64,000 nt of DNA from contig WION01000223.1 in NCBI GenBank assembly GCA_015039365.1, positions 23,853 through 87,852 of the forward strand. The letters run 5' to 3'. The translations under genes were made by a program, and so were the position numbers. This document shows, piece by piece, positions 1 through 64,000 of this stretch. This DNA comes from Amanita rubescens (Eukaryota; Basidiomycota; Agaricomycetes; Agaricales; Amanitaceae). Below the pieces are notes generated by a model, which did not search any database, had not been told where the DNA came from, and worked only from the letters and a program-made list of their open reading frames with translations. How positions within the stretch are numbered: the stretch's first letter is position 1; every line of letters starts with the position of its first letter.

Positions 1-3000
1 TTCAACACAAAATTGAATGTGTAATACTTACTCGCTGTTGGTGATAGGAAAAGATGTGATGTGACTGTCTTTCACAAAAATGAGCAATATCACTCACTCC
101 CTGTTGGCCATAGGAAAAGTGTGATGACTTTCACAAAAATGAGCAATATCACTCACTCGCTGTTGGTCATATGGAAAGATGTGATGAGAAGGCCTTCACA
201 AAAAGGTACAATATTGCTCACTCCCTGTTGGTCATACAAAAAGATGTGATGACTGCTAGGAGACTCCCCTTCACAAAAATGTGCAATCTCACTCACAAGC
301 TGTTTGTCATACATAGGAAAAGATGTGATAACTCAACTGCCTTACACAAAAATGTGCAATGCCACTCACAGCCTGTTGGTGATAGGGAAAGATGTGATAA
401 GGCTGACTGTCTTTCACAGGATGTGCATTGAATTTCACTCACTCTCTGTTGGTCATAGGAAAGGATGTGGTGTTTGAACTGCCTGCCATCATGAAAATAT
501 GCAATGTCACTCACAACCTGTTGGTCATATGGAAAGATGTGATGAGACTGCCATTCACAAAAATGTGCAACTGTCACTCACAGCCTGTTGTTCATGCAAA
601 AGATGCAATGAGACCATTGCCTTTCAAAAAAATGTGCAATGTCACACACCCGCTGTGAAAAGATGTGATGAGGCTGCCTTTGACAAAAATGCACATTCAC
701 TCACTCCCTGTTGATCAGAGGAAGAGATGTGATGAGGCTGTCTTTCACAAAAATGTGCAATGTCACTCACTGCCTGTTGGTCATAGGAAAAGAAGTGACA
801 AAACTGTTGCCTTTTACAACAATGCAGAATGTCATGATGACTCACCCCCTGTTGGTCAGAGGAAAAGATGTGATGAGACTGCCTTTCACAAAAGTTTGCA
901 ATGTCACTTACTTGCTGTTGGTCAGAGGAAAAGATGTGATGAGGCTACCTTTCACAAAAATGTGCAAAGTGCTACCCACAAGCTATTAGTGATGGGAAAA
1001 GAAGTGATGAGACTGCCTTTCATAAACATGTGCAGTCTCACTCACAAACTGTTGGTCATAGAAAAGGGTGTGATGAGACTGCTTTTCACAAAAACTTTGT
1101 GCAATGTCACTCACTGGCTGTTGGTCATAAGAAAACATGTGATGAGATTGCCTTTCACAAAAATGTTCAATGTCACTCACTTGCTGTTGGTCATAGGAAA
1201 AGAAGTGATGAAACTACCTTTCACAAAAATGGCAATGTCACTCACAAGCTGTTGGTCATAGGAAAAGATGTGATGAGACTGCCTTCTGCCTTTCACAAAA
1301 TGTGCAATGTCACTCACTCCCTGTTGGTCATAAGAAAACATGTGATGAGATTGCCTTTCACAAAAATGTTCAATGTCACTCACAAGCTGTTGATCATAGG
1401 AAAAGAAGTGATGAGACTGTCATTCACAAAATTGGGCATGTCACTCACTCCCTGTTGGTCATAGGAAAAGATGTGATGAAACTGGCTGTCACAAAAATTG
1501 CAATGTCACTCACTTCCTGTTGGTCATAGAAAGATGTGTGGATGAGACTGCCTTCTGCCTTTCACAAAATGTGCAATGTCACTCACTTGCTGTTGGTCAT
1601 AGGAAAGGATGTGATGAGACTGCCTTCTGCCTTTCACAAAATGTGCAATGTCACTCACTTGCTGTTGGTCATAGGAAAAGATGAGACTGCCTTCCATAAA
1701 ATGTGAAATGTGAGGCACTGACTTGCTGTTGGTCATAAGATGTGATGACACTGTCTTTGACAAAAATGTGCAATGTTACTCACAGCCTGTTGGTCATAAG
1801 AGAATTGCTATTACAAAAAGGGGGAACATCACCCACAAGCTGTTGGTCATAGGAAAAGATGTGATGAGACTGCCTTTCACAAAAATGTGCAATGTTGCTC
1901 ACTTCCTGTTGGTTGTAATAGTAAGACATGTGATGCAACTGGCTATTGCAAAATCAGACAATGTCACCCACAAGCTGTTAGTCATAGGAAAAGATGTGAT
2001 GAGACTGCCTTTCACAAAATATGCAATGTCACTCACTGGCTGTTGGTCATTAAAAGATGTGATGAGACTATCTGTCACAAAATTGGGCAATGTCACTCAC
2101 TTCCTGTTGGTTATAGGAAAAGATGTGATCTGACTGGCTATCACAAAAAGATGCAACTTTGTCACCCACAACCTATTGGTCATAGAAAAAGATGTTATCT
2201 GACTGCCTTTCACAAAAATTTGCAATGTCACCCACAAGCTGTTGGTCATGGGAAAAGAAGTGATGAGACTGCCTTTCACAAAAAAGGGTAATATCACTCA
2301 CTCCCTGTTAGTCACAGATAAAGATGTCATGAAACTGCCTTTCAACACAAATGTGTGCAATACAACTCACAGGCTGTTGGTCATAGGAAAAGAGATGATG
2401 GCCTTTCACAAAAATGTGTATTGACACTCACTGACTGTTAGTCATAAGAAAAGATGTGATGAGACTGTGCATGCCTTTCACAAACATAGGTAATGTCACT
2501 CACAAGCTGTTGATCACAAGAAAAGATGTGATGAGACCACCTTTCACAGAATTGTGCAATATCACTGACATACTGTTGGTTATAGGAAATGATGTGGTGA
2601 GACTGCCTTTCACAAAAATGTCCAATGGCACTCACTCCCTGTTGGTCATAAGAATGGGTGTGATGAGATTGCCTGTAACAAAATGCGCCATGTCACTCAC
2701 TCCCTGCCATTGGTCATAAGAAAACATTTGATGAGAGTCCCATTCACAACAATATGCAATGTTACTCACTCCCTGTTCATCATAGGAAAAGATGTGATGA
2801 GAGTGCCTTTCACAAAAATGTGCAATGTCACTCACTCCCTGATTATCATAGGAAAAGATGTGATGGGAAGACTGGCTTTCACAAAACTTTGTGATGTCAC
2901 TCACATGCTGTTGGTCATAGGAAAAGATGTCACTGTGAGACTGTCTTTCACAAAAATGTGCAATGTCACCCACAACCTGTTGGTCATAGGAAACATGTGA

Positions 3001-4533
3001 TAAAACTGCCTTTAACTAAAATGTGCAATGCCACTCACAAACTGTTGGTCATAGGGAAAGATGTGGTGAGACTGCTTTTCACAAAAATGTGTAATGTCCA
3101 CCCACTCCCTGTCAGTCATAGGAAAAGATGTGATAGACTGCTTTAAAAATGTGCAAGATCACTGACATTCTGTTGGTCATAGGAAAAGATGTGATAAGAC
3201 TATATTTCACCAAAATGTGCAATGTTGCTCACAAACTGTTGGTCACAGGAAAGGATGTGATGAGACTGCCTTCCCTAAAAATCTGCAATGTCACTCACAA
3301 GCTGTTGGTCACAGGAAAAGATGTGATGAGACTGCCTCATTCAAAAAAAGTGTGCAACTTGAATATCACTCACTCTCTGTTGGTCATAGAAAATATGTAA
3401 TGAAACTGCGTTCACAAAAATATGGAATGTAATTTACCAACTTTCAGTTGTAGGGAAAGGTGTGATGAGACTGCCTTTCAAAAAATGCAGTGTCACTCAC
3501 AATCTGTGGGTCATAGGAAAAGGTGTGATGAGACTGCCTTTCACAAAAATGTGTACTGTCACTCACAACCTGTTGTCACAGGACAAGATGTGATGAGACT
3601 ACCTTTCACAAAAAGGTGCAATGTCTCTCACTTGCTGTTGGTTATAGGAAAAGAAGTGATGAGACTGCCTTTCACAAAAATGTGCAGTATCACTCACTCC
3701 AGCCTGTTGGTCATAGGTGTGATGAGAATTCCTTTCACAAAATGTGCATTGTCACTCACTCTAGGCTGTTGGTTATAGGAAAAGATGTGATGAGACTGCC
3801 TTTCTCAAGAATGTGCAATGTCACTTGCTGTCTGCTGGTCATAAGAAAATATGTGCTCAGACTACCTTCCACAAAAATGTGCAATGTCTCTCACTGGCTG
3901 TTTGTCATAAGAAAGGATGTGATGAGACTACCTTTCTCAAGAATGTGCAATGTCACTCACGCTCTGTAGGTCCTAAGAAAAGATGTGCTCAGACTACCTT
4001 CCACAAAAATGTGCAATGTCTCTCACTCGCTGTTTGTCATATGTAAGAAAGGATGTGATGAGACTACCTTTGATACAAATGTACAATGTCACTCACTTCC
4101 TGTTGGACATTAAGGCAAGATATGACGAGAATGCCTTTCACAACATGTGCAATCACTCACAAGCTGTTGGTTATAAGACTGCCTTTCACAAATATGTGCA
4201 ATGTCACTCACTCCCTTTTGGTCATAGGAAAATATGTAATGAGACTGCCTTTTGATGTCACTCACCCCCTGTTGATCATAGGACAAGATGAGATGATACT
4301 GCATTCCACAAAAATGTCCAATGTCACTCACTCCCTGTTGGTCAGAGGAAAACATGTGTGAGATTGCCTTCACCCAAATCTTTAATTTCACTTACACGCT
4401 GTCAGTCATGGGGAAAAATCCATAAGACAGCTTTTGAGACAAATTGTGATGTTACTCACAAACTATTGGCCACAAGCAAACAATTGATAAGGTCACCTTC
4501 TGAATGGCTCAACCAACATGACATGCTGCTAAC
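1..4533 (-). repeat. Distal homogenised minisatellite = tandem array of intron plus single-codon cassettes
   Basis: About 68 units of 51-75 bp. The minus-strand consensus holds a pyrimidine-rich stretch (TCTTTTCCT), then GACCAACAG, then a variable triplet, then GTGAGTGACATTG. Triplets by lowest coordinate, first stretch: 4460 TTT, 4396 CGT, 4332 GGA, 4266 GGG, 4212 GGA, 4161 CTT, 4097 GAA, 4027 CGA, 3961 AGC, 3895 CCA, 3829 ACA, 3760 CCT-AGA, 3698 GCT-GGA, 3632 CAA, 3567 GTT, 3501 ATT, 3438 TTG, 3374 AGA, 3299 CTT, 3233 TTT, 3167 AAT, 3106 GGA, 3039 TTT, 2974 GTT, 2905 CAT, 2836 GGA, 2770 GGA, 2701 GGA, 2636 GGA, 2570 TAT, 2504 CTT, 2432 TCA, 2371 CCT, 2302 GGA. Second stretch: 2236 CTT, 2170 GTT, 2101 GAA, 2037 CCA, 1972 CTT, 1903 GAA, 1837 CTT, 1784 GCT, 1723 CAA, 1659 CAA, 1587 CAA, 1514 GAA, 1449 GGA, 1384 CTT, 1318 GGA, 1246 CTT, 1181 CAA, 1115 CCA, 1046 TTT, 980 CTT, 912 CAA, 846 GGG, 771 GCA, 705 GGA, 650 CGG, 582 GCT, 515 GTT, 443 AGA, 370 GCT, 297 CTT, 222 GGA, 157 CGA, 98 GGA, 32 CGA. 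The triplet varies far more than its flanks. The array continues beyond position 1. Confidence 0.85.
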
Positions 4534-6856
4534 CTCCTATATTTATAGGAAACCATGTGATGTCACTGCTTTTCACAAAGGCTTCAATATCACTTACAAT
4601 CTGTAGAATACATAATGTGTCCAAATTGCCTTGCAGCAGAGTGGCCAATATCACTCACTTCCTTTTGAAATAAAATTAGTACATTGCATCAGGAAACAGG
4701 AATCAATGCCACTGACTCTCTTTTGCCATAGCATTTCATATGATGGATTAACACCTCACAAAAAGTATCACATACATTCTGTTGGTTTTGCAGTTCCATG
4801 TGAAGAGGCTTTGAAAAGGAGAAATATTTACTGTCTGTTGTTTTGGGACAAGATGCAATCTTTATAAGCAGACATGAAGGAAGTGTCACTTACCTCCTGT
4901 TATTACACAAATGACATTTTGTGAGGCTCTCCTTTGGATAAAAGCATGTTACAGACTTTCTGTTGTTCATTGAATTATATCTGATGAACTGCACAAACAT
5001 CATCAATGTTACTTACTTTCTTTAACTGGGTCAGATGTGGTGTGAGATACTGTTGTATTACTCACTCCCTGTCCATGAGAAACTGCATTGACAAGCCTGC
5101 TTGTAACCATAGATTTACTCACTTTCTGTTGGTCATATGATGCACCATGGGATAATTTACCAAAAATCAAATTGAGTGATGTCACCCACTGCCTGTGGAT
5201 CATGAGACAAGACCACTGATCACAAAAGGAAGCATTACTCACAAACTGTTGTCATGAGACAATATATCAGATCTATGTTAGTTCACCCTTACCCACTGTT
5301 ATTGATATCATTAAATCCTGCCACCAAACATATGGTGACAACTAACCTGTGTTTCACTCAGTTGTTTATTGGCCACCTGAAGCATGACTAATCTTGTTTT
5401 AATGTGAAGGAATTTGAGTGTTACTCACCTCCTGATGAATGTTTTGCAAAGTATTACCATTCCATACGAAGGCCACCTACCTTCCTGTCCACCTATCACC
5501 ATTTAATTTTCCTATGCTGATGAGCAGCTTGACAAAAATGCATACCCAGAAATGTGGAAATTTTGTAAATACTATGACAGTGACATCATTCCATGACAAA
5601 GTTGGTTGGAATAAGGCCTGGTACAGAACATGTCTGAACAATGTCAATGTTAGTAAGTGACATTTTTGAGTGTGACCCTCACTGAAGTGCAGATTTAACA
5701 CAAAGGTCCAGATTATTCATCTGTGTTGAAACAAACAGCTCATGCATGATGTCATCATCTATTGCATCAGCAGTTTTCTGAGTTAATTCAGCACAATTCT
5801 TCTCTGGTAAATCCATGTCTATGAAACAACATCACTCCCATTTTCAGGAAGAAATCCTCATCATTCTCACCTTCCAATTGCACATATGCCCTAGGAGGGT
5901 ATTTGGCATTCAAAAATTTAGGAAGATAAACTTTCTGAAAAGTGATATCAGCATTTTCCCTGGCTGTCTCCCACTTATCTTCATCCTTTGCATCAGTCAA
6001 GTTGATAAATTCACTGGCTATTTGACCATCAAACTTAGTAAATATAACCACCAAAGGAACTGTAAAGGAAATATTGACTAGTCAGTTCACTGTAGATTAG
6101 TACTTAAGTAGATTTTGGCCAATGGAAATGTGGTAAAACAATTCCTCCAACATGAACAAGATGAGATGTAAATTCATTAGGACCAACCTCTGCCTGTCCC
6201 TTTATTGAAAAATTCAAGTTCTGCCTGTAAAATGGGACGAGGGCTGTCCATGGGTATGCAGTACCTACAGGGATCTACATATGTCAACCAGTCATGTAAA
6301 GGAATAAATCAGATATGTACCAAATTGCATGCAACTGATTTTTCAGCTCAGTTTCTGCAGACTTCTTTTCAATGAAATTCCAAGCAACCTCCAATTCATC
6401 AGCAGAACCAGATTCAAATCCCTGAGAGTCATGGAAAATAAAGTTACTCTCAGGGTATGTAATTTGATGTTCAATATCATGTAGGCCTCTCTGTTATTAA
6501 TGCATGTAAGTGGGCACATGATACATCCATACATTATCATTAAATGCACCTCAATTGATGGCATCAGATGTGTTGCAGATGCTTCCAGTTCTTTGCCTAC
6601 AGGAAACTCAATATGCAGAAGAAGCACAATGTTCAGCCTGACTTACCATCCTCATCATATATTGTGGGCTTTGTTCCCTTTGCTACACCACAAATCTTCT
6701 CAAGGATGGTTGTCTTGCCTGCATTAGCCCTCCCTATGACAAGGATACGAAAATGTGGGCATAGGTATTGTTCCCTGAGTATTTTAACATGTGTCTCATC
6801 TGTACCTGATGTATACCAGTCAGATAATGGGAATACCAAGACATCATATTGGATCA
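1..6856 (-). CDS. G-domain P-loop GTPase with a microexon-encoded tail (partial gene, 3' end off the left edge)
   Basis: The body reads continuously through seven exons: 6647-6856, 6550-6596, 6321-6490, 6188-6264, 5871-6059, 5683-5818 and 5546-5633. All have GT-AG borders and the phases add up, with no stop or frameshift. GTPase motifs are clear: P-loop VIGRANAGKTT, G3-like FHDSQG and G4 VIFTKFDG. The family is a large uncharacterised Agaricomycete group of MMR_HSR1/AIG1-like GTPases whose partner and pathway are unknown. The body exon ends in phase 0 after FPHFW (5546). In-frame exons continue as VDRK (5481-5492), GAG (5429-5431), a 30 nt exon (5347-5376), then single codons down to position 32. 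The exon at 6856 begins with TG and needs one base from an upstream exon, so the start codon is unresolved (a candidate ATG lies near 6890). Seen directly: motifs, phases, splice borders. Inferred: that the tail is spliced and translated. Confidence 0.72.
4534..5492 (-). other. Proximal, diverged part of the microexon array (17 microexons)
   Basis: On the minus strand each unit shows AG, then a tiny exon, then a 5' splice site such as GTGAGT, GTAAGT, GTTAGT or GTATGT. Exons by lowest coordinate in gene order: 5481 (12 nt, VDRK), 5429 GAG, 5347 (30 nt, open, ends SETQ), 5293 TGG, 5243 TTT, 5190 GCA, 5123 AAA, 5066 GGA, 5017 AAA, 4957 AAA (weak GTCTGT donor), 4894 GAG, 4832 ACA, 4776 AAT, 4717 AGA (GTCAGT donor), 4659 GAA, 4598 ATT, 4534 GAG. 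Introns are 46-64 nt and mostly unlike one another outside the splice sites, so these are not recent satellite copies. Every exon length is a multiple of three and none is a stop codon. This is the strongest evidence that the geometry is functional rather than an accident of repeat copying. Confidence 0.75.
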
Positions 6857-9787
6857 CTCAATGAAAGTTCACTGGTGGTGTCTGTCATTACTAGCAATGG
6901 ACTGTTTGATGATGGAGTGGTGCAAGAGTGATTCTGAGCTCAGGAGAAAGTAGAGAAAGGAGTATTAAGTGTTTGGCTTGAGAATCAACTTGAAGGTGTG
7001 TGTGCCAAAGCAAGAATTGTGTGGCTGGCTCAACAAAGAGGCAATGTATGGTTATCCGGACTCAATAGGTCAATGACAGCTTGTATGGCTTCAACATACC
7101 AGTATGTGGAGCAATAGATGGTGCGTTGGGCTCGAGATTGTCGAGATTGATTGGTCCTTCCTTGAAGCACGGGTGTCACGTATGACAGTAATTCGAGTCA
7201 AGTTATGGTGTGTTTGGTCGATCTGAGTTGAGAGCGCGGAGTCCCGGTCAGTTCAGGTGAGTTCAGCGTGCAGGATGAAATGGTGGGTGTTGAGAGCGCT
7301 ATATGTTCACGAGGTAGCAGTGTGACCCCCGAAACTGCTCACTTCTCCATTAGGCAACCTGGGCTCTTCTCACACAGTCATGCCAACACGCCACTCCGAT
7401 CATCACCGTGATCTGAAGATGAAGGATCCAGACTGTGCAATGGTGAGACCTGGTGAGACGCGGATGGTCAGATGGGCGCTACGCTTACGAAGGTGTGGCT
7501 GCCATCTTTCCTGCCAGCAGTGGTAGACTGACTCCTACTTCAATGACAGGCCGCAAATCATCCATCCACGCTACACAATCGCCGCCCAATCGATCTCCAT
7601 AAAAACGCAGCAAGGCAAGGCAGGATAAGGTTCGGAAGGTTGGCAAACGAAGCGCTCTCTGCCTTCCGTCGCCTCACGAGTGGGAAAGTGTCCACCTCGC
7701 CGTAACCTGCGCAGACTACAGGCTACGACGCGCAGAGCTCAACGGATTCATGCTCATATTCTTGTCGGCCTGGCTGTCTAATCTGAAACCCTGGTGTAAT
7801 AAATACTCTCCCACATCGGGGATTGCAGTCCATAGCTTTAAGTCTATGTGAGAAAACTCACAGCAATAGATTCAGTCTATCAGTGAGAAAAAGGCTTGAA
7901 AATTCTAAACTTGTAAAACAAAAGTCTATTATTGTATGCTGAGTGGAAATCTGTGTGACTCAATAATTCTACTTCAAAGTCTATACTGACTACAAATGAT
8001 CTAGCAAAGACTGCTGTTGTTTGACGAAAATCCATGGTAGGTGCCAGTAGGTCATCAATATCATCCTGACTTGTCGTTGTCGGGTGCGAGTAAGAGAAAG
8101 ATAGGGTACGGGAGTGCTATTAAGGTCGTTAAGTTTGTTGTCATCGGGTGCGAGAGGGGGTGAGAGTTGGTTGTTTGACGAAAATCCATGGTCGTCAATG
8201 TCGTCGTTGGGTGCGAGTTGAGAGGAAGACGGGTTCACGCTGGGTCTTCGTTAGCCTCACAGGGGGTGGGACGGGTGCTGTACGCACCTGGATGAGTTGG
8301 GGTGGGCAGTTTGGGGCTTTGTTCGGCACAGAGGGCTGTTGGGGGCACCTGGGGCTTTCAAGGTGGGCTAGGGTGAGAGAGAGAGGGTCAACCCATGTTT
8401 CAAATACCCGTCGCCCACCTCGCTGGGTCGTCTCTGAACGGCTAATCCCTTCTCCCCTCCAAAGCATGTTATGTGGGGAGAAACCCGCCCATTAACCGGG
8501 GACCAGTGCATACGGTCCCCACTTCCTATCTGTGACGATCTGTGGTTGGCCAGCGTTGAAGTTCCATCGCGCTGTAACCCAACGATCAAGTTAGCGAACC
8601 GAACAGGACGAAAAGAAGAAAAGAAAAGATTAAAAGGGACACTGCACCTCCCTCATGCCCTAGTCACCTGTCTCGCGTTCCTCCTCTCATTCTTCCCGCC
8701 ATGAATGGATAGTACATGGTCAAAAGATGGTTGTGGGGCCCTACCGTTGGAAAAACCTATCGTCAATTGCATGCAGCAGTCAGAGCGCCGTAACCCATGC
8801 AATAGGTGATTGAGTCGATGTATGGCATAACCGTAGAGTCTGGTGCAGGGCAATATCACGGGTGCTGGTGCGGATTGGTAAATGAGACGGCAACCCTGAT
8901 CCTGACCCTGACCCGCACCCGTAGCTCAGTTCCGCCAATATACTTCGATATCATTTTCTCCGATCCGCACAGCTCTGAGCCATCGTGAAGCAGAGGGGGA
9001 CGAAGTAGTAAGCGAAGCCGCTACTTTGCCTGTTCCGGTCATCTTGAGCTATAAATACTCCTTTATTCCGACTACTATACTACACCCTAATGCTCTCGAC
9101 TTATTCAGGATGGAATGACCACATTGTTGGAGCGGTGACACGAGACGAAGGTGAGTATACCACCGGAAGTTTACGTTAAGTGGCAAGCCGTAATACTAAT
9201 TGTTCTCGTTGGTGGCATAGTACTGCAATCAGAAATTATGTGTTGTCGAGGCGTTTGAGCGGATTCTACAACGTGAGACGAGAGACAATGACGGACTCCA
9301 TCCCCACGCCTAACTTGTTATAACTTAGCAGCTTCTCCTGTTCAAACGTTCACTGATACCACGTTTTGTTGCTATGGATTATGCCAATGGCGTGATGAGA
9401 GCCCGTTCGGGCCAACATTGTTACCATTACGTCCTCTCTGGAGAATTCTACGTTGAAGACGAACGGCGTACCCTACTACCCATACCCGAGCGCTCGGTGC
9501 CATGGTCACACGATTGGCATAATAACATGTAATTCATGTGGTCTGTAGTTCGCGCTGTGTTTATATATTCATCACACTGACACTAACATTTCACGTTCAA
9601 ACGCGGTGCCATGACAGCGAAGAAGCATTACGGGTCTAGTATGATTATTACTAGATTTAATCTTAATATAGCCACCAGTGCACCAAGTATCCACTCGATG
9701 TACAGGAACGGATCGCGGCAGGGTCCCTTTATTTAAACCTGGCAGGCAACTCGGAGTAGCCGTGTCCTCTTCCCATCCTATCTCAGG
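6857..9787. other. Intergenic region without a supported gene
   Basis: No exon chain or recognisable protein on either strand. The first part should carry the GTPase promoter and its missing first exon on the minus strand. Around 7845-7985 the word AGTCTAT recurs four times in an AT-rich patch of unknown meaning. At 8018-8240 a partly duplicated segment shares TTTGACGAAAATCCATGGT (about 8021 and 8173) and several GGGTGCGAG words. A TATAAATA-like string lies near 9050. The short open frames here are poor in coding character. Confidence 0.4.
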
Positions 9788-12294
9788 ATGAGGCTCTTCT
9801 TCTTTGTTCGCAGTGTGCTTATTCTCTCGGCTGCTGCGTTGGTGTACGCTGCGCCCCGCAGTACGGTTCATGTGCTCAAGGAGAGGGTTGATATACCCCG
9901 AGGATGGGTAGAACACAGCGTTCCTTCACCTGGTCACATCATCTCCCTTCATATCGGTTTGCCTCAGCCGAACTTCCCCACGTTGGAGCGCCACCTGTAT
10001 GAAGTCAGTGACCCCAATCACCACCGTTATGGAAAGCATCTTTCTAAAGAAGAGGTAGAGGAGCTAGTCGCGCCTCATCCAACCTCTCTTGACGCCATAA
10101 ACGAATGGTTGGGAACTTATGGGCTTAGCGAAGATGACATCGACCGATCCCCTGCTAAAGACTGGATTAACATTAACATTCCTGTTTCTCTGGTCGAAGA
10201 GATGCTGAACACCGTACGTTGCTATTTTTCGTATTCATGCTCATCCATTCAATCTCATATTATCAGAAATATAGTATCTACAAGCACGAGGAAAGCGGAG
10301 ATTACCTTGTGAGGACCACCGGCTACAGCCTACCACAACATTTGCACGAGCATGTCGATGTCATTCAACCCACGACGTCATTTGGGCGTTTCAAGAAGCA
10401 GGTTTCGACTCTTTCTATCGTAGAGGATGATACGCCAGAGATCCAGTCTTCTCAAGGTCAGATCGTTGACCCAGTGACCGGCATTGCCGTGGATGCCAGC
10501 TGTAATACAACGATCACGATTAAATGCCTGCAACAGCTGTACAATGCTGTTGGATACCAGCCCTTGGAAAATGGTGGAAACAGTTTTGGAATCACCGCGT
10601 ATTTGGAACAGTATGCAAATATCCAGGATCTTCAGGATTTCTACCGCGAGCAACGGCCCGATGCCTTGGGTACCAATTTCACTTTCGTGTCCATTAAGGG
10701 TGCGTTTCTTCCTTCATGAGCTAATGGATTACCGATTTTTGACAACCTATCAGGTGGTATCAACCCTCAGAATCCGTCTGACGCTGGTCTAGAGGCAAAC
10801 CTCGATACCCAGTTCGGATATGGACTTTCTTTCCCAACCCCGGTATATCCCTCTTCGCTCCTCGGTCAACAAAAGCTCAACTAACGTTGCAGAGGACATT
10901 CTGGTCCACCGGCGGTCGCCCACCATTTTATCCGGACCCTCTTACTGTAAACAATACGAACGAGTTGAGTTTTCATTATTACTATCATTGGTTAGCATGT
11001 TGATAATCCCCTTAGGCCCTATGTCAATTGGTTGGGTTACGTGCTGAAGCAGGAATCTATACCCCTGGTTATTTCGAGTAGCTACGACGATGACGAGCAA
11101 ACACGTAAGAGCCTTTCGCTCTTTTCTTCTCATATCAACTCACTTTCCTTTCAACAGTTCCTCGTGGTTATGCAAGGAGGGTGTGCAAAGAGTTTGCCAA
11201 GCTAGGTAGGCTCGAACTTTTTTGGCCTTGTGCTCGCATTCTAATCATTACTAGGTGTTCGAGGTGTCTCTTTGATGTTCTCCTCCGGTGATTTTGGCGT
11301 TGGAGATGGAGACCCGAATCCTGCGACGCAGAAGTGCTTTACAAATACATATAGTGGTTTTGGCAACGTGACTAAATTCATACCCCTCTTCCCATCGACG
11401 TGCGTATTGCATAAAGCATTTATCGGTCCATCATCTAACGCTTAGCCGCAGCTGCCCATAGTCAGTTATCCGCACCTGTAGTTATTAAACGCTTCCTCTA
11501 ACCTTGATATCTCATTAGTGTCACTTCTGTCGGAGGTACTCAAGATTTCCCTGAAATTGCCGTAACACGTTTTTACTCTGGTGGCGGTTTCAGTAACTAC
11601 GTGAGTGCGGTGTTATTCGCATATCAGTGGCAAGTGACAGATCGTGGTATCTTAGTTTCCACGCCCGGCGTATCAGGACTCGCATGTGCAGGGATATCTA
11701 GGCAAATTGCCGGAGGGTCTCTATCAAGGGCTCTATAACCCGTAAGTTTATATTACTCTACTCAACAGGCAAGTTTGAACCAAATGTTTATTAGGAATGG
11801 ACGTGTAAGTCAGCCACGTAGTCTTTCCTCTATCGTAAATATTAACTCCTGTAAAGGCAATCCCCGATGTAGCGGCGCAGGGTGACCATTACCGTATCTG
11901 GGTAGCAGGTAAGCCCGTGAAAATTGGAGGAACGTCGGCTTCCTCCCCAACATTCGCTGGCATCGTGGCTCTCCTAAACGACGCCAGGCTCCGCGCCAAG
12001 CAACCTCCCCTGGGCTTTTTGAACCCGATGCTGTACTCTAAATTATACATGGGCTTAAATGATATCACCGTCGGACACAACGCTGGTTGTGGCACGCAGG
12101 GTTTCAATGTAAGTCATCCGACTTTGTAGCAGGTGGGCATATCTGATGCGAGTTACTCTCTTAGGCAACTGTCGGATGGGATGCCGGTAAGCTTGCCAGT
12201 CTCTTCATTGTCCCTGCCTCACGATAGCCTTGTTCTAGTCACCGGCCTTGGAACGCCCAACTTTGGCAAGTTGAGAGAACTGTTGGGTGTTTGA
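9788..12294 (+). CDS. Sedolisin-family (S53) tripeptidyl peptidase, secreted
   Basis: Fourteen exons read through without a break: 9788-10213, 10267-10699, 10754-10842, 10893-10963, 11016-11104, 11158-11205, 11255-11399, 11452-11460, 11519-11600, 11656-11741, 11795-11804, 11857-12108, 12165-12186 and 12239-12294. The product has an N-terminal signal peptide (MRLFFFVRSVLILSAAALVYA), a pro-kumamolisin activation domain and an S53 catalytic domain. Catalytic residues sit in GLEANLDTQ (Glu and Asp), the oxyanion Asp in SSGDFGVG and the nucleophile Ser in GGTSASSP. Family role: acid secreted or vacuolar peptidase releasing tripeptides, after propeptide removal. Two internal exons are microexons of 9 nt and 10 nt, supported by the conserved text they rebuild (TCPYVTSVGG and NPNGRAIPDVA). 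The exact substrate preference cannot be read from sequence. Confidence 0.93.
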
Positions 12295-12384
12295 TAACAC
12301 AACATCATCGATATCCAATGAGACTTACAATGGTAATACAAAAGAACTCTATACATATGAGTAAAATGTTATTACTTGTTAACA

Positions 12385-13594
12385 TTATTTTCGCATTCGC
12401 TTCTTGAAGCGTTCCATAACCTGTGACACTCTCGTTTATACCTGACGTTCCTTCGTTGATAGAATTGAATTGAAGCTAGCTTACCAATTCATCCGTAGCC
12501 ATCTGTGGCTTCTCATAGTGCGATTTCTTTGGCATGTCGTCCTGCGGTGGTAGCCCCATAGCTTCAAGCTTCGCATCTCGTAGAATGTCCGCGTCCGATT
12601 TAGCCTTCAAATTCGGTCTATAAACTAAATAGCAATTATCAATTACACCCAGTACAACAGAAAAAGATGATCGTCACTCACATCGAGTAGCCACCAAATG
12701 CTCCTCGTCGTTAGCTACTGCCTTTCTACGTTCTTGTCGTTCCTCGGCCACTATTCGTTTCGCCTTCTCCGTCTCCTCTATATTCTTCAAACGCGCGCTA
12801 GCCAAGCAAAATTCAGTCAACCATCCCATCACGAACACGAGTAGGTCTACTTACTCCATTCCAAGATCTACCTCGGGTATCGCAGTCAGCATACTCATGC
12901 TAGTTGTCACGCTGCCTTCTTGAAGAGGCTTTGAATGTTCAAGTCTCCACTTTTCCGACAGCTTGTACAGTTCTTCTTGAGGGTCATCCGGTCCCCCGTT
13001 TCCACCATCATCTTCACGGGGTCTACTCCGTATCTTGAGATTCTCTTCGATATACGCCATCCTGGCAAAACATCGTAAAGCCCATGACGAAGAAGAAGAA
13101 GAAAAAAGACAAGACCAACGTACATGTGTTTATCAACGTCCAAAGCATTCGTCTGCTGCGTAAAATTGTTGGACCGTATCACTCGTCTCGTTTTTATCGT
13201 CAAGTCTTCCATCTCACTGCAAACGAAGATTGGGAGACTGAGAATGCAAGCATGGCATTGTACACATACTCTTCATCGTTATCCCGTACTCCTTTTTGCA
13301 AACCACCAAGTTCCCCTTCCTCCCTAGCCCGCTTCTTCTTTTTCTTCTTCTTAACATCTCCTTTCTGAAGTTTAGTTACATCGATACCTTCCCTCGCTCT
13401 TCTTAGCTTTCTCAATTCAATTAGTTCTGCCAAACTAAAGACGTGGATCAGGATCCGTAAAACATGGCTTAAGGAACAACGTACGGAAGCTTCTCCTCCT
13501 CCTCATTCTCCGGGACAGCGTCGTCTTTGTCTGCTTCCGGCGAAGACTCTCGCTCTCGAACGCGAGGCTGAGGACGGGTTCGTTTTTTGATCAT
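12385..13594 (-). CDS. tls1: Tls1/C9orf78 (Hep59-domain) spliceosome-associated protein
   Basis: Exons rebuild a short charged protein. It starts MIKKRTRPQPR (ATG at 13594), then LAELIELRKLRRAREGID, a lysine/arginine run, then NNFTQQTNALDVDKHMMAYIEENL, an acidic middle, KNIEETEKAKRIVAEERQER and the end ERFKKRMRK (stop 12385). LELRKLR..GID near the N-terminus and DVDKHMMAYIEENL are the hallmarks of the Hep_59 family. S. pombe Tls1 and human C9orf78 bind the Brr2 helicase and affect splice-site choice; Tls1 affects telomere silencing through splicing of shelterin transcripts. It converges with the sedolisin gene 90 bp away. Family assignment is confident; function here is by homology only. Confidence 0.85.
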
Positions 13595-13855
13595 TCGTTT
13601 CTGAACAAGGGTACAGGATGGTTACGTAAGGTAGTAGTAGAGAAAGTCCAAGAAATTAAATACGCTAGCATATGCATAGAACAAGTGATCAGAACATGCA
13701 TGCGCCGATTTGGACTAATAGCCAGTTGGGAAGAGAGGTATATATAATAACTCTACTCGTACACTCCCCGGTTGTCCTTGTTTATTTTGTTATATGTCGT
13801 TCGTTATATCCAAGAGGAGGCAACGGTTTTTTCTAGAAGGAAATTCGGAGCGTTT

Positions 13856-15106
13856 TCATGAAGATTCGTTCTCGGTTGAACCGGGCGTAGGATATGCAAT
13901 GAGTTCCGCACTCCTCGCCCTGTGCTCCAGTAGAGGCTCGTTCGTAGGGGATCCGCCAGACACAGGATGCTCCAAGCGCGTTTGCGTATCGTAGCGCGTA
14001 AACAAAGATTCCGGCGCCCGAACGGTACCCCGACGTAGCCGAGGAATCGGTTGACGTACACGTTCCCCGCTCATGTCTGCGCTATATCGTGTAGTTTCGT
14101 GATGATCGGGAGATGCGCTTCTTGCAGCAGATGTTAGGGGAACCCAAGTAGAACCCGACACGCTCGGTTCAAAGATGTACGTGAATCCCTCATCCGCACC
14201 ATCACCATTCTGTGCATCACTGTCTTGCGAGCCCGCACTACCCGCAGATTCGTGCGGACGATTCCGCCCGAATGGGAAGAACCGCCTAGTTGACGGACGC
14301 GGACCCCTCCCCACCTCTCTCTCTCGTGACTCTAGGGATCCTTCGATTCCTTCAGGCCGTGTACTTAATGCTTCACGAATACTCGTCCGTCGCCGCGAAG
14401 TAAAATCGTTAAAGTCTACCGTCCTCGAGCGGGACGAGAGGCGTATGGATGGCTGCCTCCTCAAACCCCCAGGATTGGATGACCACGAATGACGGCCGGC
14501 CGCAGCAGGGCGAGTCATAGCATCTTCTGCGGGAGGCGACGGGCTACTTGTGAATACCCTCCTGGTGGGCCAGAATCCATAAGCGTCAAGCAAATCTTGG
14601 TTCAAACGTGCTCCATCCCCGTACGAGTCCAGAACCGTGTCAAGATCTTCCTCGTCATCTTCAACATCCATTTCATTCGGTGGTGCGGACAAGTAATCAG
14701 AAAGGTTAACCGTCCTTCTCGCCGGAAAAGCTCGGCCAGGTCGCTCTCTGTATATCCGCAGTGGGGTAGCCAGGAGTCGCAGACTCTTAGCCGTTCGGTC
14801 CGAAATCAACATCCGATCATTCGTAGTGGTTCTCGTACGACGTTCTGCCATTTCCTGCAACCGTAAGAACCCGTGCGTTATGCATATCAACTGCAATGGC
14901 TCACTTTAATGAGGATATCTATGAAGGTAGTCGTAAACGAGTCGCCCGTATCCAGGTCTTTTACAAAGTTCTCATACGTGATACTTGGCTCAGATTCGGA
15001 CTTGTCCAACGCGGCACGCTGGATCGCACCAGTTCTGAAAAAAGTGGTGTCATTCTTATGGTCCTTCATAAAGCACACAAAGCATAGCGTACACTAGAGT
15101 TGTCAT
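13856..15106 (-). CDS. Unrecognised protein, serine/arginine-rich, disordered
   Basis: Three exons give about 390 residues. A short first exon (MTTL, ATG 15106) is followed by NDTTFFRTGAIQRAALDKSESEP and FTTTFIDILIK, then a long exon beginning EMAERRTRTTTND and running to the stop at 13856. The long exon contains RTVNLSDYLSAPP, an acidic patch (MDVEDDEEDLD) and many Ser/Arg/Pro stretches, with no domain I recognise and no membrane segment. The first intron as drawn is only about 41 nt, so the start may be wrong; the reading frame also extends upstream. It follows the DLIC stop by about 280 bp on the same strand. I assign no function. Confidence 0.6.
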
Positions 15107-15382
15107 TTTGGCATGAAGAACGCTGTCGAGGTAATTGGGAGTCCTGTAGAACCGTGTGAGCGGATTAGAACCGAATCCGGCCCTGCAAAACACACCATCG
15201 GCCCATTTTTTCTGTACACTACAGGTTGTTGGGAGAATAAATACTTGGACTGAAGTCGAATAAGGGTAGGAGGGCAGGTGAGGTAGCAGAGCTGGTTGAG
15301 GGTACGCTGAAGGCGGTGAAGGTCAGAGACAAGCCAGCGTCTGCCCACGGGTCAAAACACACGTCAACAAAGCTGTGGCTAA

Positions 15383-17229
15383 CTACGATGCTGTTCCGTC
15401 TTCCTGACTAGCTCCATTGGCCTTTGCCGCAGCTGCTCGCGTTCCTGCGCTCGCTGCAGCTCGGTCCTTATTCGTAAGAAGACTTTGGAAGAAATTCTGT
15501 AGTACTTCATGCTGAGACTGTCCAGTCGGGCTGGGTGATGCAATTGGCGATGTTGCTGTGGCTGGTCTCGAAATAGATGCGCCAAGACCAGCTGGGCGAG
15601 GCCCCGCGTTCGATGAACGCGGCCCAAGTCGGCGCCCATCTGCGTTCGTTGTACTAGAAGCCACAGGTGCCCCTATTCCTGTCTCCATGTCGGACAATGC
15701 ACGGTCGACATTTGGCAAGCTGAAGCTAATGCTCTGCAAAGGCCCAACAACACCTGCAAGATCTGCTGGGTTTCCAGAAGACGTTCGAGAGTCAGGCTTC
15801 TTTGCGTTCTCATCATAGTGCTTGGCTAGGAAAGCTTGTTCTGGCATCGGGTTGTTGAAGGGGGGTAGAGGGTGGGGCTATCGGAGGTTGAAATTATGTT
15901 CACGAAGGCAGAAATTATGTCTACGTACCTTTGGCCCTTGATCAGGAACGAGTATGGAATACAGCTTTTTCGCACCCGGTTCCTCGTCTGCTTGACTGAC
16001 ATCCAGATCACGCTCCCATGCTTCACCCCAACTCTTGGCGTCAAATCCGTCTCTCAGCACGGATATCTTTCCCCAGCTGTCCCATCCGGCGGGTACGACG
16101 ATGTGATCACGGTCAAGTGTATTAGGCTTACGGTGGAAGGGGAAAATGTTGCGGGCGGGAGCTTGAGCATCAGTACCAGCAATGCCTGGCGACGGTGCAG
16201 GAGGCATGAATAATGAATGAAGCGCGTATTGACGCAACACCTGCAATGTCGCAGGCAGGGGCGTCGTGTAGAATAGGGAAGCACCGTCTGCAGCCCTTCA
16301 ACAAGTGTTTAAGTGGGAATAAACTCCACTTACACTTCAGACATATCATCCTCAAAACTTGCATTATACCATCCGTACGTTCTTCCCATGCTCCTCCTTT
16401 TCCCTTGACCATTCCTCCTATACCTGAAGCACCAGCGGCAATGTCATGGCCTTCGTCTATCAGGTCAGCCTTGGCGCATACAACTATGATCGGTACCCCA
16501 GCTGAATTGTGGGTAAGAGTCCCTGATCCGAGGGGTAATAAAGTATTTGACAGCGCGGTATTGGTTGCCGGCAATGGGTCGGCAGAGGGTTCCGTGTAAT
16601 GTTGCCAATATGATTGCACTTGACATTCTTCGCATCAATAGCCTGCAGACGTGACATTGGCGATAATACTTACATCTCTCGCAATTCTCTTCCCGTACGA
16701 TCTGTAATTCACGCGCTCCGTCGCCCTTTGCCCACTTCTCTACCCATTGCAACCATGTTTGGAGTTCTTCCACAAATGACCAAGGACGCGTCCAATCTAG
16801 AACAATCATAACCAGCGTGTGTGGGAGAGAAGAACGAGGAGGAAGGAAGTGAGGTAACAAGGAAGTATATGCAGGCGCTGACGAAGGAATGGTATACACG
16901 GACAGTCGCGCCAGGGTATCTACAAAATACAAAGGTCATTACCACCTCCCAAGTAATTCATACAGATTGCACTCACCTTCATCACCTTCATCTCTTACAT
17001 CCGCAAAGTCATATCCGATAGCAAAATCAGATTTCTCGTCATCTTTACTCTGATCAATCGCAGATTTATGCAGAAGGGCAGCAGCAAGAGTAGATTTTCC
17101 AGACTTTGGCTGACCAAGGAGGAGAATCTGCTTTGAGGGGATTGCGCGAGTAGATGAGACGGAATCAAGGATAGAGGACCAAAGGTCGTGAGGTAGCGGT
17201 TCAGGTGAGGTTGTTCGAGAGTCGTTCAT
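15383..17229 (-). CDS. Cytoplasmic dynein light intermediate chain
   Basis: Starts MNDSRTTSPEP at 17229 and carries a Ras-like P-loop, LLLGQPKSGKST, in exon 1. It continues with FAIGYDFADV, LVMIVLDWTRPWSFVEEL, a PIIVVCAKADL strand, QVLRQYALHSLF and the signature DRDHIVVPAGWDSWGKISVLRDGFD, typical of DLIC. The C-terminal exon (15383-15847) is Ser/Ala/Pro-rich and disordered with EVLQNFFQSLL, matching the effector-helix region through which DLICs bind cargo adaptors. Family role: subunit of dynein-1, linking the heavy chain to adaptors. Six or so exons with normal introns, no breaks. The start codon lies 99 bp from that of TIP41 on the other strand. Confidence 0.9.
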
Positions 17230-17328
17230 GAGGACATGAATGCCGAGCGGAGTTCTATTTCCAAAGCCAGATAGTCCAAGCGGAGCTTAAATAAAGCTCA
17301 ACGGGCTCGGCACGGGATCGCAACCTGC
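17230..17328. promoter_or_regulatory. Shared divergent promoter DLIC / TIP41 (99 bp)
   Basis: Only 99 bp separate the two start codons, so both core promoters and 5' UTRs must fit here or overlap the genes. No clear TATA box seen. Confidence 0.55.
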
Positions 17329-18375
17329 ATGGCTCAGTATCACCTCTTTGAATCGCCCAACTCGCGCGAGATCCACGTCGGGGACTGGCTAATATCCGCT
17401 TCCACAAACCCAATATCAAGTGCTCAAGAATGCGATGAGCTGCAGGCTCATCTCGGCATTCCTCTTCCAGAGATGACGTTTGGTAGCAACTATCTCACTC
17501 TTCATCACCGTCCAACCTCATGGAAGTACACTTTCGATGCAAAGGGCGCGTTGGGTGCTGTAAAAAAGGGCGAGCTAGGACCGGGAGATGGAGGCGTTAA
17601 AGTCGGCTATGCAGATAAATGGCTCCAGAGCCGGTGAGATAATCCTTCTCTGAGCGAGTTGCGGATTGATTTGACTGAGGAACAAGATAGGACGGACCCT
17701 TCTTCTTTGTTACCTATGCCAAAGACTGTAGTCACTAAACCGTACGATTGGACGTATACAAGCACGTACCCTGGTCATGACTCGGAAAACGAGTCCCCCG
17801 CCATCAGATGGCGCGTTGCCGATCCAGAGGACGCGTCGCACGAGATCCCAATATCTGAACTTACCCGTCAAGATCCTATCCTCTTTTACGCCGAAATTCC
17901 TCTATACGAAGACGAACTTCACGACAATGGCTCATCCGCCCTAATCGTCCGAATCGTATGTTTCATTTCTTTTTTACTCATAAAGATGACCAAACTTTTC
18001 TAGCGGGTAATGCCATCGTGTATATTCATCTTGTCGCGATTTACGTTGCGAGTGGATAATGTCCTTTTTCGCACCTTTGACACCCGTATCTACCACTCTT
18101 TCAAGTCGAGCCCGCCATTGATCATAAGAGAAACGCGTGGCTGGGAAGCAACATACGAACGCGTTCGCACAGTATGCGCTCATCTTTTTTTTTATACTAC
18201 GCCTTTTCTTATCGCGCCATAGCTATTACCGAAACGCGATGATCTGACGCCTTTGACCGACCCAACATGGATAGCAAAGATCCTCAGTGAGATGCCACGT
18301 CGTGACGACAATACAGGTTGGAGAGGCCTCGGTGATCGAACTGAAATCATAGAGTTGAAAGAAGAGAAACGATAA
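17329..18375 (+). CDS. TIP41: TIP41-like protein, PP2A pathway regulator
   Basis: Exons 17329-17633, 17691-17955, 18004-18171 and 18223-18375. The N-terminal part reads EIHVGDWLISASTNPISS and LGIPLPEMTFGSNYL, the conserved TIP41 signature; the second exon restores KTVVTKPYDWTYTSTYPG, the middle has ILFYAEIPLYEDELHDNG, and the end holds RVDNVLFRTFDTRIYH. Family role: binds the PP2A regulator TAP42/alpha4 or PP2A catalytic subunits and modulates TOR signalling. A TGA that appears in frame at 17635 falls inside the first intron (GTGAGA to GATAG, 57 nt), so the gene is intact. It converges with TAF12 about 100 bp away. Confidence 0.93.
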
Positions 18376-18473
18376 TCCGTTTGTATCATTATATGACATT
18401 CTAAATCCTGTAGAATACATGCAACAACGATGCGAGATGACTGACGGGAAGGAAAAGTATAGGTTCTTTTTTT

Positions 18474-19671
18474 TTACATTAGCTTTGCTTCTCTTTTTGT
18501 ATGCTGAACTTGAGCCAGGCGTTGACTCCTGAGAGTCATATGTGTACCCGGCGCGGTTTTTTTGGTTGTAGTTGCCGGAGGTGGTGCAACAGAAGTTTGA
18601 GAAATAGATATTCTGGTTTCGTCTGACGCAAATCCAGGTATCCTAATATTATGATTGCGCTCTATAAAAGAATGAACAGCAATAAAATTCGGATGACTTT
18701 AGCACTCACCAAGATGAAGCTGAAGATCCTTGACTTCCAGCGTGTCACCACCTCGATGCCTCGCCAATCGACATGAAAAGTTCGTAACCGAATCAATGAA
18801 CTCATCAGCGATGGACAGCAAAAGCTAGCACCGTGTCACATTCAGCACAAGATAAACGACACACGCAGCATATACTCACATCTTCCACCTCTGGCTCAAT
18901 TTTCACATTCGGATCCACACTAGCCACCAAATCCTGAATAGTCCTCCGCATACTTTGGTGCCCAGGCGTATTCTTATTCCGTGACCTCGTATCATCCGAC
19001 GCCAACGCACTTCCATCGTCCGAACGCGCAATCTGCGACGGCGTCCCTGACATCCTACCACTCGAAATACCACCAGACAGCGTAGGCCTCGGCTGCGGCC
19101 AAGTCGTAGGTCCAGGATTCGTCGTAGACAGCGTCTGACTTATAGCAGGCCAGAACTCTGCTGTTTTAGCAGACGTAAGCATGGGATCTGCCGGCGTTGT
19201 TTCCACGTTGGACTTGTATGGCGTGGTTGGCGTGCCAGTGGCACTTGCTGTAGGCTATGTAGGTACAGTAGTAGTTGAGTAGGAGCAGTGGGTAGCAGTA
19301 ACTCACCTTGGCACTCGTACTACTGGCAGTTGTTGTTGATGCAGCATTCTGCGCCGGAAGTTTGTGTCGGTCGGCAAACTGCTTAATCTGCGACGCCATA
19401 GCGCGTCGATTCAGCTCCTACGAGCGATGCTGGTATATCTCCACGGTACCTGAAGTATTTGCTGCTGTGTCAGCTTTCCTTGCTTTATGAGAGTCGCCAT
19501 ATTGGTGAGGAGCAGCTGTGCGACCCGGTCATTTGATACATTCTCTCCTGTTTGGTTCTTCAACAGGGCTCCCAGTACCCCGATCACATCTGAGGTGCCT
19601 GATGCATCAGTCGTAGTCGCTGGATTAGTTGGCGTCGCAGATGTCGAAGCTGTTGTAGAGCTTTCAGCCAT
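18474..19671 (-). CDS. TAF12: TFIID/SAGA subunit TAF12, histone fold
   Basis: The C-terminal histone fold is rebuilt across exons as [23 protein letters not shown], then [38 protein letters not shown] and [10 protein letters not shown], the canonical TAF12 sequence. The N-terminal part is Thr/Ser/Ala-rich ([15 protein letters not shown]) with a Gln-containing helix, [22 protein letters not shown] chose ATG 19671 over an in-frame ATG at 19722 because the family N-terminus is low complexity and the upstream part lies in the 91 bp shared promoter with RRS1. Role: pairs with TAF4 (TFIID) or ADA1 (SAGA) in RNA polymerase II initiation. Confidence 0.92.
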
Positions 19672-19762
19672 GATGAATGTTGTATGACTGAGAGCTGTGT
19701 TTGCCAAAATCCACGGATACAAACAACTCCATCTCTGCTCGTTGCTTCAAATTCTTGCTGTC
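19672..19762. promoter_or_regulatory. Shared divergent promoter TAF12 / RRS1 (91 bp)
   Basis: The space between the chosen start codons is 91 bp. No clear TATA box. Confidence 0.5.
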
Positions 19763-20923
19763 ATGGATGTATCCGACATCATAGCATCGCATGTGGCAAA
19801 ATAGTGCGTATTTTGGGTTACAGTTTGCATGCGCTGAATGTACCACAGCCAGGCAACAAACGTTGAAAAAGATGTACCACTTGATGTTGACCCTGGCTGT
19901 CTAGCCGTGACAGACTTGAATCCTATCGACGAAGAGAGCTACAAGTAAGTAGGAGAGGGCACACTTCAACCATTAGCCTATTTTGACTCCAAAAAAAGCT
20001 CTAATCTTGAGGACCATCTCAAAACACTGGCCCGCGACGGTACACAAGCCCTCATCAATGCTCTATACTCACTCCCAACTACATCATCCCCTGATGGATC
20101 ATTAGCCAAACTTCCCCCACCTGTATACCAACTTCCACGTGCAAAACCTCTACCTAAACCCAAACCACCAACAAAATGGGAGCGTTTCGCCAAAGCCAAG
20201 GGCATCCAAAAGAAAAGGACAGAAAAGAAGATGTGGGATGAAGAAAAACAAGATTGGGTCAATACATGGGGCAAAGGCGCCAAAAACAAGGAGACAGAAG
20301 ACCAGTGGCTTACCGAGGTTCCCCGCAACGCCGGTGCGTTCACCGTTCTAAGAAAAAAAACTAGGGCATACTCCTGAATTGATTTGCGCAGATATCGATC
20401 ACGATCCAAGAAAAGATGCTCGCGAAGAGCGCAAATCAAGAATTGCCAAAAACGAAAAACAGAAACAGCAGAACCTCGCAAAAGCTGCTACTGTACAGAC
20501 CAACTCGAACTCGAACCTGCACCCGCGCGATGCACGCAAGCGTGAAATCGAACGGGGGCTCGCTCAGACTCGTATTAGTACCGCTAGTATGGGCAGGTTC
20601 GATAGACAACTCGATGGTGAAAAGAAACCTCGTGGTATTAAACGAAAGGCAAGTACTATCCGTCCTTGTGCTGTTTTCTACAATGCTGAATGGATGCCTA
20701 GTTTAATCCTGCTGAGGAATCTGCAGATGCAGAAAAGAAATCTTCCTTGGCGCTACTATCCAGAATGGAAAGTGACGGGAGGAAGATGCGGAGAGAGCCT
20801 CAGCAAGACGATGTGGTTAACGTCCGCAAAGCTGTCAGGTCCGCGAGTAAAGGACAAGGTTCACTGGCTCTTGCAAGGAAAACAGATGGACGGGAAAGTA
20901 AAAAGCGGAAAGGAAAACGGTAA
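19763..20923 (+). CDS. RRS1: Ribosome biogenesis regulator RRS1
   Basis: Starts MDVSDIIASHVAK, then VEKDVPLDVDPGCLAVTDLNPID, DHLKTLARDGTQALINALYSLP, LPRAKPLPKPKPPTKWERFAKAKGI and the WDEEKQDWVNTWGKGAKN block, the conserved RRS1 core. The tail is basic (ESKKRKGKR) with the stop at 20921. Role: with RPF2 it loads 5S rRNA, uL18 and uL5 onto pre-60S particles in the nucleolus. Intron 4 (20649-20701) starts with GC: CGAAAG then GCAAGT, joining to FNPAEES, which keeps the frame. The gene shares a 91 bp divergent promoter with TAF12 and converges with TFIIB. Confidence 0.94.
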
Positions 20924-21011
20924 TGCTGAGAACATGTCTCTATTGGTCAATAATTACATGATCAGGCGAGAACCCGTAGTGTAAGGAGTCCAACCCAAGT
21001 CCCATGCATAC

Positions 21012-22109
21012 TTACTTGTTCGAGTCGAACGGAAGCCTATCTAGCTTGGCTTTACCCTCATCAATCCACTCCTGCTTAACCAACTTTTCCCTATCCGCAT
21101 AATATAGCCTGTACACCAGCTTGATAGTGCCTTCGCTGACACCCGCCACGGCACTGATGTCCCGCACCGACTTTTGCTTTCCCAACAAGTGACAGGTGAA
21201 ATAGATGGCGCCACCAGCGATGGACACAGGACTCCTCCCATCAGCAATCCCATGCTCGCGGGCGGCAACAATGATATCGTAACAGATGGATTGCACATTT
21301 GCTGGCAAATCCAAATGGTTGCAGTACCGAACGAGGAGATTTTCTGGACCACTTGTAGTCGACGACGTATTGTTGGTCGTCGAAGAGCCAGGGCTCAAAT
21401 TAAAAGCCTGCTCCAGTGCCTTATAGCACTGCCCAAGTACTTTTTTAGAGACGTTAGTGAGATTGCATATCTCACGAAATGTTCTCGGAACGTGAGCTTG
21501 ACGACACGCAATGAAAATGCACGCTGCGATGACCGCGTCCAGCGGTTTTCCGCGCAGCAACTTTTCCTCGTCTGAGCGCTTGTACAGCTGCTTTGCGATG
21601 TCGCTTATCGTCTTTGGAAGTGAGAACTGGTCGCACCAGCTCGAAATGTCGCGGAAGGCAGTGAGCAGGTTACGTTCGGAACGTGAACTTTGCGAACGCG
21701 ATGCCGCCCGCTGAAGTTCTTTTGCAATCCCAGAACCACCGTCACGAAAGCTGATGACGGTGTCCAGTTGCTCCATTCCCTCCATTAAAGGGTCTGTCGC
21801 AGCACCAACACGAGAAGGATCGTCTCCTTCGTCATTTGCAAACGTCTAACAAACCAAGAAGTTCTAATGACGCCCACCAAATGAGACAAAACTTACCCTC
21901 CATTCACTCCGCGTATCAACAATACGGTCTCCCAGAACCAATCCGCAGGTTCCACACACGAGGTCCCCACTACCAAACTCTTCAATGATGTTAGGGTTCG
22001 GGTCCCTACATTCCGGACAAATGAGTCGAACGGCAAGGTCGGGCCCATAAGTCGGCTGAATGCTTTTCACAGGAGGCGCGGCTAGGGGGAAAGGTTGGGA
22101 GTAGGCCAT
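21012..22109 (-). CDS. SUA7: Transcription initiation factor TFIIB
   Basis: The N-terminal zinc ribbon has [20 protein letters not shown] then [15 protein letters not shown] (Cys pairs CPEC and CGTC), followed by the B-linker and two cyclin folds: [45 protein letters not shown], and in the second fold [33 protein letters not shown] and [18 protein letters not shown]. Start at ATG 22109 (MAYSQPFPL); a few in-frame codons upstream look like leader. Two exons. Role: bridges TBP-DNA and RNA polymerase II and sets the start site. Length (about 350 residues) is normal. Convergent with RRS1. Confidence 0.96.
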
Positions 22110-22480
22110 TTCCACACACGAAAAAAGCAAGGTAGTAGTAGTAGTTCTGCGAGACTTTTGCGGAAGCAGACTAAACTGCTGTCCTTTGGGTCAAAAAGCA
22201 CTGCAGAATTATACAATATTATCTGTGGCCAGAGTATGTCATTCGTATGTACATACCAAATGACCGATCAGTATCTCAGCACACGAGTGGAACTGGGCTG
22301 GAAGCCACCGACAACAACAACGAGGAGTTGGCGGTTGCAGTGAGAGGCGCAACTGCACCTGCCCGTTGCGGACAAACACCAGTGACTAATGCGCTGAGTC
22401 AGCTGTGGCTGTGTTGCTTCTATTCTTTTTCCGTTTGAATAACGTAGTACAGTAGTAGAAAAGTAGAAGTGCTGTATATC
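22110..22480. other. Intergenic region between two minus-strand genes
   Basis: Promoter and 5' region of TFIIB and 3' flank of the low-complexity gene. No exon, repeat or RNA gene seen. Confidence 0.4.
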
Positions 22481-23909
22481 TTAGTCACCTCCGAATCCGC
22501 TATACTCTCCATCGCTGTAGTCATCGTAGTGTCTATACCCCGTATATGACGCACTGTCGCTATATTCATGTTCAGACCCGGCACCGTTATGCCAGCTATC
22601 GTCCGAATCATAGTCATCGTTACGATAGGAAGGGTCCCCATAGCCTCCGAGTCCAGCTGGATAACGACCGGGAAAGCTAAAATTCCAATCCCCGTACCTC
22701 CTCTCTCCAGATCGATAGTCATTGCGGTCACCAAAAGAATTGGGATTGTAACCGTAATCCGGGGAGTCAGAACGATAATTCTCGCCGGGATAACCTACTC
22801 CGGGCCAATCATCATCGACATCCCGAGCAGAAGGAAAGTGCGCCATCCGCGGTGAATAGTACGAGCTGCGCGGGATCGGATAAGCCTCCCTTTGGTACCT
22901 CGTAGCACCCCGGGCCTCCCTTGCACCACCAAATTCATCCGCCGAAGTCCAGTCCCTCCTATTATTATGAGTCGCCGTTGGATACCGATGTGCGTAGCAA
23001 GTTGTACAATTGCACAAGATGGGGACCCCCCTATCCCGGTCAAAAGTGTTGGCGGTAGCATAAGCAGTCTGACGTATCCTCATATCAACATACGGGTCTT
23101 CGCTGCGATAAAAGCGATATTCTCGCGAGAACGAATGATGATGACGGGGCCGAGTCACCGGACTGGCGCTACCAGAAGAAGAACCAGGCCATTGCGTTCG
23201 GGCCCATTGATATCGATGATCTCTGGAATAATCACCGCCGAATCCGCCATATCGGCCATGGCTGGGAGAGGGTAACCCAAATGTAAACGGCATTGCATTC
23301 ATTGCGGGAGTAGGCGGCCCGTGTCGATATAACCCAAGGTCTCTAGGCGTCGCGGGGCCGATAGCGTGTGGATGGGACTGATTGGAGGGGTAGGAAAAAT
23401 CTCGCAGCCTTTGTTGTGAATCAATGGATTCCCAGGGTCCTCCTATACCTTGCCTTAGAGGAGATGCGCCAGAATCTCCTAACTCGCTGACGGTGTGTAC
23501 ACGTCTGCCGGGGCTTTCGTGGATGCTGCGGCTGCGAGCAGGTGATGGTGGAAATCGTGGGTCGCGCGTGCCATTCAAGTCACCTATACCTTGCCATGCG
23601 CCAGAATCTCCTAACTCGCTGACGGTGTGTACACGTCTGCCGGGGCTTTCGTGGATGCTGCGGCTGCGAGCAGGTGATGGCGGAAATCGTGTGTCGCGCG
23701 TCCCATTCAAGTCGAGACCGTCAAAAGCAGAAGTTAAAGATAGAGGCTCCTGTTCATGGTCGCGATGTGGTCTAAGCGAAGAAGACCTGTGGAAGTCTGT
23801 GGGTCTAGAGAATTTTTTATGAAAATGAGTGACGTGCACAAAAATAGAAATTGTATACGTAGTACCTGTTCGCTTGATCGTAGTCGGATCGATAGTACGG
23901 TGCTGACAT
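22481..23909 (-). CDS. Unrecognised Tyr/Asp/Gly-rich low-complexity protein
   Basis: Two exons. MSAPYYRSDYDQAN (ATG 23909) is joined over a roughly 58 nt intron to RPTDFHRSSSLRPHRDHEQ, then one long exon to 22481. The product is disordered with SPARSRSIHESPGRRVH motifs, a pair of cysteines in ILCNCTTCYAH that might bind a metal, and a C-terminal region dominated by Tyr, Asp, Gly and Arg (for example HYDDYSDGEYSGFGGD). This composition is typical of proteins that form condensates or bind RNA, but I recognise no domain. An in-frame 117 bp (39 codon) tandem duplication is present at 23464-23580 and 23596-23712. I assign no function. Confidence 0.7.
23464..23712 (-). repeat. In-frame 117 bp tandem duplication inside the low-complexity gene
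   Basis: Copies at 23464-23580 and 23596-23712 differ at only a few bases and are separated by 15 bp. Each encodes RFPPSPARSRSIHESPGRR and VHTVSELGDSGA. The frame is kept, so the protein gained a 44-residue unit. Near identity suggests a recent event. Confidence 0.9.
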
Positions 23910-24380
23910 GAAATGATAGGTCCAGTATAGTCAAAATCTGGTCACCAGTGATTGTGGTGGTCTTAGAGTGGCATTCAAACTAAAAACCTGACGCTTTCAA
24001 CGAGGCAAGTGTTATATTTGTCTAGGGTGCGAAAGAAAATATTTTGCTTTAACGGAGAGGAGAGATAGAGATGAATAATGCATACTACAAGGCGAAAAAA
24101 AGGCTAATAAAATGTATTTAGTAGTGCTATTGTATCAATATGCAAGTAAAAGTGACACAGAGCAAACGGATAGCCTACAGCAAGTTCTGCAACAGCAGTC
24201 ATGAACCAGATGAAAAATGAAAAACGACTCGTGTGTGGGCAAAAAGTCATGATAATCGTGAAGGGAGATGCGCATGTTATGTAGAATGTCTGATCAACGA
24301 GACAACCAAAGTACGACATGCAAGAAAAAAAGAAGTGGTGGAACCAAAGAAAACCCGAATCAGCAAGAAAAGCGATTGAA
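23910..24380. other. Intergenic region
   Basis: Promoter of the low-complexity gene and 3' flank of the Barentsz-type gene. Nothing else recognised. Confidence 0.4.
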
Positions 24381-26774
24381 CTAGTAATAGACTGAGCCCT
24401 GCGCGCCGCGAGGGTCAGACGAATACATGTCATATTGTCCGACTTGCGACATGTCCATATATGGGTAGTAACCGTACGAACCGGGATAGTAGTACGGCTG
24501 GTATGGCGGATAGGACAACATGTGTGGGTCCTGATGTTGTTGGTTGTTGATATCACCATTGACAACCTGCCCCTCCCTGGATCCAGCGCCATTGTAGGGA
24601 GGAGAGGCTGCTGTCGTCAGTGATGGGAAAGAAGGTTGGCTTGATGAATCGCCGGATTGAAGAGGACTAGAGACGCTCGGCGTCCTCGTAGCTGCCCCTG
24701 GTTGACGTTGGCCTTTCCTCGATCCTTTGAGATCAGGTTCATCGGATGGAGCACGGATTGAGATCCGTGTTTGACGTGGAAGAGAGAACAAGGGTGTTTC
24801 TGTCGTTGGTTCGATGAAACCGTTCATTGGTGGGGTATGGGAGGATGCTTGCGACATGAAATCGGGGGATATGGAAGAATGATGCAGATGCGAGGGAATG
24901 AAGGGAACAGCACCCGGTGTCAGATGCGAAGGCACCATGGGACGTGGTGTATACATGGGAGTCGGGGCAAGGTAGACAGGGCGGCCTGTAGCAAGTTCGT
25001 AAGGTACTCCATGAGCATTGAGAGCCACGCCGGGCGGCAGTGAAGGATAAGGATAGGTAGTTCCATATGCAGGAGACGGATGAGCGACTGGAGGCGGTGT
25101 GAAGACGGTTTGGAGAGGAGGGAGTGTTGGGCGCTGATCGCTCGAAGTGGAGGGCTGTTTGGTCGAAGAAGGCTCTGACGATGGCTTCTTCTGAGCGGTT
25201 TCCCCATTCTTTGCCTGATCAGCGACCTGAGACTCGATCTGCTCGGACGAGACATTCCCCTGTCCTTGATCGACAGCGGATGTCTTCTCCGATATAGTCG
25301 CCGGAATACTTGGTCCAGGTATGGGGATGGGAATGGGCGTGACAAGATTAGGCCGCACAGTGAAAATCTCCTCTAGAGATGCTTCCTCGACCGTTGTCAA
25401 AGACTCGATTACCTTCTCCGTTAGCGAGGCCTTTGGAATGCGAACGATGTGTGCCATCATCTCCTGCGCCTTGGCCTTTGACTGTGGCCACTTCCATTCA
25501 GTACCGGCTTGCCTGGCTCGTGGTAGAGCCTGAATGGTGTGAGCTTCGGAGCCTGCGAGCTTAACCTTGTATGAGGGCCCTTGACCCTTTCGTGGCTTTG
25601 TGGAAGCATCGAAGAAGAGGAAAGCTTCGTGTTGCTTCGTCCACATGAGCTCTGGCTTCATTGCATACCAGACTCTACCCTGAGAAAGGGTTATGTTGGA
25701 ACGAGCTGGAGATGAAACAAGTCCACCACGAGTTGGGCCAACCCTACCACCTCTGCCTGCTGCAAACCCGCCTCTGGCACCACGCACACCGCGTGTCTGA
25801 TTTGCTTGCGGCTGTTGTTGCAAAGAAGCACGCCGTTGCTCCTCTCTCCGCTTCATGTCTTCATAACCATCGTGGGTCCATGTGCGCTCAATTGGAGGTA
25901 ACTCTGGTGCATGGCCGTTGACATCGGCGTCATGAGGCGATGGGCTCTGACTGTGCCCTCCACGCACACGGAGACCAAAGCCGCGGCCTCGGCCTCGGCT
26001 CTGCCATTTGCCCCTCCACCAGCCGCTCAGACTCCTCAGATCTTTATCTAGCAGGCGTTCGTCATGCCCCCAGAAACCTCCTACAGTCGGAACAAATGAC
26101 GGATCATTGTCGAGGCGTTGCTGATATGCCTGACGCGCCGATTGCCCTAACGGCCTTTTCGAGGTTAAGGAGCGAGATCGGCGTGCAGTCGGTCGACTTT
26201 GATCAACGGCGTTTTTGCCATCTTCATAAGTCTCTGACTGGGGAGAGCGATCACGAGATCCATCCAGCCGCTTTTTCGATTTGCGAGAAAGTGGCCGAGG
26301 TGCATGACTACTGGTGATGGCATCGCTATGAAAGTCGGCGAAATCGATGACAGGCAGGTCAGCGGGACCATGATCGTTTTCCTCCATTACCATATCACCC
26401 CATGTAGTCGGTTGTGTGAAGAATGGCTGAGCATTGTCGTCGATACGAGTGGGTAAGTCCTTGTTGTGAGAACGAGGGCTATGACTGGTGGATGGGGTCA
26501 GAGGCCTTGAACGACCATCAACGACTGCTCCTTCTGACACGGGCTCTGTGTCTGAGTCGGAATCCGAGTCGATGGAAGAGAGGTCATCTTCCGTTTCTGA
26601 GTCCGTGCCAACCTCCCTAACAATCTCATCATCGCTCTCTATCCCGGCCTGGCCCCTTCCTCGTCGTCTGGCAATCCTGGTCTTCCTGGGAGAGTTAGCA
26701 TGACTGCGGCATTTACGAGCGGGAGGCTTGTCGGTTGTGCGGGAAGATGAAGGTGAAGTGACTAGCGAAGACAT
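24381..26774 (-). CDS. Barentsz/CASC3 (MLN51)-type exon junction complex protein
   Basis: A single exon of 797 residues starting MSSLVTSPSSSR. Early acidic-Ser tract (DLSSIDSDSDSDTEP), then the Btz/SELOR-like core: DPSFVPTVGGFWGHDERLL, a long Gly/Arg linker (SRGRGRGFGLRVRGG) and RTWTHDGYEDM. This matches the two eIF4AIII-binding halves of Barentsz. RGG repeats follow (RGARGGFAAGRGGRVG), then a Pro/Ser/Tyr-rich disordered tail ending GAQGSVYY. Role by family: cytoplasmic EJC subunit that stabilises eIF4AIII on spliced mRNA. EJC genes fit an intron-dense genome, but that link is inference. The split core with an RG linker is diverged, so orthology is likely rather than certain. Confidence 0.78.
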   Translation of the reverse strand: MSSLVTSPSSSRTTDKPPARKCRSHANSPRKTRIARRRGRGQAGIESDDEIVREVGTDSETEDDLSSIDSDSDSDTEPVSEGAVVDGRSRPLTPSTSHSPRSHNKDLPTRIDDNAQPFFTQPTTWGDMVMEENDHGPADLPVIDFADFHSDAITSSHAPRPLSRKSKKRLDGSRDRSPQSETYEDGKNAVDQSRPTARRSRSLTSKRPLGQSARQAYQQRLDNDPSFVPTVGGFWGHDERLLDKDLRSLSGWWRGKWQSRGRGRGFGLRVRGGHSQSPSPHDADVNGHAPELPPIERTWTHDGYEDMKRREEQRRASLQQQPQANQTRGVRGARGGFAAGRGGRVGPTRGGLVSSPARSNITLSQGRVWYAMKPELMWTKQHEAFLFFDASTKPRKGQGPSYKVKLAGSEAHTIQALPRARQAGTEWKWPQSKAKAQEMMAHIVRIPKASLTEKVIESLTTVEEASLEEIFTVRPNLVTPIPIPIPGPSIPATISEKTSAVDQGQGNVSSEQIESQVADQAKNGETAQKKPSSEPSSTKQPSTSSDQRPTLPPLQTVFTPPPVAHPSPAYGTTYPYPSLPPGVALNAHGVPYELATGRPVYLAPTPMYTPRPMVPSHLTPGAVPFIPSHLHHSSISPDFMSQASSHTPPMNGFIEPTTETPLFSLPRQTRISIRAPSDEPDLKGSRKGQRQPGAATRTPSVSSPLQSGDSSSQPSFPSLTTAASPPYNGAGSREGQVVNGDINNQQHQDPHMLSYPPYQPYYYPGSYGYYPYMDMSQVGQYDMYSSDPRGAQGSVYY

Positions 26775-27511
26775 GTCTTTGCTATATAAGCGCCGTCAGA
26801 GACGATGAAAAAAAGGGGAAAAAAGGAAGATAAACCTTTGATTCTGTGAGATGGATGTATTCGGCGGCGAGCAAGGAGGCTTTGTGAGCAAGGAGGCAAA
26901 GAAAGGGTCTTTATCACGACTGCGACTGTGGTTGGGCGCGGCACCGAACTTGCAGCGGCAAATTTTCATTCTCCGACGGATGACACAGCCAACCGGCATT
27001 CGGCACTCCGCCTCCCGCGACTCGACATTAGATCGTCATGTTTTGCCCTATGCTCAATTTCAGTCCAGAATGGGACGACGGCCACATGTTAAACAAGTAC
27101 CTCGCTTCTGGCGCCAGTGAGTACTGTAAATGCAGACAACAATGCGCGAACGAGGCACACCTCATGCGGCTGTAATTACCGTGTCTAGATTACTCGAGTA
27201 ATAAATTGCACGTTTTTGCATCCGACGACCGGTAACTATCTTATTCCCTGCGGCGAATTTCGTCTCGGCCACGTACCATTAGAATTTGTAAACTTAAAAA
27301 CGTTACTTTTCGATGGCATTGCCGCACGACAAATACTGCGACTTCAAAACTGCAAACATAATTTCCACACCTGCACTTCCGTTCTATCGGCCAAAAGCTC
27401 TGCTTTCGTAATTCCTCGTATCATGATCCCTTAAGTACGGGGAGCCTCAGGAGGAAGCTGTCCAGCCCCGCTGATCCGCTTAAGTAATGTTCCGTCCTTC
27501 TCCACCACGCG
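26775..27511. other. Divergent intergenic region with the THO3 relic
   Basis: Between the Barentsz-type gene (minus) and the epoxide hydrolase (plus). Apart from the THO3 3'-end relic at 27119-27250 I see no coding exon. Confidence 0.45.
27119..27250 (+). pseudogene. Diverged relic of the 3' end of THO3/TEX1
   Basis: The segment from about 27119 aligns by eye with the last codons and 3' flank of the THO3 gene at about 30305-30425. Shared words include AATGCGCGAA, GGCTGTAATTA, TTACTCGA, TTTTGCATCC/TTTTACATCC and GGTAACTATCTT/GGTGACTCTTG, roughly three quarters identical with small gaps. It has no intact frame. It lies just upstream of the epoxide hydrolase, so it looks like the scar of an old local duplication that spanned the hydrolase-THO3 junction. 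Confidence 0.6.
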
Positions 27512-28851
27512 ATGGACCCGTTGACTCCAGACAGCTTCAACCATTTCACGCAGCGCCTCTCTACAGGGAGAATCTATCACTTTGTGCACATTTATATTGC
27601 CTGAATTGTTTTAGTCAGCTTACGCTTTGTTTCAAGGTCGACCAGAAACCCGATTCTTTTCATCCAAACCGAACCCACTCATTGCTATGCCTTCACGGCA
27701 TGCCTGACTCCTGGTAATACAGCCTCAAGTTCATTGAGTCATTTTTGAGAAATCACCGCTAGGTACGGATGGCGGTACCAAATCGGCCCCTGGGTTCGCA
27801 ATGGAGCGCGGGTCATCGTTCCAGACATGCTTGGCTACGGTGGCACCGACAAGCCAAAGGACCCTGCCGAATATACTCCAAAGAAACTATGCGATGATCT
27901 TGTAGCTCTTCTGGATTTACTAGAAGTCAAAAATGCCGTTCGTGTTTCTGAAATCATCCAAACTCAACCTCTCTGAACCTACAGGAAGGTTGTTATTGGA
28001 CACGATTGGGGTGCCTTCACGGCTGGTCGTTTTGCTCTATGGTATCCTCATCGGATTTTGGCCTTGGTGATGTAAGTCAATTTCAAAACGCTTATTTTCA
28101 TTGCCTTCAGCTTGCGTCAAGGATGAGTCTTCCTTACACACCTCCTTCTCCTTCCTATATCCCAGTTCAAGAAATCGCTAAACGCGCTCCAAATCTTGGC
28201 TATCAAATGTATCTTGCTGACGCACGGTCTACAGCTGGCATCGAAGCTAACGCATGCTTCTTTCTAATTATAAGAACGACGTTGACTGACGAAAGGTAGC
28301 TTGAACGATTCGTCGATATTGTATTCAAGCCTCCTGCATCCGGAGTCGACTTCACTCCTCAAGGGGCATTTGAGAAAGCATTGAAAAGCGACGTAGACAG
28401 TTCATCCGTTCTGAATGCGAAGGTCTGATTGGAAATTTCCCGTCTGCTACTACTTACACCTGAGCAGGAACGGTCATTCTATCTTGGTCACCTCGCGAAG
28501 GGCATGGAAGGACCACTCAACTATACTCGTACCTACAAGGCTCGTTACAACGAAGAAAAGGGTATTATCGTGTCACCCATCACGTTCGATTCGCAAACTG
28601 ATATTGTTTTCTTAGATCTTCCAGCTAATCTCAACCCGGACCTACCAGTTCTTTTCATATGGGGCACTCAAGACCTCACCACAACATCGTTTTTGATCAC
28701 AAAGTCACACAAGTTCATACCCAGATTGCAGGACGTTGCGCTGGAAGGCATAGGTCACTGGGTAATGGTGGAAGCCAAAGATGAAGTAACGGAGATTGTT
28801 GATAGCTGGCTGAAACGCCTAACGTCCAGCTTCCCTCTCGGAAAGCTTTGA
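27512..28851 (+). CDS. Epoxide hydrolase, alpha/beta-hydrolase fold
   Basis: Starts MDPLTPDSFNHFTQRLSTGR (ATG 27512); exon 1 is 27512-27583 and exon 2 is 27637-27713. Motifs in order: oxyanion LCLHGMPDSW (HGxP class), PDMLGYGGTDKP, nucleophile elbow VVIGHDWGAF (Asp nucleophile), LVMLSVPYTPPSP, VLFIWGTQDL with the acid, and the catalytic His in IGHWVMVEAKDEV. GHDWG and HGxP together indicate epoxide hydrolases rather than lipases or haloalkane dehalogenases. The protein has no signal peptide, so it is probably cytosolic; the substrate is unknown. Six or seven exons with normal introns and an intact frame. Tandem with THO3, 70 bp apart. Confidence 0.88.
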
Positions 28852-28920
28852 ATTGTGATACCAGATGTAATACTAGTACTTGTACCAATTGTTTGTTCAT
28901 GCTTCTTTCTAAAACCCAGC

Positions 28921-30387
28921 ATGTCCAGTACGCCAATCCCACCAAAAGATGAGATAGAAGAAATTCCTCCGCCAGAACGTCCGCCGTCGCCCCCGGCACA
29001 CATGACTTTCGCAGCAAGGGGCGTCCATGTAGGAGACCCATTCCTCCGACCACCTCAAATTTACTCATGGACGTGGCGTCGGCCAAATTCTGGGGATTCT
29101 CTACATAGCCGCCAACTTTCTCTGCGTTCAAACCACGGGATTATCGACTGCCTAGTCAGCAAGCAATGACACATGTAGCTTGGAGTTGTGACGGGAAGAA
29201 ACTCGCCGCTGTTGGTATTGATAAAATCACTCGAGTTTGGTCGCCAGAAAAGAGCGTAAGCCTGTTCTATTTTCTCCGCGCGTACGTTGGACTCATGGAT
29301 CCTTAGATGGAATTCCGCTCTGCGACTTCTTTCTCAGGTGGACATTCCGACGATGTTGATTACGTGTCCTGGAATCCGACCCATCCTGAACTCTTTTGTA
29401 CTTCAAGTCAGAAAGATAGACGGATAATATTCTGGGACGCAAGACGTGAGCGTTGTTTCAACTGCGTCCATATGCTAGCTCACCCAAGTACCGGTTCCAT
29501 AGAGAGCCGCTACGTCCAACAGTGCTCACTCAAAGTGTCGCCGGTTCAAACATGTTATTCGCCGGACGGTAGATCTCTATTGTATACTTCCGCTGGAAAC
29601 CAACTATTTTATATGACGTTGTGCAAGGATGGTGAGGACACGAAGGAGCAGTGGCGATTAATAGAGAGAGAACCTGTTCGTACCTTCTGACATGGCGACT
29701 GACATGCAAAGTTTCTAACAGATTCGTTAGGTTTTTGGCTCGGCCGCTATTTTCAACCATGCCGGAGATGGCATTTTGCTGACGCACAATTCTGAACACG
29801 CTATCCGTGTTATGGACTTTCCTACTCTCACTGTATCCGAGAGTCCAGCAGCTCATGTGGGAGGTACTGTGGCTCTTGCGTTAGATCCGCGGGGAAGGTA
29901 TGGAATCGTCTTCTAAGAGACGATACAAATGATCGAATTGGCATATAGGTACCTCGCGTCTGGTGGCCATGACTCGATCGTGAACCTGTTCGACCTATCA
30001 GACTGGATATGCTCCAGGACTATTACTTCTTGCGAGTGAGTACCCAAGTACTCTTTCCTGTACATAGTAATGACGCCACCCATCTAGATACAGCATAAAT
30101 GCTCTGAGCTTTTCTTATGATGGTGAATATTTAGCGATTGCCAACGCGGGAACGTATATCGATATCGTAAGTGATTACAAATTCCTGAGTTTTCGCGTTC
30201 TGTAACGCTATTGCAGTCTGCCACAGAAACTGGCATGCCATTGCACCGTGTACCTGCGCTTGCTCCTTCACCGACTGTGACATGGCACCCGTCAAAATAC
30301 GTGATTGCATATTGCGGACAAACCAAAATGCGCGAAGGAGGGCCGCCTCCTGTGGCTGTAATTAGTATGTTTGGGTTACTCGAATAA
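28921..30387 (+). CDS. THO3: THO complex subunit 3 (TEX1), WD40 protein
   Basis: WD40 repeats in order: MTHVAWSCDGKKLAAVGIDK, SGGHSDDVDYVSWNPTHPEL, CYSPDGRSLLYTSAGN, HAIRVMDFPTLTVSES, VALALDPRGRYLASGGHDSI, INALSFSYDGEYLAIANAGTY, and PSPTVTWHPSKYVIAYCGQT ending REGGPPPVAVISMFGLLE, the TEX1/THOC3 signature. The N-terminus is less certain. I join MSSTPIPPKDEIEE to FSAFKPRDYRLPSQQ through an 81 nt intron starting at 29029; an alternative start ATG 29069 (MDVASAKFWGF) meets an in-frame TAG. Role: THO/TREX scaffold linking transcription to mRNA export. Confidence 0.87.
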
Positions 30388-31084
30388 CTGCATGTTTTAC
30401 ATCCTGCGATTGGTGACTCTTGTTCGAAGCTTTATGCTATGTCACCGTCATGTGAACGTGCGCAGCACTATTATCCTACTCGAGCCGTAATCGGAGAAGC
30501 TATATTTCACATGAGACGCCAGTACTATGCCGTAGCCCATCATGCAGCCAAGACCGGAGACAGCTATTCCCTGTCCGATCGCAGGGTTGTGCCAATGCCG
30601 AGAATGCGATCAGTTCGAGGATCCAATTTGAAGGCGCTCAGACTGGGTGATAGTTAGCTACGTAGTCCAGGACTCAGTACTCAATGGTCACTACTACATA
30701 TAGCAAACCGATCTTCTACGGAAACGTCATGACTCCAATTATGCCGAAAGCTTCGTTCCCTGTTTTTCCTGTAAGGAAAATACCTCGACATGAGGCCAAT
30801 ATTGGACCATATGCTCCGGTTCTAACTGACCAAAACCGAACTTGGAGAAACGTGTTTGCAACGATGACAACGTACTCGGCATTGAAGGTATGAGGCATTG
30901 TCTACTATACACTTACCCATATAGTTTGTCTTGGTGCCTGATTTTATGTCGCGTATCGCGTATCATATCGTGAGTTTCTCGTTCCGAACTCAACGAGCCA
31001 TACATGATTATGTCCAACCCAGCTACATCACATTGGACCACTCTATGTCATTTAACCACTTCAGCTCCGAGATTTCCCAAGTTG
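30388..31084. other. Intergenic region
   Basis: 3' flank of THO3 and of the small secreted protein gene. No supported exon, repeat or RNA gene. Confidence 0.35.
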
Positions 31085-31467
31085 CTAGCAAGCGGTATCA
31101 ACTCCATTGTCACAAGTTGTTCTGTCGGTATTACAGGTGTAGTAGTGGTTGCTCGAACAATTAGCGTCGTTATTGTGGTTGCCGCAGAATGAGTCCCCTG
31201 GATTCAATCCGGCAGGACATCCGCAACTGGACTGTTGGCAATCCTACGAGAGAGTTAGAAACCCAAACCATAAGCATAGATGTCAATCCTTACACTTTGA
31301 GAAGAGCCAGCGATGGCGGGAGCCGCGCGGGCCACGACGTTCGCAACCTGAGCAGCCATAGCGGCACCGACGAGGGTGAGGGCAATGATGCTAGTGAATG
31401 CAGTGAACTGCGCAAACAGGTGAGTTGACCATGATCGTAAAGCTTAGAGCAGGAACTGTACCTTCAT
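31085..31467 (-). CDS. Small secreted cysteine-rich protein (92 residues)
   Basis: Three exons: 31462-31467 (only ATGAAG), 31294-31407 and 31085-31243, with introns of 54 and 50 nt; frame closes on TAG. The product begins MKFTAFTSIIALTLVGAAMA, a clean signal peptide. The mature part has eight cysteines spaced through DCQQSSCGCPAG, DSFCGNHNNDANCSS, YTCNTDRTTCDNG and DTAC. Even cysteine number, small size and a signal peptide are typical of small secreted proteins of fungi, which can act in host or microbe interaction or in the cell wall; no specific function can be read. The coding part of exon 1 is just two codons, so gene finders would easily miss it. Confidence 0.8.
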
Positions 31468-33860
31468 TGTTATAGAGCGAGCGATGGTTCGAGTTCAAAA
31501 TTGGGGAAAGATGCTTGCCTGAGGAACGAAGGCAAAATTCAAGCCTCTTTATCTTTTCAACAACGCCGTTGACTCCGGGGACGTGGGCGGCGACTCCTGG
31601 CCCTCTCGTTTGAGAAATAAGTATCCGCAGTCGCAAGGAGGGACTATGTATTACACTCACTGTGGCATCGGAGGAGCCTATATTCGCAACAAGAGGATGT
31701 TACACTGCCGTCATGAAATAAAGTTTAGTTATATGACTACAGCGCCATGCCATTGAACAATGTGCGCGTACTAAGGTCGACCGGGCAAGGTTCAATGTAT
31801 AGTAACCTTGGTATAGTAGCAGGCCAATACTTCCGGTCAGCCGTTCTCCGAGTATTAGACTGGATCCTTTTTCAACAATTTGTTCCGCGACTACAGGAGC
31901 ATAAACAAAAAATATCTTTCAGTTCGGAAATGACTGTTGTTACAAGTCCACCTCTTACTCGAGAAGGAAGTGTTTTATTCCGTTAGTATTTCGGCTCTTT
32001 TCAGCGATCCGAAAACCTCCCGGCCTGCAATGGGAATAAGCATTGAACATTCCTATTCATGGTTGCGGTAGGCTACACGGTGTCGGCCCATGCAGGTGTT
32101 GGCTCGTCGAGTCATTCTCTGTAGTTCGGCATGCCCATGATGAACCATCTGCGGGCGTGGATCAAATCCAAATAGCACGCGTTCATCGGGATGGCCTCTG
32201 CCAGAGCAGCGTTAGGCAAACTTGTACCTGGACTGCGGGTTTGGGCATGCTGGGAGAGTCGAAAAAGCATCGGAGTTGCGACCGCTGACGACTACGAGGT
32301 GACAAATCGCGCGCAGCCTAGGCATCGTGGGACCGGCGGGGAAGGGAGACATGAACTCAGAACGAGGCAGTTCCGGCAGACTAGAAGAGATTTGAGATCT
32401 GAGAGGCAGAGTCGTTCCGTAGTCGGGGCAAATGTTCGACGATCGGATGCGATTCCGCTGATGACAAAATACCATTACAAGGATGGAAGAGCAGAAGACC
32501 CATATCAAGGATTTAGTCTTGTCGCGGAGCGAACGTCGGAAAGAGGCATGATGAATCTATGATGTTTGGTGCACACGCCGCGTATCAAACCTCATAAGCC
32601 CGCCAAAGTCGTTTCCACCGCTCTCTATCCTTCGTCCCCCTGAAAACGCGGGCAGCCGGGTATTTCGACAAACGTGAAGGGTACCTCCTCGTATCACCTA
32701 CTCGTGAACCTTGAATTTGAAGCTATGCCTGTGTGGTGGAGTCATATGGGTGACTATTACTGTACGACTCTGTATGTGGTAACAACGTCATTTCATGATT
32801 GCATGCAAGGTCGCGGCCCTGAGACATCGCCCTCTACACACGCGGAAGCAAATGAACGCCGCGAAGCCCTTTCTATTCAACCTGATGATCTTTGAATTTC
32901 AATAGGATTCCGATGGTAGCATTTCGCGTGACTTGCTAGAAGATAACCGGTGTTGCACTATGAGAGGCTACGAAACTTTTACGTCGCCACAGGAAAAGAT
33001 GGGCACTATGGTTATAACTCGGAGGGAGCCATCCACATACATACCCTTACGACTACCCAACCACATCCTGGCATACATCGCCTTCTCAGCCATGCAGCGC
33101 GGCGAATGCGACGAGGGTAGAAGTTGCGGATTGCCCTCTTGAGGCCACAGCCGAGTCCGGCCTCAAGTTCTCTTCCTTCCCTTCGCGAGTAAATGTCCCT
33201 TCGAGCGGACCGAAATGCTGTTCTTATTCTCTACATGACTCGTTGGTCGACTCCGCAGATCTTGATTCCCATGTTGAACACGCGTCTGCATAGCGCCACT
33301 CTGAGACAAGGATCACGTTGACACCAATGACGACGAGGAGACGAAGGAGAATGGTAGTGGTAGTTTTCACGTTAGTGCAATTTTTCTTCGGGGGCACACT
33401 GCAGCAGTGGGTGACGTGGACATGTTGTTACCAGTTAGTGGGAGGAAAGCCACCTTGCTACGACTGGCCGCGGAGGCAAATAGCGATGCACGGTGACCGG
33501 TTGGACCAACTAAGTGTTAAAGTAAATGAGGAGTAAGACGGACGCGTTTTGGTTTTCTGTATGTATTATCACCGAGATCCTTGTCACCATTTCCGTCATA
33601 GGCTTCACGACCATTCGCGGCATTGCTTAACAATCTCTTCCTCGTTCCTTCGCTGGCAGCGTCAACGAGCGTCGTGGCAGCGAATACCACGACAAGCTTC
33701 TGCATTTTCAGCACAGCAGTCCGAACGTTGTTCCGAATCCAGACGTGGCTCCAGAGCCCGCAGAACGTTAGGTGCATCAGACAAACAAACGTCTCTGAGG
33801 ATCGTCTGTTTGTTCTCGCTCCTCTTCCTCCTCCCGCCAACATCCATGAACGATAAGATC
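31468..33860. other. Gene-poor region with uncertain open frames
   Basis: No recognisable gene. Weak coding-like stretches: plus strand 33314-33514 (FHVSAIFLRGHTAAVGDVDM, then GRKATLLRLAAEANSDAR) and plus strand 32191-32562 (an Arg-rich frame). Neither has a clear start, splice chain or family. They may be decayed exons of an unknown gene. Confidence 0.35.
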
Positions 33861-35011
33861 CACGTGGCTTTGTGTTGCAGCAGATGCCACAACGACAAAC
33901 AACTCTCTCTCCGAACCGAAACACACCAATCCTCATAACCATACCATGGGCCAGTACTTCCAGCTTATCAACGTTGATCGCCGCGAAGCTCGCTCCATGG
34001 GCAAGCTTGGCGAAGCTATCTACAACTACGCAAATCTTCCCATACTGCAGTTGTTACTACGTCAAGAATCGCAAGATCCCACCATCGGTGCTTGGGCTGG
34101 CCATCGCATCATCACAGCTGGAGACCATATAGGGGAGTGTCCCGAAGGGATGCTTTCCGAGGCAGAACAAACCGAAGTCAATCACTTTGCAGATACTACT
34201 GGTCGTGGCGACGGGGCATTTTACTATTTTGCCTATAGAACATTCAAGGACGTTCCAGTCAGTCCCTCTGGAGGAAAACTGCCGAGCGAGCCGAACTTTG
34301 TTTTGCGTAACTTATCTATGCATGTCTATGTCCGGATCAACGATTTCGAGCGTATCTTGGGTGAGAAAATAAGCAACAAAGGGTTGAACCCCGATTGGGA
34401 ATATACCATGAACACGTTAATCCTGGTCAACACGTCTTGGTCGGACGACCCGAGTTGTAGCATCCATTGTTCTTCGGAGATAGTTCCCGGTCCGTGGGCG
34501 GGAAATCGGTTTGATGTAACACCGATCACGGAATTGGAGTCAGAGGGCGAGTTGTGGAAGGATGTTACCGAAGAGCAAGTTGAAAAAGTTTTCGAAATCG
34601 TAGAGGGGGAGTGTTGGTAAGTCAATGATGCTATGCCTTATATTTGATTTACCCCCAAGTTCAGCATGAATTTACGTCTGTGAAGAGGTGTTTTCAGTAA
34701 CTTGAACGTTTTCCATCTCCAAAGTTATTGTGTACGAATAGCATGGGTTTATCTTGTCGGTTGTTCAGAGTTTTTGATCACTTTAAATGAAATGTTGTTG
34801 AGTTCAAAAAAACAGCTTGAGATGGTATAATTGTACGCCGAAATTGGAATCAGTAAAAAGCATCGATGCCCACATGTCTCGTAATCCGTAATCCCCATAA
34901 TCCATAGGACTCCAAGTGGGCTGAAATAACTCCCTCAAAACCCGTACTCCCTTCCGACTCCCGGGTGTCAGCACTCAGCAACACACACGATGGTAACATT
35001 AACAAGCTGCT
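33861..35011 (+). repeat. Segmental duplication, copy 1 (WAGDRF-family gene plus flanks)
   Basis: Matches 42975-44186 in the same orientation, from the CACGTGGCT words before the gene to GATGGTAACATTAACAAG beyond it. Coding identity is very high; the 3' flanks carry several small indels (for example the extra TTCGGGAT in copy 2). The 5' leaders share ACACACCAATCCTCATAACC just before the ATG. Confidence 0.9.
33946..34620 (+). CDS. WAGDRF-family protein, copy 1 (Agaricomycete-specific, function unknown)
   Basis: A single exon of 224 residues starting MGQYFQLINVDRREA. Family hallmarks: MGKLGEAIYNYANLPIL, IGAWAGHRIITAGDHIGECP, VLRNLSMHVYVRINDFERI, LILVNTSWSDDPSC and PGPWAGNRFDVTPI. This family is greatly expanded in mushroom genomes and has no known activity. 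Compared with copy 2 (43079-43756) it lacks one Asp codon (QESQDPTIG against QDDPTIG) and has GRGDGAF for GRGSHGAF. All indels are multiples of three, so both copies appear to be under selection or are very young. I chose the ATG with the family N-terminus MGQYF. Confidence 0.85.
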   Translation: MGQYFQLINVDRREARSMGKLGEAIYNYANLPILQLLLRQESQDPTIGAWAGHRIITAGDHIGECPEGMLSEAEQTEVNHFADTTGRGDGAFYYFAYRTFKDVPVSPSGGKLPSEPNFVLRNLSMHVYVRINDFERILGEKISNKGLNPDWEYTMNTLILVNTSWSDDPSCSIHCSSEIVPGPWAGNRFDVTPITELESEGELWKDVTEEQVEKVFEIVEGECW

Positions 35012-36874
35012 GGCGGCGATCACGCCGATCAAAATAATCCTTCTCCGAATCGTGATCACATCCTCGATTTTCGGATCATGCAGAGAAAAACAGCCTTGGA
35101 TCTGTCAACGAGACTTAAGCTTGTCACTTGCGCACCGAATACTAATGTAGGCTAGCCTTTACTTGGAAAAGTTTATATCTGAATCCTTAGCGGTTTTCGC
35201 TTTCGCTGGATGTATAACAATTCTCCATTCAAGAAGTTTCAAGCAGCATGAACCTCTGCGGCGGCCCATCGACCGCTTAAAGGGGAAATTCGCTATTCTG
35301 GATGACGAACGGAAGATACGGTGAAACTCACTTAGTGGCAACATCAGACGTACGCGGCATAGCCACAAATTGAATTGAGAATTACTTGGCGGGAAAATCA
35401 AACGCACAGCGACACCTCAGACTGGTGGTTGTTCCCTGTAAATGCGACCCGGGGGCACCTCCATTTGGAATAGGCTCGGATAAGGACTGTCAACAACTTT
35501 AACAGTACGAATCGCACGCGGATATACGCTAGTCTTTAGTTGGAAATGCTTGCCGGAATCCGATCTGAGTTAGATTCTTTCGGCGTTCCTCCTATCCCGA
35601 GAGAACCATATCTTTCGTAAAACTCTAGTGTCCAAGTCCATAGATTGCCCCGATCCAAAATTAGAAAACGGAGAAGACATAGAGAGGAGACTTACGCACC
35701 TTTGCCAGCACCAGCTACGCCAACCTGAAGTTACGCCTCAAAAACGACTCTCTCCCACCTCTCCTTGCTCGTGTTGACAACAGATGGTGCTGAGCGTTGG
35801 CCGTACAACACCCCGGTCCCATTAAAGCGGACGTTGGATACAGTTCTGCTTGGACGCGTTGATCCTGCATGTAGGAGCGCCGAACGGTAAGCGGACTGAT
35901 GGCTTTACCTAGTTGGAATTGTGCGGCAGCTGAAAGTTGCACGGGTGTTGTGGTATTGAGGGCTGAGGGAGATTTGAAGCGTTCAGAGCGTTCACTTTGT
36001 CGTTTGAAGTGCCAGTGGGTTTGGGGTCATCCAATGAGCTGCAGAAACGGCGTGGGCTACGGATATTGAGCCATCTTCGCAAACGTCGTTGATCGGGCTG
36101 ATAGTGCAGTGACTTGATTTGGCGCTGAGTACGTTACGAGGTGAAGGTCGTCGATCTTCAAAAGATGACCGATGCGATCTTTCACCATGCGATTTTCACG
36201 TTCTTGGAGTACTTTTATGGGAGACAAAGGGCTCTGGGTCGCTTTTATCGATTTTTGCTGTTATATATAGGCTCGCGTGACAAGATCATCTCTACGTACA
36301 GCTTTGGGCCTCTCGTCGACCATGGAAATCGGTTGCTACACCTCAATTAAGATATTCTACGCTCTACACGAACATGGTTTGGCGAGTAAAGGAGCTATTT
36401 CTTGAAGAACATTTTACTCGTCGAGATATTCAAGATCTTTGTTATTCTTTTGGTTGACCGAATGCGGTGAATACAACAATGGTGGCGTTGGACGAGAAAA
36501 AGCGAGTAATTTGTGAGCTAGTGAACGGCGTGATAGAGAGGTCGCAAGACGCAGGTCTCGGGCCTGAGCAAACCAACATGTTGAAATGCGTAAAGGGAAA
36601 GGAAAAGAAAAACTGCAAGTTGCGGTCGAGGAAAAGGAGCCACAAGACATGTGTAGTATGTACATGACCGAAGAAAAGTATTGATGAATTTACGTTTGTT
36701 TCTAGTCTTCTCTGGTCTGCAAGCAACTTTTGTTAAAAACGTAGCGGGACTTGCGGCACCAGTGCCGCTCTCGGCGATTATTGATAAAGTGTGTGTTTGG
36801 GACCTGCACCATTAACGTTGTGCTATCTAGCGTCCTCGTCATTCTTCAATCGCACTCTTCGATCGTCGAAACCC
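34621..36874. other. Intergenic region with duplication flank and interspersed repeat pieces
   Basis: Holds the 3' part of the segmental duplication (to about 35011), then about 35040-35560 with words shared with 41830-42060: CCTTGGATCTGYCAACGA, AGGCTAGYCTTTACTTG and AGTACGAATCG. From 35560 to 36874 I see no supported exon. The kinase-like gene's promoter lies at the right end. Confidence 0.45.
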
Positions 36875-37966
36875 ATGTCAAACTCATCCGCTGATCAGTT
36901 CTTTGCGCCTGGTGGCATTCTCACCTTATTCTTGACAGTCGACCAAGCAGTCTTCGAGTGCAACGCCTACATTCTCAAGGCATTCGTTCCTTTCACAAAA
37001 AGCCAGGTCTTACTTGTTGAGTTGCAGCCTCGTATATGCGAAATACCATCCCCCATCATCATCAAGGTATACGACCCCCGCTTTATCAACGATCGTGAGC
37101 GACCATCACCCTCCTCCGAGATTCCCGACCGTCCTTGGTCGTTATCCCTTGAAATCGCAGCAGCTGAGCGCCGTAAAGCAATTGCCCTCAATGAGCGTCT
37201 CGATGATTACGACGAGCTGTGTTATGATGACTTTGACGAGTTGCTCTGGGAGGAATTCTTTTACAGGACCACTGAAGATGCGTTCAACTCGGAGCTAGCC
37301 GCATACTCGCGCTTACAAGACCTCCAGGGTGTAGGCATCCCTCGTTACTATGCCTCAGGAAATCTCGTTGTCGATGCGCGTCGTCCCATATCTCCTCATG
37401 TCCTCGCCATCGAGTATATCCCTGGTGAAAGTCTCAGCACAATCAATCCCAGCTCTGTTCCTCGCTCCTTGGCACGCTCCTTGATTACAACTGTGTGCTC
37501 ATTCCCGTCTTACGGCATCATTCACTGCGATCTCCATACAGACAATATTCTCTTCTCTCAGCAACTCTCGCGGGTTGTCGTCATTGACTTTGGACAATCA
37601 ATCCTGCGCGAAGACGAATCGGACTCTGAGTGGGAATTTGCAGTGCAAACGGAGAGAAATGAAGTCCTAGTGAAGTTGTTATTGCACAAAGCCGGGATCA
37701 GATATTTCGATCCATGTCTCCCGAAGATATTTCCCAATCCCCTCGGCGCGGATTACTGGAACTCGATGGTCAACACGCAAGGCCAGCGTTGGTGCATTCC
37801 CACAGAGGATTGGACGGGTCCTGGTGGGATCAGACTTGACGAACCCATAAGATGGAAGCTCAGGGACGATGTCGCTTCTTGGCTTGCTGCAAAGCAGGCA
37901 GGCTTGTTGACCGGCGTAGATCCCCCAAGACCTGGCTCACCTGACTATGTGCCAGTGATCCTATAA
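36875..37966 (+). CDS. Protein-kinase-like (PKL) fold protein
   Basis: One uninterrupted exon. I take MSNSSADQFFAPGG at 36875 as the start; an in-frame ATG at 36791 adds 28 residues of leader-like sequence. Kinase-like landmarks: IIIKVYDPRF (lysine strand), LAIEYIPGESL (hinge), GIIHCDLHTDNILF (catalytic loop with HCDLHxDN) and VVVIDFGQS (metal-binding DFG). The HxDLHxDN loop resembles aminoglycoside phosphotransferase and fungal kinase-like proteins more than classical Ser/Thr kinases. Length is about 363 residues. Substrate unknown; probably an active phosphotransferase since the Asp residues are present. Confidence 0.78.
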   Translation: MSNSSADQFFAPGGILTLFLTVDQAVFECNAYILKAFVPFTKSQVLLVELQPRICEIPSPIIIKVYDPRFINDRERPSPSSEIPDRPWSLSLEIAAAERRKAIALNERLDDYDELCYDDFDELLWEEFFYRTTEDAFNSELAAYSRLQDLQGVGIPRYYASGNLVVDARRPISPHVLAIEYIPGESLSTINPSSVPRSLARSLITTVCSFPSYGIIHCDLHTDNILFSQQLSRVVVIDFGQSILREDESDSEWEFAVQTERNEVLVKLLLHKAGIRYFDPCLPKIFPNPLGADYWNSMVNTQGQRWCIPTEDWTGPGGIRLDEPIRWKLRDDVASWLAAKQAGLLTGVDPPRPGSPDYVPVIL

Positions 37967-38195
37967 TGCTCATGTCGAACTCAGTTTTCCACCCTCCTTT
38001 CTTATCTCGTAGCATGTAGCAAGTGTCGAAAGGGGGTAATTAATTAATTAAGGCAGTCAGCAGGTCCCTTGTACAACTTCTGTTAGCAGAATATGACTGT
38101 TGTTGCTACTTTCTGACGGCTGAAAGAATTGCAAAAGGCCGGATGCGATAGCTTTATTCCGTAATTCGACTTTTCTAGTCCACCAACGGTACAGA
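37967..38195. other. Convergent intergenic spacer
   Basis: Between the kinase-like gene (+) and the pentatricopeptide pseudogene (-). Contains a short TTAATTAATTAATTAA run near 38038; nothing else noted. Confidence 0.35.
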
Positions 38196-40191
38196 TCACT
38201 TTTGTTTTAACGCTGGCGCAAAACGAGGAGGGAGTCCCAGTGGACATGAACCAGCAGTCTCTACAAGACTATGGCTACTATTGGGACAGGGACTCGCGCG
38301 CGCGACGATCCCTTGCTCCGCCTTCTCTGCCCGAGCTTTGAGCGTCTCCTCCCTACGTCCTCTCAACGCCCGCTCATACGCCTTACACACCCACTTGATA
38401 TAGCCGATTTTCTCTCTTGCGCCTTCACTTTCGGAGGCTATCAATCGATGGTGCAGCATTTCGATATCCGCAAAAGTAAAAAACGGAGGGACGTTGGGCC
38501 GTCATCTTGACGTCAAACGGATCAACGCTCTTGGCGCGGTGAGGGTCGTTCGCGTGCTCCGCATTGCTGGTTTTACCGAGGGCTGGCGGACAGCTTGGTG
38601 CGGATATTTGCTGACAAACTCGCGCAGGCGCGCCAGCCTGTTCTGCTCCGGCCGATAGCCGACGCCCTGTGTCCCCGATAAAATATCAACACACAGCCAA
38701 TGTTCGTATCGGTGCCGTATGCGCTCTCTCAACGAGTCGCGGGCTCAATGGCCGATCGCCATCTTGCTTCGACTCTTCTATGGCTCTCATTTCTCCCAAA
38801 GCTCCTCGGTAAACCGAGCCGCGATTTGTCGTCCTCGACCCTTCCTCGTATGGCTGCACCTTTCAAGTGTTTCCACGTATATCCTTGCACTCCTTTCTAC
38901 GCCAAGCTCATCGTAAAGTTTCCAAAACATGTCGCGAGATTCCTCCAATGACGAGTGTCGGTAAAAGACAGAAATATATGAATTGAGAATCTGGCCGTAA
39001 GAGTGACGTGCCGAAACTTGTATTCGATAGGTAACATTTCGTTCTACTCGTTGTCTTGCCCTCCCACAACAGCAAGTATGCGCTGAAACAAGGTACAAAC
39101 TTCATGAATCACTTCTTGCCTGCTCTGCGGAGGAATATGAGTGAAGCTCGGATACACGTCTTCTGATGCCGGAGGACCAGAAGTCATTGCCTCCGGCGCG
39201 TCAGGCGAGCTTTCAGGTATCGCTGATGTGTTTTCAACTTCATCGGACGCATCTTTCTCAGGAGGCGAAATGGACCGAACGAAGGGTGGATTATATGCCG
39301 CATATGCATGGAATACGTGTATCATCACCTCTTCATTGATGCTTGCGTCGACTGCCCTGGCTAAACTGCACCCATCTGGGCCTGCCACTCGCAGCATCTC
39401 AGCCAAAATCCACCTCGCCCTCGCTAGATCTCCGATGCACTTTCGCGCCCTCCAATAAAGCGCAAAACGTCTTCCTATCGGGGCAGAACGCACCTCTACC
39501 ATCAGCGACACAGTGAGAATCTAACATCTCCTAAACGCTTCGGAAACGTAACGCTGGAGTTCAGACTTGGCGCATGCAAGGATAACAGCGTTGTATGCTG
39601 TTGGCATGATTCGGCGATCGACAGTCATTTCCGTCCACAGATCTAACGCGCGTTCTGGCTCAGAGGAACGACCAGATGAAATATGTGACGCGCAAGCACG
39701 GATCATGAGAGTATAGAGAAGAACGTCTGGCTGGGGATGAGCTACGTAGCGCATATATGGAAGAACAAATCCCAAGCTTGGGCGCGACCCAAAGACGAAT
39801 GGCGCCCTCAGGGGTTGCCAACGAGTGAGTCTTGACGTGAAGATGTCGTTGCTGTTCATCTGGAACGTCTACCTGAACGTTACTATCTTGCTCTATCTTA
39901 TGTTTAGAGACATACCTGTCAGATAAGTCATCATGACCCGCTCAACAGCCTCGACGTTCCCAGCGCTGGCATACAAGTCCATGACTTCATGAATCGCGTT
40001 CCCCAAGGGGATAGCGAGTCTCTGCGCTCGCTGTTAGCCCTTGCGAAATAACTTAGACGACGTGTGCTGACTTTGATGAGATCCAACATTTCCTCCGCAG
40101 CCAGTTGATCCTTCTCCTGTAGCTGTGGCCACTTCTGGATTGGGTTCAGCAAGAATGTGCAGGGTAACTTGGAGCTCCTGAGGTCCACCAC
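38196..40191 (-). pseudogene. Decayed pentatricopeptide/TPR-type mitochondrial protein gene
   Basis: Coding-like blocks follow in order on the minus strand but keep changing frame. QPDVLLYTLMIRACASHIS, LDLWTEMTVDRRIMPTAYNA and ILACAKSELQRYVSEAF come first; then a shift to PDRKTFCALLEGAK; a shift to CIGDLARARWILAEML; NEEVMIHVFHAYAAYNPPFV; a shift to RHSYGQILNSYISVFYRH; ARIYVETLERC; then TGA after ELWEK; a shifted block QDGDRPLSPRLVERAH; back to RLARLREFVSKYPHQAV; and TGA before PPFFTFADIEMLHHRL. At least four frame changes and two stops have no fitting introns. Original role, from family: a pentatricopeptide protein of mitochondrial RNA metabolism. Sequencing error is possible but neighbouring genes are clean. 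Confidence 0.65.
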
Positions 40192-40728
40192 TAAGGTAAC
40201 AACCGATTGCCCAATATGTCAGGTCCGTAAAGTCCTTGTTTGATTTGGTGTGCCAACTTCTTCTTTTCTTTTTCTTTGAATGGACAGGAATTTGTATTGT
40301 TCAAGTTAGATAGTACAAGGACTATATACGTCAATACGGTACAAATCACATAGGGGGGTAGCACGGTGTGCGTTAAAGTAAGTAATGCGTGTGCCAAGCG
40401 GCAAGGCTAAAGCGCGGTGAGGATGATCCAGCAAGAACCGCCAGCGTAAACGTCATACCTCTTCCTCCACCTCGTCTTCATCCTCATGTCCAAAACCTCC
40501 AAAATGCGTATTTCGAACGATTTCCTTGTCGATTTGACCTGATGGTATCTAAAAAACGAACGAAAGTTGTCGATGATTCGAAAACATACCATTCTCGTCT
40601 TCCTCTACCCTCAACCCGACGTCATCAAAGTCGTCCAAAAATTAGACAAGCTTTGCCCATAATGCGTAAGCTCTTCGTCCTCCAAGTCGAAGGCAGAGCC
40701 TTTTGCGGTTCGTTCCAACGTCCGTTCC
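40192..40728. other. Intergenic region between two broken genes
   Basis: No supported exon. I looked here for the missing p20 (His-Cys) half of the caspase-like gene and did not find it. Confidence 0.4.
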
Positions 40729-41918
40729 TTGGGGCTCACAGTACGGTCGTTTATTCTCTCACCCAGGAAGGCTCTCGGTAACCGTAAAGCATTTATGGAT
40801 GCCGCTATCGAAGTTCTGCGCTCGGAACTCCAACACAAGTCGCTTGATTATCTCACTCGAAAGTCTTTTGCCGCCAAGATACGAACTCTTATGTATGCAC
40901 CTTGCCGGTTCCCTATATTATCTGACATTTACCGGTACAGGCCTGCTGGTATAGAAGTCGACTGCTACGGTCAAAACGCTGATCGACTTTTGTTTAATCC
41001 ATCCGGCGGACGAGCACATTATGCCTTTATACCCAGCAGGACTGAGGCAAATGGAAGCATGACTCTCTTCGCCGGTTCTGCGCATGGCATCAAAGAAGGT
41101 GTAACCTGCGGTATCTATGCAAATCCCGTTGATACCAAGGATATTCTGGGATTCCTGAACGTTACGCGTGTTTCAGATGTCACCACTGCCGAATTATTCC
41201 CTCCCTCCGGTTGGGACTTGCCGCCTGTCTTCTACGCTGTGGAGACGCGATGTCTTCACCAGATAGTGAACGTCTTTATGTTACTGCGCCGACCGAAGCG
41301 CCCGAATGCAAGGTGGTCGTGACAAACGATGAAGCCCAGGCGAATATTATCTTGAGAGGTAAAGAAGGCAAAGTTGCGCTTTTGTGGAAAGGGATCGGCG
41401 CGGACCCCAAGTTGCGGATTAAAACTCCCTCTGAGGACTCCAAGATTAATATGTTCGTCCCGGATGATAAACAAAGTCTCATGAGGGCGGTCAAGCGGGC
41501 CGCGAGGTTCACGTACTACATTTCACCCTCCCAATCACCCTCACCTTCCTTGTTCGAGGTTGAGTTTAAGGAAGTCAATGACGACACCGAGGAGCCTGAA
41601 GGAGGGAATTTACTCAAAGACCGTGTCGCTGAGGTAGCGATAGAGCATGGCTCTAGCAAGAGGTTCCTTGTCATTCGCAACAAAGCCAAAGTTGACATCT
41701 TGACGAACTCAAGATTTGACTTGGAAACACGACTGAAGTTTAACGAACACGGTCAGGATAAAGAATTGGTAAAATCATCAACCAGACGCAAATACCCATC
41801 AACACGAAATGATCCATCTCTGTGGAGGCGATTCCGAATCGGACCACAATCATATCCCTCATTTCGGATCGGGTATAGAGAAGTACGGCCTTGGATCTGC
41901 CAACGATGCCTGGCATAG
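40729..41918 (+). pseudogene. Truncated caspase-like (C14 family) protein, C-terminal part only
   Basis: Blocks resemble the region after the caspase p20 domain in Agaricomycete caspase-like proteins: AFMDAAIEVLRSEL, YGQNADRLLFN, MTLFAGSAHGIKEGVTCGIY, LPPVFYAVETR, then in another frame SERLYVTAPTEAPE, KVALLWKGIGADPKLRI and FVPDDKQSLMRAVKRAARF. The catalytic p20 half with its His and Cys is absent upstream. Between VETR and SERLYV (about 41240-41262) the frame changes by one base; a 55 nt intron (GTTGGG to CACCAG) could bridge it but would delete the conserved VETR. The 3' end runs into an interspersed repeat (from about 41800). Probably a non-catalytic remnant; family assignment is from remembered motifs, so moderate. 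Confidence 0.5.
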
Positions 41919-42297
41919 GCTAGTCTTAGAAACATATCAGAACACCTCCATTTGTTATTAGGGACTGTGAACAATACAGTACGAATCGGGCGGTGATATA
42001 GGCTAGTCTTTACTTGAGAATGCAGGTTGAATTTATCGTGAGATGCTCGTGGATCGAATAAGCTCTTTTTCTCCCTCATGGAGGCAAACATACGGCAGTT
42101 TTGAGGCAGGGCGCATATCTTATAATGGATTCAGATCCTAAACTTCGTATTCAGAGAAAAGCTGCGCACCGTACTTTGGAAATCAGATGCCCGTTCCGAG
42201 ATGCCAAAAGTTCATTCGGTGCGTTGACGCCCGTCGAAAAAAGGGTACGGAGATTGCGAGGATCAAGGTAACCTCAGCGCTCAGTGCCAATCACATT
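41919..42297. other. Interspersed repeat remnant and MITE flank
   Basis: Shares several words with 35040-35560 (GGCCTTGGATCTGCCAACGA, AGTACGAATCG, GGCTAGTCTTTACTTG). No gene. Confidence 0.45.
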
Positions 42298-42807
42298 AGG
42301 GGGTTTCAAACATGCCCAACTCAAGGACGACTCATACCCCCCGATCTGAGGTTCAACTTGAGAATTGGGGACTTCCAAATCAGGAAATTCTGTCAAGTTG
42401 AGGTCAAAGTTGAGGTAACTGCAAGTCGGGCTTTTGAATCGAGCTCCTGAGCCCGATTTCAAAACTTAGCAACTCCAGGCTCAACTTCGTGCCCCAATTT
42501 AGCTCCCCAACTCACCGAATTGGACAAAAATTTGTTATATAAGTAGTAACAGCCTTCCTTAGGCGTAAGAAATTTCCCACATACTTGGAAGTAAAATTAC
42601 GGTACTAACTTATAGATCTAAGTTAGCAGAAGTACTCGAGTTGGATTAGTGAAGTTGGGGTGGAGTTGAGGTCTACACAGAATTGACAAAAAATCGCGTT
42701 CAAACATGAGGCTCCAACTTCAGCCCCAACTCTGGTCAAATCGAGATCCAGTTAGGGTCAAGTTGTGTCCGAGTTGAGGGTCAAGTTGGGCATGTTTGAA
42801 ACACCCT
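42298..42807. mobile_element. MITE, copy 1 (510 bp), non-autonomous DNA transposon
   Basis: Terminal inverted repeats AGGGGGTTTCAAACATGCCC at the left and GGGCATGTTTGAAACACCCT at the right (one mismatch), extended by CAACTC/GAGTTG-type words. Flanked by ATT on both sides (42295-42297 and 42808-42810), a likely 3 bp target-site duplication. The interior is rich in CAACTTGA/TCAAGTTG words in both orientations and has no coding capacity. A shorter copy lies at 62516-62798. Confidence 0.88.
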
Positions 42808-42974
42808 ATTACTCCATACCCTGTTTCTAAAATGTTGTACCTATATCGTGTGCGTTCGAATGTCCATCGACTGGTTTTTGTTGTGGATATTTCAAACCTA
42901 TGATCTACAGGCTTGTTGAAAAGAAAGTCAGAAGGACTCAGAACCTGAGTGAGAACATCATGTGACGCAAGATT

Positions 42975-44186
42975 CACGTGGCTGTGTACTTTTAAACGCA
43001 GATGTCACAACGAGTCAACGTTCAACGACAAACAACTCTTTCTCCAAACCGCAACACACCAATCCTCATAACCTTACCATGGGCCAGTACTTCCAGCTTA
43101 TCAACGTTGATCGCCGCGAAGCTCAACACATGGGCAAGCTTGGCGAAGCTATCTATAACTACGCAAATCTTCCCATACTGCAGTTGTTACTACGTCAAGA
43201 ATCGCAAGATGATCCCACCATCGGTGCTTGGGCTGGCCATCGCATCATCACAGCTGGAGACTATATGGGGGAGTGCCCTGAAGGAATGCTTTCCGAGGCA
43301 GAACAAGCCGAAGTCAATCACTTTGCAGATACTACTGGTCGCGGCAGCCACGGGGCATTTTACTATTTTGCCTATAGAACATTCAAGGACATTCCAGTCA
43401 GTCCCTCGAGAGGAAAACTGCCGCGCGAGCCGAACTTTGTTTTGCGTAACTTATCTATGCATGTTTATGTCCGGATCAACGATTTCGAGCGTATCTTGGG
43501 TGAGAAGATAAGCAACGAAGGGTTGGACCCCGATTTGGAATTTACCCTGAACATATTAATCCTGGTCAACACGTCTTGGTCGGACGACCCGAGTTGTAGC
43601 ATCAATTGTTCTTCGGAGATAGTTCCCGGTCCGTGGGCGGGAAATCGGTTTGACGTAACACCGATCGCGGAATTGGAGTCAGAGGGCGAGTTGTGGAAGG
43701 ATGTTACCGAAGAGCAAGTTGAAAGGATTTTCGAAATCGTAGAGGGGGAGTGTTGATGGTAAGTCAATCATGCTACGCCTTATATTTGATTTACCCCCCA
43801 AGCTCAGCATAGCATCTACGTCTGTGAAGAAGAGTTTTCAGTAACTTGAACGTTTTCCATCTCCAAAGGTGTTATTGTGTACGAATAGCTTCAATGACTT
43901 TATCTTGTCGGTTGTTCAGAGTTTTTGATCACTTTAAATGAAACGTTGTTGAGTTCGGAAAAAATGGTATAATTGTACACCCGAAATTGGAATCTGTAAG
44001 CAGTAAAAAGCATCTAATGCCCGTCGACCCCTCTTAGCCCATACGTCTCGTAACCCATACTCCCCCATAATCCATAGGACTTTCGGGATTCCAAGTGGGC
44101 TCCCTCAAAACCCGTACTCTCTTCTAACTCTCGGGTGTCGGCGCTCAGCAACACTATACACGATGGTAACATTAACAAGTTGCTGT
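42975..44186 (+). repeat. Segmental duplication, copy 2
   Basis: Same orientation as 33861-35011. It contains the second WAGDRF-family gene and ends at GATGGTAACATTAACAAG, just short of the lipin stop. Confidence 0.9.
43079..43756 (+). CDS. WAGDRF-family protein, copy 2
   Basis: A single exon starting MGQYFQLINVDRREAQHMGK, the close paralogue of 33946-34620. Motifs: IGAWAGHRIITAGDYMGECP, HGAFYYFAYRTFKDIPVSP, VLRNLSMHVYVRINDFERI, NTSWSDDPSCSINCSSE and PGPWAGNRFDVTPIAE. An upstream in-frame ATG at 42962 gives a leader unlike the family, so I use 43079. About a dozen amino acid changes separate the two copies, several radical (GLDPDLEFTLN against GLNPDWEYTMN). Function unknown. Confidence 0.85.
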   Translation: MGQYFQLINVDRREAQHMGKLGEAIYNYANLPILQLLLRQESQDDPTIGAWAGHRIITAGDYMGECPEGMLSEAEQAEVNHFADTTGRGSHGAFYYFAYRTFKDIPVSPSRGKLPREPNFVLRNLSMHVYVRINDFERILGEKISNEGLDPDLEFTLNILILVNTSWSDDPSCSINCSSEIVPGPWAGNRFDVTPIAELESEGELWKDVTEEQVERIFEIVEGEC

Positions 44187-44210
44187 AAGGTACACAAGTC
44201 ACATCTACGT

Positions 44211-47200
44211 TTACAAAAAGGGAACGTTCTTCATCTCTCCAGCAACGAACAAATCTTCTTCAAACGCTTGCTCGTCAGCAATCACATCATCTTCCTCCAC
44301 CTCTTCTCCATCACCATACATCTCATCATCTTCGTGATGCCCATCTTTACCCTTCGAATCAAACTCCCCAAACACCGGTTCCTCTTCTTCCTCGTAATCG
44401 TCCAAGCCAAAGAAATGCATGTCGTCCAAGGACCCAGGCATACTCCCAATACTCCTCCTTCGCTCTCTCTTCCTCTTCCTCCGCTTCTTCCCGTCCACAT
44501 CCACCTCCCATTCTCCCGCGTCCGAATCTGGCTCATCGGACTCGGCGTACGTCACAGACGACTCTGAACGTGAATCAGGACTAATGCTCCTCCTCAATCC
44601 GTTCACGAGCGAGCTGCTCAAACGTTCAAGCGACGTCATTTGTCGCGCGTGTACGTTCTTGCGTAGATCATCGCTCGCTGCAGTTTCATCTTTCGCAGAC
44701 GTTGTCTGCCTGTTACTACGACTTCCGACGAGACTAAAGTTCCGAAGTCGGGCCAGCGCGCTCTTCGTGGACGTATCCGAGCGCGCACTGAGAGCGGGTG
44801 AAGGTGGAGTCAAGTCGGGGAGTGGAATATCAGGTACAGGCGTTCTCCAAAAGTTGAAATCGGTGTACTCTGGCGTCCATTTCTGATTGATCGGAGGGAA
44901 TAATTGGTCCACGAGATCGGTCATATGGATATACCTGGCACTCGAATAAACATGCGATATTGTCCCCAAGAAAATAAACACAACGTACGAGGACTTGTAC
45001 CCAGCTAATTCCAACAACTCCAACTTGACTTCGCCCGAAGAATCAATAGTGAATATACGAGAACTCGGTACTTTGACACTTCTGTAAGACAAAGCATCTG
45101 TGATCCTGTTCCCGAAGCCAGCGTAGAACGGGTTTCTAGATTCGCCAAAGAGATTACGAATATCTCTTAAACATGCCATTTTGAACACCTCTGGTTTTCG
45201 CATGATAACCTCTCTAATCTTTGGGTCGGATAAACTCTGTTCTAAAGTAGGATTGGCCTACCTGTGCAGAGACGCCATGAGCCGGTCAGGACTCATGACG
45301 ACGGGACCCTCCGGAAGTTTATAATCATTCTGGTTGATACCCTTGAGATAATACCTCGTTGCATCTGCTTGACCGATGGCGCGAGATGTCAAATACATGA
45401 TCTTGTAGCCATTTCGGACAATGTCGGTATATAGCTTGGCTACCCCAAGGTGGGTCCAGTCGCGGCCAATCATAGCAAATACATGGCCAAGACCATCAGA
45501 CCTTGGGGGGATAATCTCAATAAGGAGAACAACGCGAAACGGGGAGAACGACGCGTACTTTGTAATTGTTCCATCGATATCTGAGATGACTACCTTGTCC
45601 GTGTGTTCCCAAACAAAGATGCGAGCCGTACAAGCAATGACGCCAGAAGCGGACAATGAGAACGTGATTGAGTTTGCCCCGGATTTCAGGTTCAGAGTTT
45701 TCTAGTCATCTCGGTTATCCAACTTTTTTTCCTATGAGTAGAACGCGCAGATACCTACCAGTTGATCTGAGGTAAGTCGGAGAGTCTTGACGTATTTCTT
45801 CTTGGGAGCGATAAACTGCTGCCGATGAGGAGGAGCCGCTGGCTCGGGGGCGACTGGTCGAGGTCCAGGTCTAGTAGGTATCTTTGAAGCCTCGTGAAGA
45901 TGAGTGGGTACCTAATGATCATCAAGACTCATCTCGCGGGTGAAAGCCCGGACACTTACCATGGGTGGAGCAGATACCGAGGGGCCTTTCAGCGCTGGCC
46001 TTTCGATACCATTCTCCAGATTACCGCTGTTCTTCCGACTCCGACTCCACCAAGACCAAGATAGTTTCGACGACTTTGTCGGGATTCTGTCGCTCCTCGA
46101 TTCAGTGATGGTGGCAACGACTTCTGAGTGCATCTCTTCTGGAGGTTCTGACATTGACCTTGCATGTAAAAGGCGATGTTCCTCTACATGCACCGTGTTT
46201 ATACCGGTAGAATCAGCACCTGGAGTGTAATCTATACGCTCCATGTGTTGCAGTGTACTAGTCCTCCAGTCCTCCAATACACTTATTAACGGAGTATCGT
46301 CCTTGCGAGTGGTATACCTTTGAACGATAAGCAAATAGTCTCGAGCGTTAAGAGTATTTCATACCTAGAACCTGCCCATCTTATAACTAGTCTTTCACTT
46401 CTCACAATGCTCCCGTCATCGAGAAAGCTTTGAAATGGTACCTTGGCTTGCTCAAATACACGAGTGGCCTCTATTGTATCCAATGCGTGGAAATCGAAGC
46501 CTTCACCACCTACAACGCCGAGTTCAAATCCCACCTCGTGACCCTCCATCTCTAGTATATACCTTGTGGGATCAGCTTCGTCCGCTCGTATTCGCCCGGA
46601 GCTGAGAACCAACGGGACGTCGCCATCCGGCTTGTGTTTGTTCTGACTCCTTCTCCGTCGCCTTTTCCGGGATTTACCATCAGAGTCGGACCTCTCGTTC
46701 TCGTTATCTGCTTCAGCACCTTCTTCCTCTGCAGCGTCAAGATCGTCGATAGCTTGCAGTCTTTTCCTTCCCCTTTGAAGAAGGGAAGGCTACAGTTGAG
46801 GGGCGAGGGTGTAGGGAAGGCACCCCATTCCCAAGAATACTCCTGTACGTGTCGCTGCCTTGGGTGTGAGTGCACAAGGGGAGGTGTTGGGGAAAGCGAA
46901 GGACCTGGGCTTGTCATGCTAGATTCTGGAGCAACATGGGAGGTGGATGCGTGCAGAGGTACAAGCGTGGTGTCAGGGTGGTGGTTCAGAAGTTGCACGA
47001 GCAGGAGGCAAGAGGTGGGGGAAAGACTTCTTCATGGCTGGAGCCTAGTGAGCTTGGGGCAGATGACAGAGATGGCAGCGATTGCTCTTGGTCAGAATCG
47101 GGAGGCGCTACGCCATGCATTAGAAAATTTAAAGAGAGACAACTAAGAACGTACTGGGGACTGCGACAGAGGGAAATAAAAAGGCGCTTCTGGGAGTTTG

Positions 47201-48014
47201 TTCTGATGCATGGTACCCTTTCATGTCCAAAGCAACGTCTAAAACATTTGTAGTTGTAATTGCTGACGGAAGAAGTTACGCATGTACGAACCTTCGTGGT
47301 ATTCTACGTCAGACCTTTCGACTTCAACTTTGCTACGATTCTCAAGCATTTTGTCTACACGTTTGTCTTGCTCAACCATTGCCGGAGTACGGTGATCTTG
47401 ACTGACATCAGACGTCGAGGCGTTGGCATGTGCATATTGTGGAATATCATGATGTGGTTTTGGTGTCTCCTCGATACCTGGTCCTGCGTCTAGGTCAAGG
47501 AATTCTGGTTCCGAAGTGACTCGTGGGCGAGCCCCCTCCCGCCTAAGTTCCGGAGCTTCCGGCATTATGTTTAGCCTAGACATACGATCCTCAGCGGGTC
47601 CTTGAACAGAAGCGTCTGTTTCCGGACGAGTGGGCAAGAGAATGGGACTTGTGATGAGATCTTCGGGGACATCGTCTTCTGTTTCGAAAACGAAGAATGC
47701 TTCACCCGCCTCGCCGATCTTCATATTGAACGGTATTGGTTCTCCATTGACTGATATATTGACCTAGGTAAAGAAACGTTAGTGAGAAAGAGGTCGAAGA
47801 GGAATATACGTACGCGTTTGTCACTTGGCCTGAGGACCTGCCATTTACCAAACCTGACGTGAAAGGGAGAGCAAGCGAGTTCTGTTTGACCATCATTAGT
47901 TGGGCGATGTACAACAATGACATCGATTGCGCCAGTTAAAGTTGAAGGGTTAATCTGGTTGTAGTAATGATACGGAGCGCTGATGGCACTGACGGCGCCT
48001 CTCAGATAGTTCAT
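44211..48014 (-). CDS. PAH1: Lipin / phosphatidate phosphatase (Mg2+-dependent PAP)
   Basis: N-terminal lipin domain [20 protein letters not shown] (ATG 48014; the in-frame ATG at 48032 is upstream of the family start), [20 protein letters not shown] and [15 protein letters not shown] long regulatory middle is rich in Ser/Pro (for example [13 protein letters not shown]). The catalytic HAD region has [12 protein letters not shown] (DxDGT), [76 protein letters not shown] and [18 protein letters not shown]. An acidic C-terminus follows ([12 protein letters not shown]), typical of fungal PAH1. Role: dephosphorylates phosphatidate to diacylglycerol at the nuclear/ER membrane, balancing fat storage and membrane growth. 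About nine exons, intact. Confidence 0.95.
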
Positions 48015-48080
48015 GGCGAGTGTTTGGTTCAAACGCTTTTAATTTATGTATTGTTCTACGTTACTTAACTATCAATTTCT

Positions 48081-48624
48081 CTAATGTTCTCCGGCTACCG
48101 CTTCATGGTCAAATGGCGGATCACACCGGGGCTGATTACCCATGTTATTGTCTACTCGATTCATATCAAACCAAAATGACATACCGGAATGTTACGCTCC
48201 CTAAAAATTAAGTCAGTCATCCGAACCACACGGACTATAGTGCTATGTACTCACCATTTCGTTCCATCCGGTGCAGTAGGTGCTAGTCCAATGCTCAGTA
48301 ACAGTCATTGATTCTATAGCAGACATCACACACCAATGTATGGGTCTGGGTGCTTCTTCTCAGCCAAGTCAGCTTCTGCTTTTGCAAAAATGACAGCTAG
48401 AGCGCGAGGGTCATGCACGTCTCTACCATATGGTCAATAATTCGCTCTGTATCATACATCCACGGGTGAACGTACCGGTGTCGTTCAAACTCGGCTCGGA
48501 TTTGCAAAGCCTGAGGGCGCCATAAATCACGACTAACGGTCCAGTCGAGGGCATTGTTGAGATAGCGTTTGTATAGAGATTTTACATAGAGTCTATGAGC
48601 AGCCGTGAAGGGAGAGGTGGACAT
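48081..48624 (-). CDS. NDUFB9: Complex I subunit NDUFB9 (B22), LYR-motif protein
   Basis: Four or five exons rebuild MSTSPFTAAHRLYVKSLYKR, YLNNALDWTVSRDLWRPQA, QIRAEFERHRDVHDPRAL, VIFAKAEADLAEKKHPDPY, APTAPDGTKWERNIPPRCD and PPFDHEAVAGEH with TAG at 48081. HRLYVKSLYKR is the LYR-type helix and HPDPYI..PDGTKWERN is the B22 signature. Role: accessory subunit of mitochondrial NADH:ubiquinone oxidoreductase that binds acyl carrier protein. Its start codon is only 38 bp from that of RRN3 on the opposite strand. Confidence 0.9.
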
Positions 48625-48662
48625 TGGTGAGGATTACATAATCTACTTTTCTTGATCTTAGC
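48625..48662. promoter_or_regulatory. Ultra-short divergent spacer NDUFB9 / RRN3 (38 bp)
   Basis: Both start codons are well supported by family N-termini, leaving 38 bp. Transcription of at least one gene must start inside the other gene's 5' UTR or coding region. Confidence 0.55.
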
Positions 48663-51377
48663 ATGGATCCGCACTCGACTTTGAGTCAGTTTAATCAGAG
48701 GCTCCCAAAGGCTGGACCAGTCGCTCATTCACAAAGTTCAATGGTACAAATGCGCGCAGCAAAGCGCGTAAAGCTTCAATCGCCGTCGCCACCTACAGAA
48801 AGGCCAATCGCTACTAATTCTCGAATAAAACAAGATCAAAAGTACAGAAAGGACATGTATCTAGCATTCGTCAATGATGCGTTACAAAAAAAACTTTCAG
48901 TGAGTCAAGTGGGCATTGTTATTGATAGACTCAATATTAACTTTGACCAAGGGCATCACAGACGCTTTTGACGAGCTTGTCTCTCAATTCAATATAAAAC
49001 GAGTTTCAAACGACAATTCTACCCCACCGTATCAGCCAGCCCAACTTCGTCTCTGGTTTTCAGCTCTCTCCCATGTAGTCTCTCGACTAGAGCGTACCCA
49101 CGCCACTCTCGTGCAGGCAATCGTCGGTATGCCATGGACTACGCTTGACGGCGCGACTGTGAAATCCTACACCATCTTTCTCGGTAATCTCGTTAGCGCT
49201 CGTCCGGAGTATCTCTCATTGATTCTCAGTAAGATCGCAAGCGGCTTCACATATCGTAAGTCTAGGGTCACATTGGTCAGACGACCTTGTTGACATTCTT
49301 CTTCAGAGTCCGGCCTGCAAGCCCTCGACAATGTTGGTCCAGAAGCATCCTCCAGTCCCTTGACTCGCCGTGTTGTATACGATAGATTACACGAGCTTTT
49401 AATGCATTTGCTATCCCTCATCCCAACTCTATCGTCAACGCTGCAACCTCTACTGGTCCGCAACTTTCCGCATAAGAGGCAAAACCAGATCGCACAAGCG
49501 ACATACATTCGAAATATCCTTCGAATATCCAGCTATTGTCCTGAAGCTGCCGAAAAGATCCTGTCCACCATTATAGACCGAGCCATCCAGATAGATGCAA
49601 GTCCTTGTTTCTTAGTGACATTCTCTAGCTCATGTGTTTTAGGTCGAGATTCAAGTCGAAATAGAAGAGCTAGAAGAGGAAGAAGAGAAAGGTCAACAAG
49701 AAGACGTATTCGAGATAGACCCTTTTGATATGGTCATTGGTGAAGGGGATGATTCGTCATCGGAAAGCGAAAACGAAGCGGAAGACGCTGGGTTTTCAGA
49801 TTTGTCGTCTGGACCAGAGGACAATGACGAAGACACTCCCGAGCTTCCGACCAACGTCAGACACATTCAAGAAATGGTCAAAAAATTGGACGTAATCTTG
49901 AACCTCCTGTTTGGGTACTTTTCGCGAACGCATGCATCTACTTCGAACCTCGCGTCCTCTGCGCTGGATCTTTTCCCACTTACGCCTCTACCAGAACTAC
50001 CACCCCTTTCACCGAGCCTATCAACAGCGCCCCCCACGCCAACACTTACACCTAGCCCACCAACTCTCGCCGAAACACTCATAAAACGAGCAACTCCCTT
50101 AGCTCCCCCCGACCTCCTCCGCTCACAATTCCACACCCTTCTCTCCATATTCGACCGCACCATCCTCCGCACATTCAAATCCCGCTACACCCAATTCCTC
50201 ATTTTCTGGTTCACATCCCTCGATCCAGAATTCGCAGACCTCTTTCAAGGCATGCTCGTCGACAGGGCGTTATTCGCAACGGACGCCACTTTGCTTAACC
50301 CATTTGCAGACGGAACAAACGAAAACGCAGTAATATCGTCCATGGCGCCAACGGTGACGAGAGCAGCGGCAGCGTCGTATATCGGATCTTTCGTGAGCCG
50401 CGCCAACTTTGTAGATCGGGTGGCTACTCGTCATGTTGTCGGCGTGTTATGTGAATTTCTGCGAGCGCACTTGGACGCTGTTGACGAAGCGGTACGAGAA
50501 TGGGGTACCGCTGCCGTTACCGGTGATGGAGGGAAGTGGAGGAGTTGACAGGGCGCAGAATACCGTGTTTTATGCAGTCGCCCAGGCTGTGTTTTTGATC
50601 TTTTGTTTCAGATGGAGAGATTTGTTGGAAGACGCGGAAGGTCAGGAAGACGTGAGCGCAAACGTGGTTGGGAAGAAGTGGTTGCTAGGGTTGAACGTGT
50701 TGCAACGAGTGGTAACTTGCGTGCTTAACCCTCTCAAGGTCTGTGCTCCACAATACATGAGTCTATATATATATACTCATCCTCATCAAATCAGGTATGC
50801 TCGTCGAACGTGGTGATGCAATTCGCCCGTGTTGCGCATACTACAGATTTCCTCTACTGCTACTCAATACTGGAATCAAACAAACGGGCAGACTTCAAAT
50901 CGTCCAACTCTTCTCCCCCCAAAATGTCGTATATCCGTCCACCCGGCAGTCCAATTCGGCGACAGCATTGCAGCAGAGCTAAATACGTTCTTTCCTTTTG
51001 ATCCCTATCGGCTACAACGTTCAAGCTCTTACATTCAAGAGATTTACCGCGAGTGGTCATCCGTCGCTATTGACGATGAGGAGAGCGATGAAGACGAGGA
51101 CGAAGGTGACGATGATGATGATATGAACGAAGATACCAAGAGTGGGGTGTGGCGTCCCGAATCGGACTCTGCGCAGGATAGTGATGATGGATCGGAAGCG
51201 GTTCAAAAGAGCTCGATGTTGAGCATTCCGAAATCCTCTTCCGTACGAGCGGTTGATCAGGCTGCGGATGGTCTGGGTGCTTCGCTGGATGCCATGAGCA
51301 TAAGCCCCGCAATGCCAGGCATTAAAGCTTTAGAGAATACGTCTACCACTGCGTCGGTGCGATGCACACTTTCTTGA
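48663..51377 (+). CDS. RRN3: RNA polymerase I initiation factor RRN3 (TIF-IA)
   Basis: MDPHSTLSQFNQRLPKAG (ATG 48663), YRKDMYLAFVNDALQKKLSG, DELVSQFNIKR, MPWTTLDGATVKSYTIFLGN, LLMHLLSLIPTLSSTLQPLL, YIRNILRISSYCPEAAEKIL, an acidic insert, LFGYFSRTHA, FDRTILRTFKSRYTQFLIFW, TRAAAASYIGSFVSRANFVD, TVFYAVAQAVFLIFCFRWRD, LPRY-like CVLNPLKVCSSNVVMQFARV, ELNTFFPFDPYRLQRSSSYI and a C-terminal acidic tract. Role: bridges Pol I and core factor at rDNA promoters. One intron (49597-49642) has a GC donor (ATAGAT then GCAAGT). Near 50915-50924 the frame changes next to a C6A4 run; either a one-base indel or a short poor intron is needed there. Confidence 0.9.
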
Positions 51378-51751
51378 CCCACTGTTGCTAATGCACCATT
51401 GCATATTTGCTATACCCGAGTACATCCAATGTAGTCTAAGGTGCATATTCAATTCAAAATAATGCGCACTATGTATGCCCAAAAAAACGAAGGGAAATTA
51501 CGAGCTCGTGCTGTAAGTGTAGTATCGGATCAAGCTGCAAGTAAGAAAGCTGCAATAAATAAAAGTCTCCGCCATGTGTAATGAGTGTCAGATATCAAGC
51601 TGTAGAAATATGCAAGGGGAAAGCTGCAATAAATAGAATCCTCGCCGTATGCAATGCAATATGTATCCTCTGAAAAATGCCAAAAAAAACGATGTGAAAC
51701 AATAACCTGCAAATCCGAAGTTTCCGTTCCGCAATATTGCAACCAGATGAA
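51378..51751. other. Convergent intergenic spacer with a diverged two-copy tandem repeat
   Basis: About 51525-51660 holds two related ~75 bp units sharing ATCAAGCTG, GAAAGCTGCAATAAATA and CTCCGCC/CTCGCCG words. No gene. Confidence 0.5.
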
Positions 51752-52432
51752 TCAGAATATGTCTGCGAGGAGCATACGTGTCCGCTTTGCTTGCTCCTCG
51801 CTTACGTCCTTCCACGGGTTAGACTTCTTTTCCTTCTTGATATCCTTCTTGGCGACCTCCCAAGGCACGATATCAAACCTATCTCCCGCCCACGGTCCCA
51901 AAACCAGAGCATGACCATATTCCATGTTCACACTATCCGACGACCAAGTCATATTGGCCAACAACAGATCTCCAAAACCAAACGGTTCAACGAAAGGTCC
52001 TTTGAAATCTGGTTTTCCAGCGAGCACGTCGGCACGGACGTATAGGCGCTTGGAAAGGTTACGGAGAACCCACACCTTGTCCGCCCCATTAATCTTGGGC
52101 GGAGCAGACGTCGGAACGGGAATCTGGTCAAACGCGTCCCGCGCGAACCGGTAAAAATCCCGGCCACCTGTGTACTTCTCCACCTCTTGTTCCTCCTCGG
52201 AATTGAGCATGCCGTTGGGATACTCCTTCAAGCGGTCACCAGCACAAACCAACCGGTGGCCTGCCCATGCGCCAAGTCCGTCTGAACCATTCGATTTGGC
52301 TGGTTTCAATAATAAATAAACCAGTCCGGGTGGTGTGCTGCTGCACATGAGCTTAGATATGTTTCCGGACTCGGAAAGGCTTTGCCTTTTGTCGAGATTG
52401 AAAAGAGCGAATTGTTGGATTGGACTGGACAT
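51752..52432 (-). CDS. WAGDRF-family protein, third and diverged member
   Basis: A single exon of 226 residues starting MSSPIQQFALFNLDKRQSL. It shares the architecture of the 33946 and 43079 genes: GLGAWAGHRLVCAGDRLKEY, PNGMLNSEEEQEVEKY, VLRNLSKRLYVRADVL, LLANMTWSSDSVNMEYGHA, LGPWAGDRFDIVPWE and a WKDVSEEQAK end. Identity to the pair is low outside these blocks, so it is an older paralogue on the opposite strand. Function unknown. Confidence 0.83.
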   Translation of the reverse strand: MSSPIQQFALFNLDKRQSLSESGNISKLMCSSTPPGLVYLLLKPAKSNGSDGLGAWAGHRLVCAGDRLKEYPNGMLNSEEEQEVEKYTGGRDFYRFARDAFDQIPVPTSAPPKINGADKVWVLRNLSKRLYVRADVLAGKPDFKGPFVEPFGFGDLLLANMTWSSDSVNMEYGHALVLGPWAGDRFDIVPWEVAKKDIKKEKKSNPWKDVSEEQAKRTRMLLADIF

Positions 52433-52789
52433 GGTTTGAAAAAAAATCTGGGCTGAGCGAGTGACGGAGAAAAGATTGAGAAACTGGGTGACCCTTGGGA
52501 GTGGTCTCTGCCCATTTCAGCCAACGCTTCGGTTTGCGTAATATTTGCCGCAAGGGTCGATGATGCCACGTTATTATACGTACGTACAAAAGTATCCACT
52601 CTATTCAATCCGAGGAACTGGGCCTTCCCAGAGCTTCACACGATGAATGTGACCCATTTCTTTCCCTTCTACTCCCGAAACCTGAAACAAATTGCACGGT
52701 ACATCCTAAGTAGACTACAAGTAACCAATGGCGATGTATACGATACATATGTGTAAACGGACATAAATACTCCGTGATGTCCCTACGAT
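52433..52789. other. Intergenic region
   Basis: Promoter of the third WAGDRF-family gene and 3' flank of the formin gene. Nothing further recognised. Confidence 0.35.
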
Positions 52790-55700
52790 TCAATCAATCA
52801 AACGGTGCCTCGAGGTCACTGAACCACCATCCATATAAATTTTGCTCAATGGTTGGTCTGCAGCTGGGCGTTTTCTCGTCTTCCTTGTGGTAGCTTTTAT
52901 GCTACGGATAACTAGGTCGACGTCACCGCGACCAATCGACCGTTTGCCTGGCGCCGCAGCTGATGACGTGAGATCCGCCGAAGGTAGGTTCGGACCAGCG
53001 CCCTTCTGCAGAATTAGTAAGGGACAGCTCAGAATGACGGCAGACTAACCAATTTTGGTGTTTGGGTAGCACCAGCAAGCCCGATCTTGGCCCTGTTCGC
53101 CTTTGCCGCAGCCTTCAGCTGTCTCTGTTCTGCATCGTGGACCTCCAGAGCGCATTTCTGCCAAGCGTGAGCGTCACTGTTAACCATGCACTGGATAATA
53201 ACCAAACCTGTAACGAGGAGGAAAACGCGATTATCATAGCAAAAAAGTCCTCATATTTAGATGCTTCGGACGTTTCAGAACTTTCTCCAAAGTAAGAAAG
53301 CAGCGACTGCAAATCTTTCCGTAGTGATGTGGCCATACCCTTTAGGGCCTCGACTTTCGGACCTTGCTCTGAAACGTAAGGCTATGCTCCAACATCAACG
53401 TAAGCCCTATGACGGTGAACCTGACTTACTTCCATGATGGCAATGAACCGGTCGTTTGGTGCTATATCCTGACAACTGCTGAAGCTGCTTGATCTCATTT
53501 TGAATCTTCTGCAGACCAACCTGAAAGCTGTCGGCCGTTTGGATGATAGTATCGACGGAAACTGGTCATATTGTCAGCAAGAGTTATGCACAAGAAGGCG
53601 AAAGGGATGTGCATACGTCGAGCAACAGCTTCAACGTTTGGAAGTTCTTCGATAAAGGTGGTCAAGGATGCGTCCGTGCGTAAGAGAAGACGAGCCAGGT
53701 AATGGAGTAAAGTGGGGCAGCTTGGCCCACCTTTGGTCGTCTTCGTATCTTTCAGCTTGGGCGGAAGTGTAAGCACTATCGATCGCCTAACGCATCCAGA
53801 GTAGCTCACCTTCAGTAACGCATCCAGCTGGAACCCTCGAGCCTCGCCGCGGAAAGTTGAGACATTGAGGGCATTTCCGATGGCCAATACAGCCTGTGGA
53901 TCATTAGGCTACTACCGATGCCACAACTAGAATTAAACATACTTGCAAGACTTTCTTAAATCTTGGAGATGTACGCAATTCCCTGCAAGCGATTTTTAAA
54001 TGATCCAATTCCGGCCGTAACTCTTCAATATCCAGCTCCAGCTTTCGACGATAGATCATACAGTCCAGGCGTTCTGGTAGACGAGGGATCATTATAATCT
54101 AACAGGCTGTCATGTTACACAGGTCGATGACGGTAGCATGAAACTTACCTGGCTCAAATACTGGTCTGCTTTTGCAAGCTTTCCAACGTCACCATGATCC
54201 TTGATACGTATTGCCTGTCTCGCGCATTCGAGTTAGGATGGGGTAAATGCAATCTGCTCGTTGATAACTCACCTCTTCACGCGTAGGAAGGTACCTACTC
54301 ATGGCTCGCAGGTCATCAATCGACAACTTATCATCGTCCAATTCTGTTACCGCATTCCGAATCTCAGGCAAACTCATTTTAATCCTGCTCAGCATTATTG
54401 CTGCGAAATAAACAGCATGAGAAACAATCAAAGCACAGGAAAGAAATGTACCAATGTGATTCGCTCTGTTGATGTCCAGCAGAGTTACCACGTTCTGCTT
54501 CTTTTGTGACGGTTTCGGCGCCGGTGCTGCTTTGACATTCCCAGCATTTGGATCGAGGGTGAAAGTACCTTCTAAATCATTCAAATCAAAATGGACGGTA
54601 TGATCTACCTCATTCCATATTGTTGAATCCAGCGATGTAGCTGATAACTTATTCCAGAAAAACGGTCTTAATCGCTTTTGACGAGCAGCAGATATGGGGC
54701 GTTTCCTTGTCATGGAAGCTGAAGGAGGTAGTGGCGGTGGCGGAGCACCCACGGGAGGAGGTGGTGGTGGCGCACCCGGGGGTGCAGGCGGTGGTGGAGG
54801 CGGTAGAGGCGGCGCACCTGGAGGTGGTGGAGGTGGCGGTGGTAGGTGGAGGGATTCCAGCACCTGTTGGAGGTGGTGGTGGCGGCGGAGGCGGCGGAGG
54901 GGGAGGAGGGTCGTTGGCTAGACTCGCGTCAGGCAAGAACACCTTTAGAGGTGGAGGTGGGGGCAATGGAGGCGGAGGTGGCGGAGGCGGGGGTGGAGGC
55001 GACGTTGACAATGGCGGAGAAGAAATGGGGATGGACGCGAGAGGAGATTTAGTTATCTTCACGGTGTCTCCTTCAGCAATCTCGTCCGATGGCCGTGAAG
55101 TCGCACCCGCTGCTGCTGTATCGCGCATCGCTACGGTCCTGATCGCCTCTGCCTTAAGAGCGGATATCTTTGCTTCCAAACTTCTGATCAACTCGTCCTT
55201 TCTGTTCCAAACGATCGATTGCTTGTTTCGCCATTGCATTGGCATCTTCCCGCAATTCTTCCCGTGACAAAAAGCGGCCAAAAACAGACTCCATAGCACG
55301 TTTCAAGTAAAGAATTTCTTTATCCTTCATTTCCAAAGCCTGTTCTAGCTCTCCAAGCTATAACAATCTTATGAGTACGGATCAACTTCGTTCAATAAGC
55401 ATTCTCACCTTGGTTTTCAGCTTCGAGGCTTCGTCTGACAATGCTGTCCATCTCACTTTATCTCGTTCCCGCTTGAGTCGGTCATCCTGCTCTCATCAAT
55501 CAGTTGTCTATCGCAGCGGAAGAGCTCTTTGAATTTACCTGTTCTCTATCTCGACCTTCTCCCGGATTCTGAGCTCTGAACCGGTCAAGTTCAGTCTGCA
55601 ATTGTATTACTTGTTTCTCCTTCTGTACTAAACGTTGAACGATCCCAGTGAGGTTCTTTTCAACAAATAAGCAACCGCAAATGGCTAATGATCATTGTAT

Positions 55701-58700
55701 CTACCTCTGTGCCACTTCTGCCTTTTCGATGCCAAATTTGCAGGGACATTTAAAGGCAGAGACCTTAAAACAGTTGAGTTCCGCTGCTTGTTCATTTAAT
55801 TGAAGGCAAAGCGTCTCCTTCTAATCCATGCTTCAATATTGTGAAAACTGATAAGTATTGGACGCGCATACCTCGCCGTTGAGTTCATCAATCTGACGTT
55901 GCCGAACCTCGAGCTCCGATGTCTGGCTGCTGTCGGAAAAAGAGTTGGAGACAACCTTCAGGTCAAGCGTATTCCCTTCTATCGTCCGAAAAGACTGTGA
56001 TAAAGATATTGAAGAAGTCTGTCCAATCGTCCCCACTGCGTGTCATCGTTACAGAAAAATACGATCCAAAGAAGATGGGCCTACAATTCATCGTGTCCGA
56101 TAGCTTGCTCTACAAGTCTGTCAAGCATGGAAAACATATTAGCTTTGTCCTGACTTGGTCGAAGTTAGTATACTATCTGCAGATTAGATATCCCTTACAT
56201 GCGGAGATTCCTCTTGAGAAATTGAATGCAATGCTGAACTTGTTTCGGTAACTAGCCCCTGTAATTCGCCGTGCTGCTTCGCCAAGGACATAAGTTCATC
56301 AACATCCCGTGAGCCAGAAGGTGCATCGTGGTCAGGGCCCTCCATCGTAAGGGTGCGCGCACGGTCGCGCATTTCTTCTTCGTCTTCAAACTTATCCTCC
56401 ACGTAATGATCTAGATGTGTTAGGAATGCTTCAGGTGCTCCGGTGTATTTTAATGCCTAAGCAAGTCACGGATTAGACGACATGATAAACGTCGCACGCA
56501 GATCTACTTACCACAGTAGCCTCATTAATTCCTCTGCGAGCAAACTCATCCCGCAATAAGATGCGATCATCTAGAATCTCTGGACAGCTGACGATGGCAT
56601 TTACCAATGCCATACAGGCTATTCGACTGTCCCATATGTTTTCTTCGTCGACAACGAGATTAGCGGCATCTTCATCTGTAATTAGCTCTTGGGTAGCCGG
56701 CACGCGCAGGAATTTGATCAGAGTCTCGAATCGGAATGACTCTTGAAATATTATCCGATAATCAGACAGTGCTGAGAGAACCGCCTTGTGACCTTGCACA
56801 GGGGACACATTGCAAATGGCCACCAGCAATTCCAGAATGAGGGTACGCAACTTGGCAGAGGAAGAATAAAGGGCATAAGCCATGTGCGTTACAACAGTTG
56901 GAGACTCGACGACTCGATCAAAGCCGACCTATGAGTGTTATTGGTAAAAAATGATAGTGAAATCACATATAACTGACCTCTGTGTTGAGTAGAGCTCGAA
57001 AACATTTAATGGTCTCAAAGATCACTGTATTTTCCGTATCTGTCAAACTCCTCTTCTTTTCAGGACTAGTGATCAATCCAGTTAAGAGACGATCGAGGCC
57101 CTCTACACCATGTTCATTTTCCAGAAAATCTTCGATCCAAGTCAAATCCGCGCTGGATAGATGCACGCGCAATGATATCAGGTGCTTTGCAAGTTTTGGA
57201 TCTGTTGGCTTGAGCGTGCGCAAGGGTTCCATGTACCAACTTGGAGAAGTACTGTCTTTTTTCAAGTTATCTCCTCCTGATAGCGACCACAGGCTAGACC
57301 AAAATCCGCCTGTACTTGGGGGCTCAGAAATTGGATATCCTCCGCTGGCTCGAATGAGCCTGCGTTGCTAGATATACTGCTCGAGCGCATTGAAGAGTCC
57401 GGAGATGAGGACGGCGCGCCCTTGTCCCCAATTACTCAATGACAACCGGCGAAGGAAGCCGGAGTCGCCAGTCAATTGGGGCACCAGTCGCGGTAGCAAA
57501 GCAGAACCGCTTGATGGGCCGTACGAAACAGAATGCGAGGGCGAATGTTTGTGGGCTGCGTGCTTCGGCCTAGTCTGATTATGTTGTTGCAATAGATATC
57601 TTTTATTAAAGTCTGGAAGCTTATACATTGCATCTCTGGTCCCTCCTTTCAGCGCCATGGAGTCCTTTCAAGTGAAGTCAGACGTCTTCGGACAAAGAAA
57701 TTGGAATCACATACTAGCATTGCCTCGAATGCATTGGGGTCGATACTTCCATCTTCTGTACTTTGGATGCTGGAGCCCGTGTGTTGCTCCACGAGTACTG
57801 GCTCACTGACTGTTTTCCGCTTGGTGGACGATTCGACGGAGCCATCGGGCGACATAGGTCGTAGAAAACCAGTAAATATGCTTGATAATGTATTCTGCGG
57901 CACTAAATCCTTCTCGATCGTGCCCTGAACAGGCACCCCTGCAGGATATTGAATAGCCTTAGCTGTTCCTTCACCCTCGCTATCGTTCTTATCGTCTAGG
58001 GTATTCGCCTCCCTGTTCCTACTTTTGCCCTTGGGATCGTCCGGGCGCCGAAACCACTCCTCTGGAATACAAAATCTAAACGGTCCGTTTTGCCTTCCTT
58101 GTAAAGGGATTGACAGTATATGGGAAAGCCAGAATTTCGTACAAGACAGAATCGTACGGCAATTTGGATGACTCTATTAGCGTGTTGTCGAGTCTGCTAC
58201 AATAGCAAGAATTAAATCTTACTTTCTCGATTCCCATCAGTCCACACCTCTTCGATGACATATTCAATGGCTCCAGCTCCAGGTATAGGCAAAGATTTCG
58301 CCAGACCAAGCTCGTCCATCACCATGTCGACAACCTGTTCAATCGTAGACGTCCTCGATATGAAGAACTTGTGCTTAAATCCATCGTGTAATCTCGGGTA
58401 TGCGCAAAAACGTCAGAGATACGGACAAGAGAGGATGCAAAGACACTAAGCGCAAAACGGGCAGATGCAGGTGCGAAGTCAACGGAAAGGATGAGAAATG
58501 CTTCTGCCTGGATGGACTTGGAGGTACCAAGTTCAGAATAGGTGCTACAGGTGCTGCAGGAGGGAGTAGGCCTTGTCATAACTTTAACTACCCATTAATA
58601 CTCAAAGACCGATATACAACTACCATCACCAAGCGCCTCAAGTTCGTCCTGCTCCCAAGTACGACCATGTTTCTCCTTGCGAATCCGTTGCAATGCCCAT

Positions 58701-58858
58701 CCACGATCTTCTAAGCTTCCAAGGGTGCCCTTTGCCACCTCTCCCAAGGCCATAATACTATTGATGACATCCTGTGCTGACCCTTGTTGAGAGACCTCGG
58801 CGAAGTGAATGGTACCGCTTGGTAGGAGTGTCGGTACAATGAGGCTATCTTCCAGCAT
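52790..58858 (-). CDS. Diaphanous-related formin
   Basis: A large multi-exon gene of roughly 1,700-1,800 residues; start ATG 58858 (MLEDSLIVPTLLPSG). Order: an N-terminal region with EITRWIHKFFISRTSTIEQV and MDELGLAKSLPIPGAGAIEY (RA/ubiquitin-like in appearance), the GBD/FH3 region (WIEDFLENEHGVEGLDRLL, ETIKCFRALLNTEVG, MAYALYSSSAKLRTLILELL, IACMALVNAIVSCPEILDDR), coiled coils, the FH1 polyproline stretch (54720-55010), and FH2 (LRPFFWNKLSATSLDSTIW, DINRANHI, IKMSLPEIRNAVTELDDDKL, RLDCMIYRRKLELDIEEL, VLAIGNALNVSTFRGEARGF, FIEELPNVEAVARR). The C-terminus RGDVDLVIRSIKATTRKTRK resembles a DAD with its basic cluster. Role: Rho-activated actin nucleator for cables, polarity and septation. Exon joins are by eye. 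Confidence 0.88.
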
Positions 58859-59139
58859 CGCCTTGAACAGATACCACGTATATGTGAAAACCGTTCAATA
58901 TTGCAGATGCTCAGCAGGGTTTCATTAAAGATGTTTCCGGGTTCCAGGCGGTAGCGCGAGGCGAGTTAGCGGCGCCAATTGTCCGAGTATAGCATTCGGA
59001 AGGTGCATCACTGGAGCTTCTCATTTACGGCCAAAAAGGCCATATGATGCGGTTTAACCACGTGGCATTATACGACATACATGAGGTATACAAAACTTTG
59101 GTATAAGTACAGAGTAGCAAAGAAATGGTAAGTATAATA
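58859..59139. other. Intergenic region between formin and MCM6
   Basis: Formin 5' region and MCM6 3' flank. No other feature seen. Confidence 0.35.
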
Positions 59140-62398
<3,259 letters not shown>

Positions 62399-62515
62399 CG
62401 CTAGATGCGCGGACAGAAAAACGGCATGCCGCGCTAATGACGCGATTTAGGGGAGGTCTTTACGCGTTGCGCGTACTACATAGTAGCCTATAGTAGCACA
62501 GTCCACTGTTACATT

Positions 62516-62798
62516 AGGGGGTTTCAAACATGCCCAACTCAAGGACAACTTGAGCCTCAACTCGAGCCTCAACTCAAGCCTCAACTTGGGCTTGAATCGT
62601 GAATTGGGACCTCCAAATCAAGTAATTATGTGAAATTGAGGTCATAGTTGAGGTAACTGCAAGTTGGGCTGTCGAATCGGCCTCATGAGCCCGATTCCAA
62701 ACCTCAACTTCAGCCCCAATTGTGGAAAAAGTGAGTTTGAATTGTGATCAAGTTGAGGTACAAGTTGAGGATCGAGTTGGACATGTTTGAAACCCCCT
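62516..62798. mobile_element. MITE, copy 2 (283 bp), in the MCM6 upstream region
   Basis: Termini AGGGGGTTTCAAACATGCCC and GGACATGTTTGAAACCCCCT form near-perfect inverted repeats; ATT flanks both ends (62513-62515 and 62799-62801). It shares long internal words with copy 1, including TGAGGTAACTGCAAGT, CTTCAGCCCCAA and the CAACTC...GAGTTG borders, but is about half as long, so it is an internally deleted relative. It has no coding capacity. It sits between the divergence point of MCM6 (start 62398) and the 3' end of the next minus-strand gene (62885). Confidence 0.9.
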
Positions 62799-62884
62799 AT
62801 TTATAATACGAAGTACGTCCACAGCCAAGTAGAGTCCTAAAGACTAGGACATTCAAATAATTTCGCACAGCGGCAGCAATCAAA

Positions 62885-63896
62885 TTATCGCTTTGCTCTC
62901 GGGTCCTTTACCTCATACACGCTCAACAAGTCTCGAATTTCGACTTGGAACGCCGCCTAAAAAAGAATAATTCGTCCATAGACCATTAGGGTGAGATCGC
63001 GACTTACGCTTCTATTATATTCTTCTTTCAATGGCCCCGTCTGTCTCCACGCCCAACCAAACTCAGACATCATTCTGTCCTGCATTCCACTATCTCCATC
63101 CAGGAACCTAGCAACACGCAATCGGACATCTCTGGACTTAGTACGCCAGTCAGTAATATCTCGTGGAAATTGTGCGTCCTCTCTTTTTCGGATTTCTTCC
63201 TCTCTGACTCGCAAGGTCTTTCTTTTCCCGCGTAAGTGTAGGAGTTCCTGTTGATATGCATGGTTCATGTGTGCGATATCATCATGCCAGGGTATTTCGA
63301 AGCTTCCAGCATCCCTGGCATCATGATACAGTCTCTGAAAATACGTTCAGTATACGTAAATTGCTTTTGATATGGTAAATACCCCTAGTTTTTCGTAGGA
63401 CGCTATTGCTGTAGTGTCATTTTCGCCACTTGAAAGATACTGTGTTTCATCCTTGGAATTATGACGATGCAACACTTCTTCGTGATATTCCGCTGCATGA
63501 GCAGAATACAAACGTTGAAGATCGTCTAAATGCTGTTGTTTAAGCCTCTTGATCCGCGCATCGAGGCGCGCAGAGTCTTCTGACTCTCTAATCTCTTCAG
63601 TCATTTGTGCAAGGCTAAACAAAGTAAGTTAAACAAAAACGAAGTACGGACGGATGTACTTACGTTGGTATGGGGCGATCTTTCTGTGTAAGGATGTACA
63701 TCGCCTGCCGATACCTATGCAATGCTTCATCTGGGACGGCGACAACTTCACCATTACCATCCTCTCCTTTGTCACCAGTTGGTAATAACAGCGCCCTGGA
63801 AGCGTCCACAGGTGTTTCAGTGAAACCATTCATTCCTCTTTTAGATGGAGATGGGACCCGCGGAGCTGTGTTTTCACCTACTAACAGCTTTAACAT
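62885..63896 (-). CDS. Unrecognised coiled-coil protein (5' end uncertain, may extend past the right edge)
   Basis: Four exons in order: MLKLLVGENTAPRVPSPSKR to HRYRQAMYILTQKDRPIPT; LAQMTEEIRESEDSARLDAR, IKRLKQQHLDDLQRLYSAHA to ASYEKLG; RLYHDARDAGSFEIPWHDDI, AHMNHAYQQELLHLRGKRKT, LRVREEEIRKREDAQFPRDI to PLKEEYNRS; and AAFQVEIRDLLSVYEVKDPR with TAA at 62885. It is strongly charged and helical, with two coiled-coil stretches and no enzyme motif. An acceptor-like AG sits just upstream of ATG 63896 (about 63909), so a further upstream exon is possible. I do not recognise the family. Confidence 0.7.
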
Positions 63897-64000
63897 GTTT
63901 GATGTAGACTAGCATCAGAGTACAGTTTCCACTGCTGCTGTTATCGAGTGTAAGCAGTTAAAATCGGCGACCCAATAATAATCGATTTCCATTTCTGGAT

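Follow-up and report, generated by a model that had tools for sequence, protein, structure and literature searches.

Gene structure at the locus

The window, the 64,000-nt stretch of Amanita rubescens DNA analyzed here, in all likelihood carries the middle of a GTPase gene in which GTPase exons are followed by dozens of one-codon exons and then by C-terminal exons, the one-codon exons forming a variable, constitutively spliced insert. All exons lie on the minus strand and are listed below in order of transcription.

6647..6803, minus strand: GTPase exon with the P-loop GRANAGKT (exon parse, sequence)
6550..6596, minus strand: GTPase exon, 47 nt (exon parse)
6321..6490, minus strand: GTPase exon, 170 nt (exon parse)
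6188..6264, minus strand: GTPase exon, 77 nt (exon parse)
5871..6059, minus strand: GTPase exon, 189 nt (FTKFDG), the query for the family count (exon parse, genome search)
5683..5818, minus strand: GTPase exon, 136 nt (exon parse)
5546..5633, minus strand: last ordinary exon of the GTPase body, ...FPHFW, ending in phase 0 (exon parse)
5481..5492, minus strand: 12-nt exon VDRK (exon parse)
5429..5431, minus strand: first one-codon exon of the array, GAG, E (exon parse)
5347..5376, minus strand: 30-nt exon VANKQLSETQ (exon parse)
4600..5295, minus strand: leader one-codon exons W-F-A-K-G-K-K-E-T-N-R-E-I, common to paralogues (W-F-E-Q-G-K-K-E-T-D-R-E-I there)
32..4536, minus strand: one-codon exon array in units of about 65 bp, reaching about −162 (exon parse, repeat analysis)
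3760-3765 and 3698-3703, minus strand: two 6-nt exons inside the array (exon parse)

The exon parse agrees with the original prediction that the GTPase body ends at 5546 in phase 0, its last residues being ...FPHFW, and returns exactly the microexon count claimed for 1-5492: 81 exons of 3 nt, two of 6 nt, one of 12 nt, and one of 30 nt, all of which are microexons by length (up to about 30 nt). The array introns start at the 46 nt first proposed and extend to 72 nt rather than 74 nt. Two other elements of that prediction need revision: (i) the array is an insert and not the tail of the gene, as conserved C-terminal exons come after it, and (ii) it is present in 1-5492 but extends about 160 nt beyond base 1. 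The gene itself runs about 850–890 nt beyond base 1, where the C-terminal exons lie 3′ of the array, and after splicing its frame stays open across 100 exons, giving 485 residues. The final codon of the leader is ATT at 4598-4600. One exon near 3829 can be parsed in two ways, as CAA with a GT donor or as ACA with a GC donor, neither of which is a stop.

The parser demands a GT/GC donor and an AG acceptor, and splice-site conservation among units is therefore left out of the evidence. It also penalizes lengths other than 3 nt, a bias to be kept in mind for the 614 exons of 3 nt among the 651 parsed at 15 loci. Tandem Repeats Finder reports a 65–66-bp array in the window. The commonest unit is 65 bp, which is no multiple of 3, and an ordinary in-frame protein repeat is thus ruled out.

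The GTPase family in A. rubescens

The GTPase exon used as query has at least 150 matches in the A. rubescens genome. Among those listed, 106 have a C-terminal exon downstream with which they can be paired, and in all 106 cases a gap of 2.3 kb or more, widely varying in length, separates the two. The architecture is family-wide rather than restricted to one gene, and the family comprises perhaps 50 or more genes, a single gene having up to 86 three-nt exons. Contig C120 harbors an intact second copy of the window array that differs by five changed codons, none of them stops, and by whole units. The array of paralogue C73 has the same exon structure, with introns that do not repeat one another (mean identity 0.42 versus 0.37 when shuffled). 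No array was demonstrated on contigs C235, C168, C111, and C117.

The array-bearing gene is assigned to the P-loop GTPases on the basis of its GRANAGKT G1 motif and a predicted G-domain fold. No sequence family exceeds the Pfam cut-offs, the MMR_HSR1 score being 18.2 bits (cut-off 21.9). The predicted structure of family protein P0010 matches GTPase structures, and in Foldseek IRGs top the list. The resemblance to IRGs and dynamin-like proteins is at low TM-scores (0.30–0.36, query-normalized, with an rmsd of about 7 Å); the G domains of septin and EngB reach almost the same scores, and other GTPases have similar Z values. The structure search with the P0127 model gives no match at E ≤ 0.001. 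The array segment is of low confidence and probably flexible in both predicted models.

Stop codons in the array triplets

The window array contains no stop, as originally noted, although the expectation is 2.9 in 83 triplets rather than about 4 in 81, and the deficit is weak alone (P = 0.05). Across 13 loci, there is 1 stop in 581 triplets, whereas 28.0 are expected; this sole stop, a TGA in C239, is probably a parse slip, because most paralogues read GAA there. When the first 15 triplets of each of 12 loci are removed, 0 stops remain in 396 triplets against 13.6 expected (P about 1e-6), with the reservation that these P values overstate independence because each array is made of units copied from one another.

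Transcript-like proteins of paralogues

The transcript evidence consists of protein sequences from short JGI contigs, read as proteins rather than as DNA. P0192, from a 992-bp contig, aligns to C73:64425-60701 with 52 of 52 one-codon exon residues identical over 3.7 kb of DNA, while the best of 20 shuffles reaches 17 identical residues. P0192 keeps every one of the 52 one-codon exons along that stretch, in order and with none skipped; these one-codon exons of C73 are included in its mRNA. P0189 matches C737 at 44 of 54 one-codon exons (shuffles at most 22) and P0063 matches C23 at 29 of 36 (shuffles at most 12), and from these alignments one-codon exons are very probably spliced in both genes as well. 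In other members of the family, these three proteins substantiate the predicted arrangement of phase-0 one-codon exons that contribute one residue each and are joined to a GTPase body.

The spliced alignments to array loci covered 14 transcript-like proteins, while P0001 and P0004 were inspected as sequences. At the loci compared, only these three matched an array; P0127, P0121, P0138, P0169, P0142, P0010, P0017, P0019, P0028, P0166, and P0190 were without an array match. P0127, P0121, and P0169 contain array-like segments in one frame with the C-terminal domain. A screen of 217 candidate proteins for a transcript of the window's own array returned none at E ≤ 1. Splicing of one-codon exons is well supported in the family, and homology, the open spliced frame, and the intact C120 copy argue that it probably extends to the window locus.

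Intronless retrocopies are an unlikely source of the short contigs. The N-terminus of P0192 is the tail of the intron preceding its F exon, and that of P0138 (SHHIFSYDQQ) is the translated tail of a 62-nt repeat intron, so that both retain intron sequence. Furthermore, the longest match run to P0192 residues 7-66 in any frame of C73a is 5 residues, and among the 150 matches listed for P0189 in the A. rubescens genome, none begins before query residue 73.

Codon and intron divergence

Codon and intron differences were compared between paralogues by pairing units without established one-to-one descent. The codon and intron counts are 9/171 versus 9/3196 for C254/C769, 54/145 versus 23/2722 for C257/C228, 40/167 versus 17/3197 for C254/C13, and 7/219 versus 37/4384 for C139/C120. 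In four homogenized pairs, codons are 19–45 times more different than introns, one of these pairs having just one change behind it (P = 0.048). The corresponding factor for the window locus is 3.8. Codon and intron divergences in the C73 subfamily are 0.080 versus 0.082, 0.077 versus 0.073, and 0.033 versus 0.033 (1.0–1.1 fold). Codons thus outpace the repeat frame, as in hypervariable repeat receptors, in the homogenized arrays and not in the C73 subfamily, where divergence at the intron rate reveals no purifying selection on codons beyond the missing stops. The leader exons are likewise no more conserved than introns (mean 0.101 versus 0.104 over 55 pairs), and leader codon conservation lends no support as proof of coding.

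TAL effectors and fungal WD40 NLRs also combine near-identical repeats with a few hypervariable positions. In those proteins the whole repeat is translated; in the arrays, by contrast, the repeated part is an intron, and translation is confined to the variable codon.

Frame-breaking exons, 2 or 4 nt long, number seven in C13, C254, and C599 as assembled. In C13, such exons account for 5 of 48, whereas the 48 introns have 1 indel between them (P = 1e-6). The variable triplets may be subject to targeted mutation, or the consensus sequence may be in error there. With regard to array order, the longest repeated codon block clearly exceeds shuffles only in C228 (0 of 300) and C13 (0.013), the other seven of nine arrays not being clearly above shuffles; simple multi-unit unequal crossing-over therefore fails to explain most arrays.

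Comparison with known microexon systems

Schistosome micro-exon genes (MEGs), as described in PMC10526429, have 10–20 short exons per gene of 6–81 bp (3–81 in the abstract), introns of 0.1–5 kb, and secreted products. The arrays resemble them in having mostly very short exons, mainly multiples of three, that annotation misses, and differ in having up to 86 exons of 3 nt per gene, introns of about 46–72 nt, and a GTPase as the product; they fall outside the schistosome-type definition on both exon and intron size. Plants have microexons of 1–15 nt (PMC8831610), and Arabidopsis APC11 has a 1-nt exon (PMC4674806). Exons of 1–3 nt can be spliced constitutively there as well, with intron definition and stepwise removal proposed (PMC4674806, PMC8831610), but those described are isolated or at most two adjacent, such as the 5- and 12-nt exons of a rice transcript, and do not form chains of dozens. 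Aphid bicycle genes are similarly a fast-evolving family known by its odd gene structure, although the proteins are unrelated and the excerpted text of PMC9168663 does not report one-codon exons. A 2024 paper on filamentous fungi calls functional microexons previously undescribed in these organisms and reports a single regulated one (PMC11121469), as opposed to the chain found here. Full-text searches of an open-licence library, outside which most subscription journals lie, turned up no report of one-codon-exon chains like these. The microexon itself is known as a building block.

Proposed mechanism and alternative explanations

In the proposed pre-mRNA, the GTPase exons would be followed by the chain of phase-0 3-nt exons and then by the conserved C-terminal exons. 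The short introns would permit intron definition, and their removal one by one would join the codons into a single frame. Since the array exons are all single codons in phase 0, a unit gained, lost, or skipped would mean one residue more or less with the frame kept. Arrays could thus lengthen whenever an intron-plus-codon unit is duplicated in tandem. One branch of the family combines near-identical introns with codons that differ at most positions, which would make the segment a hypervariable insert flanked by a leader and a C-terminal domain that are both helical and conserved.

An unspliced minisatellite with splice-like motifs arising by chance would account for the tandem-repeat call, yet it is rejected as exceedingly improbable in view of the 65-bp period, the missing stops, the transcript-like proteins, and the non-repetitive C73 introns within an unchanged exon structure. 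Two further readings accept splicing in the family and are both improbable. In one, the window gene is a pseudogene or has its whole array spliced out, while paralogues are spliced as described; the missing transcript of its array and a gene start that is not defined speak for this, whereas the frame open through 100 exons and the stop-free changes in the C120 copy speak against it. In the other, splicing selects exon subsets and yields many proteins per gene, in favor of which skipping any 3- or 6-nt exon leaves the frame intact and introns are retained in P0192 and P0138; the complete, ordered exon set of P0192, however, displays no skipping.

Constitutive splicing of the insert, the preferred reading, is compatible with different uses of its variability. 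Somewhat short of an even chance, the insert may serve as a variable surface or recognition part of a switch resembling dynamins or immunity GTPases, with non-self recognition as one example of its use. Slightly less probable, but a serious contender, is that the insert is spliced and neutral, a flexible, tolerated spacer grown by runaway intron-plus-codon duplication that splicing and phase 0 render harmless, with the absence of stops as its sole constraint. The intron-rate divergence of C73 subfamily codons, the unconserved leader exons, the low confidence and probable flexibility of the segment in both models, and the widely varying array length all favor such a spacer, while the 19–45-fold codon excess is unexplained by it unless exon-sparing gene conversion homogenizes the introns. 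More tentative still is a diversity-generating system that would give every residue of the recognition insert its own DNA cassette, with the near-identical introns serving as both homology arms and splice frames. Codons could then be swapped, gained, lost, or preferentially mutated singly, giving a large, individualized receptor family whose frame is never broken. Splicing is thus better grounded than either the function or the cause of codon diversity, both of which are inferred.

Implications

That a spliceosome can accurately join one-codon exons by the dozen, one directly after another, tests the notions of minimum exon size and intron definition. Protein segments of 30–90 residues are missed by standard annotation, as in the A. 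rubescens protein model P0002, which stops eight residues past FPHFW. Almost fixed introns set against variable codons would represent a new way to diversify a protein residue by residue.

Architecture of the GTPase gene and other ORFs

The minus strand of the stretch carries repeated acceptor–codon–donor cassettes, and TRF reports a 66-bp tandem array at 26-4175. The spliced model of the GTPase gene, which lacks a defined first exon or start codon, comprises 100 exons, 86 of them 3 nt long, and stays open over 485 residues. Counting exons within the window exactly reproduced the original prediction: 81 are 3 nt long, two are 6 nt, and single exons measure 12 and 30 nt. The array stops ~160 nt beyond the window edge and is followed on its 3′ side, in order, by AAA, ATT, HELFALFGDKQSNFKIR (51 nt), a 25-nt exon (AVDCQVLV) identified via the database protein P0121 and its relatives, and the C-terminal exon.

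Most array codons have A or T as third base, perhaps since NAG would create a rival acceptor; in the window's own array, G and C make up 0.09 and 0.01 of third bases (0.20 and 0.14 in the gene body). The 62-nt repeat intron consensus has no CG dinucleotides, yet the commonest array codon is CGA.

Other ORFs in the window are:
33850-34620, plus strand, near copy of the 42953-43756 ORF (MGQYFQLINVDRREA...)
42953-43756, plus strand, near copy of the 33850-34620 ORF (MGQYFQLINVDRREA...)
51752-52516, minus strand, looks related to the 33850-34620 and 42953-43756 ORFs
36788-37966, plus strand, weak kinase-like Pfam matches (APH, OspG_kinase, RIO1, ABC1)
61176-62090, minus strand, MCM N-terminal and OB domains (Pfam)
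The first three encode about 254-267 residues and have no Pfam match at E ≤ 0.01.

Evidence for splicing of one-codon exons

A search with the spliced protein returned 712 proteins at E ≤ 0.001, and many of the best 120 derive from short JGI contigs. P0001 (386 residues, 1446-bp contig) runs from the GTPase through FPHLW and the leader spelled by early one-codon exons (...WFEKGKKESDREIEYDGG) into an array-like segment. In P0127, one of 27 proteins inspected from the 102 of a further alignment search, a single frame links the leader to ~77 array-like residues and on to the C-terminal domain.

Two paralogous loci, C737 and C73, were located through P0189 and P0192. Spliced alignment of P0192 (992-bp contig) to C73 yields 57 exons, 52 of them one-codon and all 52 identical, while shuffling these residues gives at most 17 identities (mean 14.1). 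Overall, 147 of 151 aligned residues agree, the exceptions falling in the tail of a retained intron, at a split codon, and in the C-terminal region. Identities are 44/54 for P0189 on C737 (shuffle maximum 22) and 29/36 for P0063 on C23 (shuffle maximum 12). Because a ~1-kb contig is too small for 3.6-3.9 kb of genomic DNA, the short contigs are either RNA copies or intronless DNA copies. The transcript-like ORFs of P0192 and P0138 each open with the last part of a single retained array intron before continuing into spliced codons; these intron tails speak for an RNA origin, and they indicate that some retention of array introns occurs.

Extent of the family

In the 75.7-Mb assembly, a 63-nt intron query has at least 405 matches. 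Fifteen array loci were parsed with a dynamic program favoring 3 nt, without preference for other multiples of three. Exons of 3 nt account for 614 of the 651 parsed, and several of the remainder are leader parse slips. The GTPase exon and the C-terminal probe each have at least 150 matches. Those listed form 106 same-strand pairs whose members are no more than 20 kb apart, with gaps of 2.3-17.2 kb (median 4.1 kb), and leave 44 of 150 GTPase matches with no C-terminal partner. Four pairs with gaps >10 kb may be mispaired. At nine loci, using hand-entered exon counts with obvious slips corrected, gap length predicts one-codon exon number (R2 0.99); this regression extrapolates to ~5,600 one-codon exons over 102 pairs, the four possible mispairs left out. 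Many loci occur two or more times, probably as haplotypes, and the gene number is therefore below the locus number.

Codon and intron divergence

The arrays follow two evolutionary regimes. In C73 and C737, introns are non-repetitive and codons diverge much like introns. In the group of C254, C257, C228, C13, C604, and C239, introns lie 0.1-0.9% per site from a 62-nt consensus, while codon-site differences between units reach 0.5-0.7 (just 0.05 at C13 position 1). Between copies, codon versus intron sites differ by 5.3% vs 0.28% (C254/C769), 37% vs 0.84% (C257/C228), 24% vs 0.53% (C254/C13), and 3.2% vs 0.84% (the window's locus and its second copy, C120). The C106 (L025) and C650 (L026) arrays differ at one base, within a one-codon exon (CGG/CAG), and at 0 of 1662 intron sites; their flanks are identical across 6,948 and 650 bp.

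This contrast may stem from selection favoring variety, from targeted mutation, or from introns being homogenized by gene conversion while selection holds the codons. Between-copy codon changes often replace several bases together (CGA/ATC, CTA/GCA), and most arrays contain no repeated codon blocks above chance. Exons of 2 or 4 nt occur amid the 3-nt exons of C13 (L023), C254 (L018), and C599 (L017), such irregularities being concentrated in exons rather than introns; they may represent targeted mutation or consensus error.

Relation to known microexons

No paper on microexons in Amanita was found in the open-licence full-text literature, and none on arrays of three-nucleotide, one-codon exons was apparent from its listings. 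Single microexons of 1-15 nt, including a 1-nt exon, are already described (PMC4674806, PMC8831610), and a 2024 paper presents functional microexons as previously undescribed in filamentous fungi (PMC11121469). Schistosome MEGs, as described in PMC10526429, combine long introns with 10-20 short exons that measure 6-81 bp. The microexon building block is judged to be known and the chain-of-codons architecture to be new.
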